Of a stretch of 61,250 nt of DNA, positions 1 through 61,250 are shown piece by piece. The notes beneath the pieces were generated by a model, which saw nothing but the letters and a program-made list of their open reading frames with translations, made no database searches and was not told where the DNA came from. Every line of letters starts with the position of its first letter. Position 1 is the stretch's first letter. This stretch comes from Castellaniella caeni NBRC 101664 (lineage in GTDB: Bacteria; Pseudomonadota; Gammaproteobacteria; Burkholderiales; Burkholderiaceae_B). The position numbers and the translations under genes are program-made. The stretch lies in the NCBI RefSeq assembly GCF_001592225.1, contig NZ_BCWN01000023.1:1-61250 (forward strand), given 5' to 3'.

Positions 1-962
1 TAGGCTGCCACCGGCGCCTGAACCAGCAGGTCGTCCAGCTTGATGGCGTCGGCGGTGAACAGGCGGATGCCTTCGGCCAGCTTTTCGGTGGCCATGGCAT
101 CCTGGTTGAGCTGCGTGCGGAAAGCCACCTCGTTGCTCGCCACCCACTCGGGGGCGTCGGCCTTGGCGTCGGCCACCGTCAGGCGCGCGGGCAGGGCGTC
201 GGTGCAGGCCGCCAGTTCGCCCAGCAGCGCCGGGCTGATCGTCAGCAGGTCGCAGCCCGCCAGCGCCTGAATCTGGCCGATGTTGCGAAAGCTGGCCCCC
301 ATCACCTGCGTGGGGATGTCGTAGGCCTTGAAATAGCGGTAGATGCGGGTGACCGATTGCACGCCGGGGTCGTTGGGCCCGGCCTGTGCGGCTTCGTCCC
401 AGGCCGCGCCCGCGGCCTTTTTGTACCAGTCGTAGATGCGCCCCACGAAGGGCGACACCAGCGTCACGCGCGCCTGCGCGCAGGCGATGGCCTGTGGCAG
501 CGAGAATAGCAGTGTGAGGTTGCAGTGGATGCCTTCGGCTTCGAGCGTGCGCGCCGCCTGGATGCCTTCCCAGGTGGCGGCCAGCTTGATCAGCACCCGC
601 TCGCGCGGCACCCTGGCGGCCTCGTACAGGCCGATGATCTGGCGCGCGCGCTCGATGCTGGCCTGGGTGTCGAAGGACAGGCGTGCGTCCACTTCGGTGG
701 AGACGCGGCCCGGCACGATGGCGAGGATTTCGCGCCCGAAGGCCACCAGCAGGCGATCGACCTGTTCGGTGAGCGGGGCCGCGCCATGGTCGCGCCGCAC
801 GCGCTCGAGCAGGGGACGATATGCGGCTTGCTGCACGGCTTTCAGGATCAGGGACGGGTTGGTCGTCGCGTCTGTTGGCTGGTAGGCCCGCATGGTTTCA
901 AAGTCGCCCGTGTCGGCAACGACTGTGGTCAAGGCACGCAGTGCATCCAGTTGGTGGCTCAT
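1..962 (-). CDS. tal: transaldolase (stop codon cut by window edge)
   Basis: Pentose-phosphate enzyme moving a dihydroxyacetone unit from sedoheptulose-7-phosphate to glyceraldehyde-3-phosphate, in the cytoplasm. The minus-strand frame starts at ATG 962 ([20 protein letters not shown]) and gives 320 residues, close to the family's usual ~317. The Schiff-base lysine sits in the motif [15 protein letters not shown], and [10 protein letters not shown] and [13 protein letters not shown] are typical TalB blocks. The frame runs to base 3; the last two bases read TA plus one unseen base, so the stop is almost certainly at the edge. It is divergent from carA, with 159 bp between them that hold a hairpin (977-1006) near its start. 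Confidence 0.93.
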
Positions 963-976
963 AAGACCCTAGCCTC

Positions 977-1006
977 ACAGTAGAAAGGTGATAAACCTCT
1001 TACTGT
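977..1006. promoter_or_regulatory. imperfect hairpin in the tal leader
   Basis: ACAGTA-g-AAAGGT, a five-base loop GATAA, then ACCTCT-TACTGT: twelve paired positions with one bulge and one mismatch. It starts 15 bp upstream of the tal ATG, so it would lie in the tal 5' leader or act as an operator in the tal/carA divergent region. The function is unknown. Confidence 0.35.
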
Positions 1007-1075
1007 AGACCATTTTCATGCCTTTGCATCGGCGCGAATTTCTGCCGCGACCACGGAGAAACCCTGAGGAGACTG

Positions 1076-1081
1076 TATAAT
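1076..1081 (+). promoter_or_regulatory. probable -10 box upstream of carA
   Basis: A perfect sigma-70 TATAAT lies 41 bp before the carA start. The hexamer 17 bp upstream (1053-1058, ACGGAG) does not resemble TTGACA, so this promoter may depend on an activator. No alternative -35 is obvious. Confidence 0.45.
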
Positions 1082-1121
1082 AGGAAGGTTTATATATCGA
1101 CTTTACAACTGGGGTATTATT

Positions 1122-2291
1122 TTGCTGCCGTCAATCTTTCCAGAAGGGCCCGCAGGGCTTGTTCCAGCAATTCTTGCCTTGGCTGACGGTACTGTGTTTC
1201 GGGGCGTTTCCATTGGGGCGGATGGCTTTACCGTCGCCGAGATCGTCTTCAATACCGCCATGACCGGCTACCAAGAGATTCTCACCGATCCCAGCTACAG
1301 CGGCCAGATCGTCACCCTGACGTATCCCCACATCGGCAACACCGGCGTCAATGCGGAAGACGTCGAATCCAGCCAGATTCACGCCGCCGGCCTGGTGGTG
1401 CGCGACTGTCCGGCGCGCGTTTCCAATTTTCGGGCCACGCAATCGCTGCCCGACTACCTGAAATCGCAAGGGATCGTTGCCATCTCGGGTGTCGATACGC
1501 GCAAGCTTACACGTATTTTGCGCGAGCGTGGCGCGCAGGGCGCCTGCATTCTGGTGGGCGAAGACGTGGCGCGCGCCGTCGAACTGGCACGCGGCTTTGG
1601 CGGCATGGAAGGCCAGGATCTCGCCCTCGAAGTCAGCACCCCGCAAGCGGGCTCCTGGGTGCAGGGCACCTGGCAGCTGGGCGCGGGTTTCCGTCGCCAG
1701 GACAATTCCGAATACCACGTGGTGGCCTACGACTACGGCATCAAGTCCAACATCCTGCGCCTGCTGGCCGATCGCGGCTGCCGCATCACCCTGGTGCCGG
1801 CCACCACCCCGGTGGCCGACATCCTGGCGCAGAACCCCGACGGCGTGTTTCTCTCCAACGGGCCGGGCGACCCGGCCGCCTGCCAGTACGCGGTGGATAC
1901 CTGCAAGGCCGTGCTCGAACGCGGCATTCCCCTGTTCGGCATCTGCCTGGGCCAACAGGTGCTGGGCATCACCCTGGGCGGGCGCACCGTCAAGATGAAG
2001 ACCGGCCACCACGGGGCCAACCACCCTGTGCAGGAACTGGCCACCGGGCGCGTGTTCATCACCAGCCAGAACCACGGCTTCACTGTCGATGGCGCCAGCC
2101 TGCCCGCCAATGCGCGCGTCACGCACGTGTCGCTGTTCGACGGCACGCTGCAGGGCTTCGAACTCACCGACAAGCCGGTCTTCTGCTTCCAGGGGCACCC
2201 CGAGGCCAGCCCCGGCCCGCACGACATCCTGGTGCTGTTCGACAAGTTCATCGACCTGATGGCCCAGCACAAAGCCCAGTCGTCCAAATAA
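1122..2291 (+). CDS. carA: carbamoyl-phosphate synthase small (glutaminase) subunit
   Basis: Hydrolyses glutamine and passes ammonia to CarB for carbamoyl phosphate, shared by arginine and pyrimidine synthesis. 389 residues, normal size. The N-terminal CPSase domain holds [17 protein letters not shown]. The C-terminal class I amidotransferase domain has the nucleophile Cys (~275) in [12 protein letters not shown] and the His/Glu pair in [10 protein letters not shown] (~358). The chosen start is TTG at 1122, with GGGG at 1111-1114 as a weak ribosome site. The next in-frame ATGs fall inside conserved sequence, so a non-ATG start is likely. carB follows after 16 bp, so the two are co-transcribed. 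Confidence 0.96.
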
Positions 2292-2307
2292 TTCACACGG
2301 TCACCTC

Positions 2308-5547
<3,240 letters not shown>

Positions 5548-5553
5548 GCCGCC

Positions 5554-6399
5554 ATGGCGGACACCGCGTCTGCGTCCGCCTCCGCCTCGCCCGCGCGCGA
5601 GGCGGCGTCCGCACCCGTCCCGGCTGGCCAGCCCGGACGGGTTTTCATTACGGGCGCCAGCAGCGGCATCGGCGCGGCGCTGGCCCGCGCGTATGCCGCG
5701 CGCGGCGCCGTGCTGGGGTTGGTGGGGCGCCGCGCGCAAGCGCTGCAGGCGCTGTGCGACGCCCTGCCCGGCGACGGGCACCGCCTCTATCCGCTGGACG
5801 TGCGCGACCGCGCGGCCCTGCGGGCGGCCGCCGCCGATTTTCTCGCTGGCGGGCCGGTCGACCGGGTGATTGCCAGCGCCGGCATCAGCGTCGGCACGCT
5901 GGCCGACGCGCCCGAAGACTTCGCCGTGTTCGAGGCCATTTTCGACACCAACGTGCTGGCCATGGTCAGCACCTTCGAGCCCTTCATCGCGCCCATGCGG
6001 GCGCGCGGCGCCGGGGTGCTGGTGGGCATCGGCAGCGTGGCCGGAGTGCGCGGACTGCCGGGGGCGGGGGCCTACAGCGCCTCCAAGGCGGCGGTGCGCG
6101 CCCTGTGCGAAAGCCTGCGCGTCGAGCTGTACGGCAGCGGGGTGCGGGTGGTGACGATTGCGCCGGGTTTCATTGCCACGCCCATGACGGCGGGCAACCC
6201 CTATCGCATGCCGTTTCTGATGCCCGTCGAGCGTTTCGCCGCGCGCGCCGTGCGCGCCATCGAGGCTCGCGACCGCTATCGCGTCATCCCCTGGCCGATG
6301 GCCTGGGTGGCGCGCCTGTTGCCGCTGGTGCCCGGGGCCTGGTATGACGCCCTGGCGGCCCGGCGCAAGCGCAAGCCGCGCATCGGTGATACGTCCTGA
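5554..6399 (+). CDS. short-chain dehydrogenase/reductase (SDR) family protein
   Basis: Classical NAD(P)-dependent oxidoreductase of 281 residues; the substrate is unknown. The Rossmann motif TGASSGIG is at ~32-39, the catalytic Ser is in GIGSVAG (~160), and Tyr-Lys is in YSASK (~173-177). The first ~28 residues are a low-complexity Ala/Ser/Pro run that may not be conserved, so the true start could be further in. No clear ribosome site precedes ATG 5554. It follows carB by only 6 bp, so it is probably on the carAB transcript, but nothing in its sequence links it to pyrimidines. The C-terminus is basic (RRKRKPR). Confidence 0.85.
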   Translation: MADTASASASASPAREAASAPVPAGQPGRVFITGASSGIGAALARAYAARGAVLGLVGRRAQALQALCDALPGDGHRLYPLDVRDRAALRAAAADFLAGGPVDRVIASAGISVGTLADAPEDFAVFEAIFDTNVLAMVSTFEPFIAPMRARGAGVLVGIGSVAGVRGLPGAGAYSASKAAVRALCESLRVELYGSGVRVVTIAPGFIATPMTAGNPYRMPFLMPVERFAARAVRAIEARDRYRVIPWPMAWVARLLPLVPGAWYDALAARRKRKPRIGDTS

Positions 6400-6517
6400 T
6401 GCGCGCGGCGCCGCGTCGTGTGCGGCCCACCTGGCCCGCCCAGCGCGGGGCTCGCCACGCACGCGGCCTCGAATACATCCATCAATCCAATCCAATCCGC
6501 GACTCAGGATACATTTC

Positions 6518-7891
6518 ATGAATGCCACTTATTTCCCGCGTTGGCGACGCGTATCGGGCACGGCCGATGGCGCCGTGGTGCAGCCCGATGAAACCATGCC
6601 GCTGCCCCAGACCGTGGCCATGGGGGCCCAGCACGTGGTCGCCATGTTCGGTTCCACCATCCTGGCCCCGCTCATCATGGGCTTCGACCCCAATATGGCC
6701 ATCCTCATGTCCGGGGTGGGCACGCTGGTGTTTTTCCTGTTCGTGGGCGGGCGCGTGCCCAGCTACCTGGGTTCCAGCTTTGCCTTCATCGGCGGGGTGG
6801 TGGCCGTCACCGGCTACTCGGGCAGCGGCCCCAACGTCAATATCGGTGTGGCGCTGGGCGCCATCATCGCCTGCGGCTTCATCTACGCCTGTATCGGCCT
6901 GCTGACCATGCTGGCCAATTCCCGCCAGGGGGCGGCCGCCGACTGGATCGACCGCTGGATGCCGCCAGTGGTAACCGGCGCCGTGGTCGCCGTGATCGGC
7001 CTGAATCTCGCGCCGCTGGCGGCGAAAAACGCCATGGGCAGCTCGCTGTTCGAATCCGCCATGGCCGTGATGACGGTGCTCTGCGTGGGTGGGGTGGCGG
7101 TCTACACGCGGGGGCTCGTGCAGCGTCTGCTGATTCTGGTGGGTCTGTTTCTGGCCTGTGCGCTGTATGCGCTGCTGACCAATGGCCTGGGCCTGGGCAC
7201 GCCGATCGATTTTTCCGCCATCGCCGCCGCCCCCTGGTTGGGCCTGCCGCGCATGACGGCGCCAGTGTTCGAGACGCATGCCATCAGCGTGATCGCGCCG
7301 GTGGCCATCATCCTGGTGGCCGAGAACCTGGGGCACATCAAGGCCGTGAGCGCCATGACGGGCCAGAACCTGGATCAGTACCTCGGACGCGCCTTCCTGG
7401 GCGACGGGGTGGCCACCATGCTCTCGGGTGCGATGGGCGGCACGGGGGTCACCACCTATGCCGAAAACATCGGCGTCATGACGGTCACCAAAATCTATTC
7501 CACGCTGGTCTTCGTGGTGGCGGCCCTGGTGGCCTTGCTGCTGGGCTTCTCGCCCAAGTTCGGCGCCGTCATCCAGGCCATTCCGGCCCCGGTACTGGGC
7601 GGCATGGCGGTGGTGGTCTTCGGCCTGATTGCCATTGCCGGGGCGCGCATCTGGGTTGTCAACCAGGTGGATTTCAGCGACAACCGCAACCTCATCGTGG
7701 CGGCGGTCACGCTCATCCTGGGCGCGGGCAATTTCTCGGTGTCCCTGGGCGGCTTCAAGCTTGACGGCATCGGCACCGCCACTTTCGGCGCCATCATCCT
7801 GTACGCCCTGCTGCGCGGGCGCAAGGCCCCGCGGCGGCCTCAGGCGACGCTGCCCGCCGCCGTGGCCGAGGTGGAAGAGGCGGTTCAGTAG
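6518..7891 (+). CDS. NCS2 family uracil/pyrimidine permease (RutG/UraA-like)
   Basis: Inner-membrane nucleobase:proton symporter of 457 residues with about 12-14 hydrophobic segments. The NCS2 signature is in the block [18 protein letters not shown], and the last third ([20 protein letters not shown], then a long [10 protein letters not shown] stretch) reads more like RutG than E. coli UraA. The start ATG 6518 gives [11 protein letters not shown], and [19 protein letters not shown] follows as in the family. It lies 118 bp after the SDR gene on the same strand. Its position near carAB suggests pyrimidine salvage. Xanthine specificity cannot be excluded from sequence alone. Confidence 0.88.
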
Positions 7892-8013
7892 GCTGTTGGC
7901 AAACCGGGGGGCGCCGCGCCGCCCGGCGTGTCAGGCCTTCTGTCATCCTGTTCGCGCCAGATTCGTCAAGGGCCTTGCTTTTTCTGCGCGGATTGCCCAC
8001 AATAGCCCCAGCA

Positions 8014-8036
8014 CCCCGGTTCCGGCCGGGGTTTTT
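8014..8036 (+). terminator. intrinsic terminator after the permease gene
   Basis: CCCCGG (8014-8019), six-base loop, CCGGGG (8026-8031), then five T's: a compact GC stem with a T-run 123 bp past the permease stop. Confidence 0.65.
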
Positions 8037-8201
8037 CACGAGCAAGCCCATCGATCGCTAAGGTTTGGTGCCGGGGTATCTCCCCACCGCCCATTGCCCT
8101 GTCGGGTTCACCGGTCAGGCTGCTCGCACCCGGCTACGCCGATTCCGGCGGGCCGTGGCACTGACGGGCATCGTCCCGTTTCAATTAATCTTGTTGTCGG
8201 G

Positions 8202-8225
8202 CGCCCCGCGCATGGGGCGTCTTTT
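8202..8225 (+). terminator. terminator-like hairpin in the greA leader
   Basis: CGCCCC (8202-8207), loop GCGCAT, GGGGCG (8214-8219), then TCTTTT. It ends only 18 bp before the greA ATG, so any greA transcript starting upstream must read through it. This resembles the attenuated greA leader known in E. coli. Confidence 0.6.
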
Positions 8226-8243
8226 ACTTTGAGTCAGGAAATT

Positions 8244-8720
8244 ATGGCTGCGATCCCTTTGACAGCTCGCGGGGCAGAGCGTTTACAAGCTGAGTTGCAA
8301 CGTCTGAAGACGGTAGAGCGCCCCGAAGTCATCAACGCCATCGCCGAGGCGCGTGCCCAGGGCGATCTGTCGGAAAACGCCGAGTACGACGCCGCGCGCG
8401 AGCGCCAGGGCTTCGTCGAAGGCCGTATCCAGGAACTGGAAGGCACGCTCTCCAACGCCCAGATCATCAATCCCGCCGACCTCGACGTCCAGGGGCAGGC
8501 GGTGTTTGGCGCCACGGTCGAGATCGAAGACCTCGAATCCGGCGAGCGGCTCAAATACCAGATCGTGGGCGACATCGAAGCCGACATCCGCGCCAACATG
8601 ATCTCGGTGTCCAGCCCGGTGGCGCGCGCCCTGATCGGCAAGAGCCAGGGCGACGTCGTCGAGGTGCGTGCGCCCGCCGGGGTGCGCGAATACGAGGTCT
8701 GCTCGGTCAGTTACCAGTAA
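8244..8720 (+). CDS. greA: transcription elongation factor GreA
   Basis: Rescues backtracked RNA polymerase by stimulating cleavage of the transcript 3' end. 158 residues, exactly the E. coli GreA length. The N-terminal ~75 residues form the antiparallel coiled coil with the acidic tip motif [14 protein letters not shown] (Asp/Glu at ~41-44). The C-terminal FKBP-like domain ([12 protein letters not shown] to VCSVSYQ) binds polymerase. The start ATG 8244 has AGGAAA just upstream (8236-8241). It stands alone: the next gene is convergent, and a strong bidirectional terminator follows. Confidence 0.97.
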
Positions 8721-8769
8721 GCCGCGGCGGCACGGGTGCCGCGGCGTGAGCCCTCGGCACGCCGGGACG

Positions 8770-8816
8770 AAAAGGCCGGATGCACCCCTTATGTGGGGCG
8801 TGCATCCGGCCTTTTT
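8770..8816. terminator. bidirectional intrinsic terminator between greA and yhbY
   Basis: A long inverted repeat: AAAAGGCCGGATGCA (8770-8784) pairs with TGCATCCGGCCTTTT (8801-8815), and CCCC/GGGG extend it inward. A-run and T-run ends serve both converging genes. Confidence 0.9.
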
Positions 8817-8849
8817 CCTGGCTGGTGTGGTCTGGCGCTTGTCCGGCGT

Positions 8850-9488
8850 TCAGCGCGAGGTGCGCCCGCGGCGTGCCCCGGCGCGCAGGGACAAGGCGCT
8901 GCCGCTGCGACGCGGGATGCCGTGCGCGCCTGCCGTGCCAGGGCGCCCAGCGCCCGAGGGGCGTGCACGACGCGTGCCGGGGCGCCCTTCGGGGTCGTCC
9001 CGACGGCTGGCGCGCGGTGCGTCGCCGCGGCCAAAGCGCCCTTCGGCGGCGGGGGTGTCGCGGCGCTCGCGGCGCGGCGCCTCGCCCGCCTTGCGCCGAG
9101 GGGGCTGGGCGGCACCCGGGTGGGCGGCCTGCTTTTTCGGCACGTAGGGTTCGGACTTCTTGCGTACCGCCCGCGTGGCGTTCTCGGCGGCGATGGCGGC
9201 CTGTTGCGCGATGACGTCGGGGCGATAGATAATCAGCGTTTTGCCGAGATGGTGCACGGCGGCGCACGACAGGGCTTCGCAGATGGCATCCAGCATGGCT
9301 TCGCGCGCGTCGCGTTCTGCGCCCGCCACGCGAACCTTGATGAGTTCGTGTGCGGCGAGGTTGCGGTCGATTTCACCCAGTACAGCGTCGGTCAGGCCCC
9401 GATCTCCGATCAGGACGACAGGATGCAAGGGGTGTGCGGCAGCGCGCAAGTCGCGGCGCTGCTGAGAGCTTAGTTCTAGTTTCGGCAT
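8850..9488 (-). CDS. yhbY: YhbY/CRS1 RNA-binding protein with long basic tail
   Basis: YhbY binds pre-50S ribosomal particles and is linked to ribosome assembly. Residues 1-~97 are a standard CRM domain (LELSSQQRRDLRAAAHPL, VVLIGDRGLTDAVLGEID, LIKVRVAG, GKTLIIYRP). The family is normally ~97 residues; this one is 212. The extra ~110 residues are an Arg/Pro/Gly/Ala-rich, probably disordered tail (PKKQAAHPGAAQPPRRKAG and many RR/SGR runs). Start ATG 9488 is divergent from rlmE with only 17 bp between the starts, and the two are also neighbours in other proteobacteria. Confidence 0.9.
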   Translation of the reverse strand: MPKLELSSQQRRDLRAAAHPLHPVVLIGDRGLTDAVLGEIDRNLAAHELIKVRVAGAERDAREAMLDAICEALSCAAVHHLGKTLIIYRPDVIAQQAAIAAENATRAVRKKSEPYVPKKQAAHPGAAQPPRRKAGEAPRRERRDTPAAEGRFGRGDAPRASRRDDPEGRPGTRRARPSGAGRPGTAGAHGIPRRSGSALSLRAGARRGRTSR

Positions 9489-9505
9489 AGTGGAATTGTA
9501 CGAGA

Positions 9506-10153
9506 ATGGCCAAGAAAAAATTCTCCCAAGCCTGGGTACACCGGCATATTAACGACCCGTACGTCAAAATGGCGCAACAAAAGGGATACCGGGCCCGCGC
9601 GGCCTTCAAGCTCAGCGAGATCCTCGACACTGAAAAGCTGTTGCGGCGCGGTGACGTGGTGGTCGATCTCGGGGCCACGCCGGGCAGCTGGTCGCAAATC
9701 GTGCGCGAGCGGCTGCTGGGGGCGGGCGGGGTCATCGACGGGCGTGTCATTGCCCTTGACCTGCTGCCCATGGAACCCATCGCCGGGGTGGAATTCATCC
9801 AGGGCGACTTTCGCGAGGACGACGTCTTGCGGCAGTTGCACGATTGCCTGCAAGGGCAGGTGGTCGATCTTGTGATTTCCGATATGGCCCCCAACTTGTC
9901 TGGTGTGGCCTCGGCGGATTCCGCCCGCATCGCCCATGTGTGCGAACTGGCGCTCGAATTTTCCTGCGAACACCTCAAGCCCGATGGCGCGCTGGTGGTC
10001 AAAGCGTTTCACGGCAGCGGCTTTTCGCAGATCGTGCAGTTGTTCAAGCAGCACTTCGTTCGCGTGGTCGAGCGCAAGCCCAAGGCCTCGCGGGGCGAGT
10101 CCGCCGAGACCTTTCTCGTGGGCCGTGGCCTGAAGGCGCCCCGGCACACTTGA
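9506..10153 (+). CDS. rlmE: 23S rRNA (uridine-2'-O-)-methyltransferase RlmE
   Basis: FtsJ/RrmJ-type, SAM-dependent enzyme methylating the 2'-OH of U2552 in the A-loop of 23S rRNA on the 50S subunit. 215 residues, normal length. The SAM-binding motif is [13 protein letters not shown]. The catalytic K-D-K-E tetrad is visible: Lys in RAAFKLSEI (~36), Asp in ISDMAPN (~125), Lys in VVKAFHG (~165), Glu in ESAETFLV (~200). The N-terminus [14 protein letters not shown] is basic, as usual. It is followed by ftsH, as in many proteobacteria. Confidence 0.96.
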
Positions 10154-10284
10154 GCCACCGCGGGTATTTCGTGGCGCGCGGGCGGATTCAGGTAGAATGA
10201 AACATTGACGTAAGTGTCAGCTTGTTGTAATCGCGCCCTCGGGCGGGCGGCAGGCTGGCCGTAGCAAAATCCAGGAGATTGGCT

Positions 10285-12195
<1,911 letters not shown>

Positions 12196-12218
12196 CCGGG
12201 CCTCTCCTCGGAAGCTTC

Positions 12219-13058
12219 ATGCATTCAACTCTTCAATGCGGGCGTTTCCAGCTGTCGCTGGAACGCCCCTTGGTCATGGGGATCGTCAACGTCACCCCGG
12301 ATTCCTTTTCAGACGGCAACAGCCACTTCCAGACCGAACAGGCCATCGCGCACGCCCTGGGCCTGGTGGAAGCGGGGGCCGACCTGCTCGACATTGGCGG
12401 CGAGTCCACCCGGCCCGGTGCGCAAAGCGTTTCTGTGGACGAAGAACTGCGCCGTGTGCTGCCCGTGCTGCAGGGGCTGCTGCATTGCGGGGTGCCCATC
12501 TCGATCGACACCTGCAAGCCCGAGGTCATGCGGGCCGTATTGCAGGCCGGGGCCGACATGATCAACGACATTGCCGGCTTCACGGCCGCAGGCGCGCTGG
12601 ACGCCGTGCGGGATTCGGACAGCGCCCTGTGTCTGATGCACATGCGCGGCGAGCCGCGCACCATGCAGCAAGACCCGGTGTACGCCGACGTGGTGGCCGA
12701 GGTACGCGACTATCTGGCCGCGGGTGCCGCGCGCCTGCGAGAATCGGGGGTGGCCGCCAACCGCATCGTGCTCGATCCGGGGTTTGGCTTTGGCAAGACA
12801 GTGGCGCACAATTACGCCTTGCTGCGCGAACTGCCCCAAGTCGTGGGAACCACGTATCCCAGCCTGATCGGCGTGTCGCGCAAATCCATGATTGGCGCCG
12901 TCACGGGTCGGCCCGCCAGCCGCCGCCTGGGCGGCAGCGTGGCGGCCGCGCTGGCGGCGGCGGTGCGGGGGGCGCACATTCTGCGTGTCCACGATGTGGC
13001 CGATACCATCGATGCCCTGCGTGTCTGGTCGGCGGTTGAACAAGGAGTCCGTGCATGA
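12219..13058 (+). CDS. folP: dihydropteroate synthase
   Basis: Condenses 4-aminobenzoate with dihydropterin pyrophosphate in folate synthesis; the sulfonamide target. 279 residues. Signatures: [14 protein letters not shown] near residue 20, [29 protein letters not shown] and GVSRKSMIG near 220. It starts 23 bp after ftsH, and its stop overlaps the glmM start by four bases (ATGA at 13055-13058), so translational coupling with glmM is likely. The order ftsH-folP-glmM is conserved across proteobacteria. Confidence 0.97.
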
Positions 13059-14395
13059 GCGCACGTCAATATTTTGGAACCGACGGGGTGCGCGGCATCG
13101 TGGGCGGTGATCGCATCAATGCCGAGTTCGCGCTGCGCCTGGGCTATGCCGCAGGCCGGGTGCTGGCGCAAGGCGCCGTGAGCGCGGGTCGGCCCACCGT
13201 GGTCATCGGCAAGGACACCCGCATTTCCGGCTACATGCTCGAATCCGCGCTCGAGGCCGGGCTGTCCGCCGCAGGGGTGGACGTGCTGCTGGCCGGGCCC
13301 ATCCCCACCCCCGCCGTGGCCTATCTCACGCGCGCCTGGCGGCTGGCGGCGGGCATTGTCATCAGCGCTTCGCACAACCCCCACTACGACAACGGCATCA
13401 AGTTCTTTTCCTCGGCGGGCACCAAGCTGCCCGATGCCACCGAAGCGGCCATCGAGGCCATGCTGCAGCAGCCGGTGGGCTGCGCCGATTCCGAAGGCCT
13501 GGGGCGCGCGCGGCGCATCACCGATGCCGCTGGCCGCTACATTGAATTTTGCAAGAGCACGTTTCCCAACGAGCTCGATCTTCAAGGCCTGAAGCTGGTG
13601 GTCGATGCGGCCAATGGCGCGGCCTACCACATCGCCCCCCATGTGTTCCGCGAGCTGGGCGCCGAGGTGTCCCTCATCGGCTGCGAACCCGACGGCTTCA
13701 ACATCAACGAAAAAGTGGGTGCCACGCACCCCGAGACCCTGGTGGCCGCCGTGCGGGCGCAAGAGGCCGACCTCGGCATTGCCTTGGATGGCGATGCCGA
13801 CCGCTTGCAGATGGTCGATGCCAGCGGACGCCTGTACAACGGCGACGAGCTGCTCTACGCCATCGTGCGCGACCGCGCCAAGACGCAGAAGATCGACGGT
13901 GTGGTGGGTACGCTCATGAGCAATTTTGGCTTCGAGCGCCGCCTGCGCGAGCTGGGCATCCCCTTTGAGCGCGCCCGTGTGGGCGACCGCTATGTGCTCG
14001 AACTGCTGCACCAGCATGGCTGGCTGTTTGGCGGTGAAAGCTCGGGTCATCTGCTGTGCCTCGACCGCCACACCACGGGCGACGGCATCGTCGCCGCCTT
14101 GCAGGTGCTGGCGGCCATGCAGCACGCCCAGGCGCCCCTGGCCGACCTCGTGGCCGATCTCACCCTGTATGCCCAGAAAATGGTCAACGTGCCGCTGGCG
14201 CCAGGGGTCGATTGGCAGTCGCACGCCGGCCTGCAGGCGGCGGCGCGAGCCGTGGAAGCGGGCTTGGGCGATCGGGGCCGGGTACTCATCCGCGCCTCGG
14301 GCACCGAGCCCAAACTGCGTTTGATGGTCGAGGCCGACGACGAGGCCCTGGCCGAAGACGGGGTGCGTCAGCTGCTGGCGGTCAAGCTGGCCTGA
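13055..14395 (+). CDS. glmM: phosphoglucosamine mutase
   Basis: Interconverts glucosamine-6-phosphate and glucosamine-1-phosphate on the route to UDP-GlcNAc for peptidoglycan and LPS. 446 residues, the usual length. The N-terminus [12 protein letters not shown] is the family hallmark. The phosphoserine loop [12 protein letters not shown] is near residue 103, the Mg-binding DGDADR follows at ~245, and the sugar-binding GGESSGH and phosphate-binding [10 protein letters not shown] come later. It overlaps folP by 4 bp. Confidence 0.97.
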
Positions 14396-14415
14396 GCGCC
14401 TCGCAGTCGCATTCC

Positions 14416-15165
14416 ATGGAACTGATCGATTGGGCCGGTGTCGAGGCGGGTGGCCTCACGCTCAGTATCGCGCGCACGGCGGACGCACTCGATGCCTTGC
14501 AACGCTTGCGGTTTCGCGTCTTCACCGAAGACCTGGGGGCGCATTTTCCGCAGGCTCGGGATGGCCGGGACGTCGATCGGTTCGACCCCTGGTGCGTACA
14601 TTTCATGGTGCGAGACACCGCCTCGCAGCGCGTTGTGGGCACCTATCGCATGCTCACGCCCGAGGCCGCGCTGCGGGCGGGCTCCTACTACTCAGAGTCC
14701 GAATTCGACCTGACACCGCTGAACGCCCTCAGGCCGCAGCTGGTCGAGGTGGGGCGCTCGTGCATCGACGCCGGGTTTCGCCACGGCACGGCCATCATGC
14801 TGCTGTGGTCGGGCCTGGCGCAGGTGATGGCGCAGGGCGGCTACCGCTACATGCTGGGCTGTGCCAGCGTCAGCCTGCGCGATGGCGGCGTGACGGCTTC
14901 CGAGGTCTGGCGCCGAGCCCAGGCGCTGATGGCGGCGCACCCCGAATTACCGCAAATCCGGCCCCTGCATCCGTATCCGCTGGCACGCCTGGACAGTACT
15001 TTGCCGACCCGGGTGCCGCCGCTCATCAAGGGCTATTTGAAGCTTGGGGCCACCATCTGCGGTGCCCCCGCCTGGGATCCGGATTTCCACACCGCCGATT
15101 TTCCGATTTTGCTGGATCTCGAATGGCTCGATGCCCGCTACCGGCGGCATTTCGGGCTGGCGTGA
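14416..15165 (+). CDS. OlsB-like ornithine-acyl-ACP N-acyltransferase (GNAT-type)
   Basis: 249 residues of the family formerly called 'putative hemolysin' (Acetyltransf_5), whose characterised member OlsB N-acylates ornithine in ornithine-lipid synthesis. Typical features: LRFRVFTEDLGA near 30-45, an acidic block DGRDVDRFDPWCVHF, VVGTYRMLTPE, and LVEVGRSCIDAGFRHG followed by LWSGLAQVM. The start ATG 14416 lies 20 bp after glmM. Ornithine lipids replace phospholipids under phosphate limitation in many bacteria, and ppx, ppk and pst lie just downstream; that functional link is inference. No olsA partner is visible. Confidence 0.75.
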   Translation: MELIDWAGVEAGGLTLSIARTADALDALQRLRFRVFTEDLGAHFPQARDGRDVDRFDPWCVHFMVRDTASQRVVGTYRMLTPEAALRAGSYYSESEFDLTPLNALRPQLVEVGRSCIDAGFRHGTAIMLLWSGLAQVMAQGGYRYMLGCASVSLRDGGVTASEVWRRAQALMAAHPELPQIRPLHPYPLARLDSTLPTRVPPLIKGYLKLGATICGAPAWDPDFHTADFPILLDLEWLDARYRRHFGLA

Positions 15166-15166
15166 G

Positions 15167-16654
15167 TCAGTCGGCGAGGTCGAGCGTGAAGCCGGCCTTG
15201 CGCCAGATGTCGGTTTCCGATTTCAGCAGATAGGCGCTCAGCGGGTGCGCCTGCAGCCAGCCGGGGGGCACGTCGAGCGTGATGCTCTGCCCTTGCGCGC
15301 GAATGCCCATGTCGGGCGTGTCAGCGGCATCGCGGCGGCGCAGCAGCAGGACGGCCAGGCGCAGACAGCACAGGGTCAGCCATTGGTCGTGGCTGGGGGC
15401 GTAGGGGCGCACCTTGGCCAGCTTGCCCTGGTGGCCCAGGGCCAGAAAGGCCAGCAGCCGCTGGTCGTCGCGCGAGAAGCCCGGCATGTCGGCGTGTTCG
15501 AGGATGTAGGCCGTGTGCTTGTGGTAGTCGTTGCGCGCGATGGCCAGGCCCACTTCGTGCAGCTGCGCCGTCCAGGAAAGGGCGCTGCGCAGGTCGGTCA
15601 CGCCCGGCTGCGGGTGCAGCCGCAGCTGGTCGAAGAGCCGCAAGGCCAGCGCACCCACGTGGCCGGCCTGGTCGGCGTCCAGCTGGTAGCGGGCGCTCAT
15701 CTGCCGCACGGTCTGGTCGCGCTGGTCGTGGTGCGAGTCGCGGCCCATGAGGTCGTGCAGCACGCCCACGCGCAGTGCGCCGTCGCCCGCGCCCATGTGT
15801 TCGATGCCCAGCTCGTGGAAGGCCGCCGTCATGATGGCCAGGCCGCCCGCCAGCACCGACGCGCGCTCGGCCTTCAGGCCGGCCCAGTCGTGCAGGCGGA
15901 CTTCGCCCGCCTGGGCGAGGGCGTCGGCCAGCCGTTCGAGACCGTTCAGGGTGATGCCTTCGGCGCTCAGGCCATTTTCGACCAACACCGCCAGCAACCC
16001 CTTGGCCGTGCCCGACGAGCCATAGGCCTCTTGCCAGCCGATGCCGCGATAGTCTTTGACGATGCCGGCGATGACGCTGCGTGCGGCCAGGGTGGCCTGC
16101 TGCATGCGTGCGCGAGTGATGCGGCCCTTGGGGAAGAAGCGGCGCGTCCAGGTGGTGCAGCCCAGCTGCAAGGAGGCCAGCCGCAGGGGCTTGGCCGCCT
16201 GGCCGATGATGAACTCGGTGGAGCCGCCGCCGATGTCGATCACCAGGCGCCGGTGTTCGGATGGCGGGAGATCCTGGATGACGCCCAGGTAGATAAGGCG
16301 TGCTTCTTCCTGCCCGGAAATGATTTCGATGGGAAAGCCCAGGGCGCGTTCGGCCTCGGGCATGAAATCGGCCACGTTGCGCGCCACGCGGAAGGTGTTG
16401 GTGGCCACGGCGCGGACGTTGTCGGCGGAGAACCCTTGCAGTCGCTCGCCGAAGCGGCGCAGGGCGGCCAGCGCCTGGGTCATGGTGGGGGCGTCGATGC
16501 GCAGGTGCTCGTCCAGCCCGTTGGCCAGTGCCACGAGCTCGCGCAGCTTGTCTTCGGTGTAGAGCTGAAGGGTGTCGCCGTGGCGCACGATGCGACCGAT
16601 GGAGAGGCGGAAGGTGTTGGAACCGAGGTCGATCGAGGCTAGCCGCTCATCCAT
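15167..16654 (-). CDS. ppx: exopolyphosphatase Ppx/GppA family
   Basis: Releases phosphate processively from polyphosphate ends (or hydrolyses pppGpp). 495 residues from ATG 16654. The ASKHA-fold phosphate loop 1 is SIDLGSNTFRLSIGR at ~7-21, and loop 2 is VIDIGGGSTEFIIG near 145. The C-terminal HD-like half includes QLHEVGLAIARNDYHKHTAYI. An in-frame GTG at 16675 would add 7 residues, but AGGTAAG directly upstream favours ATG 16654. It is divergent from ppk (67 bp) and its stop is 1 bp from that of the convergent acyltransferase gene. Confidence 0.94.
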   Translation of the reverse strand: MDERLASIDLGSNTFRLSIGRIVRHGDTLQLYTEDKLRELVALANGLDEHLRIDAPTMTQALAALRRFGERLQGFSADNVRAVATNTFRVARNVADFMPEAERALGFPIEIISGQEEARLIYLGVIQDLPPSEHRRLVIDIGGGSTEFIIGQAAKPLRLASLQLGCTTWTRRFFPKGRITRARMQQATLAARSVIAGIVKDYRGIGWQEAYGSSGTAKGLLAVLVENGLSAEGITLNGLERLADALAQAGEVRLHDWAGLKAERASVLAGGLAIMTAAFHELGIEHMGAGDGALRVGVLHDLMGRDSHHDQRDQTVRQMSARYQLDADQAGHVGALALRLFDQLRLHPQPGVTDLRSALSWTAQLHEVGLAIARNDYHKHTAYILEHADMPGFSRDDQRLLAFLALGHQGKLAKVRPYAPSHDQWLTLCCLRLAVLLLRRRDAADTPDMGIRAQGQSITLDVPPGWLQAHPLSAYLLKSETDIWRKAGFTLDLAD

Positions 16655-16721
16655 AGTCTTACCTGAAAGTGTCACTCTGTGGGATTATAGTGGCCGATTC
16701 ACGACAGGATTTGGAGTTCCC

Positions 16722-18791
16722 ATGCATGGCGCCCCCGCTACGCCGCCGCTTCTGAACCGCGAGCTGTCCGTCCTCAAATTCAACGAGCGCGTGTTGTCCA
16801 TGGCCGAGCGCCTGGACGTGCCCCCGCTCGAACGCCTGCGCTATCTTTGCATCGTGGGCTCGAATCTGGACGAATTCTTTGAAATCCGCATGGCCAGCCT
16901 GAAAGAACAGCAGCGCCAGACCCCCGAGCTGCGCGGGGCTGACGGCATGGCGCCCGCCGAGGCCTTCGACAAGGTGCAGCGCGCCGCGCACACCCTGGTC
17001 GATCGGCAGAACCGCCTGCTCACGGGCGAAGTCATGCCCCGGCTGATGGAAGAGGGCGTGGGCCTCATCTATTCCACCGGCTGGACCGATCTGCAGCGCG
17101 AATGGGCCTATGGCATCTTCCAGCGCGACGTCATGCCGCTGCTCACCCCGATCGGCCTCGATCCGGCGCATCCTTTCCCCCGGGTCTACAACAAGAGCCT
17201 GAACTTCATCGTATCCCTGAGCGGCGAGGACGCCTTTGGCCGCGAGGGACACATCGCCATCGTGCAGGCGCCGCGCGCCTTGCCGCGCATGATGAAGGTG
17301 CCGCCCGAAATCTCCGGCATCAGCGACGGCTTCATGTTGCTGACCACGCTCATCAATGCCTTCGTCGGCGACCTGTTCCCGGGCATGGACGTGCAGGGCT
17401 GCTATCAGTGGCGCGTCACGCGCAACAGCGACCTGTTCGTCGATGAAGAAGAAATCACCAATTTGCGTCAGGCGCTGCAGGGCGAACTTTCACAGCGCAA
17501 CTTTGGCGCCTCGGTGCGTCTGGAAATCGCGCATGCCATGCCGCCCGACCTCGAACTGTTTTTGCAGCGCGAGTTCAACCTGGGGGCCGCCGATACCTAT
17601 CGCGTCAACGGCCCGGTCAACCTGGGGCGGCTGATGCAGCTGTGCAACCGCGCCAAGCGGCCTGATCTCGAATACCCGGTGTTTCGGCCGCGCATTCCGG
17701 CCCCCTTCGACGGCGATCTGCAGCGCCCCGAGGCCCTGTTCGCCGCCCTGTCCACCGCCGACCGCCTGCTGCATCACCCGTATCAGTCGTTTCAGCCGGT
17801 GCTCATGTTCTTGCGTGCCGCGGCACTCGACCCGCAGGTGGTGGCCATCAAGCAGACCATCTACCGCACGGGCGAGGATTCCGAACTCATGAGCCTGCTG
17901 CTGTCGGCGGCTCGCGCGGGCAAAGAGGTGACGGTGGTGGTCGAACTGATGGCCCGCTTTGACGAACAGACCAACATCAACTGGGCGGCACGCCTCGAAG
18001 AAGTGGGGGCGCACGTCAGCTATGGCGTGGTGGGCCACAAGACGCACGCCAAGATGGCGCTGGTACTGCGCCGCGAAGACGGGCGCATCCGGCGCTATGG
18101 CCATCTGGGGACGGGCAACTATCATCCGCGCACGGCCAAGCTGTACACCGACTTCGGTCTGCTCACGGCCAACCAGACCATTTGCGAAGACATGGATCAG
18201 GTGTTTTCGCTGCTCACGGGCCTGGGCGCGCGGCGCGAGCTGAAGCTGTTGCTGCAGTCGCCCTTCACGCTGCACGAAACCGTGCTCGATCTGATCCGCT
18301 CAGAAACCGAGTTCGCCCGGGCGGGCAAGCGCGCCCGTATTCGCGCGAAAATGAATTCCCTGCTCGAACCCACGGTCATCCAGGCGCTCTACGAGGCCAG
18401 CCAGGCGGGCGTGCGCATCGATCTCATCGTGCGCGGCGCCTGCGCCCTGCAGGCGGGCGTGCCGGGTCTGTCCGAGCACATCCGGGTGCGCTCCATCATT
18501 GGCCGCTTTCTCGAACACTCGCGGGTGTTCTATTTCTACCAGGACGGCGCCGAGCCGCTGTATCTGTCGTCCGCCGACTGGATGGATCGCAACTTCCTGC
18601 GCCGCGTCGAACTGGCCTTCCCGGTGCTCGACAAGACCCTGCGTCGTCGCGTCATCGACGAGGCCTTCACCTTCGCCTGGCGCGACAACCAGCTTGCCTG
18701 GGCCGCCCAGCCCGATGGCCGCTACCAGCGCGTGCGCAACCGCCGCGCCCCCGTCAACCTGCACCAACACCTCATGGCGAGGTTAGGATGA
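16722..18791 (+). CDS. ppk1: polyphosphate kinase 1
   Basis: Polymerises the ATP gamma-phosphate into polyphosphate at the membrane. 689 residues, standard length. The N-domain begins LLNRELSVLKFNERVL. IVGSNLDEFFEIRMA is the signature stretch. The autophosphorylated histidine lies in VVGHKTHAKMALVLRR (~440). RTGEDSELMSLL and GTGNYHPRTAKLYTD line the active site. It is divergent from ppx, so synthesis and breakdown genes share a 67-bp intergenic region. Downstream, a repeat and then the pst Pho box suggest a phosphate-response neighbourhood. Confidence 0.97.
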   Translation: MHGAPATPPLLNRELSVLKFNERVLSMAERLDVPPLERLRYLCIVGSNLDEFFEIRMASLKEQQRQTPELRGADGMAPAEAFDKVQRAAHTLVDRQNRLLTGEVMPRLMEEGVGLIYSTGWTDLQREWAYGIFQRDVMPLLTPIGLDPAHPFPRVYNKSLNFIVSLSGEDAFGREGHIAIVQAPRALPRMMKVPPEISGISDGFMLLTTLINAFVGDLFPGMDVQGCYQWRVTRNSDLFVDEEEITNLRQALQGELSQRNFGASVRLEIAHAMPPDLELFLQREFNLGAADTYRVNGPVNLGRLMQLCNRAKRPDLEYPVFRPRIPAPFDGDLQRPEALFAALSTADRLLHHPYQSFQPVLMFLRAAALDPQVVAIKQTIYRTGEDSELMSLLLSAARAGKEVTVVVELMARFDEQTNINWAARLEEVGAHVSYGVVGHKTHAKMALVLRREDGRIRRYGHLGTGNYHPRTAKLYTDFGLLTANQTICEDMDQVFSLLTGLGARRELKLLLQSPFTLHETVLDLIRSETEFARAGKRARIRAKMNSLLEPTVIQALYEASQAGVRIDLIVRGACALQAGVPGLSEHIRVRSIIGRFLEHSRVFYFYQDGAEPLYLSSADWMDRNFLRRVELAFPVLDKTLRRRVIDEAFTFAWRDNQLAWAAQPDGRYQRVRNRRAPVNLHQHLMARLG

Positions 18792-18800
18792 GACAGGACT

Positions 18801-18826
18801 GCCAATAGCCCCTGCGGGCTATTGGC
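18801..18826 (+). terminator. perfect hairpin just after ppk
   Basis: GCCAATAGCCC, loop CTGC, GGGCTATTGGC: an 11-bp perfect stem starting 9 bp past the ppk stop. There is no T-run, so it may act as an mRNA-stabilising or Rho-assisted structure rather than a strong intrinsic terminator. A shorter copy recurs within the second repeat unit at 18886. Confidence 0.45.
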
Positions 18827-18850
18827 AGCCTGTCGAATCGGAGCGGCCTG
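18804..18850 (+). repeat. 47-bp direct repeat, copy 1
   Basis: It begins AATAGCCCCTGCGGGCTATT and ends GAATCGGAGCGGCCTG. It is identical over 47 bases to copy 2 at 18886-18932, 82 bp further on. It contains most of the hairpin that follows ppk. Confidence 0.9.
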
Positions 18851-18885
18851 CAGGCCGCGAGGTGGGGGAGCTGCTTCAAGCCAAG

Positions 18886-18932
18886 AATAGCCCCTGCGGG
18901 CTATTGGCAGCCTGTCGAATCGGAGCGGCCTG
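18886..18932 (+). repeat. 47-bp direct repeat, copy 2, abutting the Pho box
   Basis: An exact copy of 18804-18850. Its last three bases (CTG, 18930-18932) are the first three of the Pho box, so the duplication ends inside a regulatory site. The inner stem is AATAGCCC/GGGCTATT. Confidence 0.9.
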
Positions 18933-18947
18933 TCATTATTCTGTCAT
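18930..18947 (+). promoter_or_regulatory. Pho box (PhoB operator) of pstSCAB
   Basis: CTGTCAT-TATT-CTGTCAT: two perfect 7-bp half-sites with a 4-bp spacer, matching the PhoB consensus, 71 bp before the pstS ATG. It predicts induction of pstSCAB at low phosphate. PhoB replaces -35 recognition in such promoters. Confidence 0.9.
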
Positions 18948-19018
18948 CAAGCATCCCTATCATCCTGTCCTGACAGATCAGGCATCTGTCGCCTACATCA
19001 TCCCTACAGGAATCTCAC

Positions 19019-20065
19019 ATGTTCAAACGGATGCTGGTTCAATGCACGGCGGGTCTGGCCCTGATGGCGGCCGCCAGTGCCTCGGCGCTGGCGGTCGATC
19101 TGACCGGCGCGGGCGCTTCCTTTCCGTATCCCATCTACGCCAAATGGGCTGCCCAATACCAACAGGCCTCGGGCAACCGCGTCAACTACCAGTCGATCGG
19201 CTCGGGCGGCGGGCAGCAGCAAATCATCGCCAAGACCGTGGATTTCGGCGCTTCGGACGACCCGATGAAACCCGATGAGCTGCAGAAAAATGGCCTGGTG
19301 CAGTTTCCCGCCGTCATCGGTGGCACGGTCCCGGTGATCAACGTCGAAGGCATCAAGGCGGGCGAGCTCAAGCTCACCGGCCCGGTGCTGGCCGATATCT
19401 TCCTGGGCAAGATCCGCAAGTGGAACGACCCGGCCATCGCCGGGCTCAACCCGGGCCTCGCGCTGCCGGCCAAGAGCATTGTGGTCGTGCACCGCGCCGA
19501 TGGCTCGGGGACGACCTTTGGCTGGACGAATTACCTGTCCCGGATGTCCCCCGAGTGGCGGGAGCGGGTGGGCCAGGCCAAGGCCGTCAAGTGGCCCGTG
19601 GGTCAGGGCGGCAAGGGCAACGAAGGCGTGGCCGCCTATGTCCGCCAGCTGAGCAACTCCATCGGCTACCTGGAATATGCCTACGCGCATCAAAATGGCC
19701 TTGCCTGGACACAGCTGCAGAACCGCGACGGCCAGTTCGTGCAGCCTTCGCAGCACTCGTTTGCCGCCGCTGCCGCCCATGCCGATTGGACTTCCGCGCC
19801 GGGCATGGGGCTGATCCTCAACAACGAGCCCGGTGCCGACTCCTGGCCCGTGACGGCGGCCACGTTCATCCTGATGCAGGCGCGGCAGACGGACGCCAAG
19901 CGCGCGCATGAAGTGCTGGCCTTCTTCGACTGGGCCTGGCGCGAGGGTGGCGACATGGCCGCCAGCCTCGACTACGTGCCGCTGCCGCAGGCCCTCACGG
20001 ATGAAATCCGCGGCGTGTGGGCCAGGCAGATTCGCGCTGCGGACGACCAGCCCGTCTGGCCTTGA
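19019..20065 (+). CDS. pstS: phosphate ABC transporter, periplasmic binding protein
   Basis: Captures inorganic phosphate in the periplasm for PstCAB. 348 residues with a Sec signal peptide (MFKRMLVQCTAGLALMAAAS, cleavage probably after SALA at ~25). The mature start VDLTGAGASFPYPIYAKWA is diagnostic. The phosphate-ligand segments SIGSGGGQQQ, FGASDDPM and HRADGSGTTF are present. It is first in the pst operon, under the Pho box at 18930. Confidence 0.97.
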   Translation: MFKRMLVQCTAGLALMAAASASALAVDLTGAGASFPYPIYAKWAAQYQQASGNRVNYQSIGSGGGQQQIIAKTVDFGASDDPMKPDELQKNGLVQFPAVIGGTVPVINVEGIKAGELKLTGPVLADIFLGKIRKWNDPAIAGLNPGLALPAKSIVVVHRADGSGTTFGWTNYLSRMSPEWRERVGQAKAVKWPVGQGGKGNEGVAAYVRQLSNSIGYLEYAYAHQNGLAWTQLQNRDGQFVQPSQHSFAAAAAHADWTSAPGMGLILNNEPGADSWPVTAATFILMQARQTDAKRAHEVLAFFDWAWREGGDMAASLDYVPLPQALTDEIRGVWARQIRAADDQPVWP

Positions 20066-20223
20066 GCCCGTCGATCCGCCCGTCCCGTTCAGGCCGGGGA
20101 TGCGGGCGGGTTGGCGGTTTTCCACGGGCAGCCTTGGGTGGCCTGTGGGAAAATAGCGGTTTTTGAATGCCTGTCGAAGGCCTCGCCCGCGGGTGGGGCA
20201 CGGTCGCAACGGAACCCTTTTTC

Positions 20224-21165
20224 ATGATCAACAAACAGCGCAGTCTGCTGGTCGATGCCGCCTTCCGGCAGCTCACCCGGGTGTTTGCGTTTCTCGTCTT
20301 CGTTCTGCTGGCCGGGATCCTGGCGTCGCTGGTCTATGGCAGCCGGGACACCCTGGCCGCGTCCGGCGTGGCGTTTCTCTGGACGAATGACTGGGATCCC
20401 GTGCGCCAGCATTTCGGGGCCCTGGTGCCGATCCTCGGCACCGTGATCAGCGCACTGCTGGCCCTCGTCATCGCGGTGCCGGTCTCTTTCGGGATCGCCA
20501 TGTTCCTCACCGAGCTGGCCCCGGTATGGATCCGCCGTCCGCTGGGCATCGCCATCGAGATGCTGGCGGCAATCCCGTCCATCATCTACGGCATGTGGGG
20601 CCTGTTCGTGTTCGTGCCGCTGTTCCAGGAATACGTGCAGCCCCACGTGGTCGATCTGTTCGACGGCGTGCCGGTGCTGGGACGCCTGTTTGCCGGCCCG
20701 CCCATGGGCATCGGCCTGTTCACCGCCGGGCTCATCCTGTCCATCATGATCATCCCCTTCATCACCGCCGTGATGCGCGACGTCTTCGAGCAGGTGCCCG
20801 CCATGCTGAAAGAATCCGCCTACGGACTGGGCAGCACCACCTGGGAAGTCGTCTGGAAAGTCGTCCTGCCTTTCACCAAGCACGGCGTCATTGGCGGCAT
20901 CATGCTGGGCCTGGGGCGCGCGCTGGGCGAGACGATGGCGGTCACCTTCGTCATCGGCAACGCGTTCAACCTGCCCGAATCGCTGTTTTCCCCCTCCAAC
21001 TCCATCGCCTCGGCCCTGGCCAACGAGTTCAACGAAGCAGGGGGGCTGCAGAAGTCGGCCCTGCTCGAACTGGGCCTCATCCTCTTTCTGATCACCACGG
21101 TGGTGTTGGCCTTGTCCAAGTTCATGCTGCTGCAACTGTCGCGCAAAGAAGGCGCCAAACATTAA
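20224..21165 (+). CDS. pstC: phosphate ABC transporter permease PstC
   Basis: Inner-membrane permease, 313 residues from ATG 20224, with about six transmembrane segments. The first is [20 protein letters not shown]. The EAA-type loop that contacts PstB reads [38 protein letters not shown] is typical PstC. An in-frame ATG at 20167 would add 19 residues lacking family character, so the later start is preferred, though its ribosome site is weak (GGAA). It follows pstS by ~160 bp. Confidence 0.95.
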
Positions 21166-21172
21166 GCTCACC

Positions 21173-22033
21173 ATGCCTGTTTCCGAATCTCCCATCGTGC
21201 TGGGCAATCCCATTTACCGGCGTCGCCGCCTGGTCAACCGGGTGATGCTCGGCCTGTCCGGGCTGGCGCTGGCCTCCGGCCTCGTGTGGCTGGCCTGGAT
21301 CATCGTCACCCTGCTGCTCAAGGGGGGCGGGGCTTTGTCCCTGACGCTGTTCTCGCAGAGCACGCCGCCGCCCGGCGAGGCGGGCGGGCTGCTCAACGCC
21401 ATCATCGGCAGCGTGCTGATGTCCGCTGTCGGCACGCTCATCGGCACGCCCATCGGGGTGCTGGCCGGCACCTATCTGGCCGAGTATGGCCGCAAGGGCT
21501 GGCTCGCGCCCGCCACGCGCTTTCTCAACGACGTGCTGCTGTCGGCGCCATCCATCGTCATCGGCCTGTTCATCTATGCCGTCTACGTGGCCCAGGTGGG
21601 GCACTATTCGGGCTGGGCGGGCGCGTTTGCCCTGGCCATTCTGGTGATTCCGGTGGTGGTGCGCGCCACCGACAACATGCTGTGCCTCGTGCCCAACAGC
21701 CTGCGCGAGGCCGCCGCCGCCCTGGGCTGCCCGCAGTGGCGCGTGGTGGTGTTCATCTGCTACCGGGCCGCGCGCTCGGGCATCTTGACGGGCATTCTGC
21801 TGGCCATCGCCCGCATCGCGGGCGAGACCGCCCCTTTGCTCTTCACGGCCTTGAACAACCAGTTCATGTCACTGAACATGAACGCGCCCATCGCCAATCT
21901 GCCCGTGGTCATCTTCCAGTACGCGGCCAGCCCCTTTGAAGACTGGAACCGCCTGGCCTGGGCGGGTGCGGCGCTCATCACCTTGCTGGTGCTGGGCATC
22001 AACATCGCCGCCCGCAGCCTGTTTCGCAAATAA
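21173..22033 (+). CDS. pstA: phosphate ABC transporter permease PstA
   Basis: Second permease subunit, 286 residues, 7 bp after pstC. Six hydrophobic segments start with [20 protein letters not shown]. The EAA-like cytoplasmic loop is [38 protein letters not shown] is a strong PstA signature. It pairs with PstC to form the channel. Confidence 0.96.
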
Positions 22034-22048
22034 TTCTCACGGCTCACC

Positions 22049-22831
22049 ATGAATCCACATCCCTCTGCCGCCGCTGAACGAACCAAGCTGGCCGTGCGCC
22101 ACCTCAATTTCTATTACGGCAGTTTCCACGCGCTGCGCGACATCAACATGAGCATCGCGGAAAACAAGGTCACGGCCTTCATCGGCCCGTCGGGCTGCGG
22201 CAAGTCCACGCTGCTGCGTACCTTCAACCGCATGTTCGAACTCTATCCCGGCCAGCGTGCCGAGGGCGCCATCGAGCTCGACGGCGAAGACCTGCTCAAT
22301 TCGCGCCTGGACATCTCGCTCATTCGCGCCAAGGTGGGGATGGTCTTCCAGAAGCCCACGCCGTTTCCCATGAGCATCTACGACAACATCGCCTTTGGCG
22401 TGCGCCTGTTCGAGCGCCTGAGCAAAGGTGAGATGGACGAGCGCGTCGAATGGGCGCTGACCAAGGCGGCGCTCTGGAACGAGGTCAAGGACAAGCTGGG
22501 CCAAAGCGGCTACGGCCTGTCGGGCGGCCAGCAGCAGCGCCTGTGCATCGCCCGCGGCGTGGCCATCAAGCCCGAGGTGCTGCTGCTCGACGAACCCTGC
22601 TCGGCCCTCGATCCCATTTCCACCGCCAAGATCGAAGAGCTGATCGCCGAGCTGAAAGACGACTACACCGTGGTCATCGTCACCCACAATATGCAGCAGG
22701 CCGCCCGCTGCTCGGACTACACCGCCTACATGTACCTGGGCGAGCTGATGGAATTCGGCCCGACCGATCAGATTTTCATCAAGCCCACCCGCAAGGAAAC
22801 CGAAGACTACATCACCGGGCGGTTTGGATGA
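22049..22831 (+). CDS. pstB: phosphate ABC transporter ATP-binding protein PstB
   Basis: ATPase of the phosphate importer, 260 residues. Walker [10 protein letters not shown] is at ~45-53, the Q-loop is [18 protein letters not shown], the signature is LSGGQQQR, Walker B is [12 protein letters not shown], and the switch His is in VTHNMQQA. Last gene of pstSCAB. No phoU follows, although most proteobacterial pst operons end with it. phoU and phoBR must lie elsewhere if present. Confidence 0.97.
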
Positions 22832-22887
22832 ATCGGAGCGCCCCGCAGGGCACGGCGTGGGGGGATGCCCGGCACCAAGACCGGCCT

Positions 22888-22907
22888 CATTCATCCCCCA
22901 TTCATCC
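22888..22907 (+). promoter_or_regulatory. tandem direct repeat upstream of the PepSY/two-component operon
   Basis: CATTCATCC at 22888-22896 and again at 22899-22907, an 11-bp period. OmpR-family regulators typically bind two direct half-sites one helical turn apart, so this is a candidate site for the regulator encoded at 23322 (autoregulation). Confidence 0.5.
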
Positions 22908-22953
22908 TTGAACCCTTAAGCTACGGGCATTCCAACTCACGGGGATGCCCGCT

Positions 22954-23325
22954 ATGCGCCATCGCCACCTTCTTGCCAGTGTCCTCGTCCTGGGTGTCTT
23001 GGGAACCACGGTCGCCCTGGCCCACAACCACGACCGCACCGAAGCCGAGCGCCTGCAGCAGATGGGCGAGGTGCTGCCGTTGTCGCAGGTGCTCTCGCGT
23101 GTGGCCAGCGAATACCCCGGCCAGGTGCTGAAGGTCGAATTTGAAGACGATGACGACTTCAAAGACTGCTCGGACACGAGCCGGCCTTGCACGGATCGCT
23201 GGATCTACGAACTGAAGATTCTTCAGGATCAAGGCCGTTTGGTGAAGCTCAAGGTGGATGCCCACACCGGGCAGGTATTATGGGTGGGTCGCCGCCCCCT
23301 GCGCGGCCAGGGAAAGCATGAATGA
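22954..23325 (+). CDS. small secreted PepSY-domain protein
   Basis: 123 residues. A signal peptide (RHRHLLASVLVLGVLGTTVA, cleavage near ALA-HN) precedes one PepSY-like domain: LPLSQVLSRVASEYPGQVLK, an acidic patch FEDDDDFKDC, then YELKILQDQGRLVKLKVDA and TGQVLWVG. Two Cys (DCSDTSRPC) could form a disulfide. Start ATG 22954 is preferred because GGGGA lies 8 bases ahead; ATG 22945 is also possible. It overlaps the response-regulator gene by 4 bp (ATGA). PepSY genes next to OmpR-type systems are common; a role in modulating the sensor is plausible but unproven. Confidence 0.8.
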   Translation: MRHRHLLASVLVLGVLGTTVALAHNHDRTEAERLQQMGEVLPLSQVLSRVASEYPGQVLKVEFEDDDDFKDCSDTSRPCTDRWIYELKILQDQGRLVKLKVDAHTGQVLWVGRRPLRGQGKHE

Positions 23326-23990
23326 GACTCTTGATTGCCGAAGACGAACCCCTGCTGGCCGCGCAGTTGAAGGCCGCGCTTGAATCCGCGGGCTATGCCG
23401 TCGATGTCGCCGCCGATGGCCTCGATGCCCGGCACCAGGGGCTGACCGAACCCTACGACCTCGTGGTGCTCGACCTCGGCCTGCCCGGGCTCGATGGCCT
23501 GTCGGTGCTGCGCGCCTGGCGCGAGGCCCGTCGGCAGGTGCCCGTGCTCATCCTCACCGCGCGCGACAACTGGCACGACAAGGTGGCGGGCATCGACGCG
23601 GGGGCGGACGACTACCTCACCAAGCCCTTTCATGTCGAAGAACTGCAGGCGCGGGTGCGGGCGCTGTTGCGCCGGGCGGGCGGCCACGCGTCCACCGACA
23701 TCCGCTGCGGGCCGTTGCTGCTCGACATGCGCCAGTCGCGCGTGCTGCTCGACGACATCCCGCTCGATCTCACCAGCCACGAATACCGCGTGCTGGCGTA
23801 TCTGCTGATGCATCAGGGCGAAGTCGTCTCGCGCAGCCAGCTGGTCGAGCACATCTATGCCCAGGATTTCGACCGCGATTCCAACACCATCGAGGTCTTC
23901 ATCGCCCGCTTGCGCCGCAAGATACCCGCCGAGCTGATCCAGACCGTGCGCGGCCTGGGCTATCGCCTGAGCGCATCGTCCGGCGCTTGA
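23322..23990 (+). CDS. OmpR/PhoP-family response regulator
   Basis: 222 residues. The receiver domain has acidic residues DE (8-9), the phosphoacceptor Asp in VVLDLGLPGLDG (~51) and Lys in TKPFH (~101). The C-terminal winged helix runs from LDLTSHEYRVLAYLLMH to IEVFIARLRRKI and VRGLGYRL. It is most like PhoP/QseB/PmrA-type regulators. It overlaps the PepSY gene by 4 bp, and the sensor kinase follows after 16 bp. Confidence 0.95.
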   Translation: MRLLIAEDEPLLAAQLKAALESAGYAVDVAADGLDARHQGLTEPYDLVVLDLGLPGLDGLSVLRAWREARRQVPVLILTARDNWHDKVAGIDAGADDYLTKPFHVEELQARVRALLRRAGGHASTDIRCGPLLLDMRQSRVLLDDIPLDLTSHEYRVLAYLLMHQGEVVSRSQLVEHIYAQDFDRDSNTIEVFIARLRRKIPAELIQTVRGLGYRLSASSGA

Positions 23991-24006
23991 CCGAAGGTAT
24001 GCTCCG

Positions 24007-25395
24007 ATGACGCTGGCCCGCCTGCTGCGCACCCGTTACCGCTCTTTGCGCCTGCGCCTGCTGGTCGGCGTGCTGGCGTGGGTGCTGGTCAGCGTGGCAG
24101 TGGCGGGCTGGGGCATCCAGCAGCTTTTCCGCGAACACATTCAGGCCCAGCTGCAGTCCGAACTCAACATTCACCTGGATCAGCTCACGGCACAATTCCA
24201 GGTCAGCGAGGCGGGCGAGGTGTCGCTGGCCTCCGCTCCTTCCGACCCCCGTTTCAGTCATCCGTTCTCGGGTCTGTACTGGCAGATCGTGGTGCCGCCA
24301 CAAGACGGGCACCCGCCCCGACAGCTGCGTTCCCGCTCTTTGTGGGATGCTCGCCTGCCCGATCGCTATCCGGGTCTACGACCGGGGCACGACTTGCGGA
24401 CCCGTGCTCTGGGGCCGCAAGGCCGCGAGCTGCAGGTACGCGTGCGCGAAGTCGATCCGGCGGACGGCCCGTACGACGACCTCATTCTGATCGCCGCCGC
24501 GGATCAGGCGCTGTGGGCCGAACCGGTCAGTCGCTTCAACCGCATGCTGGCCCTGGCCCTGGGCGTGCTGGTGCTGGGCATGGCGCTGGCCGCCTGGATG
24601 CAGGTGTCATATGGCCTGCGGCCGCTGGTGCGCTTGCGCAAGCGGCTGGCCGCGCTGCGGGCAGGGCGGGCCGAGCGTATCGAGGGGGCCTTTCCAAGCG
24701 AAGTGCAGCCGCTGGTGGAAGACTTCAACCAAGTGCTCGAACGCAATGCCCAGGGCCTGGAGCGGGCCCGCCAGCAGGCCGGCAATCTGGCGCACGCGCT
24801 GAAGACTCCGCTGGCGGTGCTGAGCAATGCCGCCGCCACCGCCGACCCGGCTTTGCCGCGCCTGGTGCTCGAACAGGTCGAAGCCGCGCGCCGCCAGGTG
24901 GACTATCACTTGGCGCATGCCCGGGCGGCGGCCGCCGTGCGCATGACGGGGCTGCGAAGCCCGATCCTGCCGTTGCTGCAGGGGCTGGTGCGCGTGATGC
25001 GGCGCGTGCACGCCGAGCGCGCGCTCGACTACGACCTGATGGCCGTGCCCGAAGGCCTGGCGTTTCGCGGCGAGGCGCAGGATTTTCAAGAGATGCTGGG
25101 CAACGTGCTGGACAATGCGGGCAAGTGGGCGCGTCATCAGGTGCGCATCAGCGCGCGCCGCCAGGATGGCGAGCTGATCCTCTGGGTCGAGGACGACGGG
25201 CCCGGCCTGAGTCCCGAGCGCGCCGAGGCGGTGTTCGAGCGCGGCAAGCGCGCCGACGAGCGCACGCCGGGCTCGGGCCTGGGCTTGAACATCGTGCGCG
25301 ACCTGGCCGATCTGTACGGCGGTTGGGCACGTATCGAAACCGGTGAATTGGGTGGGGCGCGGGTGGTGATCACCTTGCCCGCCGCGGATGTGTAA
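24007..25395 (+). CDS. sensor histidine kinase (PhoQ/QseC-like)
   Basis: 462 residues in the inner membrane. TM1 is at ~18-40 (LLVGVLAWVLVSVAVAGWGI), followed by a periplasmic sensor of ~140 residues and TM2 at ~178-200 (MLALALGVLVLGMALAAWMQ), then HAMP. The phospho-His is in NLAHALKTPLAVL (~262). The ATPase boxes are N (MLGNVLDNAGKWA), G1 (VEDDGPGLS) and G2 (GSGLGLNIV). The HALKTPL H-box places it with PhoQ-type kinases. The ligand is unknown; PhoQ relatives sense divalent cations or cationic peptides. Confidence 0.94.
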   Translation: MTLARLLRTRYRSLRLRLLVGVLAWVLVSVAVAGWGIQQLFREHIQAQLQSELNIHLDQLTAQFQVSEAGEVSLASAPSDPRFSHPFSGLYWQIVVPPQDGHPPRQLRSRSLWDARLPDRYPGLRPGHDLRTRALGPQGRELQVRVREVDPADGPYDDLILIAAADQALWAEPVSRFNRMLALALGVLVLGMALAAWMQVSYGLRPLVRLRKRLAALRAGRAERIEGAFPSEVQPLVEDFNQVLERNAQGLERARQQAGNLAHALKTPLAVLSNAAATADPALPRLVLEQVEAARRQVDYHLAHARAAAAVRMTGLRSPILPLLQGLVRVMRRVHAERALDYDLMAVPEGLAFRGEAQDFQEMLGNVLDNAGKWARHQVRISARRQDGELILWVEDDGPGLSPERAEAVFERGKRADERTPGSGLGLNIVRDLADLYGGWARIETGELGGARVVITLPAADV

Positions 25396-25415
25396 ACGCG
25401 GCGCGGACGCAAGTT

Positions 25416-25492
25416 TGGCCCGCCCTACTGGATTCGAACCAGTGACCCCAGGTTTAGAAGACCTGTGCTCTATCCAACTGAGCTAAGGGCGG
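25416..25492 (-). tRNA. tRNA-Arg (anticodon TCT)
   Basis: On the minus strand the acceptor CCGCCCT pairs with AGGGCGG. The D arm is TAGCTCAGTTGGATAGAGC, the anticodon loop CTTCTAA gives TCT, and the T arm contains GGTTCGAATCC. The discriminator is G and CCA is encoded. 77 nt. Reads AGA/AGG. It is convergent with the histidine kinase gene. Confidence 0.97.
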
Positions 25493-25612
25493 ATATGTGG
25501 CTGGTTGCCCAGGCGCAAGGGCAGGGCAGGGCGGGATACGCCAGGAAACGTGGATTCTACCCTGCAAATGCTAAAGTTTCGGGCAAGCCCTGCTCTTTGT
25601 CTTGTGCCTATT

Positions 25613-26869
25613 ATGTCATTCATGCAGTTTAAAGCCCTGCGCAGCCTCCAACTTCTGGGGTTGCTGGCGTGTTTCCTGTCCATTCCCGCGGCGCGCGCCG
25701 AATTGCTCCTGCAGCTTGCACAGACGCAGGCGGCGGCGGGGGCGCCGGTCGAAGTGCAGGGTGTCCTGCTCAACGAAAGCGGCAATCCGCTCAGCAGCCC
25801 GATCGCCCGCGAAATCCGGGGGCACTGGGTCGATGCCAGCGGGCACAGCACCCCGGCCACCTTTACCCTGCGCACCTCGCCCGATGCCGCCGACCTGCCG
25901 GTCAACACCTTCACCCGCGTAGCCTGGACGGGGCGGGTGCCGCCCCGGGCGCGCGGGCTGCTCACGCTGAGTTTCGACGGCGCGCCGGACACCTTGCTGG
26001 CCTTGCGTGTCGAGAACGCAGGCCCGGTGCCGACACAGGCGGATGGCATGCTGGCATCCGCGCCCGCGCCCGGCAGCCGGGCAGCCGCCTCTGCTGTGCC
26101 GCCCGTGGCGGATGCGGGCACGCCGACCAAGGTTGAACCGCTGTCGCCCTTCGATACGTTTCGCAGCGCCATCTCGCCCTACGATCCCATCTATTTTGTG
26201 GTCGGGCGCACGGGGGGCGCCACGGGGCGCTTCCAGGTGAGCTTCAAGTACCGCCTCTTCAGCCCGGACGATGCCGCCAAACCGCATTTCATGGACAACT
26301 GGTACTTGGGCTATACCCAGACCTCGCTCTGGGATCTGCACTCGGATTCCATCCCCTTCATCGACACCACCTATAATCCCAGCCTGTTCTGGGCACGCGA
26401 ATCGCTCTGGCAGACCGATGACAAGCGCTGGTTCGCGGGGCTCAACGCCGGTATCGAGCACAAGTCCAACGGCAAGGACGGCGAAGATTCCCGCTCGCTC
26501 AACGATCTTTACCTGCAGCCCGAGATCAATCGCCGCCTGGGCTCGGGCAGTACGCTGAGCTTCATGCCGCGCTTCAAGGCCTACGTGGCGACCGAGGCCG
26601 ACATGCACTATCCCGATTCGCTCGGTTACGTCGATTGGAAGCTGCGCTGGGCGCAAGACCAGGGGCTGGTGCTCTCGGGCCTGTACCGTCAGGGCACGCA
26701 AGGGCGCAACGCCACCCAGCTCGAAGCGGCCTGGCCGCTGCGGCGCACCTGGCTCAACATGAACGGCTACCTGTACGTGCAGTATTTCAGGGGCTATGGC
26801 GAAACCCTGCTGGACTACAACCAGAAGCACGATGCACAACTGCGCATCGGCATTGCCCTGGTGCCCTGA
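25613..26869 (+). CDS. pldA: outer-membrane phospholipase A
   Basis: OMPLA, a calcium-dependent outer-membrane acyl hydrolase. 418 residues from ATG 25613 (ATG 25622 also possible). Signal peptide FLSIPAARA ends near 30. Residues ~30-170 are a long, less conserved N-terminal region. The beta-barrel enzyme begins near SPYDPIYFVVG. The catalytic His and Ser are in IEHKSNGKDGEDSRSLNDLY (~283/285), and the C-terminus QLRIGIALVP ends like a barrel strand. This is longer than E. coli PldA (~289) because of the N-terminal insert, as in other betaproteobacterial members. Confidence 0.88.
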   Translation: MSFMQFKALRSLQLLGLLACFLSIPAARAELLLQLAQTQAAAGAPVEVQGVLLNESGNPLSSPIAREIRGHWVDASGHSTPATFTLRTSPDAADLPVNTFTRVAWTGRVPPRARGLLTLSFDGAPDTLLALRVENAGPVPTQADGMLASAPAPGSRAAASAVPPVADAGTPTKVEPLSPFDTFRSAISPYDPIYFVVGRTGGATGRFQVSFKYRLFSPDDAAKPHFMDNWYLGYTQTSLWDLHSDSIPFIDTTYNPSLFWARESLWQTDDKRWFAGLNAGIEHKSNGKDGEDSRSLNDLYLQPEINRRLGSGSTLSFMPRFKAYVATEADMHYPDSLGYVDWKLRWAQDQGLVLSGLYRQGTQGRNATQLEAAWPLRRTWLNMNGYLYVQYFRGYGETLLDYNQKHDAQLRIGIALVP

Positions 26870-26890
26870 CCCCGCCTGTAAGGAATTTGG

Positions 26891-28789
26891 ATGTTCACGC
26901 AGATTGCGCTTTTTGCCGTCTCTTTGCTGGTGCTGCTCACGGCCAGCCGCCTGTTGCTCACCCTGTGGCTTTGGCCCCGGGTAAGGGCGGCGGGTCGTCC
27001 CTGGGCCATTTTCCGCTGGGGGCTGCGCATCGACCTCAATCAGCTCGCCATGTGGGCGGGCATCCCGGCGCTGCTGGCGCCCTGGCTGGCGGATCAGCCC
27101 CTGGCCGTGACGCTCACCGGATTATGGCTGCAGCTGGTGTGGCTCTTGTTCGTGTTGCTGGAAATCTCCACGCCACAGTTCATCCAGGAATACGACAGTC
27201 GCCCCAACCGCCTGTATCTCGACTACCTGAAGTACCCCAAAGAGGTCTTCGGCATGCTCTGGAAAGGCTACAAGCTGGTGCTGGCCGCCGCGCTCGTCGT
27301 GCTGCTGCTGGCGGGCTGGGCGGGGCACGCGCTCTTTGCCCAGGCCGCCGTGAACACGCTGCCGGCCTGGCCCTGGCGCATCGTGCTCACCGTGCTGATC
27401 GCCGCGGCCATCGTGCTGGCGATCCGCGGCACCCTGGGCCATCGTCCCGTCAACCCGGCTTCGGTGGCCTGGTGCGGCGACAGCCTGCTCAACACGCTGC
27501 CGCTCAACTCGCTGTACAACGTGCTGTTTGCGCTGTACGCCATCAAGAACGAACGTTCGGCGGCGGACGTGTACGGCGACCTGCCCGACGGCGTCCTGCA
27601 GGCCATCGTGTGCGAGCAGGCGCACATCCCGCCGGGGCCGCCCGAGCTGCCCACCCTGCATCACCAGCCCGCCAGCGCGCAGCCCGCGCGGCCGCGCAAC
27701 CTGGTGCTCATCGTGCAAGAAAGCCTGGGCGCGCAGTACGTGGGCAACCTGGGCGGAGCGGGCCTGACGCCGTGCCTGGATGCCCTGGCCGCCACGGGCT
27801 GGAACTTCACCCGGGCCTACGCCACGGGCACGCGCTCGGTGCGTGGGCTCGAAGCCGTCACCGCCGGTTTTCCGCCCACGCTGTCCGATGCCGCCCTGCG
27901 CCTGACCGATGCCCAGAGCCACTTCTTCACCTTGGCCCAGTTGCTGCGCAAGCACGGTTACCGCTCGCGCTTCATCTATGGCGGCGAGGCGCACTTCGAC
28001 AACATGAAGAGCTTCTTCCTGGGTAATGGCTTTGACGAGCTGCACGACTTGCCCAGCTTTGATGCCCCCGCCTTCGTCGGCACCTGGGGCGCCAGCGACG
28101 AAGACATGTTCAACAAGCTGCACACGCTGCTGTCCCAGCCCGGTGCGCAGCCGACGCTGCATCTGGCATTTTCAGTCACCAACCACACGCCCTGGGAATA
28201 CCCCGCGGGGCGCATCGCGGTGCAGGGCGAGCCCGCCACGGTGCAAAACACCGTGCGCTACGCCGACTGGGCCATCGGCCAGTTTTTCGGGCGCGCCCGG
28301 GCCAGCGACTATTGGCGCGACACAGTCTTTCTGGTCGTGGCCGATCACGATGCCCGGGTGGGCGGCGCCCAGCGCATTCCCCTGCGGCACTTCCACATCC
28401 CGGCGCTCATCGTGGGGGCGGGCGTCGAGCCGCGTCGGGACGAGCGCATCATCAGCCAGATCGACCTGCCCACGACGCTGCTGTCGCTCATCGGCGTCAG
28501 CGATGCGCATCCCATGATCGGCCACGACCTCACCCATCCGCACAGCGGCGGACGCGCCATGATGCAGTACGAAGACCACTACGGCTATCTGCGTGGCGAG
28601 CGGCTGGTGGTGCTTGAACCGCAGCAGGCCGCGCACCATTTCCGCTACACGGCGCCCGACACCTACGAGCCCGTCGCCGCCGACCCGGAACTGGAGAACA
28701 TCGCGCTGGCGCACGCCCTGTGGCCCACCTGGGCCTACCGCCATCAGGCGCATACCTTGCCTGAGCTGCGTCGTGCGGGGCTGGCATGA
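26891..28789 (+). CDS. LTA synthase-like sulfatase/phosphoglycerol transferase, membrane-bound
   Basis: 632 residues. About five transmembrane segments occupy the first ~190 residues (first [20 protein letters not shown]), followed by a periplasmic alkaline-phosphatase-superfamily domain. Metal/active-site landmarks: [18 protein letters not shown] (first ligand Glu), the probable Thr nucleophile in [19 protein letters not shown] (~312), [20 protein letters not shown], and [11 protein letters not shown]. It is related to LtaS/MdoB-type enzymes, which move phosphoglycerol from phosphatidylglycerol. In Gram-negatives the acceptor is often periplasmic glucan or another glycan. The acceptor here is unknown. 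It follows pldA by 21 bp. Confidence 0.85.
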
Positions 28790-28830
28790 CCCCACAGGAC
28801 TCATGGTAGAATCTTGCGTTCCAAGTCTGT

Positions 28831-28907
28831 CGGGGCGTAGCGCAGCCTGGTAGCGCATCTGCTTTGGGAGCAGAGGGTCGCATGTTCGAATCATGTCGCC
28901 CCGACCA
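28831..28907 (+). tRNA. tRNA-Pro (anticodon TGG)
   Basis: Acceptor CGGGGCG/CGCCCCG, D arm TAGCGCAGCCTGGTAGCGC, anticodon loop TTTGGGA giving TGG, T arm with GTTCGAATC, discriminator A and encoded CCA. 77 nt. A -10-like TAGAAT lies at 28807-28812, so it probably has its own promoter. doxX starts 22 bp later. Confidence 0.97.
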
Positions 28908-28929
28908 CCAGATCAAGGATGCCTCTCAT

Positions 28930-29340
28930 ATGTCAAACACCACCACTGAAGACCTGGGCAAGCTCGTGCTGCGGGTTGGGTTGGGCGTCATCATCCTGCT
29001 GCACGGTATCGCCAAGCTCAATGGCGGCATCGACTGGATGTTCGGCCTGCTGACCGCCAAGGGCCTGCCTCATTTCGTGGCCTACGGCGTCTACATCGGT
29101 GAGGTCGTCGCCCCCGTGCTGCTGATTCTCGGCCTGTGGGCCCGTGTCGGCGCCCTCATCCTCGTCGTCAACATGCTCTTTGTCTTCGGCCTGGTGCACA
29201 TGGCCGATTTCTTCGTCATCGGCAAGAGCGGCGGCTGGGCACTCGAACTGCAAGGCATCTTCCTGCTGGCGGCAGCCGCCATCGCACTGCTGGGGGCCGG
29301 GGCCTACAGCCTGGGCGGGCGCAACGGCCGCTGGAACTGA
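28930..29340 (+). CDS. DoxX family membrane protein
   Basis: 136 residues, four predicted transmembrane segments (LVLRVGLGVIILLHGIAKL; FVAYGVYIGEVVAPVLLILG; ALILVVNMLFVFGLVHMADF; GIFLLAAAAIALLGAGAYSL). The HGIAKLNGG motif in the first helix and the conserved Glu in IGEVVAP are DoxX hallmarks. Family members are linked to redox or thiosulfate:quinone chemistry, but the function is mostly unknown. It may be read through from tRNA-Pro, and ends ~90 bp before a strong terminator. Confidence 0.85.
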   Translation: MSNTTTEDLGKLVLRVGLGVIILLHGIAKLNGGIDWMFGLLTAKGLPHFVAYGVYIGEVVAPVLLILGLWARVGALILVVNMLFVFGLVHMADFFVIGKSGGWALELQGIFLLAAAAIALLGAGAYSLGGRNGRWN

Positions 29341-29430
29341 TCCAGGCCCGCTGCAGGCCTGTGTTTCAGGCCTGCCTCCGCAGTTGACTGGCAATATGCG
29401 TTGCCCGGCAGGCCAACACCAAGCCTGCAT

Positions 29431-29469
29431 AAAAAAATGGCGATCATCGAACATGATCGCCATTTTTTT
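29431..29469. terminator. bidirectional intrinsic terminator
   Basis: AAAAAAATGGCGATCAT, loop CGAAC, ATGATCGCCATTTTTTT: a 17-bp perfect stem including seven-base A and T runs. It serves doxX on the plus strand and the small open frame ending at 29472 on the minus strand. Confidence 0.93.
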
Positions 29470-29471
29470 AT

Positions 29472-29729
29472 TCAGCCGCGCAACAGCGGCACGTCGTATA
29501 TCTGGTGCGACGTAGCGGCGCCACGTGCTCTTGCCTGGGCCAGGCTGCGCTGCGCTTGCCGGATACCGCGGCAGGTACGCTGCACGTGCCCCGCTGCCTG
29601 GATAGCCGTGCCCACAAGCGTGGTTGCGACGCTCCATGCCCAGCCTGGTAACTGTGACAGTCGCGCGCCTGCCTGCCATTCACCTGGCAACGTGCTTGTC
29701 CGGCCGTCGCCATAAGACGCTGCATACAT
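29472..29729 (-). CDS. small hypothetical protein (uncertain gene)
   Basis: An 85-residue frame from ATG 29729 (MYAASYGDGRTSTLPGEW) to a stop 2 bp from the strong terminator hairpin, which is good placement for a real minus-strand gene. Composition: an amphipathic/hydrophobic middle (GWAWSVATTLVGTAIQAAGH) and an Arg/Ala-rich end (RQAQRSLAQARARGAA). No family recognised. GAG about 8 bases ahead of the ATG is a weak ribosome site. A plus-strand frame over the same bases is an alternative, but it contains the terminator. Confidence 0.4.
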   Translation of the reverse strand: MYAASYGDGRTSTLPGEWQAGARLSQLPGWAWSVATTLVGTAIQAAGHVQRTCRGIRQAQRSLAQARARGAATSHQIYDVPLLRG

Positions 29730-29863
29730 AGTCGATCTCGATTCGATAAAAGTGGTTTGTCCTGGCGTTGATTTTAGCAATTTATTAGGGTTAACACCTA
29801 TTCAATTCAGCGCGATATTTGCGTGGTCGCAACAGGTGGATGATTATGTTCTGCTGGGTGATT

Positions 29864-29883
29864 GATCGGGATTTTCCCTGATC
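29864..29883. promoter_or_regulatory. GATC-flanked imperfect palindrome upstream of actP operon
   Basis: GATCGGGATTTTCCCTGATC: GATC arms and GGGA/TCCC inner arms around a T-rich centre. A possible operator ~100 bp before the DUF485 start. The regulator is unknown. Confidence 0.3.
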
Positions 29884-29981
29884 TTTGCGCGCTTTACGCT
29901 GCTTGTAAGGTCTCCGTAAGACCCGGCCTCTAACTTGCGCGGCAGATCATAAAGAACACCCATCTTCTGCAGGAGGCCGAC

Positions 29982-30284
29982 ATGGGAGACAAACAGACAC
30001 AGAACATTGTGTCCAACCCGAAATACCAGTATTTGCGCCGCACGCGGCTGCGCTTTGGCTGGACGCTGACCGTGTTCATGCTGCTGGTGTATTACGCCTT
30101 CATCGGCGTCATCGCGTTCGACAAAGAACTCTTTTCCGCCAAACTGGGCGAGGGCGTCATGACCTGGGGCATCCCGGTGGGCTTTGGCGTCATCGTCTTC
30201 AGCGTGCTGATCACGGGCCTGTACGTGCGCCGTGCCAATGGCGAATTCGATCGCCTCACCCGCGAAATCGTCCAGGAGGCCTGA
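29982..30284 (+). CDS. DUF485 small membrane protein (YjcH-like)
   Basis: 100 residues with two transmembrane helices ([20 protein letters not shown] and [20 protein letters not shown]), preceded by the [13 protein letters not shown] motif typical of DUF485. In E. coli yjcH lies between acs and actP. Here it immediately precedes actP, with stop and start one base apart (30284/30286), so it probably works with the permease. AGGAGG-like sequence precedes both genes. Confidence 0.9.
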
Positions 30285-30285
30285 G

Positions 30286-32004
30286 ATGAAGCACACGACC
30301 GTGCGCGCAAGCGCCGCGCTGGCCTTGCTGGCGGCCTGCACGTCCGCCCTGGCGGCGGGCGGCGACCTGGGCGAACTGCAGCGGCAGCCCACCAACTGGA
30401 CGGCCATCGCCATGTTCGGCCTGTTCGTGCTGATGACGCTGTGGATCACCAAGTGGGCCGCCAAGCGCACCCGCTCGGCAGCCGACTTCTACACGGCGGG
30501 CGGCGGCATCACCGGCTTTCAGAACGGCATGGCGATTGCCGGTGACTACATGTCGGCCGCCTCGTTTCTGGGGATTTCCGCCGCCGTCATGATCAACGGC
30601 TACGACGGCCTGATCTACTCCATCGGCTTTCTGGTCGGTTGGCCGATCCTTACCTTCCTCATGGCCGAGCGCCTGCGCAATCTGGGCAAATTCACCTTTG
30701 CCGACGTGGCCGCCTATCGCTTCAAGCAGGGGCCGATCCGCGCCTTTGCCGCCTCGGGCACGCTGGTGGTGGTGGCCTTCTACCTCATCGCCCAGATGGT
30801 GGGGGCGGGCCAGCTCATCAAGCTGCTCTTTGGCCTGGAATACTGGATCGCCGTGGTGGTCGTGGGCGTGCTCATGATGATTTACGTGCTCTTTGGCGGC
30901 ATGACGGCCACCACCTGGGTGCAGATCATCAAGGCTGCCTTGCTGCTGGCGGGTGCCACCTTCATGGCGCTCATGGTGCTGGCGCACTACGGCTTCTCGC
31001 CCGAGCGCCTGTTTGCCGCCGCCGTCGAGGTGAAGACGCTGGCTGCCATGAATGCGGGCAAAGACGCCGCCGATGCCGCGGTGCAGGGACACTCGATCAT
31101 GGGGCCGGGCAACTTCATCAAGGACCCGATCAGCGCCATTTCGTTTGGCATGGCCCTGATGTTCGGCACGGCGGGCCTGCCGCACATCCTCATGCGCTTC
31201 TTTACCGTGCCCGATGCCCGTGAGGCGCGCAAGTCGGTGTTCTGGGCCACGACCTGGATCGGCTACTTCTACATCCTCACCTTCATCATCGGCTTTGGCG
31301 CCATCGTCATGGTCTCCACCAATCCTGAATTTCTGGATGCGGCGGGCGCCCTGATTGGCGGCGGCAACATGGCTGCGGTGCACCTGGCCGACGCGGTGGG
31401 CGGCAACGTCTTCCTGGGCTTCATGTCGGCGGTGGCTTTCGCCACGATTCTCGCCGTGGTGGCCGGCCTCACGCTCTCGGGTACGTCGGCGGTGTCGCAC
31501 GACATCTTCGCCACGCTGGTGAAAAAGGGCAATGCCTCGCGTGAGCAGGAAATGAAAGTGGCCAAGATCACCACCATCATCCTCGGCGTCATTGCCGTGG
31601 TGCTGGGCATCGCCTTCGAGAAGCAGAACATCGCGTTCATGGTGTCGCTGGCCTTTGCCGTGGCCGCCTCGGCCAACTTCCCGGTGCTGTTCATGTCGGT
31701 GCTCTGGAAGGGCTGCACCACGCGCGGCGCCATGATCGGCGGTTTCGCCGGCCTGATCAGCGCCGTGGGCCTGACCGTCGTGTCGCCATCGGTGTGGGAA
31801 GCCACGCTGGGCCATCCGGCGGGTTCGGCCTGGTTCCCCTATGCCTCGCCCGCGCTGTTCTCAATGACCATCGGCTTCGTGTCCATCTGGTTGTTCTCGG
31901 TGACCGACCGCAGCGAGCGCGCCCGCATCGACCGGGCCGGCTTCGAGGCGCAGACCGTGCGCAGCGAAACCGGCGTGGGCGCGGCGGCCGCCAGCGCGCA
32001 CTAA
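30286..32004 (+). CDS. actP: acetate/cation symporter ActP
   Basis: Sodium:solute symporter family (SSS) carrier for acetate and other short carboxylates in the inner membrane. 572 residues. A cleavable signal-like N-terminus ([15 protein letters not shown]) is normal for ActP. Then come ~13 transmembrane segments, with [35 protein letters not shown] and [19 protein letters not shown] as family hallmarks. Coupled to the DUF485 gene; GGAGG at 30273-30278 is its ribosome site. No acs is nearby in the window. Confidence 0.95.
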
Positions 32005-32013
32005 ACGGTGTGC

Positions 32014-32038
32014 GCCTGCGCGCCCCGTGCGCGCAGGC
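32014..32038 (+). terminator. hairpin after actP
   Basis: GCCTGCGCGC, loop CCCGT, GCGCGCAGGC: a 10-bp perfect stem 9 bp after the actP stop. The T-run is poor (TTGG), so termination may need Rho. Confidence 0.45.
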
Positions 32039-32220
32039 TTGGCACGTGTCATGCTTGCCATCGGCCCTGTGGGGCCGATGGCGTTTCCGCGCCGCCGCGC
32101 ATCCGTGTCGTGCGCCTGTTGCAGCCGTCAAGGCGGCCTGCGGAAAAAGGGACTGCGGGCCCGGCGGGCCGCCTGGCCCGGCGTATCATGAGCAATCTCT
32201 GGCTTTTGGATGCATGATTC

Positions 32221-33444
32221 ATGACGACGCCTTCCCCTGATATTCGCAATATCAACGACCCGGCTTTCTGGCACGAACAGACGCTGGTGCTGCACGGCGA
32301 TGCCGCTTGCCACCACGATACCGCCGTGGTGCCGCCCATCCATTACAGCGCCACGTTCCGGGCGGAATCCGCCGAGCAGTTCTCGGCCATGGCCACCACG
32401 GTGCGCCCGGCCAGCTTCTACACGCGCCATGGCAACCCGGTGAACAAGCACGTCGAGGCCATCCTCGCGGGCCTGGAAGGCACCGAGGCCGCGCTGCTCA
32501 CGGGGTCGGGCATGGGGGCCATCTGCACTACCATTCTGGCGCTGCTCAAGGCGGGCGATCATGTGGTGGCGCAGCAGCGCCACTATATGAGCACGTCCAA
32601 GCTGTTCTCCGAGGTGCTCACGCGCTACGGGGTGCAGGTCAGTTTTTTTGATCAGACCGATCTCGACAGCCTGAAGGCCGCGTTGCGGCCCGATACCAGG
32701 CTCATCATGGTCGAGACGCCGGTCAATCCCAGCCTGTCGATCACCGACCTGGCCGCTGTGGCGCAGATCGCCCGGGCGCGCGGCATCCTCACCGTGGCCG
32801 ACAACACCTTCGCCTCGCCGCTCAACCAGCGCCCGCACGACCTGGGCATCGATATCGTCGTGCACAGCGCCACCAAGTACCTGGGCGGGCACAGCGACAT
32901 CATGGCCGGGGCCATCTGCTGCAGCAACGCGCTGGCCGAACAAATCTGGAAAATGCACGTCACCCTGGGGGCCGTGCTCTCGCCCATGGATGCCTGGCTG
33001 CTGCTGCGTGGCCTACGCACCCTGTCGCTGCGCATGGAACGCATCAATGCCAATGCGCTGGCGGTCGCGCGCTGGCTCGAAGCCCGGCCCGAGATCGAGC
33101 AGGTCTTGTATCCGGGGCTGGAAAGCCACGCGCAGCATGCGCTGGCGGCGCGTCAGATGAAAGGGTTCGGGGCGATCGTGGCCTATTCGATTCGCGGCGG
33201 CTACGCGCGCACGCAGCGTTTCGTTTCGGCCCTGAAACTGGCGACGCAGGCGGTGAGCCTGGGCGGGGTGGAGACCCTGGCGGTGCACACGGCCTCGATG
33301 TGGGCCAGCTCGATGAGCGAGGCCGAAATGCAGGCCGCCGGCATCGAGCCCAATTTCGTGCGCATGTCGGTGGGGGTAGAACACATCGACGACCTGAAGG
33401 CCGACCTGGCCCAGGCACTGGCGCAGTCGGTGGCTGCTGCTTAG
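32221..33444 (+). CDS. Cys/Met metabolism PLP-dependent enzyme (cystathionine beta-lyase/gamma-synthase type)
   Basis: 407 residues. The PLP lysine is in HSATKYLGGHSD (~219). Other landmarks are YTRHGNPVNKHVEAILAGLEG, LLTGSGMGAI, QQRHYMSTSKLF, ETPVNPSLSITDL and VADNTFASP. The fold is the MetB/MetC/methionine gamma-lyase group acting on cystathionine, homocysteine or methionine. Exact specificity cannot be told from motifs. It is monocistronic, with a 216-bp gap upstream and a convergent gene downstream. Confidence 0.88.
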   Translation: MTTPSPDIRNINDPAFWHEQTLVLHGDAACHHDTAVVPPIHYSATFRAESAEQFSAMATTVRPASFYTRHGNPVNKHVEAILAGLEGTEAALLTGSGMGAICTTILALLKAGDHVVAQQRHYMSTSKLFSEVLTRYGVQVSFFDQTDLDSLKAALRPDTRLIMVETPVNPSLSITDLAAVAQIARARGILTVADNTFASPLNQRPHDLGIDIVVHSATKYLGGHSDIMAGAICCSNALAEQIWKMHVTLGAVLSPMDAWLLLRGLRTLSLRMERINANALAVARWLEARPEIEQVLYPGLESHAQHALAARQMKGFGAIVAYSIRGGYARTQRFVSALKLATQAVSLGGVETLAVHTASMWASSMSEAEMQAAGIEPNFVRMSVGVEHIDDLKADLAQALAQSVAAA

Positions 33445-33533
33445 GGCGGGCAGCAGGCAAGTGGCACTTGGGAGCGCGCCTGCCTGCGGCACTGCGGCGG
33501 GTGCTGGTCACGGCCTGCGCCTGTTCAGGACTC

Positions 33534-33556
33534 AGACGCGTGACTGGGCCGCGTCT
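33534..33556. terminator. hairpin between convergent genes
   Basis: AGACGCG, loop TGACTGGGC, CGCGTCT: a 7-bp stem touching the stop codon of the minus-strand gene. It lacks a T-run on either side. A second nested stem (CAAGT/ACTTG) lies nearer the PLP enzyme gene. Confidence 0.3.
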
Positions 33557-34035
33557 TAGTTCAGCCCGGCCTTGTCCAGCCCGAACTGCTTGTCGGCCGA
33601 ACCCGGCACGGCGCGGAAGGCCACGCCCAGACGGTTCCAGCCGTTGATGCCGACGATCAGAAACGACAGATCGGCCAGTTCTTCTTCGGAGAGCTGTTCG
33701 CGCACACGGGCAAACAGCTCGTCGGGGATACCGTGCGGCGGCAGCTGGGTCAGGGCTTCGGTCCATTCGAGGATGGCTTTTTCCTTGGCATCGAACAGCG
33801 GTGATTCGCGCCAGACCGCCACGTGATGCAGGCGCAGTTCACGCTCGCCCGCCAGCTTGGCCTCTTTGACGTGCATGTCCACGCAAAATGCGCAGCCATT
33901 GAGCTGCGAAGCGCGCAGCGTCACCAGGTAGCCGATCTTGGCCAGGAAGGGGTTCTTGTGCAGGGCTTGGCTGAATTCCGAGTATTTCTGCGCTGCTTCG
34001 GGGGCAGCCTGATAATAATTGAGGCGTCGGGTCAC
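33556..34035 (-). CDS. AhpD-like carboxymuconolactone decarboxylase family protein
   Basis: 159 residues. The alkylhydroperoxidase core has Cys48-x2-Cys51 and His55 in LNGCAFCVDMHVKEAK, the peroxidase-active motif of AhpD relatives. The N-terminus RRLNYYQAAPEAAQKYSEFS and the C-terminal ILEWTEALT and VGINGWNRLGVAFRAVPG match the small CMD/AhpD subfamily. It probably reduces peroxides in the cytoplasm; the partner reductant is unknown. It is convergent with the PLP-enzyme gene. Confidence 0.88.
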   Translation of the reverse strand: MTRRLNYYQAAPEAAQKYSEFSQALHKNPFLAKIGYLVTLRASQLNGCAFCVDMHVKEAKLAGERELRLHHVAVWRESPLFDAKEKAILEWTEALTQLPPHGIPDELFARVREQLSEEELADLSFLIVGINGWNRLGVAFRAVPGSADKQFGLDKAGLN

Positions 34036-34129
34036 GGTATCGATCCAAAAGGGGTTGAAAAATCATGAGGCCAGATGAACTGGCCTTAGCCGTACCATTT
34101 TAGTGCGGATTGCCTGGCGCAAAACTGCG

Positions 34130-34155
34130 GGGGTGGCTGTACTTGCAGCCACCCC
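34130..34155 (-). terminator. terminator of cls
   Basis: GGGGTGGCTG, six-base loop, CAGCCACCCC: a 10-bp perfect stem. On the minus strand it is followed by CAGTTTTG, a short T-run, about 60 bp past the cls stop. Confidence 0.55.
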
Positions 34156-34213
34156 GTCAGGACGGGCGGATGACTCCTGTCCGCGGTTTGTCTGCCAGGT
34201 CTGTGGTTTTTAC

Positions 34214-35668
34214 TTACAAGTAGGGGCTGGCCAGCCAGATGATGCGGTTGCGCAGCTGTTTGATGAAAGGGATGGCCTTGAGCGACTCGGGCGTCACCAA
34301 GTCGGACTGGGCGATCTCGGCGTCGATGCGCCCGGCAATCTTGCTGGCCAGCACCGGGTCGTAGATTTCCATGTCCAGCTCGAAATTCAGCCGCAGGCTG
34401 CGGGGGTCGAGGTTGGACGAGCCCACGTACGACCAGCCATCGTCGATGGTGAGCAGCTTCGAGTGGTCGAAGTTGCCGCGGCTGCGCCAGACGCGGCACC
34501 CCGCCGAGATTACCTGGGCCAGCTGCGCGGTCATGGCATAGTTGACGAGCCGCAGGTTGTTGCGCCCGGGGATGACGATGTCCACCTGGATGCCGCGCCG
34601 GGCCGCCGTGTTCAACGCCCCCATGAGCGTCTGGTCGGGCAGGAAATAGGGCGACTGGATGCGCACGTGGCGCTGCGCCACGGCCAGCGCCCCTAGCAGC
34701 ACGTTGTGGGTGGCGGCGATGAAGCGATCTGGGCTGGAGCGGATGCAGCGCGCGGGCACCTGCGGTTGCGGCGCCTCGGGCGTCACTTTGCACCAGTCTT
34801 CGATGCGCAGGCGTTCGTGGGTGGTGAATTCCCAGTCGTTGGCAAAGACGGCGAAGAGCTGCGTGGCCGCGGGCCCCTCGACACGAAAGTGCGTGTCGTG
34901 CGCCGCGTGATGACCCTTGAGCGACGCCATGAAGCTCTCGCGGATGTTCATCCCCCCCATGAAGCCCAGGTGACCGTCGATAAAGAGGATTTTCCGGTGA
35001 CTGCGCAAATTGGCGTACGGCATGCGCAGGCTGAGCACGTGCGACATGAAAAGTTCGGTGCGGATGTCGCGGCTGCGCAGCAGATGAATGATGGGCGGGT
35101 GCGAATACTTTGAACCGATGGTGTCGATGAGCACCCGGATGACCACCCCGCGCTGCTGCGCGCGGTGCAGGGCCTCGACAAAGCGCAGGCCGATGCGGTC
35201 GTGGTCAAAAATGTAGCTTTGCAGGGCAATGCAGTGGGCTGCCTCGTCGATGGCCTTGAGCATGGCCGGGTAGGCTTCGTCGCCGCTGTCGAGCAGCGTG
35301 ATGTGATTGCCGTCGTGCAGCGGAAAGCGGCTGATGCGATCCCCCAGCACGCGCAGCGAGGCAAACTGCGGGCCCGCCAGCGAACCCACGTCTTTAAAGG
35401 GCTCGCGCGCGTGGTTGACGTAATCCTTGATGAGGCGGCTGCGCTGGGTGGAGAGTTGGTCGTGACGGATGCGGTTGATGCCCGCCACCAGGTACAGAAA
35501 GGGGCCCACCAGGGGCGACATGAGGATCACGCCCACCCAGGCGATGGCGGCCCGCACGTCGTTCTTGTTCATGGCCGCGTGGATGGCCGCGGCCGCGCCG
35601 ATGACCAGCGAGCAGGCCGCCACCATGTGCGGCCAGTAAGTCAGCAGGAACGTCGAGACCATCTGCAT
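34214..35668 (-). CDS. cls: cardiolipin synthase (phospholipase D family)
   Basis: Condenses two phosphatidylglycerols (or PG with PE) into cardiolipin at the inner membrane. 484 residues from ATG 35668. Two N-terminal transmembrane helices (FLLTYWPHMVAACSLVIGAA and AIAWVGVILMSPLVGPFLYL) precede two HKD phospholipase D motifs: HRKILFIDGHLGFMGGMNIR (His224, Lys226, Asp231) and DHSKLLTIDDGWSYVGSSN (~402). ATG 35662 is an alternative. A small gene ends 4 bp upstream, so they form a two-gene unit. Confidence 0.94.
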   Translation of the reverse strand: MQMVSTFLLTYWPHMVAACSLVIGAAAAIHAAMNKNDVRAAIAWVGVILMSPLVGPFLYLVAGINRIRHDQLSTQRSRLIKDYVNHAREPFKDVGSLAGPQFASLRVLGDRISRFPLHDGNHITLLDSGDEAYPAMLKAIDEAAHCIALQSYIFDHDRIGLRFVEALHRAQQRGVVIRVLIDTIGSKYSHPPIIHLLRSRDIRTELFMSHVLSLRMPYANLRSHRKILFIDGHLGFMGGMNIRESFMASLKGHHAAHDTHFRVEGPAATQLFAVFANDWEFTTHERLRIEDWCKVTPEAPQPQVPARCIRSSPDRFIAATHNVLLGALAVAQRHVRIQSPYFLPDQTLMGALNTAARRGIQVDIVIPGRNNLRLVNYAMTAQLAQVISAGCRVWRSRGNFDHSKLLTIDDGWSYVGSSNLDPRSLRLNFELDMEIYDPVLASKIAGRIDAEIAQSDLVTPESLKAIPFIKQLRNRIIWLASPYL

Positions 35669-35672
35669 GGGA

Positions 35673-35921
35673 TCAGGCTGCTTCCGCAGTGCCGGGGCGC
35701 GTGCGCAGGGATTCGAGCCAGTCGGCGTTGGGGGCGCCTTGCCCGGCGTACTGCTGGTTGCGCGAGTTCGACCGCCAGACCCCCCCGCCGATGCCAGGCA
35801 CGGGTTCGGTGCGATACCAGTACCAGCGGCCATCGGCATCTTGCGCGCACCAGTTCCAGCCCTCGGGGGCGTCAGACCAGTCGGGGAAAGCAGCAGGTGT
35901 CGCAGGCATGTCGATGTCCAT
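35673..35921 (-). CDS. small Trp/Tyr-rich hypothetical protein
   Basis: 82 residues from ATG 35921 (MDIDMPATPAAFPDWSDAPE) to a stop 4 bp before cls. The Trp-rich middle (EGWNWCAQDADGRWYWYRTE) reads like a real, conserved cytoplasmic domain, followed by GGGVWRSNSRNQQY. No signal peptide or membrane helix. ATG 35909 is an equally good start. Family not recognised. Tight spacing suggests co-expression with cardiolipin synthase. Confidence 0.6.
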   Translation of the reverse strand: MDIDMPATPAAFPDWSDAPEGWNWCAQDADGRWYWYRTEPVPGIGGGVWRSNSRNQQYAGQGAPNADWLESLRTRPGTAEAA

Positions 35922-36094
35922 GGAGATATCAGAGGTCACCAGACCTGGGCGAATCTTGTCACACCCTGGGTTGAAAAGAAAGCCGGGGGCGGGTAGAACG
36001 GCATGCGGGGAACGTGTAAGGCGCGGCGCCAGGGTTGCCTTCGGGGAGAGGAACGTGCGGTTCAACACCGAGTCCGGGAGCACTGGTATGAATG

Positions 36095-36108
36095 CAACAT
36101 ATTTGTTG
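36095..36108. promoter_or_regulatory. possible HicB operator
   Basis: CAACA-TATT-TGTTG: perfect 5-bp inverted arms in an AT-rich patch 33 bp before the hicA start, next to a -10-like TATCAT (36109-36114). HicB-type antitoxins autorepress at such palindromes. Confidence 0.45.
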
Positions 36109-36140
36109 TATCATGGATATTGTCCGAGTACGAGGATCGG

Positions 36141-36248
36141 ATGAAATACAGTGAGTTCAAAAGATGGCTCAAGAAGCAAGGCGCAGAAGATCGCGGCTCG
36201 ATGGCAGGAGCATCATATGCTGACCTACCCTATGACTTTGACGCCTGA
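36141..36248 (+). pseudogene. hicA: hicA toxin remnant (truncated)
   Basis: Only the first ~16 residues (MKYSEFKRWLKKQGAE) match HicA mRNA-interferase toxins, whose E. coli form begins MKQSEFRRWLESQG and is ~58 residues. After that the frame leaves the family and stops at 35 residues, running over the hicB start. The catalytic GS(N)H segment and the C-terminal helix are missing, consistent with an internal deletion of ~120-130 bp that fused the 5' end to the sequence just before hicB. Confidence 0.7.
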
Positions 36249-36636
36249 CACCAATGGAATTTTTCTGGTGCGCTTCCCGGATGTGCCCGAGGCGCTCAGT
36301 GTGGCGAAAGATGCGGACGAAGCGCTCGTCAATGGCCTGGATGCGCTGGAGGCCGCCATCGGCATCTACTTTGACGAAAAGCGCCTCGTGCCGACCCCAT
36401 CCAGAATCAAGCGCGGCCAGCTGGCTGTGACGCTGCCGGCGCTGGTTGCCGCCAAGGTCTTGCTGGCCAACGAAATGGTGTCCCAGGGCGTGCGCAAAGC
36501 AGAGCTTGCCAGGCGGCTCAATGTGCACATGCCGCAAGTAGACCGTCTGGTCGACCTGCGGCATTCATCGAAACTGGAGAGCATCGAGCTGGCCTTTCAC
36601 AAGCTGGGCAAGAACCTGGAAATCCGGGTGGTGTGA
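36217..36636 (+). CDS. hicB: HicB family antitoxin (orphaned)
   Basis: 139 residues from ATG 36217, with AGGAG 6 bases ahead (36206-36210). The N-terminal partial RNase H-like domain (YPMTLTPDTNGIFLVRFPDV, PEALSVAKDADEALVNGLDA) neutralises HicA. The C-terminal helix-turn-helix (KAELARRLNVHMPQVDRLVD) resembles E. coli HicB (QELARRIGKPKQEITRLFNL) and would bind the operator. It looks intact although the toxin gene upstream is broken, so it may persist as a repressor or antidote. Confidence 0.9.
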   Translation: MLTYPMTLTPDTNGIFLVRFPDVPEALSVAKDADEALVNGLDALEAAIGIYFDEKRLVPTPSRIKRGQLAVTLPALVAAKVLLANEMVSQGVRKAELARRLNVHMPQVDRLVDLRHSSKLESIELAFHKLGKNLEIRVV

Positions 36637-36699
36637 AGAAAACCGGGCGGTTGGGGCGTGGTGGCCCCGGTTGGGTGGGGCGTAAGAAAAAGCGGAGAC

Positions 36700-36728
36700 A
36701 AAAAAGCCCGCGCTGTGGCGGGCATTCT
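36700..36728. terminator. bidirectional terminator between hicB and tRNA-His
   Basis: A six-A run, GCCCGC, loop GCTGTG, GCGGGC, then ATTCTT. It is strongest on the minus strand (T6), ending the tRNA-His transcript, and can also end hicB. Confidence 0.75.
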
Positions 36729-36809
36729 TCTAAAGTTCGTGTTTTTGTTCTGATTTTCACATGATGGAATCTACTGTGTTCTTCATCATCATGGAAATAA
36801 AGGAATTAT

Positions 36810-36886
36810 TGGGGTGACCGATGGGGCTCGAACCCACGACAACCGGAATCACAATCCGGGACTCTACCAACTGAGCTACGGTCACC
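36810..36886 (-). tRNA. tRNA-His (anticodon GTG)
   Basis: Minus strand: the extra G(-1) typical of tRNA-His, acceptor GTGACCG/CGGTCAC, discriminator C and encoded CCA. D arm TAGCTCAGTTGGTAGAG, anticodon loop with GTG, T arm GGGTTCGAGCC. A -10-like TAGAAT lies 16 bp upstream (36902-36907 on the minus strand). Confidence 0.97.
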
Positions 36887-37040
36887 GCCGAAAGAAACGA
36901 GATTCTAGCATGACTGGGCGCCTTTTGCAGAGCACCCCGTCCGCCCTTGATTAGCGCGGCGATTTGGGTCATTTTATGGGGTGACGGATGCCAATGGCTC
37001 AGGCTATCGTTAACCGACCGCTCCCACAAAGGAAATGCTC

Positions 37041-37667
37041 ATGGCTCAGATTTTCGTCGTTCATCCCGAGAACCCTCAGTCCCGCCTCTTGCAGCAGGCC
37101 GGTGAACTGCTTGCTGAGGGCGGGTTGGTCGCTGTTCCCACCGATTCCAGCTACGCCGTGGTGGCGCGGCTCGACGATAAAGCCGCCGCCGAGCGCCTGC
37201 GCCGCCTGCGCGGGCTCGACGAGCGTCATCACCTTACCTTGCTGTGCCGCGATCTCGCCGAGATCAGTCACTTCGCCAAGGTCGAAAACACCCACTACCG
37301 TCTCTTGAAAATGGCCACGCCCGGCCCCTTCACCTTCATTCTCGAAGCCACCAAAGAAGTGCCCCGGCGGGTGTCGCATCCCTCGCGCAAGACCATCGGC
37401 ATCCGCGTGCCCGACCACCGGGTGGCGCGCGCCCTGATCGACGCCGCCGGTTCGCCCCTGCTGTCCACCACCCTGATTCCCCAGGGCGAAACCTTGCCGC
37501 TCAACGACGCGCAAGACATCCTCACCCGCTACGAGCACGACCTGGCCGCCATCGTCGATGGCGGGCCGTGCCCCTTCGATTCCACCACCGTCATCGACCT
37601 CACCGGCGCCGTGCCGCAGGTGCTGCGCGTGGGCCGTGGCGATCCGGCCTCGCTGGGTCTGCAATAG
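37041..37667 (+). CDS. Sua5/YciO/YrdC family protein (threonylcarbamoyl-AMP synthase-like)
   Basis: 208 residues with the dsRNA-binding-like YrdC fold. LAEGGLVAVPTDSSYAVVA is the nucleotide-site motif, LRRLRGLDERHHLTLLCRDL the KRxxxxHPL-like region, and SPLLSTTLIPQGE and DGGPCPFDSTTVIDL the C-terminal signatures. It is closer to the YciO/single-domain group than to TsaC, so a role in t6A tRNA modification is possible rather than certain. Start ATG 37041 is chosen because AAAGGAA ends 6 bases upstream; ATG 37035 is too close. Confidence 0.85.
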   Translation: MAQIFVVHPENPQSRLLQQAGELLAEGGLVAVPTDSSYAVVARLDDKAAAERLRRLRGLDERHHLTLLCRDLAEISHFAKVENTHYRLLKMATPGPFTFILEATKEVPRRVSHPSRKTIGIRVPDHRVARALIDAAGSPLLSTTLIPQGETLPLNDAQDILTRYEHDLAAIVDGGPCPFDSTTVIDLTGAVPQVLRVGRGDPASLGLQ

Positions 37668-37719
37668 GGTTATGCTTGCGGGGGTCGCCGGCACGGGCTG
37701 GCCCCCACGACCCCTTTTC

Positions 37720-38373
37720 ATGAATCAACTCATCCAGACCATCGCGGTCTATGCCTTGCCGGTGCTGTTTGCCATCACCTTGCACGAGGCGGCGCACGGC
37801 TATGTGGCCCGCTTTTTTGGCGATCCCACGGCGCAAGAGGCGGGGCGCATCAGCATCAACCCCATCCGGCACATCGATCCCATGGGCACCATCGTCGTGC
37901 CGCTGGTGCTGTTGTTCGTCACCAAATTCATGGGCGGCGGCCTGCTGTTTGGCTGGGCCAAGCCGGTGCCGGTCAACTGGGGGCGGCTGCGCCGACCCAA
38001 GCAGGACATGCTCTGGGTGGCGCTCGCCGGCCCCGCGTCCAACCTGCTGCAGGCGATTGCCTGGGTGCTGCTGTGGCGTCTGCTGCTGCTCACGGGCATC
38101 GTACAGACGGGGGGCGACTTCTGGTCGCAGATGGCGTATGCCGGGGTGCAGGTCAACCTGATCCTCATGGCGCTCAACCTGGTGCCGCTGCCGCCCCTGG
38201 ACGGCGGGCGCATCGTCTTCAGCCTGCTGCCCCCGCGCATGGCGTGGCAGTATGGCCGCATCGAGCCCTACGGCATCGTCATCCTCATCGTGCTCATGAT
38301 GCTGGGCTGGTTGTGGCCGCTCATGCAGCCGCTCCTGGCCCTGGGCCACTGGATCGTCAGTGGATTTTTGTAA
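37720..38373 (+). CDS. site-2 protease family (M50) membrane zinc protease
   Basis: 217 residues, about five or six transmembrane segments. The zinc motif HEAAH (residues 22-26) lies in the first helix, with the third ligand Asp in LNLVPLPPLDGGRI. GPASNLLQAIAW is also typical. Compared with RseP it lacks PDZ domains, so it belongs to the compact YwhC-like group with unknown substrates. It starts 52 bp after the Sua5-family gene, and an intrinsic terminator follows before dapA. Confidence 0.9.
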   Translation: MNQLIQTIAVYALPVLFAITLHEAAHGYVARFFGDPTAQEAGRISINPIRHIDPMGTIVVPLVLLFVTKFMGGGLLFGWAKPVPVNWGRLRRPKQDMLWVALAGPASNLLQAIAWVLLWRLLLLTGIVQTGGDFWSQMAYAGVQVNLILMALNLVPLPPLDGGRIVFSLLPPRMAWQYGRIEPYGIVILIVLMMLGWLWPLMQPLLALGHWIVSGFL

Positions 38374-38410
38374 ACCCGGGCCGCGAATCCGGTAAACTTG
38401 GTTTTTTTCT

Positions 38411-38437
38411 CGCCCGGGAAGTCGCTCGGGCGTTTTT
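38411..38437 (+). terminator. intrinsic terminator 18 bp before dapA
   Basis: CGCCCG, ten-base loop, CGGGCG, then five T's, leading straight into the dapA ribosome site (GGAGG at 38439-38443). It ends the M50 gene transcript and could attenuate dapA if transcription enters from upstream. Confidence 0.8.
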
Positions 38438-38454
38438 CGGAGGCATCCCTCATC

Positions 38455-39357
38455 ATGGCCGGCTCGGATTCATCCCTTCCAGTCCTTCAGGGCAGTATGG
38501 TGGCCCTGGTTACGCCCATGCATCCAGACGGGCAGCTGGATCTCGAAGCCTTTCGAAAACTGATCGATTGGCACGTCGAGCAAGGCACCGACGCCCTGGT
38601 GGTGGTCGGCACGTCCGGCGAATCGCCCACCGTCACGGTGCAAGAACAGGCCGAACTCATCGAGCTGGCGGTGCGCCATGCCGATGGCCGCATCCCGGTC
38701 ATCGCGGGCACCGGCGGAAACTCCACCGCCGAGGCCATCGAGCTGCAGCGCCACGCCTACGCGGCGGGGGCCACAGCGGGGCTGACGGTCGTGCCGTACT
38801 ACAACAAGCCTACGCAAGAGGGCCTGTACCAGCACTTCCGCGCCATCGCCGAATCCGTCGAACTGCCCAGCATCCTGTATAACGTGCCCGGGCGCACAGT
38901 GGCCGATCTCTCCAACGAGACCATCCTGCGCCTGGCACAGGTGCCCGGCATCATTGGCGTCAAAGACGCCACCGGCAACATCGCCCGGGGCGCCCAGCTG
39001 ATTGCCGCCGCGCCCGCCGGGTTCCACGTCATCAGCGGCGACGACCCCACGGCGGCGGCCCTCATCCTGCTCGGGGGGCGCGGCAATATTTCAGTCACGG
39101 CCAACGTCGCCCCGCGCCTGATGCACGAACTGTGCGCCGCGGCCCTGCGCGGCGACGTGCTTGAAACCCGCCGTCTCAATGCCGTGCTGTCCACGCTCAA
39201 CCGGGTCTTGTTCCTCGAAGCCAACCCCATCCCCGTGAAATGGGCCGTGGCCGAAATGGGGCTCATTCAGCTCAGCTACCGGCTGCCGCTCACTCCCCTG
39301 TCCGATTCCTTCCGCGCAACCGTGCGCCAGGCCTTGATTGATGCAGGTTGCCTCTAA
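38455..39357 (+). CDS. dapA: 4-hydroxy-tetrahydrodipicolinate synthase
   Basis: First committed enzyme of lysine/diaminopimelate synthesis: condenses pyruvate and aspartate semialdehyde. 300 residues, TIM barrel. [10 protein letters not shown] is the substrate loop, the Tyr is in ILYNVPGRT (~141), and the Schiff-base Lys is in GVKDATGN (~170). GGAGG at 38439-38443 supports ATG 38455. bamC begins one base after the stop, the dapA-bamC (nlpB) pairing also seen in E. coli. Confidence 0.97.
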
Positions 39358-39358
39358 C

Positions 39359-40489
39359 ATGAAGATGAAACGTTCGCCCCTAGTCACTGGCGTCACGCTG
39401 GCCAGCCTGCTGGCACTGTCCGCCTGCTCCTCTTTCAACCAGCTGACGGGGCAATCTGAGTCCGTCGAATACAAGAGCACGGTTACCGGTGAACCGCTCT
39501 CCATCCCGCCCGACCTCACCCAGGCCAGCGACAACACCCACTATCGGGCGCCCGAAGGCGTGGCCACGCTCAGTGCATACGCGGCGGGCCAAAAGGCGCA
39601 AAGCGCCAACCCGGCTGATCGCGTGCTGCCGCAGACGGCGGGCGTGCAGGTGATGCGCGATGGCGCCTTGCGCTGGCTGGTGGTCAGCGAGCCCGCTGAA
39701 ACCCTGTATCCCAAACTCATCGAGTTCTGGGGTAATCAGGGCTTCACCATCCAGTCGCAAAACCCCAAGGCCGGCCTCATCGAGACCGATTGGGCCGAGA
39801 ATCGGGCCAAAATCCCCGAGGGCTGGCTGCGCAGCGCGCTGGGCAGCGTGCTCGATCAAGTCTTCGACAGCGGCGAGCGCGACCGCTTCACCATCCGGCT
39901 CGAACGCGACGCCAACGGCAAGACCGAAGTCTACGTCTCGCACCAGCACATGGAAGAAACCCCCACGTCCGATGGTACGGGCTTCAAGTGGGTGTTCGGC
40001 AAAGAAGACCAGGGGCTCAACGCCGCCATGCTGGCGCGCCTGATGGTCTATCTGGGCACTGACCAGCAAAAGGCCGCACAAGAGATCAAGGGTGCCACGC
40101 CAGATGCCGGCCCGGCCACCACCACGCAGCTGAGCAGCGGCCAGGCTTCCCTGATGGTGAACGAAACCTTCGATCGTGCCTGGCGCCGTGTCGGGGTGGC
40201 CATCGACTCCGCGCGCTTCACGGTCGAAGACCGCAACCGCGATCAGGGCGATTACTACATCCGCTACCTGGATACCGATACGGGCGAAAAGATCGAGCAG
40301 CAAACGGTCTTTGGCCGTCTGTTCGGTACGCGCAATGCCGCCGAGCCGCAAAAGTTCCGCGTCCACGTTGCGCAACAGGGCGGCGGCAGCGAAGTCACGG
40401 TGCTCGACCAGGATGGCAAGCAGCTTACCGACGCCACGGCGCGGCGCATCCTGACAGTCATCGACAAAAACCTGAAGGGGACACAGTAA
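39359..40489 (+). CDS. bamC: outer membrane assembly lipoprotein BamC
   Basis: NlpB/BamC, an accessory lipoprotein of the BAM complex that folds outer-membrane proteins. 376 residues from ATG 39359. The lipobox LLALSAC places the lipidated Cys at ~23. A flexible linker (EPLSIPPDLTQASDN) binds BamD in E. coli. Two helix-grip domains follow (from MRDGALRWLVVSEPAE and from SLMVNETFDRAWRRVGVAID). It is coupled to dapA (1 bp gap). A strong terminator lies 50 bp downstream. Confidence 0.93.
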   Translation: MKMKRSPLVTGVTLASLLALSACSSFNQLTGQSESVEYKSTVTGEPLSIPPDLTQASDNTHYRAPEGVATLSAYAAGQKAQSANPADRVLPQTAGVQVMRDGALRWLVVSEPAETLYPKLIEFWGNQGFTIQSQNPKAGLIETDWAENRAKIPEGWLRSALGSVLDQVFDSGERDRFTIRLERDANGKTEVYVSHQHMEETPTSDGTGFKWVFGKEDQGLNAAMLARLMVYLGTDQQKAAQEIKGATPDAGPATTTQLSSGQASLMVNETFDRAWRRVGVAIDSARFTVEDRNRDQGDYYIRYLDTDTGEKIEQQTVFGRLFGTRNAAEPQKFRVHVAQQGGGSEVTVLDQDGKQLTDATARRILTVIDKNLKGTQ

Positions 40490-40538
40490 GCGGACGCCGC
40501 CAGTGCCGCCAAGGCACTGCGGCTTCAAGGCTGATTCA

Positions 40539-40572
40539 CGCAAAAGCCCCGTCTATTGGCGGGGCTTTTGCG
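40539..40572. terminator. bidirectional terminator between bamC and cysG
   Basis: CGCAAAAGCCCCG, eight-base loop, CGGGGCTTTTGCG: a 13-bp perfect stem with A4/T4 ends between convergent genes. Confidence 0.9.
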
Positions 40573-40613
40573 TAATGCCGCCCGCTTTCGACCGTGGCGG
40601 GCGCGCGGAGCGA

Positions 40614-42071
40614 TCAGGCGCAGGTCTGCAGGGGGGCGTCGTGCGCGCGGGATGGGAGGGTGCCCAGCGTTGTGCCGAACCATCCCAGTTCCGCTCCCAG
40701 GGCTGTTACGTCACCCACGATGACGAGGGCGGGCGATTGGATGGCGTGTGCCTGTGCCTGCGTTTCGATGGTATCCAGCGTGGTGTGCAGCACCCGTTGT
40801 TCGGGCCGCGAGCCGTTTTCCACGATGGCGCAGGGAGTCTGCGGCGCGAGGCCGTCGGCCAGCAGTTGCTGGCGCAGGGTGGGCAGGCGTTCGACCCCCA
40901 TGTAAAAGACGTGCGTGCGACCGGTGTCCGGGGCGGGTGTTGTCGCAGGCGTGCTGCGCGCCGTTGTGGGCGCCACAGTGTCGTGCCGCCGGTGCGCCGT
41001 CGCCAGGGTGAGCGACTGGGCGTGGCCGCGCTGGGTCAGCGGGATGCCGGCGTAGGCGCCGCAGGCCAGCGCGGCGGTGATGCCGGGCACGACTTCGTAG
41101 GCGATGCCGTGGCGGCGCAGGTATTGCAGCTCTTCGCCACCGCGGCCAAAGATCATCGGGTCGCCGCCCTTCAGGCGCACCACGCAGCGCCCCTGGCGCG
41201 CGTGCGAGGCCATCAGCGCGTGGATACGCGCCTGGGTGGATTCGTGCGGGCCGCCCACGCGCTTGCCCACGTCGATCACCTCGGCGTCGCGCCGCGCCAG
41301 GGCCAGTACCTCGGCGCTCACCAGACGGTCGGTGAGAATCACGTCGGCTTCGTTCAGGGCCCGCAGGCCACGCAAGGTGAGCAGGCCGGGGTCGCCGGGG
41401 CCCGCGCCCACCAGCACGACTTTGCCCACGGGAGCCTGGGTATCCTGGCCCAACGCTTGCGTCAGCAGCGCCTCGGCCTCGGCTGGACGCTGGCGGCGCA
41501 GGGCGCCCAGAACGGGGCCATCGAGCAGCCAGTCGTAGAAGTCGCGCCGTGCCCGCAGCTGGGGGCGCGCCTGGCGGATCGCCAGGCGCTGGCGCTGCGC
41601 CAGGGCCGCCAGGGCGCCCAGCGCGGGCTCGAACAGGGATTCAATGCGCTCGCGCAGGCGCCGCGCGATCACCGGCGCGCTGCCGCCCGATGAGATGGCG
41701 ATGGTCAGCGGCGCGCGATCGACGATGGCGGGCACCTGCGCGCTGGAGAGCGCGGCGTCGTCCACCACGTTGCAGAAAATCCGCCGGGCTTCGGCGGCCT
41801 GCGCCACCTGGCGGTTGAGCGCGGTGTTGCTGGTGGCCGCGACGACGAACCAGGCCGTGTCGAGCCAGGCGGGGTCGAAGGGCGCCAGGCGCAGTTCGAT
41901 CGTGCCCGCCTGCGCGCGGGCCTGCACCTGGGGGTGCGCCGCGTGGGCACCGACGATGACGCGTGCCCCGGCGGACAGCAGCAGGCCGATCTTGCGGTCG
42001 GCCACAGGGCCCGCGCCGACCACCAGCACCGTGCGGCCTTTCAGTTGGGTGAAGAGCGGAAACAGATCCAT
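40614..42071 (-). CDS. cysG: siroheme synthase (multifunctional CysG)
   Basis: Makes siroheme for sulfite reductase: uroporphyrinogen III methylation, NAD-dependent dehydrogenation, iron insertion. 485 residues from ATG 42071. The N-terminal CysG domain begins [21 protein letters not shown] with NAD motif GAGPVA and a conserved Ser in [16 protein letters not shown]. The C-terminal CobA domain (~215 onward) has [34 protein letters not shown] and [11 protein letters not shown] Thr/Pro/Ala-rich stretch replaces the usual loop near 395-415. It follows cysI by 4 bp, so siroheme synthesis is coupled to the enzyme that needs it. Confidence 0.95.
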
Positions 42072-42075
42072 GACG

Positions 42076-43737
42076 TCACACCACCCCGGTGCGTACCAGG
42101 AAGTCGCCAAACGCCTCGCTCGTCTGGCGCTGCGTCGCGTACGCGCCAAAGAGCGTGTCCAGACTGTCCAGGATTTCCGGCTCGGCGATGTTTTCTTTAT
42201 AGAGGCGGTTGAGCCGCTCGCCAACGAAATCCGCCCCCAGGCGCAGGTCGTAGCGGCCCAGGGCGCGGCCGACCAGGGCGATCTCGCCCAGATAGGGCCG
42301 CGAGCAGCCGTTGGGGCAGCCCGAAATGCGCAGCAGGATGGGCTCGTCGCGCAGGCCGTGCTTGTCGAGCAGGGCTTCGAGCTTGGGCAGCAGAATGGGC
42401 GTGTAGCGCTCGCTCTCGGCCATGGCCAGGCCGCAGGTGGGCAGGGCCACACAGGCGATGTGATGGCGGCGGATGCCGCTTTGCGCCTTGTAGCCGTCCA
42501 GCCCGTATTCCTCGACCAGGGCATCGATGGCCGGGCGGTCGGCCTCGTCCACGTTGGCGATCACCAGGTTCTGGTTGCAGGTGAGGCGGATTTCCCCCTT
42601 GAGCACTTTGGCGATCTCGCGCATGCCGGTCTGCAGGCGCAGGCCGTCGTGATCCCACAGGCGACCCGAGGCGATGTACAGCCCCAGGTGCCAGCGGCCA
42701 TCCTGGCCGCGTGCCCAGCCGTAGCGGTCACCGTTGCTTTCGAAGCGGTAAGCGCGCGCCGCTTGCAGGGTGCGTCCGCTGCGTTCCTGAATCTGTGCGC
42801 GAAACCAGTCCACCCCCAGGCGATCGACCGTGTATTTCAGGCGCGCGTGCTGGCGTTCTTTGCGGTCGCCGTGGTCGCGTTGCAGCGTGACCACGGCCTC
42901 GGCCACGGCGATCAGGTCGTCGGGCGTGACGAAGCCCACCATCGAACCCAGCCGCGGATACGTGGTGGGGTCGCCCGCCGTCGCCCCCATGCCGCCGCCC
43001 ACGGCCACGTTGAAGCCTTGCAGTGTGCCGTTCTCGATGATGGCCACCAGGCCCAGGTCATTGGCGAAGACGTCGCAGTCGTTGGTGGGCGGAATGGCAA
43101 TGCCGATCTTGAACTTGCGTGGCAGGTAGGCCGAATTGTTGCCGTAGATGGGTTCGTCGTCCGCCGCTTCGCCGACCTTTTCACCGCCCAGCCAGATTTC
43201 GGCGTAGGCCGTGGTGCGCGGCAGGAAGTGGTTGGAGAGCTTCAGCACCCAGGCTTGCGTCAGCGCGTGTTCGCTGGACAGGTACGGGTTGACCGAACTG
43301 ATCACCTGGCGGTTGACGTCGCCGCAGGCGGCGATCGTGGTGGCCCGGGCCGCGTGGATGCCCTGCATGAAGGCGCGCAGATTGCGCTTGAGAATCCCGT
43401 GCCACTGGAAGGTCTGGCGCGTGGTGATGCGAAGGCCGCGCGTGGCGTAGTCTTGTGCCAGTTGATCCAGCGCCAGCCACTGTTCGGGCGGGATGACGCC
43501 GCCTGGCAGGCGGGCGCGCACCATGAATGCGTAGGCGGGTTCCAGTTTTTGCTTGCGCCGCTCGTCGCGGATGTCGCGGTCGTCCTGCATGTAGCTGCCA
43601 TGAAACTTCAGCAGCTTGGTGTCCGCCTCGGGGATGGCGCCGGTGACCGGGTTTTCGAGTTCCTTGGCGATGGTGCCGCGCAGAAAGCGACTTTTGGTCT
43701 TGATGTCTTCAAGCGGAGAGAGGGGAGAAATGCTCAT
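42076..43737 (-). CDS. cysI: sulfite reductase hemoprotein (beta) subunit
   Basis: Reduces sulfite to sulfide at a siroheme-[4Fe-4S] centre in assimilatory sulfur metabolism. 553 residues (E. coli 570). Cluster ligands are in [15 protein letters not shown] (~430) and [11 protein letters not shown] (~472). Substrate-binding Arg/Lys residues lie in [15 protein letters not shown] and the paired half-domain. [20 protein letters not shown] is the NirS/SiR signature region. It sits between cysJ and cysG on one strand. Confidence 0.94.
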
Positions 43738-43835
43738 GTCGGGTCAACTGGAATGGAAAAAGGTGCCCACCGGCAACCGGACGAGCCGGTGCCTGGATGA
43801 ATGTGGATGGGGACAATCGGGGGAGGGTGGCGTGT

Positions 43836-45647
43836 TCAGTACACGTCGCGCGCGTAGCGGCCTTGGGCTGAAAGATCGTCCAGCCATTGGCGGGCGCCTT
43901 CTTCGTCCAGCCCCCCCTGGTCGCGGGCGATCTCCAGCAGGGCGGCATTGACGTCGCGGGCCATACGGTTGGCATCGCCGCAGACGTAGACATGGGCACC
44001 GGCCTGAATCCAGTCGTAGACGTCGGCGCCTTGTTCCAGCAGCTTGTGCTGCACATAGACCTTGTCGCCCTGGTCGCGCGAGAAAGCCAGGTCGATGCGG
44101 TTCAGGCTGCCGTCCTTCAGGGCCTGCTGCCATTCGGTCTGGTAGAGAAAGTCGCTGGTGAAGTGCGGGTTGCCGAAAAACAGCCAGTTGCGCCCGTCGG
44201 CGCCCGCTTCGGCGCGAGCCTGCACGAAGGCGCGAAACGGCGCCACGCCCGTGCCTGCGCCGATCATGATGATGTCGCGCGCCGGGTCGGCGGGCAGGCG
44301 AAAACGGCTGTTTTCCTCGATGAAGACCGGCACCGTTTCGCCTTCGGCCCGTTCGGACAGAAAGTGCGAGGCTACTCCCCAGCGGGATTCACCGTCCTGC
44401 TCGAAGGCCACATGGCCCAGGGTCAGGTGCACCTCGTCTTCGGAGACCGCCGTGCTCGATGCGATCGAATACAGCCGGGGCGTGAGGGGGCGCAAGGCGG
44501 CTACCAGTTCGGGCCCGCTCCAGCGGCTGGGCCATTGGCGCAGCGCGTCGATAAGTTGATGGCTGCCTAGATAGGCGGCCAGCTGCTCGCGGGCTTCGGG
44601 TTTCAGCAGCTCGTTGAGCGAGGCCTGCTGGGCGCGCTCAGCCAGCGCCGTCAGAAAAGGCCGGGTCAGCACGGTCAGTTCGCGGTAACGCCCCAGCCAT
44701 TCGCCCAGCGGGCGCTGGGTGCCCTGGTGATCCACCGTGTCGGCGGCATTCAGCCCCGTGGTCTCCAGGATGCGCGCTACCAGCGTGTCGTCCTGCACCG
44801 GCCAGACGCCCAAGGCATCGCCCGGTTCATATTGCAGATTGCTGCCTTCCAGTGAGAGTTCGATGTGGCGCACGTCGCGGTCGCTGTCGCGCCCGGTGAT
44901 GGGTTGGTTGAGCAGCACCTCGGCCTGAAAGGGGCGATCTCGCGTGAATTTCTCGGCCTGGGGGTGCAGCGGCGTCACCGTCGCCTGCGGCGCGGCGGCG
45001 CCGCCCGGTTTCAGGGCTTCACGGGCCTGTTCCAGGGCCTTGGTCTGCCAGGGGCCCGCCACGGTGTCGATGTCCAGGTCGGCGGTGCCTGCGTCTTGCA
45101 GGCGCTGCGCGCCCAGTTCAGCCAGGCGGGCATCCACCTTCTGGGAAATGCCACAGAAAGACGGATAGCTGGAATCGCCCAGCCCCAGCACGGCGTACTT
45201 CAGCCGGGGCAGCTTGGGTGCCCGCTTGCCCAGCACGAACTCCACCCAGGCGATGGAATCGTCCGGGGCGTCGCCGTCGCCCTGGGTGCTCATGACGACG
45301 TACAGCAGCTGTTCGTCTTTCAGTTCTTTGGTCTTGTACTGGTCGGCGCGCACCAGGCGGGCTTCCAGCCCCTGTGCCTGCACCTGTTCGTAGAGTTGCG
45401 TGGCGAGCCGCTTGGCGTTGCCCGTCTGGCTGCCGTACAGAATGGTCAGCCGCTGCGCCGCGTCCGTGGCGGGGGCGGCGGCGACGCTCAAGGGCGGTGC
45501 CGCGACGGCTTCGCGGGCGGGCTGGCGGGCCTGGGCAATGCCGGCAAAATAACCCGACAGCCAGTGCAGGCTGGAGGATTCCAGTGTGCCGGCCAGTTCG
45601 GCAATCAGCGTATGGTGGGCCTCGGGGACGTAATTGGGCGCGAGCAT
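43836..45647 (-). CDS. cysJ: sulfite reductase flavoprotein (alpha) subunit
   Basis: Transfers NADPH electrons through FAD and FMN to CysI. 603 residues. The FMN-binding flavodoxin domain is at ~65-210 (LTILYGSQTGNAKRLATQLY, STQGDGDAPDD, LGLGDSSYPSFC). The FAD/NADPH reductase domain follows, with RLYSIASS for FAD, MIGAGTGVAPFRAFVQ and FFGNPHFTSDFLYQTEW for NADPH, and the C-terminal YARDVY as usual. cysI follows after ~98 bp. A perfect inverted repeat (45717-45744) lies upstream as a possible operator. Confidence 0.95.
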   Translation of the reverse strand: MLAPNYVPEAHHTLIAELAGTLESSSLHWLSGYFAGIAQARQPAREAVAAPPLSVAAAPATDAAQRLTILYGSQTGNAKRLATQLYEQVQAQGLEARLVRADQYKTKELKDEQLLYVVMSTQGDGDAPDDSIAWVEFVLGKRAPKLPRLKYAVLGLGDSSYPSFCGISQKVDARLAELGAQRLQDAGTADLDIDTVAGPWQTKALEQAREALKPGGAAAPQATVTPLHPQAEKFTRDRPFQAEVLLNQPITGRDSDRDVRHIELSLEGSNLQYEPGDALGVWPVQDDTLVARILETTGLNAADTVDHQGTQRPLGEWLGRYRELTVLTRPFLTALAERAQQASLNELLKPEAREQLAAYLGSHQLIDALRQWPSRWSGPELVAALRPLTPRLYSIASSTAVSEDEVHLTLGHVAFEQDGESRWGVASHFLSERAEGETVPVFIEENSRFRLPADPARDIIMIGAGTGVAPFRAFVQARAEAGADGRNWLFFGNPHFTSDFLYQTEWQQALKDGSLNRIDLAFSRDQGDKVYVQHKLLEQGADVYDWIQAGAHVYVCGDANRMARDVNAALLEIARDQGGLDEEGARQWLDDLSAQGRYARDVY

Positions 45648-45716
45648 GGCATGACCTTGGTCAGACGAAAGAAGCGTCCATTCTGAGGGGCTTCCGGCAT
45701 GCCGTGAACGAAGCGA

Positions 45717-45744
45717 TGCTTATGTTTTTATGCGCATATAAGCA
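45717..45744. promoter_or_regulatory. inverted repeat upstream of cysJ
   Basis: TGCTTAT and ATAAGCA arms around a 14-bp AT-rich spacer that itself contains ATGCGCAT. It is centred ~83 bp before the cysJ ATG in an otherwise GC-rich region. CysB or another LysR-type regulator would be the natural candidate; this is inference. Confidence 0.45.
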
Positions 45745-45786
45745 AATATCCCGGGGGATGGTGCGCGCCTTTGGTGGGCATCGGCC

Positions 45787-46659
45787 TCAGGCCCGTTGCG
45801 ACAGGGCCTGGCTTGCGGACAGGTCGAGGTGTTCGGGGTGGGCGTACACCGTGAAGCGGTCTTCGCGTGCGAACCCGGCCAGCAGGATGCCCGCCGAGTG
45901 GGCCAGCTCGATGGCGAGGGTGGTGGGGGCCGAGACGGCCACCAGCGCGCGTACGCCCGCCGCGTGGGTTTTCTGCACCATCTCGAAACTGGCCCGGCTG
46001 GACACCACGATGAAGCCCTGGGTGCGGTCGGTGGGTTCGCACAGCAGACGGCCGATGAGTTTGTCGAGGGCATTGTGGCGGCCCACGTCTTCGTAGATGA
46101 AGGCGATGCTGCCTTGTGTCGTGGCCCAGGCGGCGGCGTGCGTGGCGCCAGTGAGGTTGTGCAGGGGCTGACATTGTCGCAGCTGGCCCAGGGCGTGGTC
46201 GATGGCCGCGCGCGTCCAGGGGCTTGCGGGCGCGGCCAGGGCTGGCAGGGCACGAGGCACTTCGCCCAGGCTTTCCACGCCGCACAGGCCGCAGCTGGTG
46301 CGCCCCATGAGGCTGCGGCGGCGCAGCTTGAGGGCGTGCAGCCGGGCGCTGGTGATGCGCAGATGGGCAATCAGGCCCAGGGCCGTGGTCTCGACGTCGA
46401 GATCCAGCACGTCGGCGGGGGATTCGATGATGCCTTCGGTAAACGAAAAGCCCAGGGCCAGTTCTTCGATGTGTGCGGGGCTGGCCATCAGGGCGGCGTG
46501 CGAGATGCCGTTGTATTCCAGCGCCACGGCCTGTTCGCGGGCGATGTCGTCGTGACCGGCGTCGGCCTGCGGGCCGCGCACCCGGACGACGTCGCGCAGG
46601 ACGTGCGGGGTGTTGCCTGCCAGGGCTTCGGGGGTGAAGGCGGAATTGATCAGGGCCAT
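45787..46659 (-). CDS. fdhD: formate dehydrogenase accessory sulfurtransferase FdhD
   Basis: Moves sulfur from IscS to the molybdenum/tungsten-bis-MGD cofactor, needed for formate dehydrogenase activity. 290 residues from ATG 46659. Motifs: EYNGISHAALMASPAHIEEL, ALGFSFTEGII, the catalytic Cys pair in SCGLCGVESLGE (~125), EDVGRHNALDKLIG and SSRASFEMVQK. It lies 10 bp downstream of tRNA-Sec on the same strand, closing the selenocysteine/formate dehydrogenase cluster. Confidence 0.96.
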   Translation of the reverse strand: MALINSAFTPEALAGNTPHVLRDVVRVRGPQADAGHDDIAREQAVALEYNGISHAALMASPAHIEELALGFSFTEGIIESPADVLDLDVETTALGLIAHLRITSARLHALKLRRRSLMGRTSCGLCGVESLGEVPRALPALAAPASPWTRAAIDHALGQLRQCQPLHNLTGATHAAAWATTQGSIAFIYEDVGRHNALDKLIGRLLCEPTDRTQGFIVVSSRASFEMVQKTHAAGVRALVAVSAPTTLAIELAHSAGILLAGFAREDRFTVYAHPEHLDLSASQALSQRA

Positions 46660-46668
46660 GGCAAAGAA

Positions 46669-46764
46669 TGGCGGAAGGCAGCAGGAGTCGAACCTACCTG
46701 GGAACGTCTGACGCCCCCCACTGGGTTTGAAGCCCAGCCGTGCCACCGGACACGCATGCCTTCC
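46669..46764 (-). tRNA. selC: tRNA-Sec (selenocysteine, anticodon TCA)
   Basis: 96 nt including encoded CCA. Acceptor stem of 8 bp (GGAAGGCA/TGCCTTCC), discriminator G, anticodon loop CTTCAAA giving TCA in a CTGGG/CCCAG-type stem, a long extra arm (GGGGGGCG...CGTTCCC region) and T loop GTTCGACTC. These are the diagnostic oddities of selenocysteine tRNA: 8-bp acceptor, long variable arm, UCA. It lies between selB and fdhD, all minus strand, so it is probably processed from the cluster transcript or has its own promoter within the selB 3' end. Confidence 0.96.
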
Positions 46765-46774
46765 TTGTGAGCCA

Positions 46775-48703
46775 TTATGACAGTTTTTTCCAAAATGCCG
46801 CGCTGTCCCCACGGGGGACGTGCCGGTCGCGCAGGCGCCGCGTATAGCCTGCCCGGTCGAAGAATTCGAGTACCTGGATGGCGCGCTTGCGTCCCAGCCC
46901 GCTGGCATCGCGAAACTGGGCCGCCGTGACGCCCTGCGCGCCGCCAAGGGTGTCCAGCAAGGCGGCCAGGCGGGCGATCTGCTGCCGGTCGTAGAACAGG
47001 TCGGGCACCACCTGGTGCAGGTGCCCCGTGCGGGCCATCTTGCGCAGCAGGCCGCGCACCTGGTCTTCGGCCTGCTGGTGCTGTTTGGCGAGGTCGCGCA
47101 CCCAGGGTGGGTCGTAGGCCCCGCTGTGGATCGCCTGCCCCAGGTCTTGCGCGAGGCGCGCTTCTTCGGGGGCCAGGGTGATGGTGTGGCTGGGCAGGTG
47201 CAACCAGGGGCCGTTGCGCGCCAGCCGCCCGTCACTGACGAGTGCGTCGCACAGGGCGGCCCAGAGAGATTCGCTGGCCGTGGGCAGGGCCATGCGCCGC
47301 AGGCGGGCGGCGTCGATGCCGGGTTCTTCGGGCCAGCGTTCGTGGTAGTGGCCCAGCACGTCCAGCACGCTCTGGCCGAGCGCATCCCAGTGGGCGCGCG
47401 CGATGAGGATGCGGCTGGCGTGCGTCGCCCGGGCCTGCACCCAGAGGATGTCCGGCGCGAGGTCGTCCGCCTGCGCCGGGCGCCCGAGCAGGCGCAGCAG
47501 CACGGGTTCGGCCAGCCCCATCGGGGCCTGCCGCACCAGGGCAGCCAGCTGGGCGTCTTGCTGGAAGCGGCTGAGGGACTGCAGCCAGGCCAGGCGCTGC
47601 GCCGACTTGCGCTTGCGTTCGGGGGCGTTGGCGTCCAGCACCGTGCCGCCGCCGATGGTCTGGCTGGCCTGTGCGTTGCGGATGATGAAACGATCCGCCG
47701 CCATGGCGCACACGGGGGTGTCGAACACCAGCTGCACCCAGCCCGTCTGGCCCGGCGCGAGGACGTCGGCCGACAACGGCACGGCGTGCGCCAGCTGGTG
47801 GCTGGCCCCCAGGTGGACGTGCACTGGCGTCCAGGCGCGGATGGGGTGCTCGGCGCTGGCCAGCAGGCGCAGTTGCGTATCGATGTGGGTCGCGGGCACG
47901 AAGCAGCGTTGATCCGCGATCCAGTTGCCGCGCTCGATGCTGCCGAGTTCGACGCCGGTGATGTTCAGCGCGCAGCGCTGGCCCGCGTCGGCGTGCGTGG
48001 CGGCCTGGTTCTGCGCGTGGATCGAGCGCACCCGGACGGGCTTGCCCTGCGGCATCAGGTGCAGCACGCTTGCCGGGTCGTCCAGGCGCACCGTGCCCGC
48101 CTCGACCGTGCCGGTGACGATGGTGCCGTGCCCGGGCAGCGAGAAGGCGCGGTCGATGGCCAGGCGAAACAGGCCCTGGCTGTCGTGACGGGTGAACTGC
48201 CGCGATTGCGTATACAGATGGGCCAGCAGCGCCCGCAGGGCGGGCGAATCGGCCTGTGTGGCATCCACCGTGAAGCGCGCAGCATCGGCCAGGAACGTAT
48301 CCGCCGTCAGGGCCTGGATTTGCTGCAGCGCCGTGGCCTGCCGGGCGTCGTCGGCGCGGTCGCATTTGGTGAGCACGACCGCGCCGTGGCGGATGCCCAG
48401 CAGGGTGAGGATGGCCAGGTGCTCGCGGGTTTGCGGCATGACGCCGTCGTCGGCGGCCACCACCAGCAGGCCGAAGTCGATGCCGCTGGCCCCGGCCGCC
48501 ATGGTGTGTACCAGGCGCTCGTGGCCGGGCACATCGATGAAGCCCAGCGTGGCGCCGTCCGCCGCGCTGAGATAGGCGTAGCCCAGCTCGATCGAGATGC
48601 CGCGTTTTTTTTCTTCGGCCAGGCGGTCAGTGTCCACCCCGGTGAGCGCGCGCACCAGCGTGGTCTTGCCGTGGTCGATGTGGCCAGCCGTACCGATGAT
48701 CAT
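46775..48703 (-). CDS. selB: selenocysteine-specific elongation factor SelB
   Basis: EF-Tu-like GTPase that carries Sec-tRNA to UGA codons by binding the SECIS hairpin. 642 residues (E. coli 614). G1 motif [17 protein letters not shown] at ~4-20, [11 protein letters not shown] (switch), [12 protein letters not shown] (G3), LTKCDRAD (G4). Domains II-III follow, then the C-terminal winged-helix array (from ~430) that grips SECIS RNA and ends in a basic stretch. Its ATG overlaps the selA stop (ATGA at 48700-48703), so the two are coupled. Confidence 0.96.
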
Positions 48704-50133
48704 GCGTCGGGGGCCTCCAGTTGGGCTGTGAAGGCGGCTTCGTCGGCGGGTTCGAGACAGCGCAGGTCGAGCCACAGAGTATCTTGGGCAATGCGCCCGA
48801 TGACGGGGCGTGGCAGCTGGCGCAGGCGCTGTTCGAGCGCGTGCAGGGCCTTGCCGCCGCGGCCCGCACCGCTGCTGCGAATGCCCAGGCCATAGCTGGG
48901 CAGCTGATCGACGGGCAGGGCGCCGCTGCCGATCTGGCTGAACAGGGGCTCGGCGCTGACTGTGTACTGTCGCGTGACGGCCTGTTGCACGTGCGCCTGC
49001 AGCCGCAGGGCCTGTTGCCGCATTTCGCCCATGGGGCGGGTGAGCAGGCGCAGGGTGGTGAGCCGCTGGGCCAGGTGTTCGGGGTCGCGGTACAGCTGCA
49101 AGACGGGTTCGAGCGCGGCGAGCGTGAGCTTGCCCACCCGCAGCGCGCGCTTGAGCGGGTTTTTCTTGATGCGTTGGATGAGTTCGCGGCGGCCGACCAA
49201 CAGCCCCGCCTGCGGGCCACCCAGCAGCTTGTCGCCGCTGAATGTGACGATGTCGGCCCCGGATTCGATGGTCTGGCGCACGGTGGTTTCTTTGGGCAGC
49301 CCCCACTGGGTGAGGTCGAGCAGGGTGCCGCTGCCCAGATCGACGGCGCTGGGGATGCCCGCCGCCCGGGCGATGCGCGCCATGGCATCGACCTCGACGC
49401 TGTGCGTGAAGCCCGAGATGGCGTAATTGCTGCAATGCACTTTCATCAGCAGGCCGGTACGCGCGGTGATGGCTTGTTCGTAGTCGGCGGTATGGGTGCG
49501 GTTGGTGGTGCCGACTTCGCGCAGCTTGGCGCCGGCGCGCTGCATGATGTCGGGTACGCGAAAGGCCCCGCCGATTTCGACCAGTTCGCCGCGCGAGACG
49601 ATGACTTCGCGCCGGTTGGCGAGCGCATTGAGCATGAGGAAGACGGCGGCGGCATTGTTGTTGACGACGGTGGCGGCCTCGGCGCCGGTCAGTTCGCAGA
49701 TGAGTTCGCCGATGAGGTCGTCGCGGTCGCCCCGGCGCCCGGTTGCCAGGTTGAATTCGAGGTTGGCGGGGGCCTGCATGGCCTGCACGACCGCCTGGAT
49801 GGCGGCCTCGGGCAGCAGGGCGCGGCCCAGATTGGTGTGCAGCACCGTGCCCGTGAGGTTGAAGACGGCCTGCAGCCGGGGCCGTGCGGCGACGGCCAGG
49901 CGATCGCGTGCCTGAGCAAGCAGGGTGGCCACCGCCAGCGCCTCGGGGCTGGCCTGCCCGCGAAGCACCTGTTCACGGGCCTCGGACAGCAGGGCGCGCA
50001 GGGCCGACAGCAGCTGGCTGCGCCCGTGCCGGGCAATGAGCGCGGCGCTGCCCGCGTCGCCCAGCAGCCGATCGACGCTGGGGATGTCCGACAGGCGGGC
50101 AGCGGCCCGCGCGGGCTGGGGAATGGCTGCCAT
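48700..50133 (-). CDS. selA: L-seryl-tRNA(Sec) selenium transferase
   Basis: PLP enzyme converting Ser-tRNA-Sec to Sec-tRNA-Sec using selenophosphate. 477 residues. The N-terminal tRNA-binding helices start [20 protein letters not shown]. Motifs include [55 protein letters not shown] and the PLP lysine in [13 protein letters not shown] (~300). It is flanked by fdhE (10 bp) and selB (4-bp overlap). No selD (selenophosphate synthetase) occurs in the window, so it must be elsewhere for the system to work. Confidence 0.96.
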
Positions 50134-50143
50134 GATGCCGCGC

Positions 50144-51085
50144 CTATTCGGAGGTGGCGGCGGCGCCCTGCCACAGCAGCGGGTTGCCGCTGGCGCGCGA
50201 ATAGCCGGCTTCGCCCATCAGGACGTCGAGCGGAATGCTGGCCAGGTCGTCGGCCACGGGTTCGACCTCGAGGTCTTTTTCCTGGTTGAAGAGCTTGCGG
50301 TAGCTGTGGCATTCGTCGCAGGATTCGGCCTGGATGGCTTCGGGGCCGCCTTCGATGCTGTGGTACAGGATGGATTTGTTGTTCTCGCAGTGCGTACAGG
50401 TGACGCGCACGACGTGCCATTCGGTGGCGCACAGCGAACAGCAGAGAAAGCGCAGGCCGTCGCGCGTGCCGCCCACCCGCTGGATGCTGGCCACGGGCAG
50501 GCTGCCGCAGACCGGGCAGGTGCCAAACGGCGTGCCATGGGGCACCTGGACGGGGTCGAGGCGACTGGCCTGGGCCGTCCAGTACACCTGCAGGGCAGCC
50601 ATTATGAAAGGTGCCTGCTGGCAGTCGATGTCGGCGTCGCGTTCGGCCAGAATGGCGTCCGCCAGCGATTCAAGGTCGTCGGGCGACTGGGTGCGCAGCG
50701 TCTGCAGCTGAGTCATGACGCTGCGCGTCTGCGGAGTGAGCGTGTCGAGCCCCGCCAGCTGATCGAGCAAGGCCTGCAGCACGTGCCGCCAGCTGGGGTC
50801 GCGTTCTCGGCCGATGGCCTGCAAGGGCGGCATGCCGTGTGCCTGGGCCAGTTGCAGGGCTTCGGGGTCGAGAGTGGGGGCCGGGCAGTCGGGCAGCAGC
50901 CGGTGCTGGATGTCGGCGATTTGCGCCATCAGCTGCAGGTAGGCCGCGGCTGCGTGGCCCGCCGAGAGCTGCCGCAGCCGGGCGGCCCGTTCGGCGAAAA
51001 CGGTGCCGCCTTCGGGCAGGCGCAGACGGGGGATTTTCGTGTGGTCCAGCGATTCGATTTCGCCGCGTTCGAGGATACGTTGCAA
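50144..51085 (-). CDS. fdhE: formate dehydrogenase accessory protein FdhE
   Basis: Needed for maturation/activation of respiratory formate dehydrogenase. 313 residues (E. coli 309). Rubredoxin-like zinc/iron motifs: [58 protein letters not shown]-like [19 protein letters not shown] closes the family pattern. The start is TTG at 51085: AGGAG lies 6 bases upstream, while the upstream in-frame ATG (51139) has no ribosome site and adds 18 unrelated residues. selA follows after 10 bp. Confidence 0.93.
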
Positions 51086-51163
51086 CGTGTTCTCCTGAAA
51101 GACTGACTGCCTGCGTACCGCCAGGCAGTCATGGATCATCGGCCCTGGGAAAGAGCGTAGCGC

Positions 51164-51799
51164 CTATTTGCGGGCGGCCTTCTGCGTCTGGCGAAACCAG
51201 GCGTGGTGGTGTTTCCAGGCCCAGCCCGCCGTGACGCTGCCGCGCGTCATGGCGCGCATCGAGCCCTTGACCCAGATGCCCGCGTAGATGTGGATGATGA
51301 TGGTGCAGATCATGACGAAGGCGAAAATGGCATGCAGCGCCGACGCCAGCTGCACCACGCCCATGCTGAAGTACAGGCTGAAGTATTCGCGCCACATCAC
51401 CAGGCCCGTGAGGATGAGCCCGATCATGCAGATGACGGATACCCAGTACACCAGCTTCTGCCCGGCGTTGTAGCGCCCGACTTCGGGCACCCTTTCTTCG
51501 TGCTTGTTGATGACGTCGTTGACATGACACAGCCATTGGCGGTCGCTTTTGCCGATGCCGTTGTGACGGATCATGCGCAAGGCCAGGATCAAGAACAGCA
51601 GGAACATCAGCACGCCCACGAATGGGTGCAGGATGCGCGTCCAGGTGCCGCCTCCGAAGAGGTTGGTGAGCCAGAACAGGGCCGGATGGAACAGGGCGAG
51701 CCCCGAGAGCGCCAGCAGGATGAAGAGGATGGCCACCGCCCAGTGGTTGCTGCGCTGGCTGGCGGTGTACCGATCGATAAGCCTGGGGGTATCGCTCAT
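51164..51799 (-). CDS. fdnI: formate dehydrogenase cytochrome b556 (gamma) subunit
   Basis: Membrane diheme subunit passing electrons from FdnH to menaquinone/ubiquinone. 211 residues, four transmembrane helices ([22 protein letters not shown]-adjacent [58 protein letters not shown]). Candidate heme-ligand His occur in SQRSNHW, LHAIF and IIIHIYAG. Its start overlaps the fdnH stop by 4 bp. fdhE follows after ~78 bp. Confidence 0.95.
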
Positions 51800-52701
51800 G
51801 ATGACGTCTCCTCGTCTCTGGCCTTTTGTTCGTCCTCTTCCGTGACTTCGTTGGGGCCCACCCGCATGTAGTGGAAGAACCCGGCAAAGGCGGTCAGTGC
51901 CATCACGGCCAGCCCGATGGGCTTGGCCACCCCCTTCCAGAGGGACACGGTGGGGCTGATGACAGGGTCTTTGGGCAGATTGCTGTAGATTTCCGGCTTG
52001 TCGGCGTGATGCAGCACGTACATGACGTGGGTGCCGCCCACCCCCGCAGGGTCGTACAGGCCGGCCTGGTCGAAGCCGCGCGACTTCAGGTCAACGATGC
52101 GCTCTTCGGCCTTCTGGATCATTTCTTCCTTGGTGCCGAAGGTGATGGCACCGGTAGGACAGGTCTTGACGCAGGCGGGCTCTTGGCCCACCGCGACACG
52201 ATCCGAGCACAGCGTGCACTTGTAGGCCTTGTTGTCCTTTTTGGAGATGCGCGGCACGTCGAAGGGGCAGGCCGTGACGCAGTAGCCGCAGCCGATGCAG
52301 TTTTCCTGGTGGAAATCCACAATGCCGTTGTTGTACTGGATGATCGCGCCCGGTGAAGGGCAGGCCTTCAGGCAGGCGGGGTCTTCGCAGTGCATGCAGC
52401 CATCTTTGCGGATGAGCCATTCGAGCGTGTTGCTCTCGGGCTCTTCGTACTCGGCGTAGCGCATGACCGTCCAGGAGTTTTCGGTGAGATCCATGGGGTT
52501 GTCGTATACCCCATGGTTGATGCCCACGTCGTCTCGCAGGTCGTTCCATTCCATGCAGGCCACCTGACAGGCCTTGCAGCCGATGCAGATGGTGGTGTCG
52601 ATGAGCTTGGCCACCCCACCTCCAACCACGATGTCGCGTTGGCTGGGTGGAGGCGTCGTGGTGGCGGAGCTCCGTTTGATGTCCAGGGATTGCAATGCCA
52701 T
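51796..52701 (-). CDS. fdnH: formate dehydrogenase iron-sulfur (beta) subunit
   Basis: Electron-transfer subunit with four [4Fe-4S] clusters. 301 residues. Cys motifs in order: [11 protein letters not shown] (~39-49), [13 protein letters not shown] (~101-113), [12 protein letters not shown] (~134-145) and CTLCSDRVA with CVKTCP (~160-185). A C-terminal single transmembrane helix ([19 protein letters not shown]) anchors it in the membrane, as in E. coli FdnH. It starts 9 bp after fdnG and overlaps fdnI by 4 bp. Confidence 0.96.
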
Positions 52702-52710
52702 GACGGGCTC

Positions 52711-55700
52711 CTACACTTTTTCCACGTTGACCAGGAAAGCCTTGAACTCAGGCGTCTGAGTGTTGGCGTCTCCGACGGGCGGGGTGAGGGTGTTGGTGAG
52801 ATACCCGGGTTTGGCCAGCCCCACGAACCCCCAGTGCAGCGGAATACCCACCTGATGCACCGTCTTGCCGTCCACCTGCAAGGCTTTGATGCGCTTGGTG
52901 ACCACTGCCACCGCCTTGATGAAGCCCCGGTTGGACGACACCTTGACCTGCTGGCCGTCCTGGATGCCGAGCTCTTTGGCCAGCGCCTCGCCGATCTCGA
53001 CGAACTGCTGCGGCTGGATGATGGCGTTGAGCTTGGCGTGCTTCGTCCAGAAGTGGAAGTGCTCGGTGAGACGGTAGGTCGTGCCCACGTAGGGGAACTT
53101 GGCCGCCGTGCCGAAGGATTCGCGGTCGTCCTTGAAGACCCGGGCGGCCGGGTTGTTGAGCGCGCGCTTGTCCTCGTACATCGGATTGCGGCCGATGGGG
53201 GTTTCGAAAGGTTCGTAGTGCGCGGGGAACGGCCCTTCGGCCAGCCCCTTGCGGGCGAAGAAGCGCGCCACCCCTTCGGCGTTCATGATGAAGGGCCCCA
53301 TGCCGGCGGCCGGGTTTTCATCCAGTTTGTAGTCGGGGGTGTCGGCGCCCGTCCAGCGCTTGCCGTCCCAGTAGACGACCGTGCGATCCGGGTTGAAGGG
53401 TTTGCCTTCGAGGTCGCACGAGGCGCGGTTGTACATGATGCGCCGGTTGGCGGGCCACGACCAGGCCCATTTCAGCGTCTGGCCGATACCGGTGGGGTCG
53501 CTATTGTCGCGCCGGGCCATCATGTTGCCGTCGGGTGTCCAGCTGCCGGTATAGAGCCAGCAGCCGCCCGTGGTGGTGCCGTCGTCGCGCATTTCGCCAA
53601 AGCCCGCCAGCTGCTCGCCCGCCTTGCGTACGACGTTGCCGGTCTTGGGGTCGGTGAGATCGACGAGCGCTGCGCCGTTGATTTCCTTGGCCAGTTCCTG
53701 GGCCGTGGGGTTGCCGGGCACGGCGTAGGGCCACCAGAGTTTGGTGATGGGGTCGGGGAAGGCCCCGCCTTCTTTCTCGTACAAGGCCCGGATGCGCAGG
53801 TAGATTTGCGCCATGATCTCGATGTCGCTCTTGCCTTCGCCCGGCGGGTTGGCGGCTTTCCAGTGCCATTGCAGCCAGCGGCCCGAGTTGACCAGCGCGC
53901 CTTCTTCCTCGGCAAAGCAGGTGGTGGGCAGACGGAAGACCTCGGTCTTGATCTGGCTGGAATCAACGTCGTTGTATTCGCCCGCGTTGCGCCAGAAATC
54001 GGAGGTTTCCGTGATGAGCGGATCCATCGTGATGAGGAACTTGAGGTTGGACAACCCCTTGATGCTCTTGGCTTTGTAGGGCGACGAGGCCAGCGGGTTG
54101 AAGCCCTGGCAGATGTAGCCGTTCATCTTGCCCTGCACCATGAGCTCGGTGACCTGCATCATGTCGTAGAGCTTGTCCATCTTGGGCAGGTAGTCGTAGG
54201 CCCAGTTGTTGTCGGCCCGGGCGGCGTCTCCCCACCACGATTTCATGAGGCTGACGTGGAACTTACCGTAGTTCTGCCAGTAGCTCATGGCGTTGGGGCG
54301 CAGCGGCTTGTGAGCGCGTGCGGCGATGTAGGCGCCGTAGTCTTGCTCGCCATCCTTGGGCAGGGTGAGGTAGCCCGGCAGCAGTTCGGACATGAGGCCG
54401 ATGTCGGTGAGCCCCTGGATGTTGGAGTGCCCGCGCAAGGCGTTCATGCCGCCGCCGGCCACGCCGATGTTGCCCAACAACAGCTGCACCATGGCGCCGG
54501 TGCGGATCATCTGCGAGCCGATGGAGTGTTGCGTCCAGCCCAGGGCGTACATGATGGTCATGGCGCGGTTGGGCACCGCGGTGGAGGCCATCATTTCGCA
54601 GACTTGCTTGAACTGCTCTGGGGTAGTGCCGCAGATGCGCGCGATCATGTCGGGCGTGTAGCGTTCGTAGTGTTTCTTGAGCAGGTTGACCACACAGCGC
54701 GGATGCTTGAGCGTGGGGTCGCTGCGCACGAAGCCCTGCTCGTCGCGCTCGTATTCCCAGGTGGAGCGGTCGTAGCTGCGGGAATCTTCGTCGTAGCCGG
54801 AGTACACGCCGTCGTTGAAAGCGAAGTCTTCGCGGACGATGAAGGGGAAATCAGTGTAATTGTTGACGTATTCGTGCTGAATTTTGTCGTTTTCGAGCAG
54901 GTAGCGGATGACCCCGCCCAAGAAGACGATATCGGTGCCCGTGCGGATGGGCACGTACACGTCAGCGACCGAAGCCGAACGCGTGAAGCGCGGATCGACC
55001 ACGATGAGCTTTGCCTTGTTGTGCTGCTTGGCTTCGGTGACCCATTTGAACCCGCATGGGTGAGCCTCGGCGGCATTACCGCCCATGATGAGCACGACAT
55101 CGGCGTTTTTGATGTCAACCCAGTGATTCGTCATGGCGCCACGGCCAAACGTCGGGGCAAGACCTGCCACCGTCGGACCGTGTCAGAAACGAGCCTGGTT
55201 GTCGAACCCAAGTGCACCCAGACTGCGGATGACCTTGTGGGTGATGTACGCGACCTCGTTGGACGTGGCCGAAGCGGCCAACATGCCCGTGGTGAGCCAG
55301 CGGTTGACGGTTTCACCCTTTTCGTTTTTCTGGATGAAGTTGGCGTCGCGGTCGGCCTTCATGAGCTTGGCGATGCGGTCGTAGGCGTCGTCCCACGAGA
55401 TTTGCTGCCATTTGTCGGAACCCGCCGCGCGGTATTCCGGATGCTTGAGCCGGTTGGGACTGTTGATGAAGTCGAGCAGCCCCGCGCCCTTGGGACAGAG
55501 CGTGCCGCGGTTGACCGGGTGATCGGGGTCGCCCTCGACGTGCATGACGGTTGCCGTCGCGTTTTTGGCACCATCGCCCAGGCTGTAGAGCAGTACGCCA
55601 CAGGCCACGGAACAGTAGGGACAGGTGTTGCGGGTGACTTTCATGCGCGCGAGCTTGTACTGTCGTACTTCCGCCAGGGCCGGGCTGGGGGCCGCCCCCA

Positions 55701-55773
55701 GCAAGGTCAGGCTGGAGCCCGTCAGTGTTGCCCCCGTCACCTTGAAGAACTGCCGACGACTCATGTTCAACAT
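52711..55773 (-). CDS. fdnG: formate dehydrogenase-N alpha subunit, selenoprotein
   Basis: Periplasm-facing catalytic subunit: formate to CO2 at a bis-MGD molybdenum (or tungsten) site. 1020 residues when the in-frame TGA at 55183-55185 is read as selenocysteine (residue 197; E. coli FdnG Sec196). The Sec context is GALGFDNQARF-U-HGPTVAGL. A Tat signal (MSRRQFFKVTG) opens the protein. The [4Fe-4S] ligands are in CPYCSVACGVLLYSL and TLCPKGAG (~50-100). The molybdopterin domains run through FTRSASVADVYVPIRTGTD and the C-terminal dinucleotide-binding domain (HFHFWTKH onward). Start ATG 55773 has GGAGG 5 bases ahead. It heads fdnGHI-fdhE-selAB-selC-fdhD. Confidence 0.96.
55143..55185 (-). promoter_or_regulatory. 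bacterial SECIS element and UGA-Sec codon of fdnG
   Basis: Directly after TGA (55185-55183) the minus strand folds into a hairpin: lower pairs CG/CG, then CGG/CCG, one bulged T (55169), GGCA/TGCC, and apical loop GGTCT (55164-55160). The bulged U plus GGUCU loop matches the SelB-binding features of the E. coli fdhF/fdnG SECIS. Confidence 0.9.
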
Positions 55774-56100
55774 GGTGTCCTCCAGATCAAGAGTGGGATG
55801 ACTTGTAAGAAATATTGTTGTTTATTGTTGTTGTGTGTAAACGTGAGATTACCCCGTGTTACGTGGGGTATGAGCGCAGTATGGCCTTGTGGGGCAAAAA
55901 AACCAACCCTGATAGGGTTTTTCCTCATACGGGATGAGGGGTATTGCCAGCGGCGAGTGCCGCGCGAGCTGAAAGAGCAGGCGAAGACGATGCGTGCCTG
56001 CTGTGGGCAGGTCTGCGTGCGGGGTGCTTGATTGGCGACCGCACCGCCGCCGCTGGCGGGGCGGCCTGGCGGACAGGTGCGGTGATGAAAGAAACGCGGC
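55774..56100. other. fdnG upstream regulatory region (327 bp)
   Basis: On the minus strand a -35-like TTTACA (55841-55836) precedes an AT-rich stretch up to the fdnG ribosome site. Further upstream lie TACCCC/GGGGTA inverted arms (55850-55870), a small ACCCT-GAT-AGGGT stem followed by T's (55906-55923) and CCTCAT/ATGAGG arms (55923-55939). TACCCCT (55943-55937) matches the NarL heptamer TACYYMT, and TACCCCG and TACCCCA are 6/7 matches. NarL controls fdn in E. coli; control here is inferred. Confidence 0.4.
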
Positions 56101-56703
56101 CTAGCCGTGTTCGACACTGGGGTGGATTTGGCGTACCCGGTGCAGTGTGTTCTTGTCGGTGTGGTGCATCGAAGCCCCTGTGGCGGCGAGCTTCAGCACC
56201 AGGCTTGAGACATAGCTGAAGGTGCCGTCGGCATTGAAGGTGAACGAGCTTTCGAAGGCGGTGGCTTCGGCGTGTTCAAGCAGGTACTTGTTTTGCGACA
56301 GGCCATACGATTTGGAACCCGGCTCGGCCTTGAAATGCAGGGTCTTGTCGCGTGGGCCGGCGTTGCCGCCCGCCAGAATGGCCAGGCCGCGCGGCACGGC
56401 AAAACATCGCATGATCTGGCCATTGGCCTTGTCCCACAGCAGATAGCCCACTTCGTCGTGGAAAGGATCCATGGCTTCTTCGCCGTGGCGCCAGGCCGTC
56501 ATGCCGTAGTTCAGGCCTTCCATGGTCTGGTGGCCGTTTTCGACGATGGGGATGGGGTGGAACCAAGCCTTTTCAAAGTAGCCGGTCTGGGATGTTTCGT
56601 CATCCTTGTTGTGGTAAGACAGATCGACGCCGACGTCGCCTTCCCACTCGCCGACCAGCGGGGTGAGTGGCCCAAGTTTTTGCGGACCCAGGATTTCAGC
56701 CAT
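56101..56703 (-). CDS. heme-binding beta-barrel domain protein (nitrobindin-like)
   Basis: 200 residues from ATG 56703 (GGAGG 5 bases upstream). Begins LGPQKLGPLTPLVGEWEGD, the conserved GxWxG-type start of the DUF1794/THAP4-like heme-binding barrel, followed by alternating polar beta strands (TLHFKAEPGSKSYGLSQNKY, FESSFTFNADGTFSYVSSL). A His in MHHTDKNTLHRV near the C-terminus could be the heme ligand. No signal peptide, so probably cytoplasmic. Relatives bind ferric heme or nitric oxide; the physiological role is unknown. It is immediately upstream of the fdn region on the same strand. Confidence 0.75.
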   Translation of the reverse strand: MAEILGPQKLGPLTPLVGEWEGDVGVDLSYHNKDDETSQTGYFEKAWFHPIPIVENGHQTMEGLNYGMTAWRHGEEAMDPFHDEVGYLLWDKANGQIMRCFAVPRGLAILAGGNAGPRDKTLHFKAEPGSKSYGLSQNKYLLEHAEATAFESSFTFNADGTFSYVSSLVLKLAATGASMHHTDKNTLHRVRQIHPSVEHG

Positions 56704-56807
56704 GATGACCTCCACGGAAATAGGACAATAGAGCATTCACCGTACTCCTTGTTCGTACAGGTCGCCAATTGTTTGTATGCATCCTCGCGATTGCCGAAAT
56801 CGATGAA

Positions 56808-56839
56808 GCGGCCCCGGTGCGGAGTGCGTCCGGGGCCGC
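56808..56839 (-). terminator. hairpin downstream of the RoxA-like gene
   Basis: GCGGCCCCGG, twelve-base loop, CCGGGGCCGC: a 10-bp perfect stem 65 bp past the minus-strand stop at 56905. The following T's are sparse (TTCATCGATTT). Confidence 0.45.
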
Positions 56840-56904
56840 TGGGGTATCCGCAGCCCGGGCCGTGTGGGGCCGTCCGGGGCGCGTGTGGCGGGCAGAGCCG
56901 TGCG

Positions 56905-58113
56905 TCAGGCGGCGTCTTGCCAGTGCGCCCAGCCTTCCTGCAGCCATTCGTCCAGGTGGGCGCGCGTGTGCGCGTCGAGTGCGCGGATGGCCTCGGCGGG
57001 CAGCGCGCGCTCGTCCGCCAGGGTCTGCAGGGCGGGCTCGGAGGCGCAGGCGGCGACTTCGCCGTTGATGAACAGCTGGGCGCCGCTGTACATCAGGCGC
57101 GTGCAGCGGTCGAGCACCAGGCGGCCCGTGGCTGGCACCGTCTCGGCCAGGGCGACGGCGGTTTCGGTGGGGTCGAACAGGGCGTTGTCCGGCAAGGATG
57201 TCAGCCACTGGCCCAGAAAGCGGGCGGCAACGGCCTCGTCCAGGCGAATCTGTTTCAGGGTGTCGAGCGTGGCCTGCACCAGGTGCGGCGGCAGCGCCGC
57301 CGGGGTGCGGGTGGCGGGGGTGTCGGCGTCGGTGTACAGCGTGGCGAGATCCGCGCCGGGCAGGCACGGGTGCCCGTAGAGCCCGGGATCACCCAGGTGT
57401 TGGGCCGAGATCTGATCCGCCGCCGATTCGAGCAGGCCGCGAGCCAGCGTCGCCTGGCTGGGTACGCGAAAGCCGATGGATAGCGTCATGCAGTCGTTGC
57501 CGATGGCCACGCCATCGTGGCAGACGTGCGGTGGCAGGTAGAGCATGTCGCCCGGTTCCAGGATGTCGTCGGCCTCGGGCTGGAAATCAGCCAGAATTTT
57601 CAGCGGCATGCCTGGCACGAGCGTGCGGTCGGCCTGGCAGCTGGTGCGCCAGCGCCGCCGCCCGTAGCCTTGCAGCAGAAAGACGTCGTAGCTGTCGTAA
57701 TGCGGGCCCACGCCGCCGCCGTCGGTGGCGATGCTGATCATCAGGTCGTCGAGTCGCGCGTCCGAAATAAAGCGAAACTGGCGCATGAGCGCGGCGGACT
57801 CGTCATCGTGCAGATCGACGCTTTGCACGAGCAGCGTCCATTTGGGCTGCGCGGCGGGTGGAAAGCGCCGGAAGGGCCCGTGCTTCATGGTCCAGCCCTT
57901 TTCGCCCTGCGTGATGAGGCGCGACTCGACCTCTTCGCGGCGCGCGAGGGTCTGGATGTCCTTGAGCGTGACGGGCGGACGGAAGCCGGGGATGGCCTGG
58001 CGGATGAGCAGGGGTTTTTTCTGCCAGTAGTCACGCATGAATTCGCGTGGCGTCAGGCCGCCCAGCAGCGGGGTCGGCTGGTCGATATCCGGGGTGGGGT
58101 AGGCGCGAGACAT
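56905..58113 (-). CDS. roxA: cupin/JmjC oxygenase, ribosomal protein L16 arginine hydroxylase-like
   Basis: RoxA/YcfD-type Fe(II)/2-oxoglutarate oxygenase; E. coli YcfD hydroxylates Arg81 of L16. About 402 residues. N-terminal GGLTPREFMRDYWQKKPLLIRQ is diagnostic. The metal ligands are H-x-D in GPHYDSYDVFLLQ and the distal His in LPPHVCHDGVAIG. A C-terminal winged-helix-like region follows (SGAQLFINGEVAAC). Start ATG 58113 is taken because AAGGA lies 9 bases ahead; ATG 58119 and 58140 are alternatives. It lies 85 bp downstream of mutS with a terminator in between. Confidence 0.85.
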   Translation of the reverse strand: MSRAYPTPDIDQPTPLLGGLTPREFMRDYWQKKPLLIRQAIPGFRPPVTLKDIQTLARREEVESRLITQGEKGWTMKHGPFRRFPPAAQPKWTLLVQSVDLHDDESAALMRQFRFISDARLDDLMISIATDGGGVGPHYDSYDVFLLQGYGRRRWRTSCQADRTLVPGMPLKILADFQPEADDILEPGDMLYLPPHVCHDGVAIGNDCMTLSIGFRVPSQATLARGLLESAADQISAQHLGDPGLYGHPCLPGADLATLYTDADTPATRTPAALPPHLVQATLDTLKQIRLDEAVAARFLGQWLTSLPDNALFDPTETAVALAETVPATGRLVLDRCTRLMYSGAQLFINGEVAACASEPALQTLADERALPAEAIRALDAHTRAHLDEWLQEGWAHWQDAA

Positions 58114-58138
58114 GGGCATGTGTCCTTGCGAGGTCGGC

Positions 58139-58168
58139 AAAAGGGGCGCGCGGCAAGCGCCGCGCCCA
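58139..58168 (-). terminator. intrinsic terminator of mutS
   Basis: On the minus strand, GGGCGCGGC, loop GCTT, GCCGCGC-GCCC (one bulge), then CTTTT. It is 31 bp past the mutS stop and directly upstream of the RoxA-like start, so that gene needs its own promoter or read-through. Confidence 0.6.
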
Positions 58169-58198
58169 GGGTTCAGCTTAGAGCATCGGGACGGCGCG

Positions 58199-60793
58199 TC
58201 AAAGAAAATCGCGCCGCATCTGGTAGATGAGCTCGAGCGCCTCGCGCGGGCTGAGCGTGTCGGGGTCGAGCGCCTGCAGCGCGCTGCGCAAGGGGGCGTC
58301 GGCGTCGCCCTCTTCTTCTTCTACCTGCTGCACGAAGAGCGACAGCTGCGAATCGGCCCGGTTGCGGGCTTCGAGTTCGGCCAGTTCTTTGCGCGCGTGG
58401 CGAATCACCACCTGGGGGATGCCCGCGCGCTGCGCCACGTGCAGGCCGTAGCTCTGGCTGGCCGGGCCGGGGCGCACCTCGTGCAGAAAGACGACCCCGT
58501 CCGGGGAATCGGCGGCGGCCAGATGTACGTTGATCACCCCGTGGGTTTTTTCGGGCAGGCGGGTGAGTTCGAAGTAGTGGGTGGCAAAGAGCGTGAGCGC
58601 GCGGTTGTAGGTCAGCAGCCGGTGCGCGATGGCCCAGGCAAGCGACAGCCCGTCGTAGGTGGACGTGCCGCGGCCGATCTCGTCCATCAGCACCAGGCTG
58701 TGCGGCGTGGCGGCGGCCAGGATGACCCCTGCCTCCATCATTTCCATCATGAAGGTGGAGCGTCCGCCCGCCAAGTCGTCAGCGGCACCGATGCGCGTGA
58801 AGATGCGGTCGAGCGGGCCGACGTGCGCCTGCGCGGCGGGCACGTAGCTGCCCACGCGCGCCAGCAGTGCGATCAGGGCCACCTGGCGCATGTAGGTGGA
58901 TTTACCACCCATGTTGGGGCCGGTGATGAGCAGCATGCGGCGTTCTTCGTGCATGCGGCAGTCGTTGGGAGTGAAGGCCTCGATGCTGTGTTCGACCACC
59001 GGGTGGCGGCCTGCCTCGATGTCCAGGCGGATGTCTTCGCACAGTTCGGGCGCCACCCAGCCGTGGCTGCGGGCGTGAAACGCCAATGCCGCCAGCGCGT
59101 CGAGGCAGGCCAGAGCGGCGGCGCTGCGCGCCAGGGCGCCGGCGTGGCTGGCGGCCTGTTCCAGCATCTGTTCGAACAGCAGTTTTTCGCGTGCCAGACC
59201 ACGTTCGCGGGCCGAAAGCACCTTGTCTTCCCAGGCTTTCAGTTCGGGCGTGATATAGCGTTCGGCGTTTTTCAGCGTCTGGCGACGGCGGTAATCATCG
59301 GGCACCTTGTCGGCCTGGCCGCGTGTTACTTCGATGAAAAACCCGTGCACCCGGTTGTATTCCACCCGCAGGTTGCCGATGCCTGTGCGTTCACGCTCGC
59401 GCGTCTCGATTTCCATCAGGAAGGCACCGTTGTCGCCCGCCAGCTGGCGCAGGGAATCCAGCTCGGCGTCGTAGCCCTCGGCGATGACGCCGCCGTCGCG
59501 CACCATCAGGGCGGGTTCGGGGGCGATGGCCTGCGTCAGCAGGGCCGCCAGCGCCGGATCGACGGGAATGGCGTCGAGGCAGTCGGCCAGCAGCGCGTCG
59601 GCCTGGAAGTGCGCGCGGGCTGTTTCGGCGAGCGGCGCCAGCGTGCCCAGCGCGTCGCGCAGACTGGCCAGCTCGCGCGGGCGGATGCTGCCCAGCGACA
59701 GGCGCGTGGCCATGCGTTCGAGGTCGGGCAGGGCATGCAGGCTGCTGCGCAATGCGTGCAGCGCCGAGTCGGCGTTGGCCGCCCGCAGCAGCTGCGTGAT
59801 GGCGTCTTGCCGCGCCTGCGCCTGCGGGTTGGCGCGCAGCGGCGCCTGCAGCCAGCGGCGCAGCTGGCGGCTGCCCATGGGCGTGCGGGCGTGATCCAGT
59901 GTGCTGAACAGGGTGGGCCCCTCGCCGCCGTTGAGCGTGTCGGTGATTTCCAGATTGCGTCGTGTGGCTGGGTCGAGCACCACGTAATCGCCGCTGGCAT
60001 CCACCGACAGACTGTGCACGTGCTTGAGCGCCTGCGCCTGCGTGTTGCCCACGTAGCGCAGCAGCGCGCCCGCCGCCTGCACGGCCAGCGGCAGATGGTC
60101 GAGCCCGAAAGCGCCGATGTCGCCCACGCCAAAGTGGCGCAGCAGCGTGTCGCGCGCGCCATCGGCTTCGAAGTGCCACTCGGGCACGCGGCTCAGGGCC
60201 GTGTCCAGCCCGCTGGCTTCGAGTGCGTCGGTGTCGGCCTGCTCGGCGCACACCAGCTCCGCCGGGGCGATGCGCCCCAGTTCGGTGTCCAGCAGCTCGG
60301 GCGTGCATTCGCAGGTTTTGAACGTGCCATTGGCCAGGTTCATCCAGGCCAGGCCCATGCTGTCTTTGTTGCGGTTGCGGCCCGCCACCCAGGCCGCGAT
60401 GATGCGGTCTTCGCGGGCGGGCAGCAGCGCTTCGTCGGTGAGCGTGCCGGGGGTGACCACGCGCACGATCTTGCGCTCGACCGGCCCCTTGCTGGCAGCG
60501 GGGTCGCCCACCTGCTCGCAGATGGCGATCGATTCGCCCAGCGCCACCAGCCGCGCCAGATAGCCTTCCATGGCGTGATGCGGCACCCCCGCCATCGGGA
60601 TCGGCGCCCCGTTGGACGTGCCCCGCTTGGTGAGCGTGAGGTTCAGCAACTTGGCCCCACGCTCGGCATCGTCATAGAACATCTCGTAGAAGTCGCCCAT
60701 GCGATAGAACAGCAGATGCGAGCCCGCCTGGGCCTTGAGCTGTAAATACTGCTTCATCATGGGGGTGTGGCCGGAGAGATCGGGGGAGGTCAT
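58199..60793 (-). CDS. mutS: DNA mismatch repair protein MutS
   Basis: Recognises mismatches and small loops and recruits MutL. 864 residues (E. coli 853). The mismatch-binding Phe-x-Glu motif is in [13 protein letters not shown] (~35-37). The ATPase domain has Walker [16 protein letters not shown] (~624), Walker [17 protein letters not shown] and the dimer helix region [13 protein letters not shown]. The chosen start is ATG 60793 ([20 protein letters not shown]); it lacks an obvious ribosome site, and the frame stays open to 60943. A CRISPR leader lies just upstream on the other strand. Confidence 0.96.
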
Positions 60794-60879
60794 GCGGGAA
60801 GGCGTGGCGAGGAGTTGCGGAGGAGAGTCGGTATTATCGTTCAATGTGGGGGTGAGGGGGTGTGTCCCGCGTGCGCGGG

Positions 60880-61004
60880 TTCTTTGTGGGATGCAAGAAG
60901 GTTGGTGTAAGGTTGCTGTTTCGTGAGTGCCGATCTTTAACAAAAAAGCCGGTAGAATTTTTCATGCCATTTTTCTTCATTTGAATCAATGGCTTGCTTT
61001 TAGA
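60880..61004 (+). promoter_or_regulatory. CRISPR leader (type I-E-like)
   Basis: An AT-rich strip between mutS and the first repeat. It has GATCTTTAACAAAAAAG (60932-60948), GGTAGAATTTTT with -10-like TAGAAT (60953-60958), and ends TTTTAGA directly against the first repeat, as the E. coli I-E leader ends in TTTAGA. It sets the array's direction: rightward. Confidence 0.75.
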
Positions 61005-61250
61005 GTGTTCCCCACGCACGTGGGGATGAACCGCTGTTTGACAGTGCCATGCAGAATTGCTGCAGTGTTCCCCACGCACGTGGGGAACACGCTCATCAGC
61101 AGCCTGCGCGACATACTCTGATCGGTTCATCCCCACGCACGTGGGGAACACCCCTTGCAGTGTTTGCATGAACATGCCGACGCCGGTTCATCCCCACGCA
61201 CGTGGGGATGAACCGTGACTATTACGCACATCCGTTAGTGTGTGGCTGTG
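61005..61250 (+). CRISPR. type I-E-like CRISPR array with arm-flipped repeats, running off the window
   Basis: Four repeats and the first bases of a fifth (GTG, 61248). All share the core CCCCACGCACGTGGGG. Repeat 1 (61005-61033): left arm GTGTT, right arm ATGAACCG, the standard I-E type. Repeat 2 (61065-61090): GTGTT and AACAC. Repeat 3 (61123-61151): CGGTTCAT and AACAC. Repeat 4 (61184-61215): CGGTTCAT and ATGAACCG. Spacers: 61034-61064 (31 nt), 61091-61122, 61152-61183 and 61216-61247 (32 nt each). Spacers 2 and 3 are bordered by AACAC on the left and CGGTTCAT on the right, i.e. reverse-oriented units. No cas genes are seen; they may lie to the right. Confidence 0.92.

Follow-up and report, generated by a model that had tools for sequence, protein, structure and literature searches.

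Do blocks of spacers turn around inside a CRISPR array, or does a draft assembly only make it appear so? The question is raised by contig C23 of Castellaniella caeni NBRC 101664, one contig of a 60-contig draft genome (3.28 Mb), which in its entirety constitutes the window analysed here (61,250 nucleotides) and whose right end, 61250, falls within an array. Our best explanation is that this array is of a type I-E-like CRISPR, split over two contig ends and built of two repeat versions with mirror-image cores; taken as a whole, we consider it to have about an even chance of being correct.

Four repeats and three complete spacers can be read directly from the window, with repeat start-to-start spacings of 60, 61, and 61. 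All four repeats carry the core CCCCACGCACGTGGGG on the plus strand. Spacers 1 and 4 have ATGAACCG on the left and GTGTT on the right (the contig end cuts the border of spacer 4 at GTG), and spacers 2 and 3 are bordered by AACAC on the left and CGGTTCAT on the right. Direct reading of the repeats thus bears out the switching of arms around spacers 1 to 4 that an earlier note on this DNA had described. An exact pattern search found the core 31 times in the same genome, 4 times in the window and 27 times at the right end of contig C26, compared with no match for a reversed control pattern, and the core is therefore not a chance occurrence. The features of the window array are given below, with cores named by their middle two bases.

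About 60930..61004, plus strand: A+T-rich DNA separating mutS from the first repeat, as read from the sequence; a probable leader, judged by its position
61005..61033, plus strand: repeat 1, both arms forward, core CA; identical in sequence to the uniform repeat of genome G436
61034..61064, plus strand: spacer 1 (31 nt), forward unit; probably of the CA class if two classes are distinguished
61065..61090, plus strand: repeat 2, left arm forward and right arm reverse; switch junction GTGTT-core-AACAC
61091..61122, minus strand: spacer 2 (32 nt), reverse unit; probably of the TG class
61123..61151, minus strand: repeat 3, both arms reverse; core CA on the plus strand, equal to a forward repeat with core TG
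61152..61183, minus strand: spacer 3 (32 nt), reverse unit; probably of the TG class
61184..61215, plus strand: repeat 4, left arm reverse and right arm forward; switch junction CGGTTCAT-core-ATGAACCG
61216..61250, plus strand: spacer 4 (32 nt) and the first 3 bases of the next repeat; C23 terminates here

The gene mutS (58199-60790, minus strand) directly adjoins the leader side of the array. RNA folding gave a hairpin of 11 pairs and -19.9 kcal/mol for repeat 2 and of 14 pairs and -26.9 kcal/mol for repeat 4, so that both kinds of switch junction can be set against the -12.9 kcal/mol of the normal repeat.

The second piece of the array occupies C26:48157-49950 and adds 30 repeats and 29 complete units, making the array larger than was described earlier. 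In the first of these repeats one arm, CGGGTAAT, is degenerate, as distal repeats of arrays usually are. Written in order, the units comprise 3 reverse, 12 forward, 6 reverse, 3 forward, 2 reverse, and 3 forward. On the plus strand, 22 repeats have the core CA and the last five TG; between these two parts, AA, ACAT, and ATGC occur in one repeat each, in that order (at 49504, 49566, and 49628). The constancy of the core claimed in the earlier note consequently holds locally, within the window (4 of 4 repeats), and fails in C26. The stem of the ACAT core is retained through a paired double change. We considered the three singleton cores as steps in a drift from TG to CA and rejected this, as in canonical form GAAC and ACAT lie one to two changes from CA and ATGC lies one change from TG. 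Because of these distances, the singletons are side variants and not a chain between TG and CA.

Across both pieces, the period is 60-62 and the spacers measure 31-33 nt; no 20-mer outside the cores is present twice on the strand checked. Typing was possible for 32 of the 34 repeats, the exceptions being the two outermost of the C26 piece (the first, which is degenerate, and the last, which the contig end cuts): 16 have both arms forward, 9 have both arms reverse, and 7 have arms that switch across the core. Six of the seven switch junctions lie in an exact 18-bp core, and the seventh (core ATGC, C26:49628) is one base off the TG core. All 32 complete units have matched half-repeats, in one orientation or the other, and none mixes a forward with a reverse half-repeat, which agrees with the earlier description of a spacer and its two half-repeats flipping as a unit. 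Reversed spacer acquisition is ruled out because the half-repeats turn along with the spacers in every reverse unit, and its exclusion in the earlier note was correct.

The repeat of this array exists in two versions. With the C23 leader placed at the left and C26 reverse-complemented, the version near the leader reads GTGTTCCCCACG-CA-CGTGGGGATGAACCG, and the version near the far end is the same with TG in the middle. The 18-bp CA core, TCCCCACG-CA-CGTGGGGA, and the TG core are exact reverse complements (TCCCCACGCACGTGGGGA and TCCCCACGTGCGTGGGGA). Therefore, any CA repeat forms a perfect 18-bp inverted repeat with any TG repeat, and a block lying between two such repeats can turn by exchange within identical sequence. 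It had been objected that inverting spacers 2 and 3 as one block would also reverse the core of repeat 3; this objection falls because a turned TG block shows CA, and TG cores are present in the C26 part. Spacers 2 and 3 of the window would then be TG-class units in a turned block. Among the sampled genomes of the same class, we also observed two, L038 and L051, whose I-E-like repeats have mutually reverse-complementary cores, CCCCGCGCATGCGGGG and CCCCGCATGCGCGGGG; each is uniform in its typed stretch.

Several properties place the array near type I-E. Its 29-nt repeat with a central hairpin is of the I-E kind, an identical repeat lies beside type I-E cas genes in G436, and unique spacers of about 32 nt recur with a regular period of about 61. 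The single repeat orientation of a type I-E array is absent here, 7 of the 32 typed repeats having switched arms. In G436, matches to cas1e, casE (cas6e), cse4, and cse1 exceed their cut-offs beside the array, and the same four families gave no match in the C. caeni genome, parts of which are masked in that the ends of contigs C45-C60 read N. Five matches to cas3_core were obtained in this genome, all below the cut-off, and are taken to be other helicases. Since the 16 contigs with masked ends have lengths of 516-2574 bases, cas fragments could be hidden in them, though an entire unbroken operon hardly could. The array may be an orphan, and its polarity may no longer be selected. In searches of the C26 array against phages (9 records at E up to 1) and of the window array against plasmids, no convincing protospacer was found; two phage stretches from this search were inspected and neither was used.

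Repeats of this layout are uniform in orientation almost everywhere else that we looked. I-E-like repeats were found in 25 of 369 sampled genomes of the class, C. caeni included. The control set comprised 31 loci, namely one stretch from each of the 24 other genomes, 6 plasmid stretches, and locus L018, all of them stretches and not always whole arrays, with duplicate loci and those of C. caeni dropped. The plasmid stretches were 6 of the best 30 of 57 matched records, 2 of the 6 had no typed repeat, and they serve as orientation controls only. In total, 304 repeats were reverse/reverse and 281 forward/forward (585 with same-direction arms), and one, in L018, was a switch. The other control arrays are uniform, and the cores listed for them contain no complementary pair. 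G436 is the most direct comparison, as it shares the exact CA repeat of the window and the 61-nt period; there, 67 of 67 typed repeats have one orientation and one core, whereas here 7 of 32 switch, two core versions are present, and four cas families are unmatched. Hence this repeat, its 8-bp hairpin arms included, does not flip in G436, where only a single core version occurs. When matches were counted over whole genomes, 2 of the 24 others showed one on the opposite strand: G390 has an isolated repeat with a different core, away from the main array, and in G369 the match lies on another contig than the array; no switch junction occurs among the typed repeats of the corresponding array contigs (84 + 1 and 31, respectively). 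A comparison of arms with close relatives is of no help, as among 10 genomes of the genus and 268 of the family (C. caeni included in both) the exact pattern matches in C. caeni alone.

Wider scans gave a similar result. The genome_contigs scan (84,980 species genomes, from which C. caeni itself may be excluded) gave a single record with the junction CGGTTNATCCCC-N8-GGGGATNAACCG. This record, L018, is a contig of the metagenome-assembled genome YF3.bin57 and contains a two-repeat array at L018:276-360 with a switch junction. It shares the CGGTTCAT-core-ATGAACCG junction with our array, but it differs in having two repeats only and a core, CCCCACGCGCGTGGGG, that is a perfect palindrome. It follows that both known cases of switching have an 18-bp self-complementary core. 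Directly beside the L018 array is a broken reading frame that we take to be transposase-like, and L018 may be a chimera because of this frame, its palindromic core, and its having two repeats only. In viral_contigs, neither CGGTTNATCCCC-N8-GGGGATNAACCG nor GTGTT-core-AACAC was found, and the normal repeat occurs in 41 stretches, each on a single strand among the positions listed. Among complete Escherichia coli genomes, the normal consensus repeat occurs at no fewer than 86,022 places in 4518 of 5426 genomes, and the flipped consensus had no match at E 1e-5, a search by which flipped variant repeats could be missed.

The order of orientations bears on whether units turn singly or in blocks. 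The 29 units of C26 form 6 runs, a number so low that it is reached in 0.04% of shuffles (p = 0.0004). If C23 and C26 are assumed to be neighbours, which their ends would permit (GTG closes C23, and TCCCC, one base on, opens reversed C26), the joined order comprises 33 units (20 reverse and 13 forward) in 9 runs, compared with 16.8 expected (p = 0.003). The TG side alone has 3 runs in 21 units (p = 0.00006), and the CA side alone has 5 runs in 9 units (p = 0.50) and is not clustered. Producing the joined order by flipping single units requires 20 events, or 13 if reverse is taken as the ground state. A search in which every inversion had to span one CA and one TG core, with C23 and C26 again taken as neighbours, derived it from a uniform array by at least 5 block inversions. 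The sites bounding each inverted block are the 18-bp inverted cores of CA and TG repeats, one junction having a single mismatch. Single units flipping between constant cores is thus not the best reading.

It is possible to envisage how such an array might have arisen. The founding event would be one inversion of the 2-nt hairpin loop, from TG to CA, in the repeat serving as the copy source. CA and TG repeats would thereafter be mutually inverted over 18 bp within hairpin-prone DNA, and an exchange between them would turn the intervening block of units while leaving the core at the exchange point unchanged. Turned TG repeats would show CA and turned CA repeats would show TG, and the core would look constant while arms and spacers flip because a turned TG block displays CA cores. 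Which block moved in a given exchange, and to which class a given unit belongs, we infer. As 18 bp is shorter than the length usual for RecA, the exchange would most likely proceed by RecA-independent template switching or by short-homology recombination during replication. Template switching at hairpins is described as inverting the loop or centre (PMC8604942, PMC8794818), and would yield the change from TG to CA in one step. We tentatively suggest, at somewhat less than an even chance, that the array became self-inverting through the founder loop inversion, that spacer blocks have since turned over many times, with the process perhaps still under way in the population, and that part of the memory consequently lies on the strand giving unusable or antisense guides. 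Reverse units, if transcribed from the leader, would carry AACAC instead of the ATGAACCG handle, with a presumed effect on the guides. The altered crRNAs proposed in the earlier note presuppose a working system, and the four type I-E cas families are unmatched in this genome.

Whether the inversions are real events in the DNA of the cell we regard as evenly balanced. The presence of both core classes and three singletons in one array, with the CA and TG cores on opposite sides, counts in favor. On the opposite side, both contigs break within the array and the apparent order of the DNA rests on a draft assembly. For 5 or more inversions to have occurred while the 34 repeats acquired hardly any other point changes, the inversion rate would have to be high, and the order on the CA side is no more clustered than random. 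In addition, the hairpin has 8-bp arms and a 2-nt centre, falling below the arms of > 9 bp with which alone such inversions are reported in PMC8604942. Small assembler words could be confused in such an array, and the one other switch locus is the possible chimera L018.

The strongest alternative is an assembly artefact, which we consider a serious contender at somewhat below an even chance, and mis-joining was rightly named as a serious alternative in the earlier note. The true array would be uniformly forward, CA and then TG, and the assembler or scaffolder would have crossed from CA forward to TG backward via the shared 18-mer. Both array pieces stop at contig ends, and C26 does so exactly at the final base of the shared 18-mer. 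Such a stop is expected where the next base is ambiguous, be it in the molecules or in the graph alone. The CA side, which adjoins the break, is random-like in order. We took the ends of all 60 contigs, of which 44 (88 ends) were usable, C45-C60 reading N. At several dispersed repeats, contig ends share just about 20-25 bases, so the word size was probably smaller than the 29-nt repeat; other ends share 30-65 bases, and ends in tandem repeats share 81-87. Together, the ends suggest small assembler words and reads near 100 bases, and reads of that length, deduced from the tandem-tract ends, could span a repeat and a spacer. A modelled CA/TG array has contexts of up to 18 bases leading into both arms, but none that is ambiguous at 19, 20, or 21 bases, and an ordinary word of 20 or more therefore does not by itself cross. 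In a modelled uniform CA array, the arms are ambiguous at 8 bases and at none of the lengths tried from 9 upward. The ATGC junction has only 10 exact bases in common with the TG core, and a random walk through a tangle would yield numerous short runs instead of the 12 and 6 consecutive units seen. Among the same contig ends, those of C8/C19 and C11/C20 fall within tandem-repeat tracts of 82-90 bases with six-base and four-base units, and a few others are runs of G or C.

The remaining alternatives fare considerably worse. The earlier note had proposed that each spacer unit flips alone by exchange at the 7-8 bp arms flanking the core. With breakpoints in the 8-bp arms no core would change; moreover, the units are all coherent, and the CA side taken alone is random-like. 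We nevertheless consider the proposal very unlikely, since the flips on C26 are clustered, 20 (or 13) events would be needed compared with at least 5 block inversions, and G436 remains uniform with the same 8-bp arms and one core version. Alternatively, two separate arrays, CA and TG, in opposite orientation may have been fused or recombined together. The separation of the two classes, with one leader-like end in C23 and one degenerate far end in C26, could be accounted for in this way, but a single leader-like end is seen and one array of two classes is the more economical account, and we regard the fusion as highly improbable. Least probable of all is a dedicated site-specific recombinase that inverts units in a programmed, phase-variable array: short inverted sites do bound each block, as such systems need, but the same repeat is uniform in G436, and relatives might be expected to share a programmed system, yet the 267 other family genomes have no exact core-plus-arm match.

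Returning to inversion of blocks in the DNA of the cell, the closest described event is flipped spacer acquisition in Pectobacterium atrosepticum, estimated at < 0.5% of spacers in PMC5059440. A spacer in reverse orientation is common to both cases, but in the account given there the spacer alone is reversed at integration, whereas here the half-repeats turn too, and in blocks. The inversion of a short centre between inverted arms by template switching is likewise similar, but in PMC8604942 and PMC8794818 it is described for hairpins in yeast genes and rRNA genes and not for blocks of CRISPR units; PMC8604942, in the one of two occurrences considered here, mentions CRISPR only among the functions of inverted repeats, and PMC8794818 not at all. 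By its title, DeBoy 2006 (cited in PMC4869251) links large-scale chromosome inversions with CRISPR sequences in Thermotogales, thus joining inversions and CRISPR in one genome comparison, but at the scale of chromosomes and not of blocks within one array. Among the matches listed in a search of the literature on CRISPR arrays, judged by title or the start of the abstract, none described block inversions inside a natural array, and further papers checked for corresponding phrases, PMC4869251 among them, contain no account of such inversions.

If the inversions are real, they would constitute a route to the loss of polarity in a CRISPR array, and would suggest a reason for repeat hairpins to remain asymmetric, as a repeat set self-complementary over about 18 bp would be unstable. 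The order of spacers serves as a time record of infections, and block inversions would falsify such a record. Should the pattern instead be artefactual, it is a caution that mis-joining can occur in draft genomes where an array has two complementary repeat versions, and inspecting repeats for arms switching across the core would provide a simple test for it.

Elsewhere in the window, selenocysteine genes are clustered at 46669-52701. This region contains tRNA-Sec and SelA, together with a frame that we take to be SelB-like and, following SelA, frames that presumably are formate dehydrogenase-like.
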